Of a DNA stretch of 47,905 bases, positions 1 through 47,905 are shown piece by piece (position 1 is the first letter of the stretch; each line of letters begins with the position of its first letter). Origin of the DNA: Fimbriimonadaceae bacterium (GTDB taxonomy: Bacteria; Armatimonadota; Fimbriimonadia; Fimbriimonadales; Fimbriimonadaceae); the NCBI GenBank assembly GCA_025455775.1, contig JALOLT010000004.1, positions 1 through 47,905 of the forward strand, in the 5' to 3' direction. The notes beneath the pieces are model-generated. The model saw only the letters and a list, made by a program, of their open reading frames with translations. It did not search any database and was not told where the DNA came from. The position numbers were made by a program, and so were the translations under genes.

Positions 1-81
1 GAACCCACCTACGATGATCGTGAGTACCGGGAGCAACGAAACCAAGCCCGACAAAATAGGCAAAACAATCTTCCAGAACAT
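1..81 (-). CDS. Partial membrane-protein N-terminus (runs off left edge)
   Basis: Reading leftward from an ATG at 81, 27 codons stay open to the window edge and encode a strongly hydrophobic stretch (WKIVLPILSGL, then VSLLPVLTIIVGGF), consistent with a membrane segment. The same frame is open upstream to about 170 and looks coding there (SSEAKKIAEDF), but contains no ATG, GTG or TTG before a TGA. The true start may therefore be a rarer codon, or a frameshift may link it to the ATG at 196. The family is not recognised. The gene points away from rplJ. Confidence 0.3.
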   Translation of the reverse strand, partial: MFWKIVLPILSGLVSLLPVLTIIVGGF

Positions 82-571
82 GGCAAAATCTTCGGCGATT
101 TTCTTCGCTTCACTAGAGTTTACGTCAAGTGAAACGAGCCTGTGACTACAAAAGCGGAAATTGCCAGAGAAATCTCCTTTTCAAATGAACCACCATGGTA
201 AGGCCAACAACTCGTGCTTCCTCCCAATCGCCTCTCTTGGGAGATTCTTGCGCTTCAGGCTGGATAATAGTGAAACCCGTCCCGAGTTCATGGTTTACCG
301 GATCTCGCCAAACAGAGACCAGAATTCTCGAAACGAACTTTTTATCACCGGCCCAGACCCCAACTGTCTGGGGGGACTACCGCAGTCCTGATGGGTGGGT
401 CGTCTTTTCAGATATAACTCACACCAGTGCTCTCCCGAAGACAGTCGGTGGATCGTGGCCTTTGTGGTCAAGACCTTAATTTCCGACCGAGGTAGAACAG
501 AAGATCACGATTTGATATCGCACCCCCATGGCGAGAATAACACCATGCAGGACAGCGGTCTAAAGAATAGT
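82..571. other. Gene-poor region upstream of rplJ
   Basis: No convincing coding sequence is seen. The open frames here are short, overlap each other in several frames and lack protein-like composition. One small inverted repeat is visible: CCCAGAC at 352-358 pairs with GTCTGGG at 366-372. The region must hold the promoter for rplJ-rplL, but no good -35/-10 pair could be picked with confidence. The usual upstream neighbours of rplJ (nusG, rplK, rplA) are not present in this window. Confidence 0.5.
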
Positions 572-614
572 GGGCTCCTGCTCCTCATCCTGGGTGGGAG
601 CCCGCAATCGTTTT
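572..614 (+). promoter_or_regulatory. Hairpin plus T-run in the rplJ leader (possible L10 leader attenuator)
   Basis: GGGCTCC at 572-578 pairs perfectly with GGAGCCC at 597-603, and a run of five T follows at 610-614. It ends about 50 bases before the rplJ start. In many bacteria the L10(L12)4 complex binds the rplJ leader and represses its own synthesis, in Firmicutes by attenuation. The position and terminator-like shape fit such a device, but the conserved L10-binding kink was not verified. The T-run starts six bases after the stem, so termination would be weak. Confidence 0.45.
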
Positions 615-665
615 TGGAGGAAGACTCAAAACTTCCCCCCAAAAGCGAGGGCAAAGAAGAACACT

Positions 666-1304
666 ATGCCGACCGCTGCAAAAGCCCAAACGATCGAACA
701 GACGAAAGAGAAGTACAACCGCTCGCGCGGAGTTCTCTTCACGGAATACCGTGGCATGTCTGTGAAGCAGCTTCAAGCTCTCCGAAAAGAGCTTAAAAGC
801 AAGGGCGGCGAAGTTGCTGTTGTCAAGAACACCCTGTTCAAGATCGCAGCCGGCGAAGACGGTCAGAACATCCCTGAAAATCTGAGCAGTGGCCCAACCG
901 CCATCGCATTCATTTACGAAAATGAAGCGGATTGCGCGAAAGCCCTTATGGATTTTGCTAAGACCAACAAGAACTTGGTCATTAAAGGTGGTCTGATTCA
1001 AGGCAAGCCGCTCGACGCCGCTGGCGTCGATGCTCTGTCGAAGCTTCCTCCTCGCGATATCCTCATCAGCCAAGTCATTGGAGCCATCGCTGCCCCGTTG
1101 ACCAACCTGGTGGGAGTCATCGAGGCCTTGTACGGAGACCCAATCCGAGTCATCGGTGCCGTCGCAGACAAGATGAACGAAGGAGAAGCTCCGGCCGAAA
1201 CCGCATCTGCCCCGTCTGAACCAGAACCTGCTCCAGCTGAAGAAGCAGCCCCCGAAGTTTCCGCCGCCGAAGAAGCGGCCCCGACCGAAAACCCCGAATC
1301 GTAA
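666..1304 (+). CDS. rplJ: Large-subunit ribosomal protein L10
   Basis: L10 forms the base of the ribosomal stalk: it binds 23S rRNA and anchors L7/L12 dimers through its C-terminal helix. The 212-aa product from the ATG at 666 has the classical L10 N-domain ([14 protein letters not shown] near residue 30, then [10 protein letters not shown]) and the later [15 protein letters not shown] helix. I chose this start over longer in-frame extensions to 570 because [17 protein letters not shown] matches where L10 proteins begin and because the upstream bases form the leader hairpin. Residues from about 172 onward form a low-complexity Ala/Glu/Pro tail (APAEEAAPE and similar), longer than the usual L10 of about 165-175 aa. 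It lies 17 bases upstream of rplL, as in the conserved rplJL unit. Confidence 0.96.
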
Positions 1305-1321
1305 CACGGAGATATCAAAAA

Positions 1322-1720
1322 GTGGCAACCACCGTTGAAACCCTGGTCGAACAGATCAGCAACATGACCGCTCTCGAACTGAGCGAACTTAAGAAGGCTC
1401 TCGAAGACAAATTTGGCGTCACCGCCGCTGCCCCAATGGCTGGATTCAACCCAGCTATGTTCGCCGGAATGGGCGGTGGTGCAGCTGAGGCAGCTCCTGT
1501 CGAAGAGAAGACCGAATTTGACGTTATCCTGACCGACGCTGGCGCGAACAAGCTCCAAGTCATCAAGGTCGTGCGCGAAGTCACAGGACTTGGCCTCAAA
1601 GAAGCCAAGGATCTCGTTGACGGAGCTCCCAAGCCAATAAAGGAAGCAACCAGCAAGTCTGACGCAGACGATCTGAAGAAGAAGCTGGAAGAAGCAGGCG
1701 GCAAAGTCGAAGTCAAGTAA
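1322..1720 (+). CDS. rplL: Large-subunit ribosomal protein L7/L12
   Basis: The 132-aa acidic stalk protein recruits and activates translational GTPases (EF-Tu, EF-G, IF2). It has an N-terminal dimerisation domain ([25 protein letters not shown]), an Ala/Gly-rich hinge ([14 protein letters not shown]) and the C-terminal domain with the hallmark [34 protein letters not shown] and [12 protein letters not shown]. The start is GTG at 1322, preceded at a normal distance by a GGAG Shine-Dalgarno near 1308. It is translated right after rplJ, and a strong hairpin follows its stop. The neighbouring rpoB and rpoC, which normally continue this operon, lie 25 kb away on the other strand. Confidence 0.97.
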
Positions 1721-1749
1721 GCTTCTGCTTATCTTCAAAGACCTATCTA

Positions 1750-1782
1750 GCAGGGCTTTTCTCGATTCGAGAGAAGCCCTGC
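1750..1782 (+). terminator. Hairpin terminator after rplL
   Basis: GCAGGGCTT at 1750-1758 pairs with AAGCCCTGC at 1774-1782, and CTC/GAG pairs further in, giving a long stem with a short ATTC-type loop. It begins 30 bases past the rplL stop. The T-rich tract after it (ATTTGCGTG) is poor, so termination may be partial. Confidence 0.65.
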
Positions 1783-1845
1783 ATTTGCGTGTCCGGTAGG
1801 GGAAAACTTTTTTCCTGCCTGATCCACGTTTCTTGAAACTTACTG

Positions 1846-1857
1846 TACACTGTAGGA
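1846..1857 (+). promoter_or_regulatory. -10 box of a probable leaderless promoter
   Basis: TACACT at 1846-1851 is followed by exactly six bases and then the GTG start at 1858. This is the spacing that puts the transcription start on the start codon. No good -35 is seen at 16-18 bases. GTAGGA directly abuts the GTG, too close to act as a normal Shine-Dalgarno. Confidence 0.4.
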
Positions 1858-2094
1858 GTGAAGCTCACAACTATCTTTCTCGCTCTCTTCGCAATAGGAG
1901 CTCTGCTTTTCAACCCATCAGACGCCAACTGCTCAAATCCCTGTAGCAACGATGGCACTTTCTATGTTTACCAAGGAGTCACGTACGCAGGCTGTCGCGG
2001 CTCATGTCAGGGCAAAGCAAGTTGCCGCCCAGACCCTAACGACACAGTAACGTGCAAGTGCTTGACCGCCGTACCTGCGCCTCTACGACCCTGA
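1858..2094 (+). CDS. Small secreted cysteine-rich protein
   Basis: This 78-aa product is not a recognised family. It starts with a clear Sec signal peptide (MKLTTIFLALFAIGALLF, cleavage probably after DA near residue 23). The mature part is about 55 residues with seven cysteines (residues 25, 29, 46, 50, 56, 66, 68), including the CSNPC, CRGSC and CKC groupings, so disulfide bonding outside the cytoplasm is likely. The lipobox around Cys25 (DANC) is poor, so a lipoprotein is less likely. The GTG start is favoured by the -10 box six bases upstream and by the signal peptide beginning exactly there. It ends six bases before the next gene, suggesting a two-gene transcript. Confidence 0.6.
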   Translation: MKLTTIFLALFAIGALLFNPSDANCSNPCSNDGTFYVYQGVTYAGCRGSCQGKASCRPDPNDTVTCKCLTAVPAPLRP

Positions 2095-2100
2095 CCGCAA

Positions 2101-3873
2101 ATGCTCAGTGCTTTATTCTCCCTGACTGCATTGGAGCGCGAGACTCCTGATCTTCAGGAGCTTGGAAGACTTGTTCAGGTTCCTGGCTATCGCGTGGAAC
2201 TTCCTCCTGGGTATTTCCGACGGGAAGTCATCGTCGCTGGGAAGCCTACGCTCGAGCAGCTTGGTATGGCCTTTGGTCTCAGCCTTTCACGCGATGAGAC
2301 CAGTAAGTCTATTCGTTTTGTGAAGTCGGCAGTTCAGCAGGACAAGTTAAACAAGGAGGATATTCGAAAAGCGGTGCAAGAGTGGGTTCGCTCGAATCGC
2401 TTGCCAGATGATACGAGTGAGTTGATCCAAATCGTCAAAGCCGATCTCTTAAGGGCACAACAAAGCCCTCCTTTCACACCTCCCGATTCCCTATCTTTCA
2501 CAAAGATTCTAAGAAGTCGCGTAGCGCCTCATATTCACGAACATCTTACTGGGGTCTGGCTTTCGAGTGGAAGAACGATCTGGGTGGAAAATCCTCAAGC
2601 TGGGGAAAAGTCTCTCCCCTTTTCCAAGTCTCTCATCTTACAAATCGGCCAAGATCTCTCCCAAACTGGACAACAGTTGGAGTCAATTTTGCCAACATCC
2701 TTCGTGTCGGCTTACCAGCTTTCCTTGCGCAGAGACATATCACTCTTTAAGGGCCTTGAAACGCTCGTTATCATTGCAAATCCTACCGTCAATGGCCTTT
2801 CTGTTACCATTTTGGGAGGAGATCAGGAGGGAAAATTAAACCTTAGCGACAGCTCCACCATTGAACTGCCACATCCTCCATTCACGGATGATCCTTCCTT
2901 CTTTGAGTCACCTCTCGGGGAAGAGATCTTGAAAAAACTGGTTGAGGGAGACCCCATTAAGCCTTGGCAACAGGTAGCCATCGCCTTAAGAAATGGCGCA
3001 ATCCGGGAGGATCGCGGGATCGTGGCATCCTACAAGATTGGGGACGCCTTGCTGGATCTGGTTTCTGAGATTTTCCGTGAAACAAGAAAACCAGTGGTGC
3101 TGCCAGTTAGTACAAGAAGCGAGTCTCAATTGATGCGCATTTACCGGCGAAAGCTGGATGATATGCCGGCGCGACTTCCCGATGAGAAAGCCGTCTTTTT
3201 TATTCATCCTTCGAGCGAGAAAAGCGCAATTCTCTTCACTGACATCCAGAGTCAACAATCGATGCCAGTTAAAGCTATGCGACGCGGATGGGTAAATCTA
3301 ACCTTCGACAAATGGATGAGAACCTCCCCTTCGGCCGATTCGTTTTTGTCCGAGCTTCTTTCACTTGGAATAGGGTACGGCTTGCCGGTCTTCTCCCCAA
3401 CCTCTTCTGCCGCCGAGTGGGCTTCAACATTTCATTATCCTCTTCATCCCGATGGGACGACGAGCCTTCACTCGCTTCCCCCTTCCCTTGACTCTTTTCC
3501 GATCGACATCGGTCAGCCGCTTTCTGTGGCTCTTCCAACCAGGATTCGAATGCCTCTCAGAGCAAAAGTTGTGACGAACGGGAGAAAGAGTCTCTGGTGG
3601 AAAAGATCCCCTCAGGTTGTTATCCAACCATGGCCACAATCTGAAGAAGCCTGGGGACGACTCGGCGATAACGCTCAAGTTCAGACTGGGATCATTAGTT
3701 CATTGAATCTAACAATAAACCTTAGTGAAGGGTTAGAACTATCAATTCCTCTGGGGAATCAATATCCAGACATTGGCGAAAACTGGAGGCCAATCGAGGA
3801 AGTTCGGAGCAACCTGCAAAGCCACTGGGGAAGAGAGAGGCGCTTCCCTGTCATTGCGGACATTTATCGCTAA
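2101..3873 (+). CDS. Protein of unknown function, 590 aa
   Basis: No family was recognised. The ORF is long, uninterrupted and free of low complexity, so it is a real gene. The first residues (MLSALFSLTALERETPDLQEL) are only weakly hydrophobic and do not make a convincing signal peptide or membrane anchor. No catalytic motif stands out. The rest has a mixed alpha/beta look with many short hydrophobic strands, and the C-terminal half is rich in Ser and Pro. No transmembrane segment is evident. The ATG lies six bases after the stop of the Cys-rich gene without a clear Shine-Dalgarno, so translational coupling is plausible. It converges with the minus-strand gene ending at 3910. Confidence 0.6.
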   Translation: MLSALFSLTALERETPDLQELGRLVQVPGYRVELPPGYFRREVIVAGKPTLEQLGMAFGLSLSRDETSKSIRFVKSAVQQDKLNKEDIRKAVQEWVRSNRLPDDTSELIQIVKADLLRAQQSPPFTPPDSLSFTKILRSRVAPHIHEHLTGVWLSSGRTIWVENPQAGEKSLPFSKSLILQIGQDLSQTGQQLESILPTSFVSAYQLSLRRDISLFKGLETLVIIANPTVNGLSVTILGGDQEGKLNLSDSSTIELPHPPFTDDPSFFESPLGEEILKKLVEGDPIKPWQQVAIALRNGAIREDRGIVASYKIGDALLDLVSEIFRETRKPVVLPVSTRSESQLMRIYRRKLDDMPARLPDEKAVFFIHPSSEKSAILFTDIQSQQSMPVKAMRRGWVNLTFDKWMRTSPSADSFLSELLSLGIGYGLPVFSPTSSAAEWASTFHYPLHPDGTTSLHSLPPSLDSFPIDIGQPLSVALPTRIRMPLRAKVVTNGRKSLWWKRSPQVVIQPWPQSEEAWGRLGDNAQVQTGIISSLNLTINLSEGLELSIPLGNQYPDIGENWRPIEEVRSNLQSHWGRERRFPVIADIYR

Positions 3874-3909
3874 GGGCGACTCCTCCCAAACAAACTTTGC
3901 CCCTGCTTG

Positions 3910-5229
3910 TTACTTGGCTGATCTAAGGATCAAGACAGTATCTTCTCCTTTGTCCATCTCGTTATCGTCTCCACTATACCCATTATTACAAGTTCGGTCA
4001 AAACCTCCCACCCAAACTGTCAATTCTCTGCCTTCAGTTTTGAATTTCAACCGTTTCCCAGTTGTTAGGTCAATCTCGGTCTTCACCTGATCAGCATCAG
4101 GCCACGATCCTGTCTTGAGTCTGGTTTCCAATAGTTCCATACCCAGGATCGACGCACGTCGAAAGGATTCTGTCACGAGGTAGTCTAATAGCACGTCTCG
4201 GGATTCAGCAATTCCGAGTTCCCTCCCCCACTCATCGTCGAGGTCGAACCGCTTCACACTATCGGAGTAGAATGTCTGGAAATAGCCATCCAGTCGTATC
4301 GGGTCTGACTCTTGTTCCAGCTGACGCAACATTTTGCCGTAAACATTTAGCACTAACGTCGCGTAGTTATTTCTTTTCGAAGTTTCAAAGCTCCCATTAT
4401 CAGCTGGCCTAAAGGGTAATCCGGTCTCTGCTAAATTCTCTCGGAAGGATTCAGCAAAGGGATAGGTCATGACATATTGGTAGTCAAGAATCGCATAGTT
4501 GATAACACTTTCACGGGGAGCAAATTCTACGTCCATCTTTTTAAGAACCTCTTTAAAGAATGTCACGACTTCTGGACGCCCTTGCGAGGCATCTGCCATG
4601 GTGGCGATTCGCCTGGCCATTGACATTTTTCTCGTGCTGGATCGATTCACTGGGGCAACCCCAGGAACTTTCGAAAGAAGAGTCATCAGGTTCCAAGCAG
4701 CCCTTAGATCTGCCTCCGCCTCCTCAAAACTTCTTGTGTAGGCCAAGGCCCTCCCTCTTTCGAAAAGCAGGCCAGAAATTCTAAGAATTCTTTTTACAGT
4801 TTCCGATTCAAAATTAGTGGCGACATCGTCCGTGTGGAGATCAGGGTGGTGCAGAACTTGCATGGCACTGAGCCTCTTTGCCTCCTCCCAAATTTCCTTG
4901 AACTGTCGAGGATTTTCAATTCCTTCGCCGCGAAGGAGTCCGCGAGAAGAGACCACATTATCTGGCAGCTTCTCAACCAGAGGGTTTTTGATTAGTTTCA
5001 TCAACCCAGGTCCCGCGTTCGACCCCTTTTGAGCACTTTTCGCCTTCCAAACTTCTTCCATTGTGAGGGGCAAGCCAGCGCTTTTTGCCGATTCTTTGGC
5101 CTGAGCAAGCCGTACTTCCGGCGCGCGAAACCCGAGGTCAGAGCCAAAAATGAACCAAGCTCCGATTCCCAAAGTGGCAAACAGGACGGCAAGAATTCCC
5201 CCAACAGCAAACCATGCAACCTTTGGCAT
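3910..5229 (-). CDS. Membrane-anchored protein of unknown function, 439 aa
   Basis: The product has one N-terminal transmembrane helix (VAWFAVGGILAVLFATLGIG, residues about 4-23) and a large soluble part that should lie outside the cytoplasm. The soluble region is mostly charged and helical, with an Arg-rich stretch (NRSSTRKMSMARRIA) and a C-terminal segment rich in Asp and Gly (YSGDDNEMDKGEDTV). A similar acidic tail is common in membrane-anchored proteins of planctomycete and armatimonad genomes, but no named family could be assigned. The ATG at 5229 is chosen because it directly precedes the hydrophobic helix. Its promoter should lie in 5230-5360. Confidence 0.6.
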   Translation of the reverse strand: MPKVAWFAVGGILAVLFATLGIGAWFIFGSDLGFRAPEVRLAQAKESAKSAGLPLTMEEVWKAKSAQKGSNAGPGLMKLIKNPLVEKLPDNVVSSRGLLRGEGIENPRQFKEIWEEAKRLSAMQVLHHPDLHTDDVATNFESETVKRILRISGLLFERGRALAYTRSFEEAEADLRAAWNLMTLLSKVPGVAPVNRSSTRKMSMARRIATMADASQGRPEVVTFFKEVLKKMDVEFAPRESVINYAILDYQYVMTYPFAESFRENLAETGLPFRPADNGSFETSKRNNYATLVLNVYGKMLRQLEQESDPIRLDGYFQTFYSDSVKRFDLDDEWGRELGIAESRDVLLDYLVTESFRRASILGMELLETRLKTGSWPDADQVKTEIDLTTGKRLKFKTEGRELTVWVGGFDRTCNNGYSGDDNEMDKGEDTVLILRSAK

Positions 5230-5362
5230 GGCAGTTTCTACGGGATTGGTCGAGACCTAGTCTCACGAATTCGAAGCCAAGCTCAGAAATCGCCCCTCCC
5301 TGATTCTTAAAGCGTTTAGTCGAATCACATTCTCCTCCGGTCGGATTCCTTTGCCCAGTGGA

Positions 5363-5460
5363 GGCGCGCAGCCCGGGGGCGGCCCGGCCGAGTGGCGGGA
5401 ACGAAACCACCCAAGGTCGGAGCCGGGCGGGTGTGGCAGCGGGCCAGGGGTGCGCGCGCC
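5363..5460 (+). repeat. Copy A of a GC-rich element with paired ends (structured repeat)
   Basis: This ~98-bp element is far more GC-rich than its flanks. Its ends pair: GCGCGCA at 5364-5370 with TGCGCGC at 5451-5457. An inner helix is also possible: GCCCGGC near 5382 with GCCGGGC near 5422. Two related copies lie at 15211-15307 (opposite orientation) and 15410-15497. Shared blocks between A and the reverse complement of 15211-15307 include CCGGGGGCGG, CCCAAGGT and CCGGGCGGG in the same order and spacing. The arms differ between copies yet still pair. It sits in the gap between two minus-strand genes. It does not code for protein. Confidence 0.6.
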
Positions 5461-5473
5461 GAAAAACTCAACC

Positions 5474-5824
5474 TTACGATTCAGGATCTTCCGAGAGATC
5501 AAAAACCTGGGAAGATGCCTTCTCCTCCCTCACCGTCTTCAGGTCTTCCTCACTCCCGACAATGGCATCAACCCCCTCCCCCGCGACCTTCTCCCACTTC
5601 CCTTCCCCTGTTCGCTTCCAGGTGGTGAGCCCCTTCTTCGCTGCCTTCTCGTAGTTCAATTCTCCTCGGAGCTTGATCGCAGCACGGCTCACAACCCTCT
5701 TGCACGGCAAACCACAATGAGGACAATGCAGTAAGGGATCGTCGCCCAACGATTGGAGGGCCTCAAACCGTCCCGGGCACATCAAGCATTCATCCTGAAC
5801 GAGTTCATATTCGTAAATCGGCAT
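5474..5824 (-). CDS. FmdB-family zinc-ribbon protein
   Basis: The 116-aa protein opens with MPIYEYEL, the signature start of the small FmdB/CxxC_CXXC_SSSS zinc-ribbon family. Five cysteines are visible (13, 16, 34, 37, 41) in CLMC and CPHCGLPC arrangements, suited to one zinc ion. The C-terminal half (about residue 50 on) is charged and lacks the Ser-rich tail of some relatives. The family was named for a putative regulator of formamidase genes, but the role of most members is unknown, and none is implied here by context. It is divergent from the uracil-DNA glycosylase with a 34-bp gap, so the two promoters must overlap. Confidence 0.75.
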   Translation of the reverse strand: MPIYEYELVQDECLMCPGRFEALQSLGDDPLLHCPHCGLPCKRVVSRAAIKLRGELNYEKAAKKGLTTWKRTGEGKWEKVAGEGVDAIVGSEEDLKTVREEKASSQVFDLSEDPES

Positions 5825-5858
5825 TGGGAGTCACGCTCTTTGTCCAAAATAGAATCAG

Positions 5859-6515
5859 ATGACGCAGTACGAACACCTGAATAACCAGATTATAAGCTGT
5901 GAGGATTGCCCACGGCTGAGAGACTGGTGCCAGGAAGTGGCGCAAACCAAAAGAAAGTCCTTTCTCACCGACGTTTACTGGGGACTCCCAGTTCCGAATT
6001 TTGGCGACCCAGAGGCGACCGGCCTGATCGTCGGACTCGCACCAGCTGCCCATGGGGCAAACCGAACAGGTCGCATGTTCACCGGCGACAGAAGCGGCGA
6101 CTGGCTCTACCGCGCTCTGTATAAAGCAGGTCTCGCGAATCAACCCTCTGCCACCCACCAAGACGACGGACTCAAGCTGTACCGAGTCATGATCACTGCC
6201 ACCTGTCACTGTGCCCCGCCAGACAACAAACCCACGCCTGATGAGATCCGCGCCTGTTCGCGACACCTCCAAGCAACCCTCGCCCTCCGCCCATGGTCTG
6301 CCGCCCTCGCCTTGGGATCCATCGCCTGGAATGAACTCCATCGAAACCTGGGGATGAAGGCTCCAAAGTTCACCCACGGGGCAAAAAGTAGGTGTGGCGA
6401 CCTAGCCCTCTTCGCCTCGTTCCACCCTTCTCAACAAAACACATTTACCGGGCGGCTTACTGAGGAAATGCTTGATGAGGTAGTGGCTGAGTTTGTCCGC
6501 TGCCTTAAGAAGTAG
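5859..6515 (+). CDS. Uracil-DNA glycosylase, family 5 (UdgB-like)
   Basis: This 218-aa enzyme should remove uracil (and often hypoxanthine or other deaminated bases) from DNA as the first step of base-excision repair. Visible family features are the N-terminal Fe-S cysteine pair CEDC (residues 14 and 17), the active-site block GLAPAAHGANRTGRMFTGDRS, a further Cys-rich segment TCHCAPPDNKPTPDE, and the C-terminal FHPSQQNTFTGRL motif. Family-5 enzymes carry Ala or Gly in the first motif (GLAPAAHG), in place of the Asp or Asn of other families, as here. The ATG at 5859 gives the full N-terminal cluster-binding part. A TAGAAT box lies three bases upstream of the ATG, so the leader must be very short or the promoter lies elsewhere. 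Confidence 0.88.
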   Translation: MTQYEHLNNQIISCEDCPRLRDWCQEVAQTKRKSFLTDVYWGLPVPNFGDPEATGLIVGLAPAAHGANRTGRMFTGDRSGDWLYRALYKAGLANQPSATHQDDGLKLYRVMITATCHCAPPDNKPTPDEIRACSRHLQATLALRPWSAALALGSIAWNELHRNLGMKAPKFTHGAKSRCGDLALFASFHPSQQNTFTGRLTEEMLDEVVAEFVRCLKK

Positions 6516-6529
6516 TCCCGAAGTTTCCT

Positions 6530-8164
6530 CTACAGGTTTCCAATATAGGTCACGACAAATGGCTCGTTCGCATTTGTCGATCCCGCAAAGTTTCTTTCGT
6601 CCACTTGACCAAAGACCCACGTGAAGTTTGTCACAACTCTGGTATCTGAACTCGCACCCTTTCGCAAATCCATTACGATTTGAGAGTTACCAGCAGGGAA
6701 CCTGACACCAGATACGGAACTGCCAGGGTTTGCGAAGCGAACCACTCCTGGATATTGAGTCGTACCGATCGTAAGTTGCACAGAATTTTCGGCTGGATTA
6801 CTCGTTGCCGAAATGGTCAAAGTCCCCTGAGTTGCATCATCAAACAAGACTTGCCATCGACCGACCGTATCGGAGAGTTGATTCACTCGCTTCGGAGTTC
6901 TGCCAGGAAGACTATCCTGCAGTCGTCGAGCGATGACAGGGGTTGTGATCTCTCCCGCCTGTTGGTATCCCACAAGATACTTTCCATTGCGAAACGAGAG
7001 CAGTCTCCCATTTGGCATCGCAGGTGTTTGCCTTGCTCCGTAAGGAAAATTCCGATTCCGCAAGTCATAGTAATAGTTAAGTTCGCGGCCCCTCATCGTT
7101 CCGTTCACTCGATTCACCACTGTGCGACTTGTGATCGTTGTCTCGGGTGTAAATGCCATAAGGCCAATCCGAAAGTCTGTTCGATCCGCTCGTCTGAAGA
7201 AAACCCAACCAGAATCAGCCAAACCAGGAATGTGCGAAACATCTAACAGAGTTCTCGTTCCGCTAAAAACGAGTTGCCAACGTCCAAATAGCTCGTAACG
7301 CCGCTCCTTAAGCTTCTCAAAACCTGTGATGTAATTAGCTGCATAGGTTTGAGTTCGGTAATAAGAGTAACTGACACGAACAAGCCCATCTCTTCCTGTG
7401 GTTGGGCCCCAAGAATTCTTTACCCAGAAGAACTTTGAGTCGTCATTTGCACCTCTGTTATCATATCCCACGATCAACATTGCATGAGATCCAGCCACCT
7501 GAGCAGGAGTCAGGGGCAGCCAAATGTTCGCGTCATTGCTCCCCGATACATTGCAGTCAAAGACGACCGGATACCCTCTATCCAGCACCCTCTCGACTGC
7601 CTCTGGGTTCGCTGGCATCGGAAGCTCCACAAAACCCTTTGCCAAATAGTACGTACTGGCCTGAAGGGCACGCAATGGCAGGTTCGCTGGATCATGGTTA
7701 TAGGTGTTTGTATTAAATTGATCGTTCCAAAAGGTGTTGGTAATTTCAGGACTGTAAGTGATGGAAGATCGATAAGGATGATCCCTTTCAAGCGGCACAG
7801 AAAGTCCGTCTGCCATCGTCTTCAAATAGGCTCCTCCCTGGGTTCCCCCGACCTGATTCTCGCGACCACGAACTCCTGCTCTTTCGATATCAGACCAATT
7901 GGCATGGAGCCAGTTCGCCTTTCCCATATGGTTGACAAACTCTTCGCTGAGATCGACAACTTCCCGTCCCTCTTTCCAGACCACATATTCAAGGGCTGCG
8001 ACGGCTGCCATCATGGTGCAACTGCCCCTGGCTCCTTGGTTTCGGATAAAAGCTGGGGCTCTTCCATCTGCGCCGGCTGGTAACCCTACCAAACGCGGTT
8101 GGGCCAGATAAACTTCCCTCCCCTGGGGGATCAGTATAACTGCTGCAATAATGGGGGTAAGCAT
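6530..8164 (-). CDS. Secreted papain-like (C1-family) cysteine protease
   Basis: The 544-aa protein has a short hydrophobic N-terminus (MLTPIIAAVILIP) that probably acts as a signal peptide. A papain-fold domain follows with the catalytic trio in order: Cys49 in NQGARGSCTMMAA, His227 in GSHAMLIVGYD and Asn250 in WVKNSWG. The oxyanion Gln (Gln43) is present. The papain QGxCGSCW motif is altered: the first Cys is Arg and the Trp is Thr. There is no recognisable propeptide before the catalytic Cys. Residues from about 290 to the end form a beta-rich region of unknown function (repeated GRWQL/GRWQV-type strands), perhaps two similar beta modules. A good promoter sits directly upstream and the mRNA appears leaderless. 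Confidence 0.8.
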   Translation of the reverse strand: MLTPIIAAVILIPQGREVYLAQPRLVGLPAGADGRAPAFIRNQGARGSCTMMAAVAALEYVVWKEGREVVDLSEEFVNHMGKANWLHANWSDIERAGVRGRENQVGGTQGGAYLKTMADGLSVPLERDHPYRSSITYSPEITNTFWNDQFNTNTYNHDPANLPLRALQASTYYLAKGFVELPMPANPEAVERVLDRGYPVVFDCNVSGSNDANIWLPLTPAQVAGSHAMLIVGYDNRGANDDSKFFWVKNSWGPTTGRDGLVRVSYSYYRTQTYAANYITGFEKLKERRYELFGRWQLVFSGTRTLLDVSHIPGLADSGWVFFRRADRTDFRIGLMAFTPETTITSRTVVNRVNGTMRGRELNYYYDLRNRNFPYGARQTPAMPNGRLLSFRNGKYLVGYQQAGEITTPVIARRLQDSLPGRTPKRVNQLSDTVGRWQVLFDDATQGTLTISATSNPAENSVQLTIGTTQYPGVVRFANPGSSVSGVRFPAGNSQIVMDLRKGASSDTRVVTNFTWVFGQVDERNFAGSTNANEPFVVTYIGNL

Positions 8165-8171
8165 AAACAGC

Positions 8172-8201
8172 AGTATGGAGAGAGGGTATGAAGGTTGTCA
8201 A
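8172..8201 (-). promoter_or_regulatory. Sigma-70-type promoter of the papain-like protease gene, leaderless
   Basis: On the minus strand a consensus TTGACA (8196-8201) is followed after 18 bases by CATACT (8172-8177). Seven bases then lead to the ATG at 8164. This geometry puts the transcription start at or next to the A of the ATG. No Shine-Dalgarno is present. It is the clearest leaderless arrangement in the window. Confidence 0.65.
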
Positions 8202-8373
8202 GCGTTTTTGCTGGGGGACCGTCTCCAATCCCCCCTTCCTCTAGGCACCCCGAAGTGACCCAGCTTCCCGGGGAATGCAAGTCTGCGACGAGGACAAGAG
8301 CCTTTCTCATAGCCCCGAACCAACCAGCTAGACTCCGACTAGGTCAAAGCCCTTCGAGTAAGATAAGACTACT

Positions 8374-9933
8374 GTGAGCACCACCGATCCGATCATCTTG
8401 GGTAAAGCCGAAGAGTTTGTCACCCTCCTTCCCCAACTCGCGAACCGCCACGGACTCATCGCCGGGGCAACGGGAACCGGCAAGACTGTGACTCTCCAGG
8501 TGATGGCAGAACAATTCTCCCAGCGTGGTGTGCCAGTCTTTATGGCAGACGTCAAGGGGGATCTGAGCGGTATTTCTCAGCCGGGAGGAGGAAAACCAAA
8601 GCTCGAAGAGAGGGCCACGGAACTCGGGATCGAGCTCACTTACTCAGCTTCTCCCGTCATCTTTTGGGATGTCTTTGGCGAGCAAGGCCACCGCCTCAGG
8701 GCAACAATCAGCGAAATGGGTCCCCTGTTGCTCGCTAGGCTTCTGGAGCTCAATGAAACTCAGGAAGGGGTTCTCAATATCGCCTTCAAAATCGCCGATG
8801 ACGAAGGGCTTTTGCTCCTGGACCTCAAAGATCTTCGCTCGATGCTGCAGTTTGTGGCAGACAATGCTGAGACCATCAAGACGGAGTACGGGCTCGTGAG
8901 TTCTGCCTCCATCGGGGCGATTCAACGCCAATTATTAGTTCTGGAACAGCAGGGTGCAGAAAGATTTTTTGCCGAGCCTGCCCTCGAACTCTCCGACATC
9001 ATGAGAGTCTCGCCAACTGGGAAGGGCTACATTTCCATTCTCGCGGCCGACAAGCTCATGCAGAGCCCTCGCCTCTACGCGACTTTTCTGCTATGGCTGC
9101 TCAGCGAACTCTTTGAGCAACTCCCAGAGGTCGGCGATCTCCCACAGCCAAAGCTGGTCTTCTTCTTCGACGAAGCCCACCTCCTCTTCACCGACGCTCC
9201 CAAAGCCTTGATCCAAAAGGTTGAGCAAGTCGTCCGCCTGATCCGATCGAAAGGGGTCGGAGTGTACTTCGTCACCCAAAATCCCCTCGACGTTCCGGAA
9301 ACAGTCCTGGCCCAGCTCAGCAACAAAGCCCAACATGCTCTCCGGGCATTCACTCCCCGCGACCAAAAGGCAGTGAAATCAGCCGCAGAAACCTTCCGTC
9401 AAAATCCTGCATTCGATTCGACCGAGGCAATCCTGGAGCTTGGCGTCGGGGAGGCTCTCGTTTCAACGCTCGACCCAAAAGGCACTCCCAACATCGTGCA
9501 GCGAACGAAAATTCGACCTCCGATGAGTCGCCTTGGCCCTGCCACGCCTGAAGAGAGACAGATGGTGAGGAATACCTCGCCGGTCGGAGCCCACTACGAC
9601 CGCGAGATCGACCGGGAATCGGCTTACGAAATCCTCACCAAAGCAGCCCAATCAACAGCCCAGGCCCAGGCCGAAGCAGAAGCCCAAGCCAGAGCTCAGG
9701 CCCAACAAGAAGCAGCTGAGAAAGCCAGTCGACAACAGGAACCAGCCGGAGGCGGACTTCTTGGTGGACTCCTCGGAGGAGGAGGCAGGAGAGAAGGAAT
9801 CGTTGAATCAGTGGTTAAGAGCACAGTTCGCGCGGCTGGTAGTTCCGTCGGGCGCCAAATCGGAAATCAGTTGGTTCGCGGCTTGCTCGGTGGCCTACTG
9901 GGTGGCTCGGGCGGAGGGCGGCGGCGACGCTGA
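8374..9933 (+). CDS. HerA/FtsK-like ATPase, DUF853 (YjgR) family
   Basis: The 519-aa protein is a P-loop ATPase of the HerA-like DUF853 group. The Walker A is GATGTGKT (residues 31-38), followed by [16 protein letters not shown], a hallmark of the family. The Walker B is [10 protein letters not shown]. The [18 protein letters not shown] and [21 protein letters not shown] segments are also typical. The last ~120 residues hold an Ala/Gln-rich helical stretch (about 430-460) and a Gly-rich tail ending GGGRRRR. Relatives resemble DNA-pumping or translocating ATPases, but no cellular role is established. The GTG start at 8374 gives the expected start STTDPIILG; the true leader is unclear. Its 3' end overlaps the convergent copA by 39 bp. 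Confidence 0.88.
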
Positions 9934-12090
9934 CACCTCTTTCCACTTATAACGGAAGAGCAATAAAGAGTTGCTCACGACTGAGACGCTGGAAAGGGCC
10001 ATTGCCAATGACGCGAGCATCGGGTTGAGAAGCCCAGCCACCGCCAAGGGGATCATCACAACGTTATAGATAAATGCCCAAAAGAGGTTCTGGTAGATTT
10101 TGCCTACGGTCGCCTTGGCCAGACCGAGTGCCGAAGGGATTCCTCCGAGGTTGCCTCGTATCAGGGTCATGGCTGCTGCCTCATGTGCAATGCCAGAACC
10201 AGAGCCCATGGCGATACCGAGATCAGCCTGGGCCAGAGCAGGAGCATCGTTTACCCCATCCCCCACCATTGCGACCTTATGACTGAGCTGCTGGTGGCGG
10301 ATCACCCCGAGCTTCTCGGTTGGGAGCAAACCTCCCAAAACCACCCTGATCCCGAGACTGCCTCCCACCTTGTCTGCCACCGTCTGGTTGTCACCGGAAA
10401 GGAGGCTGGTCGAGTAGCCAAGCTCATGAAGCTCCCTGACCACGGAAGAGGCTTCCTTTCGCACCACGTCAGAGAGCGAGATGATCGCTAGGATCTCTTC
10501 ATCGCTACTCAAGACGACCATCGTGTGGCCAGGATGGGTTGAGGTCGGTAGTTCAAGGCCTCTTTCACGCGCCCACACCGGAGAACCCAGGGTCAGTCTC
10601 TGGCCACCGACCTTCCCTTCGACCCCTTTTCCTGGGTGAGAGACAAAGTCGGTCACTTCTGGCAGTTGCACTCCCTCTGCCGCCCGGAAAATCGCGAGCG
10701 AAAGGGGATGTTCGCTTCCCTTTGCCAAGGAAGCAGCAAGGGGCAGAAAGTGAGAATCTGGCTCAACTGAGATCACCTGAGGCTTGCCTTCGGTTAATGT
10801 ACCGGTCTTGTCGAAGCTAATAGACTCGACGCGCGCCGCCACCTCCAGGGCGGAAGCATCCTTGATCAGGACTCCGCGACGTGCGGCAACGCCTAATCCG
10901 ACCACCAAGGCAGTCGGAGTCGCAAGCCCCAAAGCGCAGGGACAAGCGATCACAAGGACTGCCACTGCGCGGAGCACGGCTTGATCACCTGCCAGACCAG
11001 TCAGGAGAGATCCGACGAGAGTCGCCGCGGCTATCGCTACAACGATTGGGACAAACCAAGCACTCACGCGATCAACGATCCTCTGCACAGGAGGCTTGCT
11101 CCCTTGTGCCTTCTGGACAGCATCCGAGATCTGGGCCAGGAGAGTATCCTTCCCCACAAGCTTCGCGACATAAACCAGACTTCCCTCTTGGTTCAAAGTG
11201 CCAGCCGTAACCTTTGACCCGACTGTTTTGATCACGGGAAAAGGCTCACCCGTCACCAGAGACTCGTCGAGATGGGAGACACCTTCCAAAACCTCACCAT
11301 CCACTGCGACCCGCTCCCCAGGTCTCAGGCGCAGGTTAAATCCAACCCGAACCTGGTTGAGGGATATCTCCTCCTCGCTCCCATCAGGCAAGACGACTCT
11401 CACCTTCGCTGGGACTAAGTTGAGCAGTTGGCCCACCGCCTGGGACATCTTCTTCTTTGCCCCAGATTCCAGGACTTTCCCCATCAGGATCAGGGTGACA
11501 ATCACAGCGGCAGTTTCGAAATAAACATGCTCACTCAAGGCATGAGGGTTCGATGAACCCCAAAATGCGATGAGTCCGTAAGTACTGACCCCGTAGGCAG
11601 CAAGGATTCCCAAGGCGACGAGGGTATCCATGGTGGCGGTTCGTTTTTTTGCCGCAGACCATGCGTCAACCAGAAATCTGCGCCCATACCAAAAGACGAC
11701 TGGTAGAGTTGCCAGACCCAGGAGAAGGTTCACCCAATCTGCGCGATGATGCCAAATCATGGAAACCGCTGCGATGGGAAGGGTCAGGGCCAGAGCCCCG
11801 AGGAACTCCCGCCTTTGCTTCACCCACTGCTTTTCTGCTTCGTCCTCTCTCTCCTGCGATCTCTCCGGATCATGCACCTTGGCTGCGTAGCCGGATGCCG
11901 TCACACTTTGGGCGATCGCCTCTGGGCTTTGTCCTGGTTCAAGGGTAACGAGGGCGGTTTGGGTCGCAAAGTTCACCTGGGCACTGGCAACGCCTGGCTG
12001 CTTCGCGAGGGTCTTCTCCACCCTTCTGACACAGGCGGCACAGACCATCCCGTCGACTTCGAGCACCACTTCTTGGGGACTGACTGACAT
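9895..12090 (-). CDS. copA: Copper-exporting P1B-type ATPase
   Basis: CopA pumps Cu(I) out of the cytoplasm using ATP. The 731-aa sequence has one N-terminal heavy-metal domain (GMVCAAC, Cys17 and Cys20), about eight membrane helices, the TGE-containing actuator loop (LVTGEPFPV), the ion-site motif [13 protein letters not shown], the phosphorylation site [11 protein letters not shown], the SEHPLSLAI nucleotide-domain HP motif, and the hinge [22 protein letters not shown]. The CPC and the Asn and Met-Ser residues in the last helices ([27 protein letters not shown]) identify the Cu+ subgroup. It follows copZ by six bases, so copZ-copA are co-transcribed, and a CsoR-like operator precedes copZ. 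Its 3' end overlaps the convergent DUF853 gene by 39 bp. Confidence 0.96.
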
Positions 12091-12096
12091 AGGAGC

Positions 12097-12303
12097 TTAG
12101 GCGAGGCTGGGCTGGTATCCCTCTGCTTCAATTGCCTGCATCAGGGCTTCGCTCTCTATGGCATCCTCGTGAGTCACGATGGCTTGGCCAGGCGTGAGGG
12201 TGACCTCAGCCTCCGTGACTCCCTCGACGGCAAGAAGGGCCTCTCTGGCATGGCGGACGCAGTTTTGACAAGACATTCCTTCGATTTTTAGGGTGGTTTG
12301 CAT
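12097..12303 (-). CDS. copZ: Copper chaperone
   Basis: The 68-aa protein is a single heavy-metal-associated domain with the Cu-binding loop GMSCQNC (Cys12, Cys15). It should hand Cu(I) to CopA and possibly to CsoR. The ATG at 12303 has a good Shine-Dalgarno (AGGAG five bases upstream). It lies between csoR and copA in the order csoR-copZ-copA and has its own operator-like sequence upstream, so it can be induced separately from csoR. Confidence 0.93.
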   Translation of the reverse strand: MQTTLKIEGMSCQNCVRHAREALLAVEGVTEAEVTLTPGQAIVTHEDAIESEALMQAIEAEGYQPSLA

Positions 12304-12306
12304 GAT

Positions 12307-12322
12307 TACTCCTAGGGGGTAT
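12307..12322 (-). promoter_or_regulatory. CsoR-like operator in front of copZA
   Basis: On the minus strand the bases read ATACCCCCTAGGAGTA, an imperfect palindrome closely matching the operator upstream of csoR (ATACCCTACTAGGGTAT) and the known Bacillus copZA CsoR site (TACCC-type half sites). It overlaps the copZ Shine-Dalgarno, so bound CsoR would block access to the start of the message. Confidence 0.6.
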
Positions 12323-12337
12323 TATTCTGTTTTAGGT

Positions 12338-12631
12338 TTAAGAACGGATGAGGCGAGACAAGGCAGTTCGAACCTCGTCGATCAAGTCTTCCTCTGTCAT
12401 GGCTTGGGCGCAAGCGTGACCCTTACCAGCCGAGTGTCCCAGAACGCAGGTCTGGACATGGCTCGTAACGAGTTCAGCTCCCACTTGGTCGAGGGCAGAA
12501 CGGACTGCCGCCAGTTGGGTCAGGATGTCGATGCAATAGCGATCTTCAGCCACCATCCGGCGCAAACCTGCCACCTGCCCTTCAACCCGGGCAAGGCGAC
12601 GATCTGTGCTCACCTTCGTCTTTTCATCCAT
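12338..12631 (-). CDS. csoR: Copper-sensing transcriptional repressor
   Basis: CsoR represses copper genes and lets go of DNA on binding Cu(I). The 97-aa protein fits the all-helical DUF156 family (RLARVEGQVAGLRRMVAEDRYCIDILTQLAAVRSAL). The Cu ligands are in place: Cys33, His58 and Cys62, spaced 25 and 4 as in characterised CsoR proteins. His58 and Cys62 together (SHVQTC) favour a copper rather than a formaldehyde or sulfide sensor (FrmR/CstR). The start ATG at 12631 has GGGAG at a good distance and a TATAAT box just upstream that is part of an operator. The copZ start lies 34 bases downstream. Confidence 0.93.
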   Translation of the reverse strand: MDEKTKVSTDRRLARVEGQVAGLRRMVAEDRYCIDILTQLAAVRSALDQVGAELVTSHVQTCVLGHSAGKGHACAQAMTEEDLIDEVRTALSRLIRS

Positions 12632-12640
12632 TCTCCCTCG

Positions 12641-12668
12641 ATTATACCCTACTAGGGTATCAGATCAA
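12641..12668 (-). promoter_or_regulatory. csoR promoter with embedded CsoR operator
   Basis: On the minus strand TTGATC (12663-12668) and a perfect TATAAT (12641-12646) are separated by 16 bases. A perfect 17-bp palindrome, ATACCCTACTAGGGTAT at 12644-12660, fills the spacer and overlaps the -10. It matches CsoR operators known from Bacillus. Autorepression by CsoR is the direct reading. The same site lies about 20 bases from the araB -35 box on the other strand, so some steric effect on araB is conceivable. Confidence 0.75.
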
Positions 12669-12675
12669 CCCTCTC

Positions 12676-12704
12676 TTGAATGAAACCCTCTTCTCCGGTA
12701 GGCT
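12676..12704 (+). promoter_or_regulatory. araBD promoter, leaderless
   Basis: TTGAAT (12676-12681) and TAGGCT (12699-12704) are separated by exactly 17 bases, and the GTG start at 12712 follows seven bases after the -10. The message would therefore begin at the start codon. The TTG at 12676, which could look like an upstream start, is better read as the -35 box. Confidence 0.6.
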
Positions 12705-12711
12705 AGAATCC

Positions 12712-14370
12712 GTGGGTAATTCTCAGAAATATGCTCTGGGCGTCGACTATGGGACAAACAGTGTTCGAGCCCTTATCGTCGGACTGGAAGACGGCAGTGA
12801 AGCAGGAAAGGCTGTTTGTGGCTACCCAAGTGGCGAATCTGGCGTTCTCCTCGATCCCCACGACCCCCATTTGGCTCGGCAAGAACCGAATGACTACTTG
12901 ATCGGGTTCAAGCAAGTGGTTCGCCAAGCAGTGGAGATGGCGAAATCGCAGGGGATCAAGCCGGAGGATATCGTCGGGATCGGAGTGGATACGACAGGCT
13001 CGACCCCCCTTCCCATTGACGCGAACGGCACACCCCTTGCATCCCTTCCCCAGTTTGCTGACAACCTCGCAGCCAAGGCATGGCTCTGGAAAGATCACAC
13101 GTCAGTTGCTGAGGCAGAAGAAATCACCCAAAAGGCCAAGCACTTCCCTTACCTTGCCAAGTGCGGAGGAGAATACAGCAGCGAGTGGTTCTGGTCCAAG
13201 ATTCTGCATTGCGCTAGAACCGCTCCGGAGGTCTTTGATGCCGCCCACCAGTGGGTCGAGCTCGCTGACTTCGTCCCAGCTGTGATCACTGGCACCCAGG
13301 CGAGCCCCTTCCGCGGCTCCTGTGCGGCTGGCCACAAAGCGATGTTCCATCCAGAATGGGGAGGCCTCCCTAGCCGCAGCTTCCTCGATCATCTCGACCC
13401 ACGGCTAGGTGATCTGCGCGAGCGCATGACCTACGAAGTCAAACCAAGCGACCAAAGGGTAGGGGGATTGACCGCCGAATACGCAGAAGCCACAGGCTTG
13501 ATCGAAGGAACGCCTGTCGCAGTCGGGGCATTTGACGCCCACATGGGAGCAGTCGGAGCGGGAGTCCAGCCAGGAATTCTCGTGAAGATCATGGGAACAA
13601 GCACCTGCGATATCCTTGTTGGGGGGGCTGAGACACCAGACATTCCTGGCGTTTGCGGCGTGGTGCCAGACTCAGTGATTCCCGGCCTCATTGGGGTCGA
13701 AGCAGGTCAGAGCGCGGTGGGAGACCTCTTTAACTGGTGCACAAAATCCCTCGCGCCGCACCTGGGAGACGAGGCCCACAGAATTCTCACCCAAGAAGCA
13801 GAAAAACTCAAACCTGGCGAATCTGGCCTTCTCGCCCTCGATTGGAACAACGGAAACCGCACAATCTTGGTTGACGCAAGGCTGACAGGTCTGATCTTGG
13901 GACAAACCCTCCATACCTCCGCTGCGGAGATCTACCGCGCCTTGATCGAGGCGACTGCCTTTGGCGCCCTGATGATTATCAACCGCATCGAAGAGCATGG
14001 GGTCAAGATCGAGCAAGTGGTGAACTGCGGCGGCATCGCAGAAAAAAGTCCATTCGTCATGCAAATCTACGCCGATATCACGGATCGGGAGATGAAGGTG
14101 AGTGATTCTGATCAGACCTGCGCCCTTGGTGCCGCGATCTTTGGTGCCATTGTCGGGGGTGTTTATTCTTCCGTCGAGGAGGGACAAGCAAAACTCGTCA
14201 AGACGAAAGCTCTCACCTACAAACCAAATCCAGAGGCAGTCGTCACATACCGGCGCCTCTTCCACCTCTATCAAGATCTTCACGACGCTTTTGGTGGAGT
14301 TAAGGAACACGCCATCTTACATCACGTGATGAAAGAACTGCTCAACATCCAGGCCGAGGTGAGGCCGTGA
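12712..14370 (+). CDS. araB: Ribulokinase
   Basis: AraB phosphorylates L-ribulose to L-ribulose-5-phosphate. The 552-aa protein is an FGGY-family kinase with the N-terminal nucleotide-binding start ALGVDYGTNSVRALIV, the GVDTTGSTPLP motif, WKDHTS, the ribulokinase-type GGEYSSEWFWSKI stretch, the GAFDAHMGAVGAG and MGTSTCDIL phosphate-loop regions, and CGGIAEKSPFVMQIYADI near the C-terminus. I start at GTG 12712 because upstream codons lie in the promoter and because VGNSQKYALGVDYG matches where family members begin. It overlaps araD by four bases (GTGA). No araA or arabinose regulator is in the window. Confidence 0.93.
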   Translation: MGNSQKYALGVDYGTNSVRALIVGLEDGSEAGKAVCGYPSGESGVLLDPHDPHLARQEPNDYLIGFKQVVRQAVEMAKSQGIKPEDIVGIGVDTTGSTPLPIDANGTPLASLPQFADNLAAKAWLWKDHTSVAEAEEITQKAKHFPYLAKCGGEYSSEWFWSKILHCARTAPEVFDAAHQWVELADFVPAVITGTQASPFRGSCAAGHKAMFHPEWGGLPSRSFLDHLDPRLGDLRERMTYEVKPSDQRVGGLTAEYAEATGLIEGTPVAVGAFDAHMGAVGAGVQPGILVKIMGTSTCDILVGGAETPDIPGVCGVVPDSVIPGLIGVEAGQSAVGDLFNWCTKSLAPHLGDEAHRILTQEAEKLKPGESGLLALDWNNGNRTILVDARLTGLILGQTLHTSAAEIYRALIEATAFGALMIINRIEEHGVKIEQVVNCGGIAEKSPFVMQIYADITDREMKVSDSDQTCALGAAIFGAIVGGVYSSVEEGQAKLVKTKALTYKPNPEAVVTYRRLFHLYQDLHDAFGGVKEHAILHHVMKELLNIQAEVRP

Positions 14371-15011
14371 GGAGCCCTCTAGCCGCCGAGGTTTGCTGGG
14401 CCAATCAGATGTTGCCCAAGGCAGGGCTTGTCACGATGCACTCTGGGAACGTGAGCGGCCTTGATCGAGCGACTGGGATGCTCTACATCAAGCCGAGCGG
14501 GATGGACTACGATGCCATGGCGCCTGGCGATATGGTCGAGGTGCGGCTCGCGGATGGTGAGGTTTCGGAGGGTCAATTGAAGCCAAGCGTTGACCTGGCC
14601 CACCACCTCTTCATCTATCGCCACATGCCGGAAGTAGGAGCTGTTGTACATACCCACAGCAACTATGCTACGGCATTTGCTGCCTGTGGTCGCTCCATCC
14701 CCCCGGTTTTGACGGCTATCGCAGATGAGTTTGGCGGCCCGATTCCCTGCTCTCCTTACTTGGATAACGAGGGGGAAAACATCGGTCGCGGGATTCTGGC
14801 TTACAAGTCTCGCGGGCCTGCGATTTTGCTCGGAAACCACGGCGTCTTCGCCTGGGGCGAGACCGTATCTGCTGCTCTCAAGGCGGCGGTTATGGTCGAA
14901 GACGTGGCCAAGACAGTTCATTTGGCTTCTTGTTTGGGATCTCCCCAGGAAATCCCCGCGGACGAAATCGCGAAGTGGTGGGATCGTTATCACTCCCGCT
15001 ACGGTCAGTAG
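14367..15011 (+). CDS. araD: L-ribulose-5-phosphate 4-epimerase
   Basis: AraD converts L-ribulose-5-phosphate to D-xylulose-5-phosphate, feeding the pentose phosphate pathway. The 214-aa protein belongs to the class II aldolase/epimerase fold. Zn ligands His95 and His97 (VVHTHSNYA) and the partner Asp76 (LKPSVDLAHH) match the E. coli numbering, and a third ligand His158 lies in GNHGVFAWG. The GNVS and KPSGMDY phosphate-binding segments are present. The GTG start overlaps the araB stop by four bases. The protein is slightly shorter than E. coli AraD (231 aa). A different pentulose or aldolase activity cannot be excluded, but the pairing with araB makes AraD the likely call. Confidence 0.85.
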   Translation: MRSPLAAEVCWANQMLPKAGLVTMHSGNVSGLDRATGMLYIKPSGMDYDAMAPGDMVEVRLADGEVSEGQLKPSVDLAHHLFIYRHMPEVGAVVHTHSNYATAFAACGRSIPPVLTAIADEFGGPIPCSPYLDNEGENIGRGILAYKSRGPAILLGNHGVFAWGETVSAALKAAVMVEDVAKTVHLASCLGSPQEIPADEIAKWWDRYHSRYGQ

Positions 15012-15210
15012 GGTTTCGTGTTGTTTGTTGTTTTGGCGGTTAAGTCTTTGGTTCGCGTGACCTAGCGTTTTCTTTCTCAAACCGGCGCGAGGGCAGGCGG
15101 CGTTAGGCGTCCGCCAGGGTTTTCCTTGATGTGGTTCGGGACTCACGAGATCTTCGACTTGACCTAAGGACAAACTTCATCTTGGTCAATTTGAGGGAGC
15201 AAGAACCAGC

Positions 15211-15307
15211 CTCGCGCTGCCCTCGCCCGGTGCCGCGCCCGCCCGGAACAAACCTTGGGCAACAGGTTCCCCACTTGGTCTCCGGGCCCGCCCCCGGACA
15301 GCGCGAG
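15211..15307 (-). repeat. Copy B of the paired-end GC-rich element (inverted orientation)
   Basis: The ends are inverted repeats: CTCGCGCTG at 15211-15219 pairs with CAGCGCGAG at 15299-15307. Read on the minus strand it aligns with copy A (5363-5460) over its whole length: CCGGGGGCGG, AGTGG, GGGAAC, CCCAAGGT, CCGGGCGGG and GGCA recur in order. The inner helix is GCCCGGA/TCCGGGC here and GCCCGGC/GCCGGGC in copy A, a compensated change. Confidence 0.6.
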
Positions 15308-15409
15308 CCTGCCAAGAGTCCTGCGCCGAGATTCCTCGCAGCGAGAATCAACGGATGGAGCTGGAGGATCGTAAAGGCAGCTGCCCCCATTGGTCCACCA
15401 CAGATCCCC

Positions 15410-15497
15410 GCGCCGCCAGGGGGCAGACCGGACGAGTGCTTGAATTTTGCTCACCAGACAGGGAACCGGTCGGGCGTGGCCGTGGGCCCGGCGGCGC
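15410..15497 (+). repeat. Copy C of the paired-end GC-rich element
   Basis: The outer arms are GCGCCGCC (15410-15417) and GGCGGCGC (15490-15497), perfectly complementary and different from the arms of copies A and B. An inner GACCGG/CCGGTC helix matches the position of the inner helix in the other copies. The internal order (CCGG, GAGTG, then CCGG-CGGGCGTGGC) follows copy A. It is the most diverged of the three. Confidence 0.5.
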
Positions 15498-15545
15498 AGG
15501 GGGCGAAAATGACTGCCTGCTCCAGTCAGACTCTGCCCCCCATCC

Positions 15546-15583
15546 AATCCCTTCCCCCAGCAAAAAGGCTGGGGGAAGGGATT
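15546..15583. terminator. Perfect 16-bp hairpin without a T-run
   Basis: AATCCCTTCC... at 15546-15561 is perfectly complementary to ...GGAAGGGATT at 15568-15583, with a six-base AAAAAG loop. It lies between convergent araD and the OMP gene. Neither strand has a following T-tract, so it is not a textbook intrinsic terminator. It could be a bidirectional transcript end or a 3' stabilising stem. Confidence 0.4.
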
Positions 15584-15671
15584 CCGGAGCTAACACGGCA
15601 GTCTCCCTGGCCGCAGGCCCGGCGGCGCGCAAAGAATAAACTCGCGAGGACCGAAGCCCCCAAAAGCAGAC

Positions 15672-16481
15672 CTAGAACCGAATCCCGATCGTCGTGCCGA
15701 ACGTGAAGTTGGTGGATGTGCGGCCAGCCCGGATGTCGTCGTTCAGATAGGTGCTGAATCCGGCAAAGGTCGTCAGAGAAAACTTACTATCGATCGGGAA
15801 AATGATGGTCGTGCGCAGGCCAAGATCAGTCAGGCCAGCCTTCGATACCCCATAAGTAAAGCTATTGAAGTTGCTCGTGCCATAGCCAATAGAACCACTG
15901 AAGTGGACGCCAAAACCAGAGGGGTCAAAGGCAAGGAACCGCCCTGCCCCGAGCTCCACATAGGCTCCATTACCCTCGTCAACGTCAAAGTAAGCGGCAA
16001 CATAAGGAGCGAAAGGGCCCCTCAGATTCGCCTTCCCCCAGACTTCAGTGGTGCTCGGCCGCCCCGTATTGGCAAAGTCGAAGTGAGTCACACCCAGGCT
16101 AAGATTGCCGGTCGGCGTGGGAGCAGTATATTTCAAAGAAGACCGGTACTCAGTCACCCGAGCAAAGCCATCGCTCGTGCCGTAGTACACGTTCGTTCGG
16201 CTCAGGTCCACATTGCCCCAAATGGATCCACTCAGGCGGCCATAGTTGACCTGCAATGAGCTTTGAAGGACAGCGTCATCCCCTCGATTGACACCCCGAA
16301 AAACATACTTGCTAGCCCAATCCACTTGAGCAGAAACCTTGATCTTGGTTTTCGCCTTTGGAGCGAGCTTTTCCCGAGCCTCTCGAGCTGGCTGAGTATC
16401 TGTCGCCGATTCGGCAAAACCAACACTCACGAGCCCAACCACAGCAACACCACACACGATCTTCCAATATGATCTCGACAT
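15672..16481 (-). CDS. Outer-membrane beta-barrel protein (TorF/Gcw_chp-like)
   Basis: The 269-aa product has a signal peptide (residues 1-23, WKIVCGVAVVGLVSVGFAES) and a short charged linker (about 25-45). The rest is a run of amphipathic beta strands ending in TTIGIRF, with the terminal Phe that BAM-assembled barrels carry. The strand ASKYVFRGVNRGDDAVLQSSLQV matches the start of the TIGR02001/TorF-like porin family, whose substrate is unknown. A Shine-Dalgarno AAAGGA lies about eight bases before the ATG, and TACACT about 25 bases upstream is a likely -10. The gene is evidence for an outer membrane in this organism. It is transcribed separately, downstream of the rplE terminator. Confidence 0.75.
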   Translation of the reverse strand: MSRSYWKIVCGVAVVGLVSVGFAESATDTQPAREAREKLAPKAKTKIKVSAQVDWASKYVFRGVNRGDDAVLQSSLQVNYGRLSGSIWGNVDLSRTNVYYGTSDGFARVTEYRSSLKYTAPTPTGNLSLGVTHFDFANTGRPSTTEVWGKANLRGPFAPYVAAYFDVDEGNGAYVELGAGRFLAFDPSGFGVHFSGSIGYGTSNFNSFTYGVSKAGLTDLGLRTTIIFPIDSKFSLTTFAGFSTYLNDDIRAGRTSTNFTFGTTIGIRF

Positions 16482-16583
16482 AACGAATCCTTTCGTAGAG
16501 TGTAGACGATTCGGAAGGATCGTTTGGACTTCACTTGAGTCAAAAACAACTCCGCCATAGTCTTGGCAAAGTGTTCGGAAATG

Positions 16584-16621
16584 AAAAAACCCCTCGTCCC
16601 TCGTGGTGGAGGGAAAAGGGG
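16584..16621 (-). terminator. Intrinsic terminator after rplE
   Basis: On the minus strand a stem (CCCCT with AGGGG, and TCCCTC with GAGGGA, with one small internal mismatch) is followed by TTTTTT at 16584-16589. It begins about 20 bases past the rplE stop and ends the ribosomal-protein transcript. The A-run just upstream of the stem would also form part of a bidirectional signal. Confidence 0.85.
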
Positions 16622-16641
16622 CTGGCGAAAAGAAGGAGAAT

Positions 16642-17229
16642 TTACTTCTCTCTCAAGGGCAGACCCATGAGCTTTAGAAAGACTCTGGCTTCTTCATCGT
16701 TCGCAGCGGTCGTGCAGATGGTGATATCCATTCCACGAATCTTGTCGAAAGTGTCGTAGTTGATCTCAGGGAAGACCAATTGCTCTTTCAGACCGAGGCT
16801 ATAGTTGCCACGACCGTCAAAGCTCTTCGGGTTGAGTCCCTGAAAGTCACGAATTCTCGGCAAAGCCACAGTCGCAAGCTTGTCAAAGAAGTGAAGGGCT
16901 CTGTCACCTCGGAGGGTGACGCGGCAACCGACCTTTTGGCCTTCGCGCAGTTTGAACTGAGCGACCGACTTGCGGGCAATGGTGACGACTGGCTTTTGTC
17001 CAGTGATCGAAGTCATGTCCCGAATCGCGCTTTCCAATTCCTTCTCGTCCGTGCCGGTGCCCATATTGACAACGACCTTCACGAGCTTTGGCACTTGCAT
17101 GACGGAGGAGAACTTAAACTGCTCCATCAGCTTGGGAGCAACAGACTCCTTGTAGACCTTTCGAAGCCGAGGCTCAGGCAGTTTGCCTTGCACTCCGGTT
17201 GGTTTCTCGGGGGCAGCTTTTCTGGCCAT
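16642..17229 (-). CDS. rplE: Large-subunit ribosomal protein L5
   Basis: L5 binds 5S rRNA and contacts the P-site tRNA in the central protuberance. The 195-aa product has the family landmarks KESVAPKLMEQF, VPKLVKVVVNMG, ITGQKPVVTIARKSVAQFKLREG, GCRVTLRG, LPRIRDFQGLNPKSFDGRGNYSLGLKEQLVFPEI and GMDITICTTA. A short basic N-terminal extension (MARKAAPEKPTGVQGKLPEP) precedes the core, so it is somewhat longer than the usual 180 aa. It follows rplX by three bases. It is the last gene of this ribosomal block. The usual next genes (rpsN, rpsH, rplF) are absent and a terminator follows. Confidence 0.97.
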   Translation of the reverse strand: MARKAAPEKPTGVQGKLPEPRLRKVYKESVAPKLMEQFKFSSVMQVPKLVKVVVNMGTGTDEKELESAIRDMTSITGQKPVVTIARKSVAQFKLREGQKVGCRVTLRGDRALHFFDKLATVALPRIRDFQGLNPKSFDGRGNYSLGLKEQLVFPEINYDTFDKIRGMDITICTTAANDEEARVFLKLMGLPLREK

Positions 17230-17232
17230 GGC

Positions 17233-17649
17233 TTACTTACTCTTCTCCTGCATTTGAGGGGCATCGACGATGGTCTTGCCACTTTTCTTGGCGTAGCGCA
17301 CGATCTTGCCATCCTCAACTCTTCGGCCGAGTCGGCTTGGTTCGTTGCTATTGGGATCAATGACCATGAGATTGCTGATATGGATCGGCGAGGGCATTTT
17401 AAAGCGAGCCGATCTTTGTCCCTCGAACTTTGCTTTCTTGTGCTTGGTTACAGCGTTCAGGGGGATCAATTGACCGTCGTTGTCTGGATCTGGCTTAGCG
17501 ACGATTGCCTTGAGTTCCCGGGGGGAGATCGCCAAGACAGTTCCCGTTTCGCCCTTATCCTTTCCAGCGATGATCTTTACGAAATCGCCTTTTCGAATCT
17601 TGAGTTTCGGTTGCTTGGCAAGAGCTTTCAGTTCTGCTTTAGTTGGCAT
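17233..17649 (-). CDS. rplX: Large-subunit ribosomal protein L24
   Basis: L24 is an early 50S assembly protein that binds the 5' end of 23S rRNA. The KOW motif is clear (IRKGDFVKIIAGKDKGETGTVLAI), with NAVTKHKKAKFEG and MPSPIHISNLMVIDP later. At 138 aa it is longer than the common 100-110 aa, with an extra segment near residues 42-62 (PRELKAIVAKPDPDNDGQLIP) and a C-terminal tail. It begins two bases after the rplN stop and ends three before rplE, so the three are translationally coupled. Confidence 0.95.
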   Translation of the reverse strand: MPTKAELKALAKQPKLKIRKGDFVKIIAGKDKGETGTVLAISPRELKAIVAKPDPDNDGQLIPLNAVTKHKKAKFEGQRSARFKMPSPIHISNLMVIDPNSNEPSRLGRRVEDGKIVRYAKKSGKTIVDAPQMQEKSK

Positions 17650-17651
17650 GG

Positions 17652-18023
17652 TTAGATGACCTCCGGAGCAAGCGAGACGATCTTCATAAAGTTGCCGTCG
17701 CGAAGTTCGCGAGCGACGGGGCCAAAGATGCGAGTTCCTCTCGGCTCTTGGTTTGCTGGGTTAATGACGACACAGGCATTATCATCAAAGCGGAGGGTGC
17801 TCCCGTCGGCTCGTCGCACGGCTTTCTTCGTGCGAACGATGACGGCTTTGATGACGTCGCCTTTCTTAATTGGCATGTTAGGGGTGGCTGACTTCACAGA
17901 GGCGACGATGATGTCACCCACTGTGCCGTAGCGGGGTTGTGACCCTTTCAGGACTCTAATACACATTACTTCTCGTGCACCAGAGTTGTCCGCGACCTTC
18001 AGCCTTGTGAACTGTTGAACCAT
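17652..18023 (-). CDS. rplN: Large-subunit ribosomal protein L14
   Basis: L14 sits at the subunit interface and contacts 16S rRNA helix 14. The 123-aa product is a textbook length with [64 protein letters not shown] and [15 protein letters not shown] good AAGGAG lies six bases before the ATG. It is separated from rpsQ by 138 bp holding a perfect hairpin, unlike the tight spacing of the rest of the block. Confidence 0.98.
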
Positions 18024-18122
18024 TCTTTGCTCCTTGCGATTCTTCTTTTAGAGGCAGAGGGCACCGGCCGCCGCGAGAGCGGTGATCGCAGGTTCCATGC
18101 CTGAATTGTTGCTTTTATCGTG

Positions 18123-18153
18123 AGCCCATCCTTCTCGTTGAGAAGGATGGGCT
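18123..18153 (-). repeat. Perfect 14-bp hairpin between rpsQ and rplN
   Basis: AGCCCATCCTTCTC (18123-18136) is perfectly complementary to GAGAAGGATGGGCT (18140-18153) with a 3-base loop. It begins just after the rpsQ stop. On the minus strand no T-run follows (CACGATAAAAG), so it is not a standard terminator. It may be a processing, stabilising or attenuating stem within the ribosomal operon. Confidence 0.6.
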
Positions 18154-18161
18154 GGTTGTTC

Positions 18162-18443
18162 TTACTTCACCTTTTCGATGATGCGGACGACTCTCCAGCG
18201 CTTTTCTTTGCTGAGGGGTCTGGTTTCCATGATTTCCACGGTATCTCCAATATCGCAGCTCATTTCGTCATGAGCTTTAACACGGTTCGAGGACCTCACG
18301 GTTTTGCCATAGAGCGGGTGTTGGTAGCTTCGTTCCAGCTTCACGACGACGGTTTTGGTCATCTTGTTGCTGGCGACGACGCCACGGCGCACCTTTCTGC
18401 GTCCACGGGTCAGACTTTCGGCTGGTGTATTTTCCTGGCTCAT
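18162..18443 (-). CDS. rpsQ: Small-subunit ribosomal protein S17
   Basis: S17 is a primary 16S rRNA-binding OB-fold protein. The 93-aa product shows [42 protein letters not shown] and [24 protein letters not shown], all classical. A short N-terminal extension ([14 protein letters not shown]) is present. Its ATG overlaps the rpmC stop by four bases. Confidence 0.97.
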
Positions 18444-18649
18444 GCGTCACCTCCGCGCTTTTTTTCTTGGATCAAGGTCAGAAGGCGCGCGATGTTGTGT
18501 CGTCGCACCTTGAGACTAGCGACATCGGTGATTTGTCGAAAGACGAGGTCGCGTCGGGCTTTGTAGAGTCCGGCACGTTCTTCGGCCAGAAGTTGTTCCA
18601 GTTCTGGGACAGACTTCTCTCTCAAATCGTTTGGTTTCAGAGATTTCAT
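18440..18649 (-). CDS. rpmC: Large-subunit ribosomal protein L29
   Basis: L29 lies next to the polypeptide exit tunnel and forms part of the SRP/trigger-factor docking area. The 69-aa product reads [39 protein letters not shown] and ends with [16 protein letters not shown], with the family length and helical character. I chose the ATG at 18649 because everything upstream in this frame lies inside rplP and is not L29-like. It starts 20 bases after rplP ends. Confidence 0.95.
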
Positions 18650-18669
18650 TTCGTTATCGCCGGGTGATC

Positions 18670-19101
18670 TTAGAGCCCGGCACCCTCCTGGAATTCTTCC
18701 TTCAAGACAAACTTGGTGCGGATTGGCAGCTTGTGCTGAGCCAATCTCATGGCTTCGCGAGCAACGTCTGGCGTGACGCCGTTCATTTCGAACATGACCT
18801 TGCCTGGTTTCACGACTGCCACCCATCCTTCGACGCTTGCCTTACCTTTACCCATTCTCTGTTCGAGTGGCTTTTTGGTGTAGGGCTTGTCGGGGAAAAC
18901 GCGAATCCAGACCTTGCCACCTCGTTTGATGTGGCGAGTCATCGCAATACGGGCTGCTTCAATTTGGCGGCTTGTGATCCAAGCTGCTTCCATGCACATC
19001 AGGCCGTATTCGCCGAACGATACTTCGTTTCCGCGAACAGCTTTGCCCCTCATGCGGCCTCGGAACTGCTTTCGATACTTTGTGCGCTTAGGCATCAACA
19101 T
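18670..19101 (-). CDS. rplP: Large-subunit ribosomal protein L16
   Basis: L16 stabilises tRNA positioning at the A site of the 50S subunit. The product starts [19 protein letters not shown], a diagnostic N-terminus, and continues with [45 protein letters not shown]. At 143 aa it matches the family. It overlaps the end of rpsC by 14 bases. Confidence 0.97.
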
Positions 19102-19909
19102 TAGATGTCACCTCACTGGGGGCTTCGCTGGTTTGGCCAGCTTCACGGGGGGCTCGCTCTCGCGGGCCGCGGTCTGGTCGGTCGCCACGGTCATATCCGC
19201 CTCGGCCTTCCGGTCGCTCACGCCGAGGACGTCGCTCCGGCATGTCTTGATTCATTGAGTTCAGGCCCCGATCAGGCAAGACTTCGCCACGGTAGACCCA
19301 TACCTTGACTCCAACGGTTCCGTAGATTGTGTAGGCGATCGCGTAGCCGTAGTCGATGTCGGCGCGGAGGGTGTGGAGAGGTACTTTCCCGAACTTGTCG
19401 ACTTCGCGACGGGCGATTTCCGCACCGTTCAATCGTCCGCTCACCATGATCTTCATGCCTTTGCCGTTTCTGGCTCTGGTCATCGCTTGTCTCATGGCGC
19501 GGCGGTGGCTGATTCGCTTTTCGAGCTGGACGGCGATGTTCTCTGCGACCAGTTGGGCGTCGAGTTCTGGCTGTCTGACTTCGCTAACGTTGACTTGAAC
19601 CTGGGCGGTTGGGTCGTCTTTCCGAACCATTGCGTTCAGGTCTTGGCTCAGTTGGTCGATCCCTTTTCCGCCGCGACCGATGACTGCGCCAGGTCGGCTG
19701 GTGAAGATGGTCACCTTAACGCGGTTGGCAGCTCGCTCGATTTCGACCCGCGAGATCAGACCTTTCCCGACCTTCTCGCGAATGAAGTTTCTCATGACGT
19801 GATCGCTCACGAGGGCGGCTTTGTAGCCCTTCTTCGGGTAGATCCAGTGGCTATCGTGGCCACGGATTACGCCGAGTCTAAAGCCGATTGGGTGAATTTT
19901 CTGTCCCAT
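19088..19909 (-). CDS. rpsC: Small-subunit ribosomal protein S3
   Basis: S3 lines the mRNA entry site of the 30S subunit and has helicase-assisting activity. It begins [22 protein letters not shown], has the KH domain motif [18 protein letters not shown] and the C-domain [30 protein letters not shown] and [13 protein letters not shown]. The last ~50 residues are an Arg/Gly-rich basic tail ([22 protein letters not shown]). At 273 aa it is longer than E. coli S3 (233), but such tails occur in many phyla. It follows rplV by five bases. Confidence 0.97.
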
Positions 19910-19914
19910 AGTTC

Positions 19915-20502
19915 TTAGTCCTTCTTCTCCTCGGCGCCTGACTCTGGTGTCGCACCCTCGGTTGCCACAGCCTCTGTAACCTCGGCGGTCGTTTCCTCAG
20001 CTTTCACTTCTTCGGTTCCTTCCTCTAACTTGGTTACCTCTTCGACCTCCGCCACTTCCTCCACTACTGGAGTCGCTGGCTTGGCTTCGGCTTTCTTGCG
20101 ACCCTTAACATCTGCAAGCTTCGGCCTGGCCTTTGCCTTGGTACCGTGGGGCTTCACTTCGCCAGTCTCTTCAATATCTTCAACAACCACGGTGATGTGG
20201 CTCATTCGCTTAAAGATTCGGTTGGCTCGTCCCATTGCACGGGCTTGAATTCGCTTGATCTTTGGGCCTTCATCGATCTTAATCTCCTTAATCTTCAGAG
20301 TATCGATGTCCATGTCATTGTTGTTCCCGGCATTACTGATCGCGCTGATCAGCACTTTGCGCAGGGTGAAGGCTCCCTTTCCTGGCTGGAATCCCAGGAC
20401 GTGGGCCATCTGGACAGCGTTCTTCCCGCGAACTTCGCGAGCGATTTGGCGCACCTTTCTCGGTTGAACGCGAACAAACTTTGCAACTGCTCTTACTTCC
20501 AT
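19915..20502 (-). CDS. rplV: Large-subunit ribosomal protein L22 with acidic C-terminal extension
   Basis: L22 lines the peptide exit tunnel and is a macrolide-resistance locus. Residues 1-113 are a normal L22: AVAKFVRVQPRKVRQIAREVRGKNAVQMAHVL, KVLISAISNAGNN and ARAMGRANRIFKRMSHITVVVE. Residues ~120-195 form a Lys/Glu/Thr/Ala-rich tail (for example EVAEVEEVTKLEEGTEEVKAEETTAE), making the protein about 75 residues longer than the usual 110-120. The DNA is in frame with no sign of a shift. A good AAAGGAG lies ten bases before the ATG. Confidence 0.96.
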   Translation of the reverse strand: MEVRAVAKFVRVQPRKVRQIAREVRGKNAVQMAHVLGFQPGKGAFTLRKVLISAISNAGNNNDMDIDTLKIKEIKIDEGPKIKRIQARAMGRANRIFKRMSHITVVVEDIEETGEVKPHGTKAKARPKLADVKGRKKAEAKPATPVVEEVAEVEEVTKLEEGTEEVKAEETTAEVTEAVATEGATPESGAEEKKD

Positions 20503-20547
20503 TGTATTTGGACTCCTTTCGGAGGGTTTTTCACGACATCAGGTGAC

Positions 20548-20835
20548 TTACCTGATGCGCGTCCCCCTTTCTGGCAAGCTGCCATCGTGACCGCGGTAGG
20601 TGCGAGTCGGGGCGAATTCGCCAAGCTTGTGACCGACCATGTTCTCTGTCACAAAGACAGGAACGTGCTTTCGGCCATCGTGGACGGCGATGGTATGACC
20701 AATCATGTCAGGGATGATCGTGCTGCGTCGAGACCAGGTCTTGATCAGCTTCTTTTCCCCGGCTTGATTCATTGCATCGATTTTCTCAATCAGATGATCA
20801 TCAATGAAGAAGCCTTTCTTTAAACTTCGTGCCAA
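20548..20835 (-). CDS. rpsS: Small-subunit ribosomal protein S19
   Basis: S19 joins S13 at the 30S head and contacts the A-site finger. The core reads [71 protein letters not shown] start at the TTG at 20835 because it is the position where S19 always begins (L/M-ARSLKKG) and GGAG lies eight bases upstream. The same frame is open to 20916, but that extension is not S19-like. It is the first ribosomal gene of this block; the usual upstream rplB, rplW, rplD and rplC are absent. Confidence 0.95.
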
Positions 20836-21140
20836 GTGTTTTTCTCCGGATCGTTTTTGAACGAATCGCCGTCTGAAAAGGTAAGAACCTTCAAAGTTCC
20901 AGGCGAGGATTCGCAAGTTAACTGAGCCGTCTTCCGGCAGGTGCCGGTAGAGCTGGATGCAGTTTACGCCAGGCAGACCCTGCCCTTGTGCGCAATAGAG
21001 GAAGATACCCCGAAAGGGTCAGCAAACTTGGGCCTACTGAGCCTGTTCTGGTCTGAATGCCCAGTGAATCGTCCAGCAAGTCAGCCGCGGGCGTGGTTCG
21101 AATCCCAAACCGCTCCCTGGCTCAGACTTCTCCCGATCTC
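20836..21140 (-). other. Probable leader region of the rpsS operon
   Basis: About 300 bp between the rpoC terminator and rpsS hold no gene. Inverted repeats are frequent: CCGGCA/TGCCGG around 20935-20950, a GGGT/ACCC stem near 21010-21022, and TTGGGC/GCCCAG spanning about 21028-21065. It probably carries the operon promoter and a structured 5' leader. The TTCGAATCC at about 21097 looks like a tRNA T-loop but has no matching arms. Confidence 0.45.
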
Positions 21141-21181
21141 AAAAACAAGAACGCCTCCATCCGAAAAGCAGGATGGAGGCG
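21141..21181 (-). terminator. Intrinsic terminator after rpoC
   Basis: CGCCTCCATCC at 21152-21162 pairs perfectly with GGATGGAGGCG at 21171-21181, with an 8-base loop. On the minus strand TTCTTGTTTTTG follows the stem at 21141-21151. It lies 22 bases beyond the rpoC stop. Confidence 0.85.
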
Positions 21182-21203
21182 AAAGGATAGGAGGCTCGAA
21201 GGG

Positions 21204-24200
21204 CTAGATTTCTTCGCCTTCTTCCGCTGCCAGATCTGCCATCGACATCCCGAGGAAGCCGGAATCGTCTCCAGAGTTGGCTGATTCGTCTTGATCGACG
21301 ATCGCAGAGAGAGGCTGCTGAGCCCAGCTTGGCTGGCTCCTATCAACGTCAATCGCGAGATCCCGATAGGCCTTGACACCTGTACCAGCCGGGATGAGTC
21401 GTCCGATGATGACGTTCTCCTTGAGGCCGATCAGTCCGTCGTGCTTCCCTCGGACAGCTGCTTCTGTCAAAACGCGTGTCGTCTTTTGGAACGATGCCGC
21501 AGACAGGAAGCTCTCGGTTGCCAGAGAGGCTTCGGTGATTCCCAGCAGGATCCAGTTGGCCGTCGCTTCCTTCGGTTCTCGCTCTTTCTCTTCGCCGGTG
21601 ATTGGGTCAGTGAACTTGAACGTCGTACCAGCCGCGATCATTTGCTGAACCCTTTCGTTCTCACGGTTGAATCGGAAGCGGTCGACGATCTGGCCTGGCA
21701 GGAACGGAGTGTCGCCCGGCTCCTTCACCTGGCGCTTGCGCAGCATCTGGCGCACGATGACCTCAAGGTGCTTGTCGTTGATGTCAACGCCCTGATCCTT
21801 ATAGACGCTTTGCAAGTTTTCGATAAAGTACTCGTGGACTGCCTTCGCGCCAGCCAATTCCAAAACCTCGTGGGGATCCAGAGGGCCTTCGGTGAGAGGG
21901 TCACCCTTGATGACCTTGCTTCCCCGTTGAACGGGAAGGTTACCGAGAGGTGGAACGAGGATCGGATAGAAGACACGAACCTTCTCGACCTCATGCTTGC
22001 GCAGAATCGCGAGGGATTGGGTGTTCAGCTTTTGGCCGATCAGCCTTTCGAGAGCCGAATCAATACCTTCTACTTCTTCTCCCTTCTTGGTGCGAATCGT
22101 CTTCGCCCAGTTCTGGGTGTCACCGATGTAGGCATCCTTGAGCGGAGCCTCGGTCGAGACGTCGGCTTGCACCACAACCCACCGGCCGTAGCTCGACTTT
22201 TGGATGTCTGCGACGATACCAGTGACAGGACAGATGATGGCCTTACCGCGCGGTTGCTTTCTGGCTTCAAAGATTTCTTCAACACGAACGATACCGCTCG
22301 ATTCACCAGTCCAAGAGTAGAAGAACGTCTTTCGGCTTCGCTCCCACAGCTTGCGGCTGTCGTTGCTGACCTTTTCGATTGCTTTCTCACTGGCCTTGGT
22401 CGACTTTCGAACGGTCTTCTTTTCTTCGACCGGAGGTGCTTCCCCAGTGAAGAGTCCCTTCACGACACTTGCTTGAGATTCGAGCAGTTTCGTCGGGTCA
22501 AAGTCTCGTCCTTCGGTCTGCGTGGCAGCTTGGAAGTCTTCTTGGAACTGTCGAACGAACTTTCCAGTCTTGTACTGGTTGGTTCGGGCGATCGTCTTGG
22601 ATCCAGCAACACCTCCCGTGTGGAACGTTCTCATTGTGAGCTGGGTTCCTGGTTCACCAATCGACTGGGCTGCGATGATACCGACAGCGACCCCTGATTC
22701 CACGACCTTCTGAGTCGCAAGATCAAGGCCGTAGCACTTGCCGCAGATTCCGATTTCCAGTTCGCAGGTGATCGGGCTTCGAACCTTGGCACCCAAGCGA
22801 CCGTGATCATCGATCTCGAATCCAGCATCGACGTACTTTTGCTGTGCCAACGCCTGGGCGTCTTCACCCTCCAGTGACTCCATTTCGCCGTAGTAGGCAT
22901 CCTCAATCGGGTTCAGGCTCTTGGCTTGCTCCTGAGTGATCAGGGTATCGAATGGGATGAGAACCTCGTCGTTGGCAGGATTTCGCAGTTCGCTCTGGCT
23001 GTAGCGGCCAAAGGCACGATCTCCCATGGTTTCAATGACTTTGCCTTCGCTGGTGAGGCGACACGCCAAAACGCCGTCTGTTGTTCCGCAGTCCTTCTCC
23101 CGAATAATCACGTCTTGGCTGACGTCCACGAGACGCCTCGTGAGGTATCCCGCGTCGGCGGTTCGGAGAGCCGTATCAGCAAGACCCTTTCTTGCCCCGT
23201 GGGTGGTTACGAAGAACTCGAGCATCGAGAGGCCTTTTTGGAACGAGTTCTTAACCGGAAGTTCATAGATAACTTCGTTGAACTGGTTAAACATCAGGCC
23301 GCGCATTCCAGAGAGCTGCGCGAGCTGCTTGATCGAACCTCTCGCTCCCGAGACGGTGATGATACTCAAGGGGTTCTCTTGAACCATCGAGTCGACGATA
23401 GCGTTACCGATTTGGTCGTATGTTTCCGTCCAAAGTCGGGTCAGCTTGTCTTGCATTTCGCGGAAGGTCATGAGACCCCGGCGGAAGTTCTCAAGGATCT
23501 TGTTCGCCTGGTTGTCCGCATCTTGCAGCATCTCGTCTCGTCGGCGAGGAGGGTCCATGTCGGTGAGCGCGATGGAGATACCGTACTTGGTCGCCCACCG
23601 GAAGCCCAGATCCTTCATGTCGTCAAGGAGCTTGATCGTCCCTTCGGTTCCAACCAGCGTGTGGCACGAAATGATCGTATTCGCAATCGCTTTCTTAGTG
23701 AGCTCGACTTGCAGATAGTGATCACTGTGCCTCATCGGGTAGGGCAAAACTTCGTTAAAGTAGAGCCTTCCGGGAGTGGTGGTCACGACGAGTGTTTCGA
23801 ACTCTTGTGGAAGGGGTTGCAGTTCGCGAACCTCTTCTTCAAACTCATTTGTGACGGTGCGATACACATACTCGACACCAGTCTGAGGATCGCGCCAGTC
23901 AATCTCGCTATTATCGCGGAAGAGTGGACGTCGGATCCTGACTCGAACCAAACCGTTCAGGTCGAGTTTGTCACCGACCGGAAGGCTCGCCTGATACATC
24001 ACCTCGTCTGGGTTGCTGTAGATGGGAGGCGCAGGGGAGTTCTCTTGGTCAGCCTGGTGAGCATCGAGCTTTGCCTGAAGGTCAGCCGCAAGCCGGCGAT
24101 TGGTAAAGGTCAGAGCATAGCAACCCAAGACGATGTCCTGGATAGGCGAGGCAACTGGCTTACCGTCGGCAGGGCTGAAGAGGTTTTGGGTGCTGAGCAT

Positions 24201-25904
24201 CAAAACCCTCGCTTCGGCTTGAGCCTGAATGCTCAAAGGCACGTGAACCGCCATCTGGTCTCCGTCAAAGTCTGCGTTATAGGCGTTACAGACCAGAGGG
24301 TGCAGCTGAATCGCCTTCCCGTCCACAAGAATCGGCTCAAAGGCTTGGATTCCCAGTCGGTGGAGTGTCGGAGCACGGTTCAGAAGAACCGGATGCTCCT
24401 TAATCACGTCCTCCAGACCATCCCAAACGGCCGGGTGCATTCTTTCGATCATGCGCTTCGCGGTCTTAATGTTCTGGGTGATCTTGCGTTCAACCAGCAC
24501 CTTCATCACGAAGGGCTTGAAGAGTTCCAAGGCCATTTCCTTTGGCAATCCGCATTGATGAAGCTTTAGGTGAGGCCCAACAACGATAACGGAACGGCCG
24601 GAGTAGTCGACGCGCTTACCGAGCAGGTTCTTTCGGAACCGGCCTTCCTTCCCTTTCAGCATGTCGCTCAAAGACTTAAGGGGCCTCTGGTTGCTTCCAA
24701 CGACAGGGCGGCTTCTGCGGCCGTTGTCGATCAGAGCGTCGACTGATTCCTGGAGGAGCCTCTTTTCGTGGTTGATGATCGATTCCGGCGCCTGGATCTC
24801 CATGATCTTTTTCAGGCGGTTGTTCCGGTTGATAATCCTTCGATAGAGGTCGTTCAGATCGCTCGTGGCGAACCGTCCGCCATCGAGCTGAACCATCGGG
24901 CGAAGTTCTGGGCTAATGACCGGGATCGACTCAAGGATCATCCACTCTGGCTCGCTCTTGCTCGAGATCAGAGCTTCAGTGAGTTCGAGTCGCTTGATCG
25001 CTCTGGCTCTCCGCTGGCTGGTGGTTTCGACAATCTCTCGGCGAAGCTCTCTTACGAGTCTTTCGAGGTCAACTCGCTTCAGGAGTTCCTTAATGGCATC
25101 CGCACCAATGTTTGCTCGCACCAATTCGCCAAGATCTCGCTTGAGCCTTCGCCCGACCGAGTCAAGCATCTTGCTGATCGCTCGCCACTTGTCTTCGTCG
25201 ATCAGCTGGTTGAGTTCGAGCTTGCTCAGGAGTTCGGCAGCAATATCAAGATCGCGCACTCGTTCGTCCGCGTCCCGGTATTCGGCTCGGATACGGTCAT
25301 AGTTGGCTTTCATCCGCTCCCGAACGTAGCCTTCATCGAAGTACTCATCCGGGTTGTTCAACATCTCGGTGGCAAGACGTTGCAGGCTTTCCACCTCAAG
25401 CTCGCGCATTTGGTTCTGGACGGCCAACTTCTCTTGCTCAACCAGCCTCAAGATTTCTGGCATGAGCTCGGCGATCTTTTCACCTTCAAGGTCAATGATG
25501 ATGAAACTCGCAAAGTAAATAACCTTTTCCAGCTGTCGCGGCGAGATATCCAGAATCAGGGAGAGAGGCGATGGAACGCCCTTCAGATACCAGATATGGC
25601 AAACAGGAGCAGAAAGCTCAATGTGGCCCATGCGCTCGCGACGCACCTTGCTGCGGGTCACCTCGACGCCGCAACGCTCACAGATGATCCCCTTGTACTT
25701 AATCTTCTTATATCGGCCACAGGCGCATTCATAGTCCTTCGTGGGGCCGAAAATCTTTTCGCAGAACAATCCGTCTCGTTCTGGCTTGAAGGTTCGGTAG
25801 TTGATCGTTTCTGGTTTCTTGACTTCTCCGTGCGACCATCCACGGATATCAGTTGGGCTGGCGACGCCGATACGAATCTTATCAAAGAGGTTGCTGTCTG
25901 CCAT
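21204..25904 (-). CDS. rpoC: DNA-directed RNA polymerase beta-prime subunit
   Basis: RpoC holds the catalytic Mg site of RNA polymerase. Starting at ATG 25904 ([13 protein letters not shown]) it is 1566 aa. Landmarks in order are the N-terminal zinc ribbon ([20 protein letters not shown]), the clamp and rudder regions, the catalytic [16 protein letters not shown] (Asp545, 547 and 549), the bridge helix and trigger loop (around [16 protein letters not shown] and MRTFHTGG), and the second zinc site (CRLT, then [13 protein letters not shown]). A TTG three codons earlier (25913) has a GGCGG sequence nearer and is an alternative start. A Lys/Ser-rich loop ([26 protein letters not shown]) interrupts the C-terminal part. 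Unlike most bacteria it does not directly follow rpoB: about 700 bp and a terminator intervene. Confidence 0.97.
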
Positions 25905-26536
25905 AGGATTCAATCATTCCGCCGGACGTCAGAAACTCAGAACCACGCACAAAATGGCCATTTAGCAACCATTGAGTTACAGAGAGGGCAGGGAGAGACT
26001 CGTTCGGCGAAGTTACAGAGTAGCATATGGTGAGGCAGTTTCGGACCATCGGTCACGTCAGAAATCTAAAAGACCTAGGCAAAACATAGGACTTTCAGCT
26101 TTCCTGATTCCCGGAAGATTCGCTGGCCCCCAAAAGTCACACTCCTGACAGCTTTTGAAGCAAGGATGCCATCTCCGTACCTCCCTTCGGTTTCCGGGGG
26201 AGGGCGGTCCTAACGAAGACGAAATGGGCAGCTGTCTCTAAAGCGTTACGCTTATAAGAATGCAGTCCGATCGCGTCTTGGTGACCTTACTCACCCTCCT
26301 TAAAACTTACCTGCCCTGCCGAGGCGCAGCCCCGAAGCGCCAGCGGAGGGGAGGGCGTGGCAGGGATCTCACAAGAGTAAGAGGCGGCCTCTTTTACGCT
26401 TATAGGAATGCAGTCCGATCGCGTCTTGGTGACCTTACTCACCCCCCTTAAAACTTATACCTGCCCTGCCGAGGCGCAGCCCCGAAGCGCCAGCGGAGGG
26501 GAGGGCGTGGCCTCGGGGAGGCGGGGCAGGCATCTC
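25905..26536 (-). other. Long rpoB-rpoC spacer with probable rpoC promoters
   Basis: The spacer contains no convincing gene. From the rpoB end it holds the rpoB terminator, then two tandem units of about 130-145 bp, then about 330 bp of unique sequence before rpoC. A possible 11-codon ORF with a strong Shine-Dalgarno (GGAGG) lies at 26137-26172 on the minus strand, with a CCTCCC/GGGAGG stem covering that Shine-Dalgarno. The TATAAG at the downstream end of each repeat unit (minus strand) is a candidate -10 for rpoC. Confidence 0.5.
26246..26374 (-). repeat. Tandem direct repeat, unit 1 (rpoB-rpoC spacer)
   Basis: The sequence from TTACGCTTATAAGAATGCAG to the GATCTCA motif is nearly identical to the unit starting at 26394, 148 bp away. 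It includes GGTGA/TCACC arms and a CCCTGCC/GGCAGGG-ended GC-rich core (26310-26365) with an inner GGCGC/GCGCC hairpin. Unit 1 differs by single-base changes and lacks a ~20-bp insert found in unit 2. Confidence 0.85.
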
Positions 26537-26538
26537 AA
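26394..26538 (-). repeat. Tandem direct repeat, unit 2 (rpoB-rpoC spacer)
   Basis: This is the second copy of the unit at 26246. Its GC-rich core (26460-26530) has an extra stretch with a GCCTC/GAGGC hairpin and closes with CCTGCCC/GGGCAGG, a different pairing of the same elements. It directly abuts the rpoB terminator. No transposase or flanking target repeat is seen, so simple tandem duplication is the best reading. Confidence 0.85.
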
Positions 26539-26573
26539 AAAAGAAGGGTGCTGCCTCATTTGAGGCAGCACCC
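26537..26573 (-). terminator. Intrinsic terminator after rpoB
   Basis: GGGTGCTGCCTCA (26546-26558) and TGAGGCAGCACCC (26561-26573) are a perfect 13-bp inverted repeat with a 2-base centre. On the minus strand TTCTTTTTT follows the stem (26537-26545). It begins 30 bases past the rpoB stop. This would end most rpoB transcripts before rpoC. Confidence 0.9.
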
Positions 26574-26602
26574 AGAGTTCTGCTCACAGGCTCGATCTAT
26601 TC

Positions 26603-29600
26603 TCAGCTAAAGAAGCCAACCGAACGAGCGAGACGACCATCGTCTCCGCCAGTCAGTTCGTCCAGATCCTTCAGGCTGAGTTCCTTATTCGCCTTATCTT
26701 CAACCGTCACCTTCAGACAGAGTGAGCGGAGTTCATTCACCAGGATCTTGAAGGATTCTGGGATGCCAGGCTCTTGGATCGTTTCGCCTTTCACGATTGA
26801 CTCGTAGGCTTTTACTCGTCCCATCACGTCATCAGACTTGATCGTCAGGAGTTCTTGCAGAGTGTAAGCGGCGCCATAGGCCTCGAGGGCCCAGACTTCC
26901 ATTTCACCGAACCTCTGGCCACCAAACTGAGCTTTACCACCGAGGGGTTGCTGAGTCACAAGGGAGTAGGGCCCGATGGATCGAGCATGGATTTTCTCAT
27001 CTGCCAAGTGCTCGAGTTTGAGCATGTAGATCGTGCCAACCGTGATTGGGTTTGGCAGTTCGTCTCCTGTCAGTCCGTCACGAACGATTGACTTGCACGA
27101 CTTAGGATCAAGGCCTGCGCGTCGCCACACATTGTGCTGAATGCGCTCCATGATGCCAGAGTAGATCTCAGGTGAAGCAGCATAAGCCGGTCCAGTCACT
27201 TCGGTTGGCTCGTCCAGATCGAAGTCATCGGGGGTCATGGCGATGAGTTCTTCTGTGCTCAAGGTACTCGGAGCCGCTACAATTCGGCTGACTCGCTCGA
27301 GGTTTCCTTGATCAAGGGTTCGCAAGTGAGTCTCGGTTGCTGCAAGGATCTCTTCCAGCGTCGAGTTCGGTCGGAACCGAAGCGAGAGGCCAAGTTCCTT
27401 GGTGGCATAGGCCCGCCAAACCTGAGACCTCATGTGCTCGGCAAGGCGATGGACTTCAGAGAGGATTTCTCCTTCCGTCGCTCCTTCAAAGGCAGGGCAC
27501 ACGTAGCGTACTCCGAGGTGCCGACCCACATAACCCAGGTGGGTTTCCAGGATCTGACCGATGTTCATTCGGCTCGGAACACCCAGGGGGTTCAAAATGA
27601 TATCGACCGGCGTTCCGTCCTGAAGCATTGGCATGTCTTCGACCGGCAGAATGCGCGAAATGACACCCTTGTTTCCGTGGCGACCTGCCATCTTGTCACC
27701 GACCATGATCTTGCGCTTTTGGGCGACAAAAACCTGCACCGTCATGTTCGTTCCGGCCGGCAACTCGTCACCAGGGATCTGGAGGAGAGGCTCTTCGGTT
27801 CGGTCACAGATCAGGCGGTCTCGCTTCTTGGACTCCTTGTAGATGTAGTTGATCGTCGGACTCAGGTACTTGAAGCGGCTGAAGACCTTCACGTCGACAA
27901 CGGTTCCCTTTTCACCGTGGGGAAGGGTCAGCGAAACGTCTCTGGTTTCTTCTGCCTTCTTACCAAAAATGGCGATGATCAGTCTTTCCTCCGCGGTCAT
28001 TTCGGTTTGACCCTTGGGGGCGACCTTTCCGACCAGGATGTCCTCGGGGCGAACCTCGGCTCCGATGCGGATGATGCCGTTCTCGTCGAGATCCTTCAGA
28101 GCGTCTTCTCCGACGTTCGGGATATCGCGGGTGATTTCTTCTGGCCCTAGCTTGGTGTCAACTGCCTCCGACTCATGGCGCTCGATGTGGATCGAGGTGA
28201 AAACATCGTCCTTCACAAGCCTTTCGCTCAGGAGGATTGCGTCTTCATAGTTGTAGCCACCCCAGGGCATAAAGGCAACGACGAGGTTCTTGCCAAGGGC
28301 GAGGCGTCCCGTATCACAGTTCGCTCCGTCGGCCAGAGCGTCTCCCGCCAAAACCTTTTGGCCTGGGAAGACGACTGGTCGGTGGGTAAAGCAGGTCGAC
28401 TTGTTCGATTGGTAGAGGTGGAGCAGGCGGTAGTGATCTTCTGTTCCATCTTCAGCCGTGATCACGACTTCTTCGGCTGTGACGTGCTTGATTACTCCGT
28501 CACGCTTTGCCACGACTGCGGCACCACTGTCAACGGCAGCTCTGGCCTCATGGCCAGTACCGACGAGCGGAGCGTCCGAGCGAAGGCACGGCACTGCTTG
28601 GCGTTGCATGTTCGCACCCATCAGAGCGCGGTTAGCATCGTCGTTTTCCAGGAACGGAATCAGCGAGGTTGCGACCGAGATAATCTGAACCGGCGAAACG
28701 TCCATCAAGTCCACTCTCAGGCGCGGAACGGTCGGATAGTTTGCGCCTCCGAACTGTCGGTCACCACCAGGGCAGCGAACAGTGACTCGCTCGTTGAGGA
28801 TGAGGCCATTCTCATCCAGCTTTGTGTCAGCCGGAGCGATCCGCATGAAAAAGTCTTCTTGGGCAGTCAAGTAAACGACGTCGTTGGTCACCACTCCTTC
28901 CACCACCTTTCGATAGGGGGTCATGATGAACCCGAACTCGTCAATCCGACCGTGGGTTGTGAGCTGGCTGATCAGACCAATGTTCGGACCTTCTGGCGTT
29001 TCAATCGGGCAGATCCGGCCGTAGTGAGATCGGTGGACGTCGCGGACTTCCAGTTTCGCGGAGTTGCGCTGCAAACCACCCGGGCCAAGGCTTGAGAGAC
29101 GACGCTTGTTTGTGAGCTCGCTCAGGGGATTGGTTTGATCCATGAAGGTGCTGAGCTGGTTGGAGCTAAAGAAGCTCTTGATGCTCGCACTCACTGGCTT
29201 AACACTAAGGATGATGCTTGGCAGGAGGTTTTCCTGATCAGCCGAGGTCATTCTTTCCCGAGCAACCTTTTCCATTCGGACAAAGCCCAGTCTCAGCTGA
29301 CTCTGCAAAAGTTCGCCGACGCTTCGGACTCGTTTGTTGCGCAGGTCGTCAATGTCGTCGTGATCTTGTTCCTTGCGGAGGTATGGCCCCATCCCGAGGA
29401 GGGTTTGGGTCAAGTCGTCGCTCGTCAGGTTGCGGATCGTGAGAGGCACGTTCAGGCCGAGCCTCTGGTTCAAGAACCTGCGACCGACTTTACCGAGGTC
29501 GTAACGCCTCATGTCAAAGAAGAGGCTGTAAACCAACTGGCGGGCAGCATCTTCGTTGGCCGCTTCTCCTGGCCTCATTCGCTTAAAGATGTCGAGGATC

Positions 29601-30622
29601 GCTTCGCGAGTGTTCCCAGTTTTGTCAGCCGCGAGAGTAATTTCAATGTGGGGTTCAAGGTAGAGAACGTCGATCTTTTCAAGCTCTAAGGCAGCAATCT
29701 TGACAGCGGTCTCGTGCTCAATCTTCTCCAAGGCACTGACAATTACCTTTGTTCCTTCCCGGATTTCCTCCAGAGGACGGCACCCTTCGAGTTCCAGGAC
29801 GCCTGGCTTTTCCAAAGTCTTTTCTGTGCCGAAGGCCCAATACATGTCTTCGGTCGTGCCGAGCGGCGATTCGACGTGAACGACTATCGCCTTTTGTTCG
29901 TCAGAAAGGCCAGCCATCACCTTGCTCGAGATGATCGCTCCTTTATCGAGCAAAACCTCACCTGTATCAGGGTCACCCACAGGATCGACCAGCTTCTTGT
30001 GCAGGCTCTGTCCGAGAGGTTGCATCTGGCGATCTCGCCCCCGCTCGAAGCCATGGAGCGCCTTTATGAGCTGGGTGATCGGGAGCTTCTTGGTTTGGCT
30101 GATTTGGGTGTTGACAACTTGGTTTGCGTCGTTTTCGACTTCCAACCACGGGCCTTCCATCGGGATGATCCGGGCTCTTACGATCATCTGCATGGAGTTA
30201 TCGACGTCTTCTTCGAAATAGATACCAGGGGAGCGAGAAAGCTGGCTCACGATAACCCTTTCTCGGCCGTTGATGACGAAGGTTCCCTTGTCGGTCATGA
30301 GAGGCAAGTCGCCCAGATAGACTTCCGACTCGATAACCTCTCGTTCTTTGCCTCCGAAGCGGACAATTGCCTTAATCGGGGCTTCGAAGGTCATGTCTCG
30401 ATCTCGGCTTTCTTCGAGGGAGTACTTCGGTTCACCCAACACGAAATCAGAAAATTCGATATAGTTCGTTTGTGTGAAGTCCCAGATGGGGGAGAACGTT
30501 TTGAAAAGCTCGGGAAGTCCTTCTTCAAGGAACCACCGGTAACTATTCAGTTGCAGCTCGATCAGGTTGGGAACCTCAAGGGATCGTCCGATCTTCTTGA
30601 GGGAAGGTTGAATAACTCTCAT
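26603..30622 (-). CDS. rpoB: DNA-directed RNA polymerase beta subunit
   Basis: RpoB is the second-largest polymerase subunit and carries the rifampicin pocket. The ATG at 30622 (MRVIQPSLKKIGRSLEVPNLIELQ) has GGAG four bases upstream; the longer frame from 30670 adds a non-conserved 16 residues and lacks a Shine-Dalgarno. The 1339-aa protein has LMTDKGTFVINGRERVIVSQL, the rifampicin region QLSTFMDQTNPLSELTNKRRLSSLGPGGL, GRICPIETPEGPNIGLI, MPWGGYNYEDAILLSERLV, MVGDKMAGRHGNKGVISRILP and the C-terminal GGKAQFGGQRFGEMEVWALEAYGA. In the rifampicin cluster, residues matching E. coli 513 and 526 are Thr492 and Asn505 instead of Gln and His. The promoter upstream is not resolved. Confidence 0.97.
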   Translation of the reverse strand: MRVIQPSLKKIGRSLEVPNLIELQLNSYRWFLEEGLPELFKTFSPIWDFTQTNYIEFSDFVLGEPKYSLEESRDRDMTFEAPIKAIVRFGGKEREVIESEVYLGDLPLMTDKGTFVINGRERVIVSQLSRSPGIYFEEDVDNSMQMIVRARIIPMEGPWLEVENDANQVVNTQISQTKKLPITQLIKALHGFERGRDRQMQPLGQSLHKKLVDPVGDPDTGEVLLDKGAIISSKVMAGLSDEQKAIVVHVESPLGTTEDMYWAFGTEKTLEKPGVLELEGCRPLEEIREGTKVIVSALEKIEHETAVKIAALELEKIDVLYLEPHIEITLAADKTGNTREAILDIFKRMRPGEAANEDAARQLVYSLFFDMRRYDLGKVGRRFLNQRLGLNVPLTIRNLTSDDLTQTLLGMGPYLRKEQDHDDIDDLRNKRVRSVGELLQSQLRLGFVRMEKVARERMTSADQENLLPSIILSVKPVSASIKSFFSSNQLSTFMDQTNPLSELTNKRRLSSLGPGGLQRNSAKLEVRDVHRSHYGRICPIETPEGPNIGLISQLTTHGRIDEFGFIMTPYRKVVEGVVTNDVVYLTAQEDFFMRIAPADTKLDENGLILNERVTVRCPGGDRQFGGANYPTVPRLRVDLMDVSPVQIISVATSLIPFLENDDANRALMGANMQRQAVPCLRSDAPLVGTGHEARAAVDSGAAVVAKRDGVIKHVTAEEVVITAEDGTEDHYRLLHLYQSNKSTCFTHRPVVFPGQKVLAGDALADGANCDTGRLALGKNLVVAFMPWGGYNYEDAILLSERLVKDDVFTSIHIERHESEAVDTKLGPEEITRDIPNVGEDALKDLDENGIIRIGAEVRPEDILVGKVAPKGQTEMTAEERLIIAIFGKKAEETRDVSLTLPHGEKGTVVDVKVFSRFKYLSPTINYIYKESKKRDRLICDRTEEPLLQIPGDELPAGTNMTVQVFVAQKRKIMVGDKMAGRHGNKGVISRILPVEDMPMLQDGTPVDIILNPLGVPSRMNIGQILETHLGYVGRHLGVRYVCPAFEGATEGEILSEVHRLAEHMRSQVWRAYATKELGLSLRFRPNSTLEEILAATETHLRTLDQGNLERVSRIVAAPSTLSTEELIAMTPDDFDLDEPTEVTGPAYAASPEIYSGIMERIQHNVWRRAGLDPKSCKSIVRDGLTGDELPNPITVGTIYMLKLEHLADEKIHARSIGPYSLVTQQPLGGKAQFGGQRFGEMEVWALEAYGAAYTLQELLTIKSDDVMGRVKAYESIVKGETIQEPGIPESFKILVNELRSLCLKVTVEDKANKELSLKDLDELTGGDDGRLARSVGFFS

Positions 30623-30806
30623 ATCGCTCCGAAGCAGGCTTGGGACTCTCCAAGATACCAGCGAAGGCACAGATTTCCTGAATTTTTTCTGTCCTGGTTA
30701 GGCCCAAAATTCAGCCAGGCAAAAAAACAGGGACTTATAGACTAGTCAGCTAAGATCGCCAGAAAATTTTTTGGGCAGGAGGGAGGATTGGCAGAGAGAA
30801 CCAGCC

Positions 30807-31124
30807 CTACTGCCCAGTCAGACGCGCCTGAATCTGCTCAGCAGCTGAAGGGGGAGCGACAGGGTTCGCCATCAAAGAAGCCTGGCCGATTCTCTGCTCG
30901 GATCTCAACTGCTCCACCGCCAAAGCCTGACTCGTCACCAGTTCCCGCAGTTGGGCGATCTCGTACCGCAGGGCCTGGAGTTCAGAGTTTTCCGCCACAT
31001 TGTGAGCATTATTGGCATGGATGATCTCCGCCATCCTCCTTTGGTGAGCCGTCAGAATCGCGACGATTGGGATGCACAACGCAACGATGGGAATGAGGAT
31101 TGCAATCGATGAAGGATCAAACAT
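30807..31124 (-). CDS. Small membrane protein with coiled coil, unknown function
   Basis: The 105-aa product has one N-terminal transmembrane helix (SSIAILIPIVALCIPIVAILTAH, residues 5-27). A predicted coiled coil follows (EIIHANNAHNVAENSELQALRYEIAQLRELVTSQALAVEQLRSEQ, about 33-77) and then a Pro/Ala-rich tail. The layout resembles the phage-shock protein PspB or other short membrane-coil proteins, but conserved PspB residues are lacking, so no family is assigned. TAGGAG lies eight bases before the ATG. It is transcribed toward rpoB. Confidence 0.65.
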   Translation of the reverse strand: MFDPSSIAILIPIVALCIPIVAILTAHQRRMAEIIHANNAHNVAENSELQALRYEIAQLRELVTSQALAVEQLRSEQRIGQASLMANPVAPPSAAEQIQARLTGQ

Positions 31125-31244
31125 TTTAAAGACTCCTAAGCCTAAAACTGATGAACTTTAAGAAAAGATGCGGAGGTAGTTCCAAATTCTCACGGATGGG
31201 TTCAAGAAATTGCCAACCCAGACGCAACGATCGTTAACAGCAGA

Positions 31245-31961
31245 TTATATCCTCTGCAAGAGGGTGATTGCCTCTCTTACGTCAAACCTACCTTCGTAGA
31301 TCGCTTTCCCCACGATCACTGCTTCGCAGCCGATCTCGGCTAACGCTGGAAGATCGCTCAGAGCAGATACTCCTCCACTTGCAACGACGGGAATCTCAAG
31401 CCCCTCTACCATGCGCCTGGTTGCTGCATAGTTTGGCCCCTGCAACTTGCCGTCCGTCGCGATATCGGTAAAGATCACCCGAGGTGCGCCCAGGGACGCC
31501 ACTTTTTGAGCAAAGGCAAGACCATCCCACTCTGTGTCATCGCTCCATCCCGAGACAGAGACTTTGCCGTCTCTGGTATCGATGGCAGCGACGAGTCTCT
31601 CTCCATACTGGGCAAAGGATTCTGCCGCCCATTCCAAATTCTTCACGAGGCGTGTCCCCAAAATCGCCCTTCCCACTCCAGTTTCCAAAACGCGCTCGAG
31701 GTTCTCTTCTCGAATGCCGCCACCGAACTCGATCTTGGCAGGAACTGCGCGACAGAGCTTTTCGAGGAGTTTGAGGTTCACTACATCCCCTGCCTTAGCC
31801 CCATCCAAGTCGATTATATGAATCCACTCGGCACCAGCATCAACGAAAGACTGTGCCACGGAGATTGGGTCTTTTTCGTAGACTGTTTTGCGAGAGTAGT
31901 CCCCTTCGGTGAGGCGAACACAAGCTCCGTCAATGATGTCGATTGCAGGGATCAGGAACAT
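31245..31961 (-). CDS. hisA: ProFAR isomerase (histidine biosynthesis)
   Basis: HisA, a (beta-alpha)8 barrel, isomerises ProFAR to PRFAR in histidine synthesis. The 238-aa protein from ATG 31961 reads MFLIPAIDIIDGACVRLTEGDYSRKTVYEKDP, with catalytic Asp8 in PAIDI. Also present are EFGGGIREEN, AAIDTRDGKVSVSGW (second catalytic Asp, in IDTRDG), FTDIATDGKLQGPN and PVVASGGVSAL. The frame is open further upstream to 32081, but that part lies inside hisH and is not HisA-like. It overlaps hisH by 10 bases. Confidence 0.96.
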   Translation of the reverse strand: MFLIPAIDIIDGACVRLTEGDYSRKTVYEKDPISVAQSFVDAGAEWIHIIDLDGAKAGDVVNLKLLEKLCRAVPAKIEFGGGIREENLERVLETGVGRAILGTRLVKNLEWAAESFAQYGERLVAAIDTRDGKVSVSGWSDDTEWDGLAFAQKVASLGAPRVIFTDIATDGKLQGPNYAATRRMVEGLEIPVVASGGVSALSDLPALAEIGCEAVIVGKAIYEGRFDVREAITLLQRI

Positions 31962-32545
31962 GAGAGAAAGTTTTTCAGGATTGTTAGTCCGACCGAGCCA
32001 GACTTCTCCGGGTGAAACTGGGTTGCCCAGACGTTTCTGCGGCAGATGGCAGCAGGAAATCGGACGATGTAGTCGGCCCAAGCTGCCACCGAAGCCTCGT
32101 CGTCACATTCCGTGTAGAGGGAATGCACAAAGTAGACGTGATCCCCTGGCACAACTCCTTCCAAGAGTGGGTTTTGGGTGGGTTGCAGGGGACTCCACCC
32201 CATGTGAGGAACCTTGAGGCCGCGATCCTTGGGAAAGTAGACCACTCTTCCTGGGAGCAAGCCGAGTCCCTCGTGGTAGCCAAACTCATCGCTCGACTCG
32301 AAAAAAAGCTGCTGCCCAAGACAAATCCCGAGAATTGGCACTCCGTCCTCTGCCATCTTGCGAAGATCCCCAGCAAGGGGGCGAAGGTTCTCCATCGCTG
32401 CCGCGAAGGCCCCGACTCCTGGCACGATGACTTTCGTGGCCCCCGCGAGGCTGGAACTGATCGTGACGGGACTACCTAAAGCAGCACAGGCCTTTTCGAC
32501 ACTGCGGAGATTCCCCATGCCGTAGTCGAGAAGGAGACTGCTCAC
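31952..32545 (-). CDS. hisH: Imidazole glycerol phosphate synthase, glutaminase subunit
   Basis: HisH releases ammonia from glutamine and channels it to HisF. The 197-aa class I amidotransferase has YGMGNLRSVEKA, PGVGAF, the nucleophile Cys75 in GICLGQQLFF, and FHPEKSG with the catalytic His and Glu. The partner hisF is not in the window. Its start overlaps hisB by four bases (ATGA) and its end overlaps hisA by ten. Confidence 0.95.
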   Translation of the reverse strand: MSSLLLDYGMGNLRSVEKACAALGSPVTISSSLAGATKVIVPGVGAFAAAMENLRPLAGDLRKMAEDGVPILGICLGQQLFFESSDEFGYHEGLGLLPGRVVYFPKDRGLKVPHMGWSPLQPTQNPLLEGVVPGDHVYFVHSLYTECDDEASVAAWADYIVRFPAAICRRNVWATQFHPEKSGSVGLTILKNFLSCS

Positions 32546-33144
32546 AGTTGACCTTTCGTGCTACTGACTCCCTTGCGATCCACTTTTCGTGTCGCGTGGT
32601 GGAGAGCAATCCCGACACCCTTGAAAATCGCTTCGCAAAGGTGATGGTCGTTGAAGCCAGAGACCTTCTGAACGTGGAGATTGAGCGCCCCATGAATGGC
32701 CAGGGCGTGGAAGAATTCGCGAACATTCTCGGTTGCCATTCCCCCAATCGACTCCCGCGCAAAGGGGACATCCCAGCCAAGGTAAGGGCGTCCACTGAGA
32801 TCAATCGCGACCAAAACCAGGGAATCGTCCATTGACGTATGGTTGCTGGCAAATCGAGCAATCGCGCCACTGTCCACCAAAGCCTTTCGAATGCAGTGAC
32901 CCAGGGCGATGCCAACATCTTCCATCGTGTGGTGGTCATCCACCATCAGGTCACCCTCGGCTTCGATCCCCAGATCGACCATCCCGTGGAAGGCGAGTTG
33001 GTGAAGCATGTGATCAAAGAAATCAAGGCCAGTGCTGACGTCAGCACGGTTGCCTCCATCCAAATCCAGGACGCAGTGAACCTTCGTCTCCCTCGTCTCG
33101 CGATCAAATTCAGCGTATCGGACTCCTGGTGCACCTTTGCTCAT
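32542..33144 (-). CDS. hisB: Imidazoleglycerol-phosphate dehydratase
   Basis: HisB dehydrates imidazoleglycerol phosphate to imidazole acetol phosphate, using two Mn ions. The 200-aa monofunctional enzyme shows DFFDHMLHQLAFHGM, DDHHTMEDVGIALGH, FFHALAIHGALNLHV and FNDHHLCEAIFKG, containing the His/Glu ligands. There is no N-terminal HAD phosphatase domain, unlike the E. coli bifunctional form. It is the first gene of hisB-hisH-hisA, and about 90 bp separates it from the divergent sucD. Confidence 0.96.
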   Translation of the reverse strand: MSKGAPGVRYAEFDRETRETKVHCVLDLDGGNRADVSTGLDFFDHMLHQLAFHGMVDLGIEAEGDLMVDDHHTMEDVGIALGHCIRKALVDSGAIARFASNHTSMDDSLVLVAIDLSGRPYLGWDVPFARESIGGMATENVREFFHALAIHGALNLHVQKVSGFNDHHLCEAIFKGVGIALHHATRKVDRKGVSSTKGQL

Positions 33145-33237
33145 CTCTTTGTCTTTTGGTTATGGCACGATTCCGCCCGAGATACCAGGGGAGTCCCTCT
33201 GTTTCTGAGGTCTCAGCGGTAGACTCCCGGCTCACAT

Positions 33238-34125
33238 ATGTCCATTCTGGTCAACAAGAACAGCAAGGTAGTCGTCAGCGGTATGACAGGTCGCGAGGGC
33301 AGATTTCACACCGAGCAAATGATCCACTACGGCACCAATGTTGTCGCAGGCGTCACGCCTGGCAAGGGTGGGCAAGAGCTTTTGGGTGTTCCGATTTTCA
33401 ATAGCGTCCAAGAAGCTGTTGATCGAACAGGGGCAGATGCCGGCCTGATCTTCGTCCCGGCGCCCTTTGCTGCCGATGCGGTTTTGGAATATGAAGGCGC
33501 AGGAGTACCCTTCGTCAGCTTGATCACAGAGGGGGTCCCTATCAACGATATGATCAAGGTAGCAAACAAACTCAAGGCTGGCGGCAAGACTCGCCTTCTG
33601 GGTGGCAACTGCGCAGGGATCATCACCCCCGGCGAGTGCAAGATGGGAATCATGCCAGGACACATCTTCACGCCTGGGCCGATCGGAATGGTCAGTCGAT
33701 CTGGAACCCTGACTTACGAAGTGGTGTGGGAGATGACCAGGGCCGAGCTGGGTCAGACAACCTGCGTTGGAATCGGTGGCGACCCGATCCCAGGAACCAG
33801 GTTTAACGAAGTTCTGGAGATGTTCGAAAACGACCCAGAAACCAAGGCAGTGGTGATGATCGGCGAGATTGGGGGCACCGACGAAGAGGCAGGAGCGGAG
33901 GTCATCAAGAGAATGACCAAGCCAGTTGTCGCCTTTATCAGTGGTCGCACTGCGCCTCCCGGCAAGCGGATGGGTCACGCAGGAGCGATTATCAGCGGGA
34001 AGCTTGGAACTGCCCAAAGCAAGGTTGATGCCCTACTCGCAGCAGGGGCGACCGTGGCAGACGCAACGAGTGAGGTTCCGGAACTCCTCCGGAAAGCTCT
34101 TTCGAAAGTCGGCGTAAGCGTCTGA
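33238..34125 (+). CDS. sucD: Succinate-CoA ligase (ADP/GDP-forming), alpha subunit
   Basis: The alpha subunit of succinyl-CoA synthetase binds CoA and forms the phosphohistidine intermediate of the TCA-cycle reaction. The 295-aa protein begins [27 protein letters not shown], contains [68 protein letters not shown] and the active His247 in [10 protein letters not shown]. The sucC partner that usually lies next to it is absent here. A TAGACT box lies 12 bases before the ATG. The homologous alpha chain of malate-CoA ligase (MtkB) is an alternative name, but nothing nearby supports that pathway. Confidence 0.92.
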
Positions 34126-34210
34126 TCATTTCTGGGTGGCGGAGCAAGGGTCTCGAAGACCCCTCTGGTCGTGGGGCTCGAAGGCCCAGCTATCCTCAGG
34201 ACGCAGGGGC
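34126..34210. other. Short spacer with two small hairpins
   Basis: Between the convergent sucD and the small gene at 34211-34558 are GGGTCTCGAAGACCC (near 34149) and GGGGCTCGAAGGCCC-like stems (near 34171). Both are compact hairpins without a following T-run. They could act as weak terminators for one or both genes. Confidence 0.4.
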
Positions 34211-34558
34211 CTAACGCCTCTCAAGCGAAGCAAGGGCAGCCCGAATCGCCTCTAGTTCCTTGCTATAAGCCCAAAAGGCAAAGGATCCATAAACCACGTT
34301 CTCATTCGACTCTGGCCGCTTGACATCTTCCCATGCCAGGGAGACTTCATCCCCTTTCAACGTCACTACATTTGACTTCTTCTGCGAAAACACTCTATCA
34401 CCCAGTCCTATCATTGAAAAACAAAACACTCGCGTGCCCCCGGAGTCGCCCTTTCCCTGAACGGCCTTCCGGCTTAACTCCCATTTAACAACACTTTCTC
34501 CTTGTTCTGCGCTGCGATGTTTAACAGGTTTTTCCCTGAACGGTGCTGGCACTCTCAT
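34211..34558 (-). CDS. Small protein of unknown function, 115 aa
   Basis: No family was recognised. The product begins MRVPAPFREKPVKHRS, lacks a signal peptide or membrane helix, and has a short Trp-containing region (VSLAWEDVKR, FAFWAYSKELEAIRAALASL) that could be helical at the C-terminus. Codon use looks normal for the region. Its start is 13 bp from the divergent HD-domain gene, so the two share a promoter region. The start is not supported by a good Shine-Dalgarno, and a shorter form is possible. Confidence 0.45.
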   Translation of the reverse strand: MRVPAPFREKPVKHRSAEQGESVVKWELSRKAVQGKGDSGGTRVFCFSMIGLGDRVFSQKKSNVVTLKGDEVSLAWEDVKRPESNENVVYGSFAFWAYSKELEAIRAALASLERR

Positions 34559-34559
34559 T

Positions 34560-34571
34560 CATAATCGGGGA
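34560..34571 (+). promoter_or_regulatory. -10 box for the HD-domain gene, leaderless
   Basis: CATAAT at 34560-34565 lies six bases before the ATG at 34572. This is leaderless spacing. No convincing -35 is seen (CTGAAC about 20 bases upstream is weak). The bases just before the ATG (CGGGGA) could also serve as a poor Shine-Dalgarno. Confidence 0.4.
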
Positions 34572-35132
34572 ATGGCAACAGGGCTCGACCTATCCCACGC
34601 GCTTCAGTTTGCCGCAGAGAAACACGCCGGGCAATGGCGAGATGGTGATCATCCCCTTCCTTACATAGTTCACCCTGTCGAAGTGGTCACTTTTCTAAGG
34701 CGAGTGGGTGATGTGACAAGCCCAGTGATACTCTGTGCCGCAGCCCTCCATGATGTCTTAGAGGACACAAACTGCCAACCGGAAGAAATTGTCGAAGCCT
34801 TTGGGTCGGACGTCCTGCGTCTCGTCCGGGAAGTGACCAGAGAAGAACCAACCGAGGAACAGAAGGAAGGTCTGACAAGCCAGGAGGTCTGGGAAATCCG
34901 AAACGAGATGCTTCGAAATGAAATCCAGAGAATGTCCCGCGATGCCAGAATGATTAAGCTGGCTGATCGGATCAACAATCTCGACGAGGCGATCGCGACG
35001 AGGAGCGATAAGAGCCTGCAACGATACATTCGACAATCGGAGATGATCCTCGCCGCCATTCCCGAATCAACCCACCCTGCTCTATGGCGCGAGCTCAAAA
35101 AGCAGATCACCAGAGCAAAGAAACGAAAATGA
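34572..35132 (+). CDS. HD-domain protein, (p)ppGpp hydrolase-like
   Basis: The 186-aa protein is a single HD domain resembling the hydrolase half of SpoT/RelA and small alarmone hydrolases (MESH1/SAH). Key motifs are AEKHAGQWRDGDHPLPYIVHPVEV (first His), LHDVLEDTNCQPEEI (HD plus Glu-Asp) and KLADRINNLDEA (last Asp and Asn). There is no synthetase domain, TGS or ACT domain. It should cleave ppGpp or a related nucleotide 3'-pyrophosphate, but the substrate is inferred. The ATG overlaps nothing upstream, and its stop overlaps the next gene's ATG by four bases (ATGA), so the two are coupled. Confidence 0.82.
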   Translation: MATGLDLSHALQFAAEKHAGQWRDGDHPLPYIVHPVEVVTFLRRVGDVTSPVILCAAALHDVLEDTNCQPEEIVEAFGSDVLRLVREVTREEPTEEQKEGLTSQEVWEIRNEMLRNEIQRMSRDARMIKLADRINNLDEAIATRSDKSLQRYIRQSEMILAAIPESTHPALWRELKKQITRAKKRK

Positions 35133-36169
35133 AATCACCTCTCCTGCTGACACTTGCCCTCTTTCCCCTGGTTGCATCCGCCGATGGCCTGGATGACCTT
35201 GTCAGGAAGCAAATGGAGCAAGAAAAGATCCCGGGAGTTGCTCTGGCAGTTGTCAAAGGAGGAGTCTTGGCAGAACAAAGGGTCTATGGATATTCAGACA
35301 TCGAATCAGGGAGAACCGTAACCCCCGAAACGCGCTTTCGGATCGCGAGTCTCTCCAAACAGTTCTGTTCCCTTGCCATCCTCATCCTCGAACAAGAGGG
35401 GAGACTCAAGCGGAGCGACTTCGTGACTGATCTCTTGCCAGAGGCACCACCAGAATGGAAAGGGATCCAGATTCACCACCTCCTCGCTCATCAAGGGGGC
35501 TTAGAAGAACCGGAAGGCTTTAGCTATTCCAAAGAGTTCTCGATTTTAGAGTGGCTCGGTCTGTTCCGGGGCAAAAAACCTGCTTTTGCACCAGGGGAAA
35601 GGTACGACTACAGCAACTTTGGCTATGCGACACTCGGTCTGATCGTCGAGAAGGTCAGTGGCAAGCCACTTCGCGACTTCGTGAAGGAACGCTTGTTTCA
35701 CCCGGCTGGCCTCACCCACTCCTTCTACTGGGATCCTGCCCTTCTGCCGCCCGATCATGCAAAGGGCTACAACTGGAGCGACGGCAAGTTCGTTCTCCAG
35801 CAGCAAGAGAGACCTCGTGCTTTCGACGGGAGCGGGGGAATCGTCTCTTCTCTGCGCGACTTGATCCTGTGGGAAAAGGCCCTGACAAACTCGTTTCCCA
35901 GCCCCGCCCTCCTGAACCTAGCCTGGACTCCCAACTTTCTCCGCGACGGCAAGCCCACTCAATATGGCTATGGGTTCTTTATCCGCAGTGATGAAAAGGG
36001 CAAGAAGATCTGGCACTCTGGCACAACTTTCGGCTTCACGTCGCGGTTCACTCGCTACTTGGATGAAGGGTTCACGGTAATTGTTTTGCGGAATGGGGTC
36101 GGCGAACAAGGGGGAAGCCAAAAGATGGAAGAGGCTATCGCTCAGTGGGTGAGAGATCAGGCCAGGTAA
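35129..36169 (+). CDS. Secreted serine hydrolase of the beta-lactamase/class C family
   Basis: A signal peptide (MKSPLLLTLALFPLVASADG) is followed by a penicillin-binding-fold domain. Ser74-Leu-Ser-Lys77 is the SxxK nucleophile motif, Tyr161-Ser-Asn163 the YxN motif, and HSGTTFG the KTG-equivalent. The length (346 aa) suits class C beta-lactamases or the EstB-type esterases. The His in HSG in place of KTG is more typical of the esterase/peptidase group, so resistance to beta-lactams should not be assumed. I start at 35129 because the signal peptide begins there; the longer frame from 35084 lies inside the HD gene. Confidence 0.8.
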   Translation: MKSPLLLTLALFPLVASADGLDDLVRKQMEQEKIPGVALAVVKGGVLAEQRVYGYSDIESGRTVTPETRFRIASLSKQFCSLAILILEQEGRLKRSDFVTDLLPEAPPEWKGIQIHHLLAHQGGLEEPEGFSYSKEFSILEWLGLFRGKKPAFAPGERYDYSNFGYATLGLIVEKVSGKPLRDFVKERLFHPAGLTHSFYWDPALLPPDHAKGYNWSDGKFVLQQQERPRAFDGSGGIVSSLRDLILWEKALTNSFPSPALLNLAWTPNFLRDGKPTQYGYGFFIRSDEKGKKIWHSGTTFGFTSRFTRYLDEGFTVIVLRNGVGEQGGSQKMEEAIAQWVRDQAR

Positions 36170-36178
36170 CCTCACGCC

Positions 36179-36559
36179 ATGATCAAAGAGGTTCTGAACA
36201 CTCCCAACGCTCCGGCTGCCATCGGCCCCTATTCTCAAGCCATTAGGGCAAGCGGCACTTTTACCTTCTTCAGCGGCCAGATTCCTCTCCGCTCCGATGG
36301 CACCTTGGTCGAAGGAGATGTCCGGACCCAGACCGAGCAAGTCGTCGCAAACATGAGGGCGATGCTCGTGGAGGCAGGCCTGACCCCCAATCACATCGTG
36401 AAAACGACGATTTTCCTAAGCTCCATGGATCATTTCGCCACAGTGAACGAGGTCTACGGAGCCCTTTTTGAAAGTAACCCTCCGGCCCGCTCGACGGTTG
36501 CCGTCGCTGGCCTGCCCCGGGGAGTAGACGTTGAGATTGAGATGATCACTGCCCAGTAG
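36179..36559 (+). CDS. ridA: Reactive intermediate deaminase RidA
   Basis: RidA hydrolyses reactive enamines and imines formed by PLP-dependent enzymes such as threonine dehydratase. The 126-aa protein shows PNAPAAIGPYSQAIRA, FFSGQIPL, NMRAMLVEAGLTPNHIVKTTIFL, FATVNEVYGALF and PPARSTVAVAGLPRGVDVEIEMIT, with the substrate-binding Arg in ARSTVAV. It lies nine bases after the beta-lactamase-like gene on the same strand, so the three genes at 34572-36559 probably form one unit. Confidence 0.94.
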   Translation: MIKEVLNTPNAPAAIGPYSQAIRASGTFTFFSGQIPLRSDGTLVEGDVRTQTEQVVANMRAMLVEAGLTPNHIVKTTIFLSSMDHFATVNEVYGALFESNPPARSTVAVAGLPRGVDVEIEMITAQ

Positions 36560-36562
36560 GGG

Positions 36563-37468
36563 TCAGGGGTTCAGGGGGATCACCTGAGGGCTCCAGTTGA
36601 GGTCGGCGAGGACTTTCAACATGTCCGCTTCTGAGATTTCGTCGACGGGCTTCCCCAGATGAGCCACGATCAGAGCCTCCATCACGTTCGTCGCGAAGGT
36701 CTCGCCGCCAAAGATCGGGGTCGTGGTGATGGCCCGACTCAGCCCAGCACTCTTTAGCCAATCCAAGTCTGGCTTGCGCAAGGTCTGAGTCAAGATCGTT
36801 TTTCCCGAGAGGTCGTCCGGCGCGTAGCGGCGGATGTAGTGCCAGTCGCCACAGATAAAAGTCGCGTCGGAAAAGTACTTTGGAAAAGAAGGTTTGCGCA
36901 CCTCTTGCTTGGCTCCCGTCGGATAAAACCACTGAAGCGGGAGTTTGGTGATGATCGGCAGCAGCAATCTCCCTGCCAACTCAACCTGCGAATACTTCCT
37001 GAGAGGAATCGGAAGCCCAACCCCAAACAGGAAATCACCGTAGACGACGTTTGGGCAATGTTCGTCAAGGGCCTGGGCCATCCCGTAACGATCCACTGCG
37101 TTTACAAGGAGCACCCTTTCTTGCTTGAAGTCGACGACGCCCTGGTCCTGAAGGGTTGAAATCGTCTTGCGTTCCAGAGTGTGTTTGAGCCCGCTTCCAT
37201 CTACGATTGGCGTGACTTTGAGAATCGAGATGAGCTTCTTGATGGAGGAAAAGGTGTACCGGCGATTCCCTGCCACCAGAAACAAATCAGCCCCCCCGAG
37301 GCCGATCGCGTCGACTTTGCCATCGAGTTCCTTCAGGATTGCGACGAATCTCTGTTCATCCCCATCGGTTCCTCGCCGTTCGATCTGGTATTCGTCGCCG
37401 AGCAAAGACACAGTCGTGAACTTGTCCCTTTTGCTGGTGCCAAGGGACACGCTCACGATTCGTTTCAT
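36563..37468 (-). CDS. Quinate/shikimate dehydrogenase-like conserved protein
   Basis: The 301-aa product resembles a conserved family of Firmicutes and related bacteria that databases label quinate 5-dehydrogenase (start MKRIVSVSLGTSKRDKFTTV, then GLGGADLFLVAGNRRYTF, VDGSGLKHTLERKTI and VNAVDRYGMAQAL). I do not see a clear classical Rossmann GxGxxG nucleotide motif in the expected place, so the activity is unproven and the label should be treated as a name only. There is no signal peptide. It begins 16 bp after the end of a secreted protein gene, so the two are probably co-transcribed. RidA lies convergent at its 3' end (3-bp gap). Confidence 0.55.
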   Translation of the reverse strand: MKRIVSVSLGTSKRDKFTTVSLLGDEYQIERRGTDGDEQRFVAILKELDGKVDAIGLGGADLFLVAGNRRYTFSSIKKLISILKVTPIVDGSGLKHTLERKTISTLQDQGVVDFKQERVLLVNAVDRYGMAQALDEHCPNVVYGDFLFGVGLPIPLRKYSQVELAGRLLLPIITKLPLQWFYPTGAKQEVRKPSFPKYFSDATFICGDWHYIRRYAPDDLSGKTILTQTLRKPDLDWLKSAGLSRAITTTPIFGGETFATNVMEALIVAHLGKPVDEISEADMLKVLADLNWSPQVIPLNP

Positions 37469-37484
37469 TCCGAGAATTATATCG

Positions 37485-38255
37485 TCAATCCCGACGACCA
37501 GCCCAGGGTGACGGCCCTTCCCCCCTCAGGCGTATGATTTCCCCACTGGCAAGGGTCGCTTCCCAAAGATCGATCTCTACTCCTGCCCTTTCGATGCCGA
37601 CTTCTCCGAGAATTCTCACCTTGCCCCCAATTGGTAACTGAATAGACCTGTGCCACTCTGGCCCGCAATCAAGAATCACAGACTGACTGTCGGAGGTGAG
37701 AAGGTATTCGTTCGGCTCGATCATCCGAGCTACCCTTGCCTCGAAACTTACGAGTTGGTCGTACCGTGGCTGACGGAGAATTTGGCTGAGGGTTGTCCGG
37801 AGGGCAGTCCTGTTCGATGGCTCCACCTCTCTTGGGTCTTGGGTGGCAGATCCTGGAACGGTTCTCGAGGATCTCCTGCCGAGACTCACCCATTCTTCGC
37901 CAGGGACTCGATAAGCGGAGAGGGTCATTTCCAACTCATCGGGATATCGCTCCAACAATCCCCGCAGTTCGATGGGTTGATTCAGGGGCAAGTTAAGGTC
38001 TGGTTTTGGCCCCCCGAGATAAACCTCCACTGTGACCCCCTGGATCTGCATCAGGTATGTATCTTCGTCCTTGCGACTCGACAGACTGGCCCTTGTTTGG
38101 ATCAGCCTTTCATTGCCTCGAAACTGGGCAACTTGTCTTGGGGTGAAGACCTCATAGCGACTCGTCTCTTGAAGACTTGGCAGAGACGAGGATCCCGTCA
38201 CCGGACTCACTTGGACTACCAGAGTGCTGAAAAGGGCGGAGATAAGCATCTTCAC
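37485..38255 (-). CDS. Secreted protein of unknown function, 256 aa
   Basis: The product begins with a signal peptide (KMLISALFSTLVVQVSPVTG) and has a mature part rich in short beta strands (TYLMQIQGVTVEVYLGG, LVSFEARVARMIEP, IGGKVRILGEVGIERAGVEIDL) that looks OB-fold-like, possibly twice. No family was recognised. The start may be GTG at 38255 or ATG two codons later (38249). It is the first gene of a probable two-gene unit with the quinate-dehydrogenase-like gene. Confidence 0.5.
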   Translation of the reverse strand: MKMLISALFSTLVVQVSPVTGSSSLPSLQETSRYEVFTPRQVAQFRGNERLIQTRASLSSRKDEDTYLMQIQGVTVEVYLGGPKPDLNLPLNQPIELRGLLERYPDELEMTLSAYRVPGEEWVSLGRRSSRTVPGSATQDPREVEPSNRTALRTTLSQILRQPRYDQLVSFEARVARMIEPNEYLLTSDSQSVILDCGPEWHRSIQLPIGGKVRILGEVGIERAGVEIDLWEATLASGEIIRLRGEGPSPWAGRRD

Positions 38256-38367
38256 GGTTTTGTACGCTTTATCTGCCTAGCTCGTTTCGCCAGATTTCAC
38301 AATTAGCGTTACAGTCCCTAGGCCCACTCCCAGCGTCACCTGCCTCGCCTCGTAGAGATCTACATAA

Positions 38368-38796
38368 ATGGCAGTCACGTCCCCCAGTCGCGATCAGCCG
38401 CAAGATCGCAGTCTTAAAAAGTATCAAGCGTGGTTTTATGCTGCGACAGCTTATAACGTGGTTTGGGGACTCTTTGCGATTTTCTTCCCCTCTCTCCCAT
38501 TCACCGCGGTTGGACTGGAAGCCCCAAACTACCCTGCCCTTTTCCAGTGCATCGGCATGATGGTCTTGGTTTATGCCCTCGGCTACTACTATATCGCGAA
38601 GGATCCAGAGCGCTACGGAGCTTTCGTTTGGATTGGCCTGCTCGGAAAGACCTTCGGGCCAATCGGCTTCGTCTATGCCTACTTCACTGGCCAACTCCCC
38701 TTAGCTTTCGGGATCACGATCATTTTCAATGATCTCATTTGGTGGCCAGCCTTTTGGGGCTTCGCCCTGAAATACGCTCGCAAGCCTCTCCTGTAG
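38368..38796 (+). CDS. Small multi-pass membrane protein, unknown function
   Basis: The 142-aa protein has about four predicted membrane helices (for example AYNVVWGLFAIFF, LFQCIGMMVLVYALGYYYI, WIGLLGKTFGPIGFVYAYF and FGITIIFNDLIWWPAFWGFAL). The N-terminus is hydrophilic (MAVTSPSRDQPQDRSLKK). Similar small proteins of unknown role are common in Acidobacteria and related genomes; nothing identifies a substrate. A TAGAGA box lies nine bases before the ATG at 38368, but no -35 is obvious. It is divergent from the secreted-protein gene. Confidence 0.6.
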   Translation: MAVTSPSRDQPQDRSLKKYQAWFYAATAYNVVWGLFAIFFPSLPFTAVGLEAPNYPALFQCIGMMVLVYALGYYYIAKDPERYGAFVWIGLLGKTFGPIGFVYAYFTGQLPLAFGITIIFNDLIWWPAFWGFALKYARKPLL

Positions 38797-39060
38797 GGGT
38801 CAAACCCTGCCTGAGGTAGGAATCTCATCCTGCGGAAGTTGTTGCATCTCGGCGATTCCCATCTAGGTAACTCTCCTCGTCTGTACGAGACAAAGGCCTG
38901 TAATTCAGGATCAGCAGGATGGCGGACGCGCGAATCTTGAGTGACCTTGACCTGCTCCCCTATGTGCCAGAGTCCCGCCTTCGTCTCTCACCGGTGGGGC
39001 CAAAGTGGCTGGTGCTTTCAGGTACGTAAGTGAAATCTACTAAAAAAATAAAAGTACCAT
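38797..39060. other. Spacer of about 260 bp with no clear gene
   Basis: There is no strong coding signal. A possible 36-codon ORF (38919-39029, plus strand) is discussed separately. TGTAAT at 38899-38904 is a near-consensus -10, but no -35 supports it. Confidence 0.4.
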
Positions 39061-39089
39061 CTGAAACGATATATATATGTGAATATATC
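39061..39089 (+). promoter_or_regulatory. Probable promoter of the small membrane protein gene
   Basis: CTGAAA (39061-39066) and TATATC (39084-39089) are separated by 17 AT-rich bases (an ATATATAT run). The in-frame GTG at 39079 lies within the spacer, which argues for the ATG at 39115 as the true start. Confidence 0.45.
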
Positions 39090-39114
39090 CATAGTAGGCC
39101 TGTCCTTCCGAGCT

Positions 39115-39342
39115 ATGAAGTTTGAAAAGGGCCAGGAGCGGCTAAACTTAGGTTGGCCACCTGTGTGGCTCGCACTAGGGCTTCTCTTCCAGGCTGCAGT
39201 GGTTTATGCACCACTTGCTGCCGCATTTTACAGGATTGAATCGGAGCGCATTCGCGAGGTTCGCGAGATGAGAGCCTGGATAGACGAACGTGAACGCTCC
39301 CTGCTTTCTTCCCCTTCAAGTACTGTGCCGAAGAGTCCGTGA
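39115..39342 (+). CDS. Small membrane protein, 75 aa, unknown function
   Basis: The product starts MKFEKGQERLNLGW, has one membrane helix (PVWLALGLLFQAAVVYAPLAAAFY, about residues 16-39), and ends with a charged helical segment (RIESERIREVREMRAWIDERERSL) that could be a coiled coil. No family was recognised. A weak Shine-Dalgarno precedes it. It ends 44 bases before the gltB stop on the other strand. Confidence 0.45.
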   Translation: MKFEKGQERLNLGWPPVWLALGLLFQAAVVYAPLAAAFYRIESERIREVREMRAWIDERERSLLSSPSSTVPKSP

Positions 39343-39361
39343 AAGAATGTCTGACAGACTC

Positions 39362-39388
39362 AGCCCCCTTCATGAATCGTCGGGGGCT
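39362..39388. terminator. Hairpin between the small membrane gene and gltB (convergent ends)
   Basis: AGCCCCC at 39362-39368 pairs with GGGGGCT at 39382-39388. The stem partly covers the gltB stop codon. No T-run follows on either strand, so it is a weak bidirectional terminator at best. Confidence 0.35.
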
Positions 39389-42300
39389 AAGCTATTGAAG
39401 GGGAGGGCTTGGCTATAGCGAGGTCGTCGAGAGGTTCGGGGGCAAGGCTTGTCACGACTTTCAAAAACCGGTCAGGATCAAAAGATGTGAGAAGGGCCGC
39501 GGCCAGAGGGCTCCGAGTCTTGGCCAGGTGATCGGCAATCATCGACCGAACGACCAAGCAGTCTTCTTCGTCCAGAGGATGAGCCCCGACGTAATGGCTA
39601 TTCAAAGCGCCTAACTCCGCATCGAGTAAGAACACTGTCCCCCCTGTCATGCCACTCCCTAAGTTCGATCCGGTCGAGCCGAGTACCAAAGCGGTTCCGC
39701 CAGTCATGTACTGAAAAGCGTTTGCCCCGACCCCCTCTACGACCACCTGGGGGCCGCCCCCCTCGTGGTTTTTGCGGAAACAGATGCCGAACCGATTCCC
39801 AGCTCTCCCCCGCAGAAAAGCCCGACCACCTCTGGCCCCGTAGCCAAAAGTATTCCCAACTACCGTGAGACCCTCTGCCGATTCCTGCGAAAGGATCACC
39901 AGCTCGCCTCCGTAAGCCGCTGTGAAACAGCTATCCCCGGCAACTCCCGTTAGCTCAAACGAGAGCCCTTCGACCGAATAGGCACCGTAGTAGTGGCCAG
40001 CCGCGCCTGTATGTCGGAAGCTCACCCGCCCTTCCGAAAGGCCAAGATCACCCACGCTCCGAGCGATCACGCCAGCTGCCCCGACCCCCACACATCGATC
40101 TGCGTTCGTAAGATGTTCCGTTTCCGTCAGCTTCTCGCCTTGGAGGGCTCGCCCGGCTAGCTCCACTTCTCGATGTCGCAGCTTTGGCATATGGGTCTGG
40201 GTCTGGCGCGAAAGATCACGATGGCTGGTCTCCAACCCTGGGGTCAGCAGGAGTTCGGCAAAACGGATGTGACGCGCCTTCCCTGTGAGGTCTTCTCTCA
40301 CCACTAGTCTCTCGCGTTGGCCGATTACATCCTTCAGGGCCACAATTCCGTGGGCTGCCATCAGCTCCCGAATTTCCTGGGCAACATAAACCAAGAAGCG
40401 AGCGATGTGAACCCCTTTTCCGCTAAACCGTGCGATATGGATAGGATCTTGGGTTGCGACTCCCGGGGTACAGCCGAGGCGCTTCTTGCCGGTTGGGTCG
40501 CTCGGATCTGGTCCGGCGAGGTGACACTTCCGCAACATCGAGCAACCGATCGCCATGAGGAGACTTGTGCCGAATCCCACCTTATCGGCTCCCATGAGCA
40601 TGAGTTTCAAGGCTTGCTCCCCAGTCTGAATCCCGCCGTCGACGGAAATCTCTACTAACTCTCGTAATCCGTCCTCACACAGGATATCTTGCACAGTTGG
40701 CAGGACTGCCACCAGGGGAATTCCTGCGTGTTTCTGGTCGACCCTCTTGGCTGCGCCAGTACCACCACCCCCATCGCTGAAGTGAAGGCGGTTTGCTCCG
40801 GCATGAACGCCCCCGAGAGCCACCATTTCAACCCCGTGAGTCGCCACATACTTGAGGGCACAGTTGACCTGGGGATTGAGATGCCGCCAGGATTCGACCA
40901 TCAGCTTCACGTCTTCGATAGAATAGAGGTTGTGGTTGATCGGGGGTGAGACGAGCTCGTAGCCAGGTTCACAGCCTCTTTGGTGAGCCACTTTTCGCCC
41001 GACTTTCTTTCCGGGAAGTTGGCCTCCTTTTCCTGGCTTTGCTCCCTGGGCGAACTTGACTTCTGCTTCGCGGGCCAGGGCGGCAGTGGCAGGAGTGATG
41101 GTGAATCTGCCTCCTGCATATTGAACCGATCCGTTGCCGTCTCTAGTGGTCATACGGGACTTCTCGAACCCTCCTTCCCCACTGTTGGCGATAGGCCCGA
41201 TACCTGGCGGGATCTTGGCTCCTTTCTGAGCGAATGCAATTAAACAGGCCCGCCGCAGAATGTTCATACCCCTCGCCACCGCCCTGTGGGCAGGCTCGCT
41301 GAGCGCCCCTTCACTCATCCCTGGTGCCATGAAGCGCCATAGAATGAACTCGAGCGGTTCTACGTCGGCCAAAGATACAGGGGGGGCTGGCCGCAGCTTA
41401 ATACAATCGAGAGGCGTCAGGGGAGGGCGACCATTCACCGATTCGCGAAAGACTTGGTAGGCTTCCTGAGTTCCTTTGGCAGTGTCGTGCATCTTTTGGC
41501 GGTACCCAGAGGCAAGATGGATGGAGCGCACAACTTCTGCGTTGTTGGCGTGGGGCCGCCCTTCCTTTGTGTGACGAAACTCACCGACATCTGGGAGATT
41601 GGCCAGTTCTTCACCCGAAAAAGCGAGGTCATGGAAGGACAGCCACTCTTGGTTGATTACAGAAGCGGGAACCCCGGGAAGATGACAAGGGGTTCCGGGG
41701 AATTCCTTCGCCAGAAACTCCTCAGACAGTCCAACTGCTTCGACTAACTTCGCCCCGGAATAGGCAGCCGCAGGAGTGATCCCCATCATCGACATCGCTT
41801 CGACAAAGCCGCTCTGTAGTCCCTGGACATACATTTCCTCATTTCCCCCGGCGGTTGCGCAGCCGAGCCAAGGACAGACAGCATCTGCTCCGAAACTCAC
41901 CAAAAGGGCGACGTGATGGATATCCCAAACCCCCGCGGCAGCAACAATCCCGACGCGGTGGCGCTTCTTGTCTTTGACCAGAGCATCGTGGAGGCGGCTC
42001 GTGACACGAAGGATCGGCAAGGCGACTCTGTCGGAAGAAACAGATGAATCGTCGAGGAGCAGGACGGTTGTCTGATCTGCCAGAGAAAGACCCTCTTGGA
42101 TGACTGCTTCGAGTCTCGCTTCCAGGCCAGCTTCACCAAGATGTTTTTCAAAAGTCAGATCAAGGGTTACTGTGTCCTGTTGACGGAGCCAAGCCACTTG
42201 ACCTCGGCTGAGCACCCTCCGGTCGAAGGAGTAGAGCTTCCCCTCGGTTGTGGGTCGCCACAGGCCGCTTCGGTCTCCGATCAGACACGTGCCATCAAAG

Positions 42301-43865
42301 ACCCAGGCGTCACGAATCGGGTCGATCGGGGGCGAGGTTTCTTGGGCAAAACGGAGCACAAAGTAGTCTTCTAACCGCCTGGGAAGCCGATCGAGCATGG
42401 CTGCAGGAGGAGTGTCGTCCCCCATCGACCCAACCGCTGGCTTGCCGGTATCGCTGAGGGCCTTGATCAGGATTTCCTCATCTTCCTTTGTCATGCCGAA
42501 AGCTGCTTTGAGTCCTGTGGTTGGCTCAGTGGCCTCAAAGTCTAAGGTCTGGCCCTGCGTGATCCGATAGCTCGCGCTTGGAAAGTCACCACGAGAAACC
42601 TCCTCGCGGATCTCTTCGTGGAAGAGGACTTGTCCAGTCGAGAGCTTCACGGCGACAGTCTCGCCTGGGCCGAGAATCCTGAGAGAATCGAGCTTTTGGT
42701 GGGGGAAAGTGCCAGTCATTTCGCTCACCGCGAGGGCGTAGTCGCTTGTTGTCCCAAACCAGAGGGGCCGCAGCCCGTTTCTGTCAAGGTGGGCGACTGC
42801 TTCGTCTCCGTCGCAAGCGACGATGGCAGCTGGTCCGTCGCAGGCCCCCAGATAAACTGACATCGACTGAGCAAATTCAGCCAAGAGGCGAGAGTTTGTT
42901 TGATTGCTTGCCTCCGGCAAGAGAGCGAGGAGTGCCTGTTTGAGGGTCATGCCCCCTGCCAGGAGGGCGATCACCATGTCGTCGAGGTTGGCTGTGTCAC
43001 TCCCCCCTCTTGCGATAATCCCTCCTGCTCTCTCGGCCAAAGATGAGAGGGTGGGGTGAGACTCCACTAGAGACCCGATCAGGTCTTGCCCCTTCGCTTC
43101 GATCCAGGCCACATTGCCCTTGATTGTTGCGATCTCACCATTGTGGGCAATCGCCCAAAATGGCTGGGCTCTCTTCCAGGCGGTCGTCGTGTTGGTGCAG
43201 TAGCGGCTATGGAACAGGACGAATCGGGTCGCATAGTCTGGGTGGCGCAACTCAGGATAGAAGTCTCCGATCTTGCTGAGGGCGCAAAGACTCTTGTAGA
43301 CAATCGTTCGGTTGGAGAGGCTGACGACGCTAAACTGCTCGCCCATTGCGTCCCCGACCCCGTGATCCAGAGCCAGACGGAGCAGGTAGCGGCAGGCAAA
43401 CCAGGCAGATTCGCTCATTCCGCTTGGCCGCTTGAAGAGGGCGGTTCGGACTTGAGGCAGAGTTCTGGCTGCCCCAGTCGTGGGGTCAAGGGTAGAGGGG
43501 TCTACTGGGACAACATGCCAGCCCAGAACCTCAACTCCTGCCTGCAAAGAGATTCGCTCGACTTGGTTGATGGCAAGCTGGCGCAGTTCTGGCTCGTAAG
43601 GCAAAAAGAACATCCCCACTGCGACGTCGCGCTGAGCGATCACCTTTTGATGATGAGGAAAGTGGTCGAGCAGAAGAGGCCAGGGTATATCGAGTTGCAG
43701 GCCAGCCCCATGCCCGGGGGCTCCTCGGTGGTCAAATTGCTTGCAAAGCTCGAGTGCTTCGTCGAGGATTTTGCGCTCAGAGACCCCTTTGCGGGAGGCG
43801 AGAAAACCGATTCCGCAAGCAGCTGTTTCGAGCCGCTTCTTGCCGTTCAACAGAACTTCGTACAT
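39387..43865 (-). CDS. gltB: Glutamate synthase (NADPH/Fd type), large subunit
   Basis: GltB transfers the amide nitrogen of glutamine to 2-oxoglutarate, with the small subunit GltD (absent here) supplying electrons. The 1492-aa chain has the glutaminase domain with nucleophile Cys17 (ETAACGIGFLASRKG), QFDHRGAPGHGAG and HNGEIATIKGN. The central domain follows, then the FMN-binding synthase domain (SPPINHNLYSIEDVK, DGGIQTGEQALKLMLMGADKVGFGTSLLMAIGC), and the C-terminal GXGXG repeats (GNTFGYGARGGRAFLRG, GSNLGSGMTGGTVFL). Cys1108 and Cys1114 of the 3Fe-4S site have normal spacing, but 17 residues separate the second and third (Cys1132), where four are usual. The Cys17 position assumes the N-terminus is processed. 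A TGC-TAACCT-type extended -10 lies about 80 bases upstream of the start. Confidence 0.95.
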   Translation of the reverse strand: MYEVLLNGKKRLETAACGIGFLASRKGVSERKILDEALELCKQFDHRGAPGHGAGLQLDIPWPLLLDHFPHHQKVIAQRDVAVGMFFLPYEPELRQLAINQVERISLQAGVEVLGWHVVPVDPSTLDPTTGAARTLPQVRTALFKRPSGMSESAWFACRYLLRLALDHGVGDAMGEQFSVVSLSNRTIVYKSLCALSKIGDFYPELRHPDYATRFVLFHSRYCTNTTTAWKRAQPFWAIAHNGEIATIKGNVAWIEAKGQDLIGSLVESHPTLSSLAERAGGIIARGGSDTANLDDMVIALLAGGMTLKQALLALLPEASNQTNSRLLAEFAQSMSVYLGACDGPAAIVACDGDEAVAHLDRNGLRPLWFGTTSDYALAVSEMTGTFPHQKLDSLRILGPGETVAVKLSTGQVLFHEEIREEVSRGDFPSASYRITQGQTLDFEATEPTTGLKAAFGMTKEDEEILIKALSDTGKPAVGSMGDDTPPAAMLDRLPRRLEDYFVLRFAQETSPPIDPIRDAWVFDGTCLIGDRSGLWRPTTEGKLYSFDRRVLSRGQVAWLRQQDTVTLDLTFEKHLGEAGLEARLEAVIQEGLSLADQTTVLLLDDSSVSSDRVALPILRVTSRLHDALVKDKKRHRVGIVAAAGVWDIHHVALLVSFGADAVCPWLGCATAGGNEEMYVQGLQSGFVEAMSMMGITPAAAYSGAKLVEAVGLSEEFLAKEFPGTPCHLPGVPASVINQEWLSFHDLAFSGEELANLPDVGEFRHTKEGRPHANNAEVVRSIHLASGYRQKMHDTAKGTQEAYQVFRESVNGRPPLTPLDCIKLRPAPPVSLADVEPLEFILWRFMAPGMSEGALSEPAHRAVARGMNILRRACLIAFAQKGAKIPPGIGPIANSGEGGFEKSRMTTRDGNGSVQYAGGRFTITPATAALAREAEVKFAQGAKPGKGGQLPGKKVGRKVAHQRGCEPGYELVSPPINHNLYSIEDVKLMVESWRHLNPQVNCALKYVATHGVEMVALGGVHAGANRLHFSDGGGGTGAAKRVDQKHAGIPLVAVLPTVQDILCEDGLRELVEISVDGGIQTGEQALKLMLMGADKVGFGTSLLMAIGCSMLRKCHLAGPDPSDPTGKKRLGCTPGVATQDPIHIARFSGKGVHIARFLVYVAQEIRELMAAHGIVALKDVIGQRERLVVREDLTGKARHIRFAELLLTPGLETSHRDLSRQTQTHMPKLRHREVELAGRALQGEKLTETEHLTNADRCVGVGAAGVIARSVGDLGLSEGRVSFRHTGAAGHYYGAYSVEGLSFELTGVAGDSCFTAAYGGELVILSQESAEGLTVVGNTFGYGARGGRAFLRGRAGNRFGICFRKNHEGGGPQVVVEGVGANAFQYMTGGTALVLGSTGSNLGSGMTGGTVFLLDAELGALNSHYVGAHPLDEEDCLVVRSMIADHLAKTRSPLAAALLTSFDPDRFLKVVTSLAPEPLDDLAIAKPSPSIA

Positions 43866-44042
43866 GGTGCGTTTGGGCTGGAGTCAACTTTGGCTCCCAA
43901 TCTGCCGCACCATCGCGTCAGAGTTCGATGAGGTTAGCACATGAGGGTCTCGCTTCTCACTGAGAACTTGAAGATCTTTGTGGTCGCCTAGGAAGGCTTT
44001 TCTTGAAAAGCAGGGCGGGCTCGTCAGAGAAGAGAGGAATGG

Positions 44043-44113
44043 CTGCCCGACAGGGATTCGAACCCCAACTAACAGATCCAGAATCTGCTGTCCTACCGTT
44101 AGACCATCGGGCA
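44043..44113 (-). tRNA. tRNA-Gln(CUG)
   Basis: On the minus strand the gene folds as a cloverleaf: acceptor arms TGCCCGA/TCGGGCA, D-arm GTCT...GGAC, anticodon stem GCAGA/TCTGT with loop TTCTGGA giving anticodon CUG (Gln), and T-loop TTCGAAT with matching arms. The discriminator is G. CCA is not encoded. A TATACT -10 lies about 13 bases upstream. Confidence 0.92.
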
Positions 44114-44125
44114 AAGTGCCGACTA

Positions 44126-44131
44126 AGTATA
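44126..44131 (-). promoter_or_regulatory. -10 box of the tRNA-Gln promoter
   Basis: TATACT (minus strand) lies 12 bases before the tRNA 5' end, a normal distance for a short processed leader. No -35 is clear. Confidence 0.45.
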
Positions 44132-44176
44132 GCCGAAGAGCAAAAAGCGACCAGGCAAAAATGGTTGGAGGCGGGA

Positions 44177-44371
44177 CTAGCCCGCCTCACAAAGCTCACG
44201 GTTACCGGGAACGATTGCTTGTATTGTATGATTGCTTTTACAGTGGTCAGCGAGTTTCCTCACTGCCCGTTCGGCGATTGAGTCCATTGGCAACTCACTC
44301 AGCATAGCCAAGTTCAGCAGCGCGAATGCCTCTTCCTCCGTGAGCTCCAACCTGTTTGGCTTTGCCATCAT
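44177..44371 (-). CDS. Small protein of unknown function, 64 aa
   Basis: I chose the ATG at 44371 because AGGAG lies eight bases upstream; the frame extends to 44431 without a Shine-Dalgarno. The product reads MMAKPNRLELTEEEAFALLNLAMLSELPMDSIAERAVRKLADHCK, an acidic then basic helical protein with no signal peptide or membrane helix. No family was recognised. It lies upstream of the tRNA-Gln gene on the same strand. Confidence 0.5.
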   Translation of the reverse strand: MMAKPNRLELTEEEAFALLNLAMLSELPMDSIAERAVRKLADHCKSNHTIQAIVPGNRELCEAG

Positions 44372-44497
44372 GGTTATTGCTCCTAAATGCGCAGGGTCTC
44401 TGCACATTCCTAGTATGACGAAGAAGCTCATAGGATTGTTCTCCTGGAGTTACCTGTTTTCCCAAAAAGACTCTCGCGGCGACCAAAAATAACCGAC

Positions 44498-44506
44498 TGG
44501 TACACT
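44498..44506 (+). promoter_or_regulatory. Extended -10 promoter of the DUF1385 gene
   Basis: TGG-TACACT (44498-44506) is an extended -10. Nine bases separate it from the ATG, giving a leader of only a couple of bases. No -35 is evident. TACACT is also the -10 seen at 1846 and before the OMP gene. Confidence 0.45.
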
Positions 44507-44515
44507 ACACCACTC

Positions 44516-45580
44516 ATGCCAGAAGGCGAATACCTGCAATTTGGCGGCATGGCCGTCCCAGAAGGCGTCATGATGCGCTCACCCCGCTATTGGGCAGTTG
44601 CCTGCCGTGCTCCAAACGGTGATGTCGTCGTCCGCACTGAAGCTCTCGAAAAGACCTGGATTGGTCGCCAACAGTGGCTGAAAAAGCCATTTCTCCGCGG
44701 AATGTTGGCCATGTTCGACACGATGGCTTTGGGGATCAAGGCGATGAACATCGCCAGCAACATTCAGCTCGACGACAAGTACAACCCTGAGAAGAACCCC
44801 CACCAGCTGACAGAGGAGCAAGTGAAGGAGGCTTCGAGCGCAGCTAAAAAGAAAAAGGCGGTCGATAATCTCACCATTGCTGTCACGGTCGTCATCTCTC
44901 TGGGGCTCGGCTTCTTGATTTTCAACGTCATGCCCCAGGCCCTGGCCCAGTTTTTGCGGGGTGGGACGGTCGATCAGGGGGGTACAGGCACAAACTACTT
45001 GGCAGAAGTGCTGAAGATGGTGGTCTTTATAGGCTACCTAGCAGCGATCGCCCAAATCCCCTCAATCAAGGAAGTCTTTCGATACCACGGAGCCGAGCAC
45101 AAGGCGATCAACGTCATCGAGGCGAAGGAACCACTCGATATCTCTCACTCAATGGGGCAAACAAGGCTTCACCCTCGATGCGGCACCAACTTCGCCATCA
45201 TCATGGTGATCGTTGGATTCCTTCTCTTTCCCCTCATTCCTCGCTACTTTGAGCTTGGTGGTTTGGCTATCACGCCGCAAACCCCCGCCCCTCTCGTGGT
45301 CCTCAGCCGGATCTTGATTGAAGTGCCTCTCCTCTTTGTTGTGAGCGGGATCAGCTACGAGATCATTCGCGCAGCTGGTCGCATGAAGGATCAAAAGTGG
45401 GTGAACATCATGCTCAAGCCTGGCCTCGCGACCCAACTCATCACGACAGCAGAACCAGAAGAAAAACACATCGAAGTCGCGATCGAGTCACTCAATGCTG
45501 TATTGAAGGCAGAAGAAACGGGCGAACTCACGAACGGCGAACGCCAATCGGATTTTCCTGTCGTCCCGACGAGCCCCTAG
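44516..45580 (+). CDS. DUF1385 (YqhQ-like) membrane protein
   Basis: The 354-aa protein carries the family signatures GGMAVPEGVMMRSPRYWAVACR near the N-terminus, KKPFLRGMLAMFDTMALGIKAM, EVFRYHGAEHKAINVIEAKEPL, SMGQTRLHPRCGTNF and SGISYEIIRAAGRMKDQKW. At least four membrane helices follow residue ~115. The role of DUF1385 is unknown. The conserved His/Glu-rich motif (YHGAEHK) suggests a metal site. The window offers no sporulation or other context. Its 3' end overlaps the convergent isomerase gene by four bases. Confidence 0.88.
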   Translation: MPEGEYLQFGGMAVPEGVMMRSPRYWAVACRAPNGDVVVRTEALEKTWIGRQQWLKKPFLRGMLAMFDTMALGIKAMNIASNIQLDDKYNPEKNPHQLTEEQVKEASSAAKKKKAVDNLTIAVTVVISLGLGFLIFNVMPQALAQFLRGGTVDQGGTGTNYLAEVLKMVVFIGYLAAIAQIPSIKEVFRYHGAEHKAINVIEAKEPLDISHSMGQTRLHPRCGTNFAIIMVIVGFLLFPLIPRYFELGGLAITPQTPAPLVVLSRILIEVPLLFVVSGISYEIIRAAGRMKDQKWVNIMLKPGLATQLITTAEPEEKHIEVAIESLNAVLKAEETGELTNGERQSDFPVVPTSP

Positions 45581-46359
45581 GCTCGCCACTCGCGAGCCAG
45601 CCAATCTTTCGTCCAGTTGCAGATCTCCCAAAGGTCGGCAACTGGTTCGTCTCTTTCGTTGGTCGGCATATAGGGCGGCGGACCAAATTCTGGGCAAACC
45701 AACATTTCCTTTAGGCCTGCCGTGCTCCCAGTTGCCAGGATCTCATTCCAAAAACCGAGGAAAAGATCGCAGTGACCTTTGTTCTTCTCTAGCCTTGGGT
45801 CATCGACCTGGGGCCCTTCCCCATGGCCAACTCTTGCGTGAATATAGTCGACCTTCTGGGAAAGAGCCGCTAGGGTACTGGCCTGATCGCTCAAATCAGA
45901 TTCACAGACGCACGTGAAATGACTATAGTCTGCCGTGAGCCGAAGTTCCGGGACGGCTTGACAGAGGGCCAGGGCTGTATTGGGCGTGAAGGGGACTCGG
46001 CCCCGGTGGGTCTCGACGCAAAAAGGGATCCCAAGCTCCGCTGCTTCTGAAATTGCCAGGCGAAGGAAGTCGACCGACCTTGAAAACTCCCACCAGTCCT
46101 TCCCGACATGGGCGTTGATTCGATCCGCCTTCGCGTCAGCCCCTCGAGCGAACTGAGACTTGACCTCTTCGTGGCTGGTCACATAGACCTGGCAGACGCT
46201 GGTTAGGCCCAGATCGTGAGCCTTGGATACGAAATCCTTGTTATCAAACTCGAAAAAAGATGCTTCGAACCCGTCGAAGCCGGCAGACTTGATTTTGTCT
46301 AAGGCAGTGACAGAAGGCATGTCCATGCCCCACAGAGCTTTGATAAATCGAACTTGCAT
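45577..46359 (-). CDS. Sugar phosphate isomerase/epimerase family protein (TIM barrel)
   Basis: The 260-aa protein resembles the xylose-isomerase-like/AP-endonuclease 2 TIM barrel group. Motifs include GFDGFEASFFEFD, FCVETHRGRVPFTP (with metal-ligand Glu and His), LTADYSHFTCV and VDYIHARVGHGEGPQ. The N-terminus is complete. The substrate is unknown, and relatives include hydroxypyruvate isomerases and inosose dehydratases. It follows the Nif3-family gene by 11 bases and forms an operon with it. Confidence 0.7.
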   Translation of the reverse strand: MQVRFIKALWGMDMPSVTALDKIKSAGFDGFEASFFEFDNKDFVSKAHDLGLTSVCQVYVTSHEEVKSQFARGADAKADRINAHVGKDWWEFSRSVDFLRLAISEAAELGIPFCVETHRGRVPFTPNTALALCQAVPELRLTADYSHFTCVCESDLSDQASTLAALSQKVDYIHARVGHGEGPQVDDPRLEKNKGHCDLFLGFWNEILATGSTAGLKEMLVCPEFGPPPYMPTNERDEPVADLWEICNWTKDWLAREWRA

Positions 46360-46370
46360 CTTCGTATCGC

Positions 46371-47468
46371 TTAGAGCGGTCTCCCAGCTTGGCCAGGTTT
46401 AGGGATGAATACCTCCACCGACAAGCCCATCTCGCTCAAGATCTCACCGAGCTTGACCATACCTGGCATTTCAGTCGCATAATGACCGGCAGCCACGATG
46501 GTGAGGCCTGCTTCGCTTGCTGCAAGGGCGGTCGCCTGGCGAACTTCCCCTGTGATGAAGGCGTCTGCCCCTGCCGAGAGGGCAGCCTCCCACTCATCAT
46601 CGGCACCTCCCCCGCAAACTGCCACATGTTCAATCGGCTCGTTTCGCCCGACCCACATCAGAGATTTGGTTTGCAGACAGGAATCGACAAGGCTGCGAAA
46701 TTCTCGATGACTCATCGGTTTTGGCATCAAGCCAATGCGAGTGATCTTGTCCGATTTTGGCTTGTGGTCAGGGAGGAGCTGAAACGCTGGTTCTTCGTAA
46801 GGGTGGGCCGCTTGGAGGGCTCGAACAACTGAACCTATCAGAGCCCCAGGAACTGCCATTTCGATGCGAAGTTCTGCGACCTCCTCTCTCTGTCCCCTTG
46901 TCCCCACGCTTGGATTGGCCCCAGCACCAGGAATGAAAGAACCTATACCAGGCGCAGCAAAGGCACACTCTTCGTAGTGGCCGATACGGCCAGCCCCAGC
47001 CTTCGCCAGGGCAGCCCGAAGCCCCTCTGCCGCCTCGGTTGGAACAGTCGTTGTGAGCAAGAAGTGGGGTTGATCCGGGGCCGAGCCGATTCTCTGCACC
47101 TCCGTCAGCCCAAAGATTTCAGCAAGGGTGTCATTGATCCCCCCTGGGGCGACATCCCAGTTCGTGTGAGCTCCATAGAAGGCGATGTTGGACTGAACCA
47201 GGCTTCGAATCGCCTTTGTATGGGGGCCACTTCCCACCAGGCTTTTGAGAGGCTGCCAGATGAGGGGATGGTGGCAAACCATCAAATCCGCTTTCTTCCG
47301 CTTGGCAAAGGCGATGGCAGCCACAGATGGGTCAAGACTTACGACGATCCGGGAGATCTCCTGATCCCATGAGCCTAGCTGCAAACCAGGGCGGTCGAAC
47401 GAGTAGGCAAGATGGAGCGGCGCGAGATTCTCGATCAGATCGACCACGTCGCGCAGAGTGGGGTTCAA
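46371..47468 (-). CDS. Nif3-family dinuclear metal-binding protein
   Basis: The 365-aa protein belongs to the Nif3/YqfO (GTP cyclohydrolase I type 2-like) family. Metal-site residues are in place: VCHHPLIW, GAHTNWDVAPGG, and HYATE near the C-terminus. The middle part (about 130-245) is a PII-like insertion domain (HFLLTTTVPTEAAEGLRAALAKAGAG), as in YqfO, ending with the AHPYEEPAFQLL motif. The function of Nif3 proteins is unproven. The ATG overlaps the upstream gene's stop by four bases. Confidence 0.85.
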   Translation of the reverse strand: MNPTLRDVVDLIENLAPLHLAYSFDRPGLQLGSWDQEISRIVVSLDPSVAAIAFAKRKKADLMVCHHPLIWQPLKSLVGSGPHTKAIRSLVQSNIAFYGAHTNWDVAPGGINDTLAEIFGLTEVQRIGSAPDQPHFLLTTTVPTEAAEGLRAALAKAGAGRIGHYEECAFAAPGIGSFIPGAGANPSVGTRGQREEVAELRIEMAVPGALIGSVVRALQAAHPYEEPAFQLLPDHKPKSDKITRIGLMPKPMSHREFRSLVDSCLQTKSLMWVGRNEPIEHVAVCGGGADDEWEAALSAGADAFITGEVRQATALAASEAGLTIVAAGHYATEMPGMVKLGEILSEMGLSVEVFIPKPGQAGRPL

Positions 47469-47905
47469 GGCCGACCTCTTGCCGGAAGCGGAAGGGCGGG
47501 AATCTTTTGAACAATATCCATCAAAACGTCGCCAGTTTCCTTGCTCTCGACCCGGGAAACAAACCGCAACTCCTTGACTTTCATGGCAAAGGTGTATTCC
47601 CCCAGAAGTTCGATGAGAAACGTCCTCGCCTCGTCTTGCTTGTTCTCGGTCCAGAGGTCATCAATGAGCGTCACGACTACTTGCGAATCGGCAGGTGAGA
47701 GGCTGAACTGCGTTCTGGAGAAGAGAAGGGTATCTTCGTTGTCCCCAATCCCGAAAAAGGGTGCCGGCTGGGAGCCTGAGGTTCGAGGGACAAAAACCTG
47801 CACCCTCCTCCTGAGCGATTTCGGTTTGACTTCGTTGTAGGGGAGAAAAGCCTGGATACACTGAAGGTTCGCCTCACAGGTCACCAAATACTCTGCTTCA
47901 CCTAT
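47465..47905 (-). CDS. Partial protein of unknown function (runs off right edge)
   Basis: The reading frame is open from the right edge, leftward to 47465, for at least 146 codons, beginning IGEAEYLVTCEANLQC. The start lies beyond the window. No family was recognised. The sequence has mixed charged and beta segments (SLSPADSQVVVTLIDDLWTENKQDEARTFLIELLGEYTF) and no signal or membrane region in the part seen. It is the upstream partner of the Nif3-family gene (4-base overlap). Confidence 0.6.
   Translation of the reverse strand: MGEAEYLVTCEANLQCIQAFLPYNEVKPKSLRRRVQVFVPRTSGSQPAPFFGIGDNEDTLLFSRTQFSLSPADSQVVVTLIDDLWTENKQDEARTFLIELLGEYTFAMKVKELRFVSRVESKETGDVLMDIVQKIPALPLPARGRP

Follow-up and report, generated by a model that had tools for sequence, protein, structure and literature searches.

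A dispersed intergenic hairpin element with covarying stems and a conserved G-tract core in Fimbriimonadaceae

What kind of element are the GC-rich intergenic repeats with paired, covarying arms that lie in a stretch of 47,905 nt (the window, meaning the whole stretch analysed) from a 2.99-Mb Armatimonadota genome (the own genome, G000)? This genome is Fimbriimonadaceae-like, and one protein of the window finds its closest relatives in Fimbriimonas and further Armatimonadetes genomes. A preliminary description had singled out three copies, starting at 5363 (+), 15211 (-) and 15410 (+), had taken the compensated changes, seen in several helices, as what either a conserved RNA fold or a repeat structured at the DNA level would leave, and had known no named family that fits. 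The three copies are present with the arms quoted there, at the slightly wider intervals of Table 1, and the observation holds and errs, if at all, on the side of caution. Rfam also holds no match for the element: at the gathering threshold the window yielded only a tRNA, and five element-bearing loci searched at E ≤ 1 yielded two chance matches, both outside the elements. The element is about 55-110 nt long and consists of a variable stem (P1), a core reading 5' GGC-R ... GGG-NNN-GGC-NNY-GGG 3', and a variable hairpin (P2).

Table 1. Copies of the element in the window, their parts and neighbouring features (CM, covariance model; E-values of the models built here are rough)
Feature	Interval	Strand	Evidence
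A-type copy	5361-5460	+	CM 66.1 bits, E 8.4e-11
B-type copy	15209-15309	-	CM 61.1 bits, E 8.2e-10
Spacer of inverted B'-C pair, ~95 bp	15310-15404		
C-type copy	15405-15502	+	CM 91.8 bits, E 7.8e-16
C-type copy, P1 arms	15410-15417 / 15490-15497	+	
C-type copy, core GGC (5' side)	15422-15424	+	
C-type copy, core R	15425	+	
C-type copy, P2 arms	15426-15431 / 15466-15471	+	
C-type copy, core GGG (3' side), then a loop	15472-15474	+	
C-type copy, core GGC, then a loop ending in Y	15478-15480	+	
C-type copy, core Y	15483	+	
C-type copy, core GGG	15484-15486	+	
Trailing segment, recurring alongside C-type copies elsewhere (e.g. C48, C159)	15503-15624		blastn
Tandem duplication in rpoB-rpoC spacer, ~150 bp	26268-26530		direct repeat visible
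Truncated copy	26308-26383	+	CM 14.5 bits, E 1.1
Fourth copy, divergent GAGGCGCAG subtype	26458-26532	+	CM 27.1 bits, E 0.0036
Intrinsic-terminator-like site	26540-26600	-	inverted repeat

The A-type copy is solitary and lies in the spacer after an open reading frame at 3910-5229 (-), followed by a GAAAAA tail. The B-type copy (P1 CTCGCGCTG/CAGCGCGAG, P2 GCCCGGA/TCCGGGC) and the C-type copy form an inverted pair, a unit that recurs elsewhere in the own genome; the trailing segment next to it has an inverted repeat of its own, CCTTCCCCCAGC..GCTGGGGGAAGG, and is found at other loci with 84-86% blastn identity over 190-221 bp. The fourth copy, in which the two P1 arms can be read along with the GGGCGTGGCCTCGGGG module, occupies the spacer between rpoB and rpoC (both identified by NCBIfam) and is antisense to both genes. 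The truncated copy is the 5' part of the element, without the last GGG tract and the 3' arm of P1, and each unit of the tandem duplication in this spacer holds an element start. The same spacer, about 690 bp long, also contains just after rpoB a site resembling an intrinsic terminator, an inverted repeat GGGTGCTGCCTCA/TGAGGCAGCACCC followed by TTCTTTTTT on the minus strand.

Here, we found that pairing in both P1 and P2 is real. Two-sided changes occur in 12 of the 19 modelled pairs among 53 copies, and in 18 of 19 among 106 aligned copies. In this larger alignment, which was fitted to a model already holding P1 and P2 and leans towards those stems, 91.6% of cells are paired as against 74.5% in shuffles, and sliding the partner columns by 1-3 positions reduces the paired cells to 23-46%. 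Whether the pair changes exceed what base composition alone would give had been raised as a point to test; doubly changed cells number 327 in the alignment as against 86.5 ± 15.3 after shuffling, and none of 500 shuffles reached the observed value of any measure. Because the alignment was model-fitted, the arms of different copies were also exchanged in a test free of any covariance model: in the relatives, P1 arms form 11.53 bp with their own partner and 5.30 ± 0.29 bp with swapped ones, and P2 arms 5.71 bp and 2.75 ± 0.15 bp, respectively, so that both helices covary as had been claimed. Thermodynamic z-scores of -1.7, -3.6 and -1.9 carry little meaning in such GC-rich DNA. A candidate third hairpin in the core (GAGG/CYUY) was rejected, as it pairs only partially and receives no mutual-information support in the relatives.

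The core is fixed in a different manner. Read by tract, it comprises T1 (GGC) followed by R, then P2, T2 (GGG), a loop, T3 (GGC), a loop ending in Y, and T4 (GGG); the 12 tract positions are conserved at 97-100% in 106 own-genome rows, while the loop columns are variable and the loops mostly 3 nt long (range 2-4). A mutual-information scan of the unmodelled core positions returned the R after T1 and the Y before T4 as the top pair by far, with z 71 in the relatives. This pair is Watson-Crick in 57 of 57 distinct relative cores, in 99 of 105 own-genome copies (G-C 53, A-U 46) and in 111 of 118 matches to an exact pattern, GGGCRGAN{8,38}GAGGGNNNGGCNNNGGGC, that does not demand it (G-C 64, A-T 47, G-T 5, A-C 1, G-G 1); among chance matches outside the family it is so in 2 of 12. 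Both the G-C and the A-T type recur in the own genome, in G023 and in the genus of G102-G108. Because the pair was never modelled, its covariation is independent support for the structure.

What could this core look like when folded? One strand carries four G tracts separated by short loops, as G-quadruplex sequences do, the remaining loop being the hairpin P2. We speculate that, once R-Y has formed, T1 and T4 would lie antiparallel, so that P1 would continue through two G.G steps, a C-G pair and the R-Y pair into P2. T2 and T3 could pair likewise across their 3-nt loop (G-C, G.G, G.G), and this GGG-NNN-GGC arm would dock on the G.G steps; bringing the G.G pairs of both sides together would, in the simplest arrangement, produce a two-layer G-quadruplex (two G quartets) plus a G:C:G:C layer between the two duplexes. 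The invariance of the tracts, the short variable loops and the topology suggest such a quadruplex inside a duplex. Covariation itself demonstrates only the R-Y pair and the stems; the quadruplex layering we infer from tract invariance and topology. The quadruplex option of ViennaRNA, which cannot treat a hairpin as one loop, preferred a nested fold for the one copy that has no P2.

Folding probably takes place on the G-rich strand. Mismatches in P1, read on that strand, are purine-purine in 56 cases and pyrimidine-pyrimidine in 11, a count to which composition and the alignment of the P1-core junction may contribute, and G.T exceeds A.C by 18 to 8 (p=0.08) and, at the R-Y pair, by 5 to 1. The bias speaks for a fold on that strand and fits RNA and single-stranded DNA alike.

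The element is abundant in the own genome. A blastn search with 15200-15510 gave 51 matches (E 6e-161 to 6e-5), and a covariance model built from 53 copies (R1) gave 110 at E ≤ 1, of which 92 had E ≤ 0.001, the E-values of our models being rough. This copy number is a lower bound, because the exact pattern turned up further copies; copies are also under-counted because the assembly is split into 170 contigs and a number of them stop within such repeats. Contigs C148, C68, C160 and C48 begin or end inside repeats, that is, the family breaks the assembly. Subtypes can be told apart: C (as at 15405), B (as at 15209), A-like, and a short form of 74-76 nt. Inverted B-C pairs occur about 10 times with their two copies some 50-280 bp apart; in several of them the spacer is conserved and homology extends further into the flanks. 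Among 22 close pairs (<1 kb) 14 are in -+ order and 2 more in +- order. Solitary C-type copies, like the subfamilies in G023, have interiors that are alike and flanks that are unrelated; the element stops where P1 does, on its outer side. Dispersal of a hairpin-sized unit leaves such a pattern. The exact C-type core was absent from the searched genome contigs and viral contigs outside the own genome, and subtype C therefore appears private to it. At three loci (L014, L024 and L025, on contigs C132, C139 and C62) the B'-C unit adjoins fragments of an Rhs/YD-repeat C-terminal core, an assignment read from translations such as DYDAFGNLISSTGTW..RYYDSSTGRFLTRD; B'-C units may have spread through duplication of Rhs cassettes.

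Is the element restricted to this one genome? A covariance-model search had been proposed in the preliminary description, with a lack of copies in relatives as one outcome that would speak against a conserved structure; built and run, the models found further copies in the own genome and in several related genera, in line with a conserved fold. Model R1 had no match in 60 relatives; copies in relatives surfaced only with a broader model of all subtypes (R2) and with patterns. R2 gave weak matches in six further genomes of the family, and a laxer search at E ≤ 1 counted 38 in G023, 13 in G098, 10 in G001, 8 in G025 and 5 in G102. On reading, these matches have the identical core type and quite different stems. 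With the exact pattern, and a carrier taken as a genome with at least 2 copies, the family holds 11 carriers: the own genome (15), G025 (17), G087 (3), G001 (6), G098 (15), G023 (24), G102 (5), G103 (4), G104 (6), G107 (2) and G108 (7). Across the 291 phylum genomes searched, a reversed-pattern control never exceeded 1 match per genome, and a looser pattern raised the counts to 68 in G023 and 33 in G025; filters were stricter in searches that spanned >40 genomes. The P1 stem is present in 18 of 19 fetched family matches and, at background level, in 1 of 11 lone matches from other families of the phylum or otherwise odd ones. Outside the family the exact pattern reached two or more copies in a single genome (G267, 3 matches), where the fetched match had no stems, and a general pattern in viral contigs gave 62 matches, 7 with a P1-like stem of at least 7 pairs and 1 with both stems, again background. 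Within the data searched, the element is therefore confined to part of one bacterial family, and its copy number ranges from 0 to ~100 between genera of that family.

Two genomes of one genus, G102 and G103 (88% identical), have occupied orthologous sites in common, at which the core is near-identical while the loops vary. At the G102 site 1,891,746 P1 is kept in both genomes and most of the inside is lost in G103; at another common site P2 alone is lost there. In these genomes the copies are therefore old, and internal deletions erode them. The one genus examined showed neither a recent insertion nor an empty site, and its copies look old and vertically inherited.

Taken together, we favour, with a probability of roughly 0.55, a non-autonomous, dispersed palindromic hairpin element that behaves like REP/BIME sequences and is mobilised in trans by an enzyme that we infer. 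Such an enzyme would have acted on the folded single strand, recognising it and then copying or relocating a hairpin-sized unit; the host may later have retained or exploited old copies, at mRNA 3' ends or in chromosome structure. This reading is weakened by the absence of Y1_Tnp, RVT_1 and TnpB-type domains from the own genome and of target-site duplications, by the old look of the copies in the one genus examined, and by a core conserved across genera above what would be expected for purely selfish relics, for which a host function could account. The fuller proposal, a natural, covariation-supported quadruplex-in-duplex family with up to ~100 copies per genome in one family, mobilised by an enzyme other than Y1/RAYT, is tentative, with the odds against it as a whole. 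That the element is instead a classical REP, spread by a RAYT (Y1/HuH) transposase since lost, is highly unlikely, although dispersed hairpins, inverted pairs, an unpaired tail and >100 copies are REP traits (PMC2817692, PMC3733652). A Pfam search with positive controls found no Y1_Tnp, RVT_1 or TnpB-type domain in the own genome, and among 85 family genomes Y1_Tnp occurs in 2 of 11 carriers as against 50 of 74 others (Fisher p=0.0026, with shared ancestry ignored); 9 of 11 carriers, the richest among them, lack it. Genus g19 is rich in Y1 transposases, with genomes holding as many as 26, and most carriers have none, an inverse pattern that may stem from lineage and not from exclusion. Nor do the ends of 103 copies carry a REP tag: GTAG was found once at the 5' end and never at the 3' end, CGTC 4 times and once, and GACG 3 and 10 times, with controls further out at 1-8. 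The units, at 55-110 nt with a complex core, also depart from the 20-40 nt of classical REPs. A target-site duplication, which would mark a MITE, was not detected, the mean longest flank repeat being 0.89 as against 0.86 ± 0.15 in shuffles.

The main rival, which we consider unlikely, is a host-functional structured RNA, regulatory or in 3' UTRs, transcribed at many loci from the G-rich strand. The complex core with its R-Y pair kept across genera, the near-identical cores with varying loops at the G102/G103 sites and the G.T exceptions, which point to the G-rich strand as the folded one, would all suit an RNA. However, the spread of copy numbers among genera and the unrelated flanks resemble mobile repeats, the inner part has been lost from two orthologous copies in G103, and a consistent position upstream of genes was not observed. 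The copies lie mostly between predicted genes, many of them 2-20 bp past a stop codon; within 100 bp of a stop, the 3' end of the element faces the gene end in 57 cases and the 5' end in 29 (p=0.003), a modest bias based on our own crude gene predictions, so that the transcript of the gene would more often hold the C-rich complement. Stable hairpins so often within 20 bp of a stop codon could also be transcription terminators or attenuators, perhaps bidirectional, but this is very improbable: the 3' flanks of solitary copies have A4 after P1 in 21 of 64 and T4 in 1 of 64, that is, an A run on the G-rich strand in place of a T run, the rpoB-rpoC copy sits downstream of a separate terminator-like hairpin, and termination leaves the covarying core unexplained. 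It is also improbable, if less so, that the copies are DNA-level chromosomal sites, folded or duplex, maintained because a nucleoid protein, a topoisomerase or a replication protein binds them, as proposed for REP/BIME of E. coli. Intergenic inverted pairs agree with this idea, as does a single switch of orientation along contig C1 of G025 (11 clear elements minus before ~997 kb, 3 plus after), a contig without GC skew. In G102 the G-rich strand is on the positive-skew side in 6 of 6 copies, which may reflect only the extreme skew of this genome; its contig C1 (loci L341-L360) has a GC skew that changes from ~+0.3 to ~-0.3 between the two replichores, which was not seen in the sampled G025 and G023. 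Against a chromosomal site, orientation showed no positive link with skew in the own genome (41/104) or in G023, and the patchy presence within the family speaks against a core chromosomal role.

How does the element compare with known systems? REP/BIME sequences are dispersed hairpins with inverted pairs, an unpaired tail and >100 copies (PMC2817692, PMC3733652, PMC8266576). The element resembles these REP/BIME systems with their RAYT (TnpA_REP) in its palindromes, which number >100 per genome and lie between genes, in its inverted pairs, in a tail left unpaired on one side and in compensatory stem changes, and differs from them in lacking the GTAG/CGTC tag, in being 2-4 times longer, in hosts mostly without Y1 transposase, and in its invariant GGC/GGG/GGC/GGG core with the covarying R-Y pair. 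Interspersed bacterial hairpins are usually credited to RAYT transposases, and a high-copy family in mostly RAYT-less genomes points to another route of spread. CGTC-tagged palindromes are likewise dispersed without a known dedicated transposase; the sections of their description that we could draw on report them from other phyla and do not describe a comparable core (PMC3733652). At the ends of the present element, unlike theirs, there is no clear CGTC tag. Among such repeats it is unusual for sequence and a single covarying pair to fix the core from genus to genus. ERIC/RU, bcr1, BOX and Correia are, like the element, dispersed non-coding repeats of ~100 bp, hairpin-like and with RNA-like folds; compared by description only, they differ from it in that it lacks a target-site duplication. 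The HEARO or omega RNA of IS200/IS605-type elements also exists as many non-coding structured copies per genome, as does the element, which differs in having no Rfam match at E ≤ 1 and in a host genome without a TnpB-type domain. In a comparison with integron attC sites by inspection, the stems read GTTTGCG..CGCAAAC, opposite to the attC box order, and the copies are scattered. The open-licence literature gave no description of such repeats in Armatimonadota, which is weak negative evidence, and Fimbriimonadaceae, a family almost without genetics, gain a marker of genome evolution. Finally, by structural analogy, the predicted fold recalls the Spinach and Chili aptamers and quadruplex-duplex hybrids, with G tracts between coaxial helices and a mixed layer beside G layers; those were selected in vitro or are unrelated, and here, where the quadruplex is proposed from sequence, the element offers a natural case for a direct test of a quadruplex held between two duplexes.
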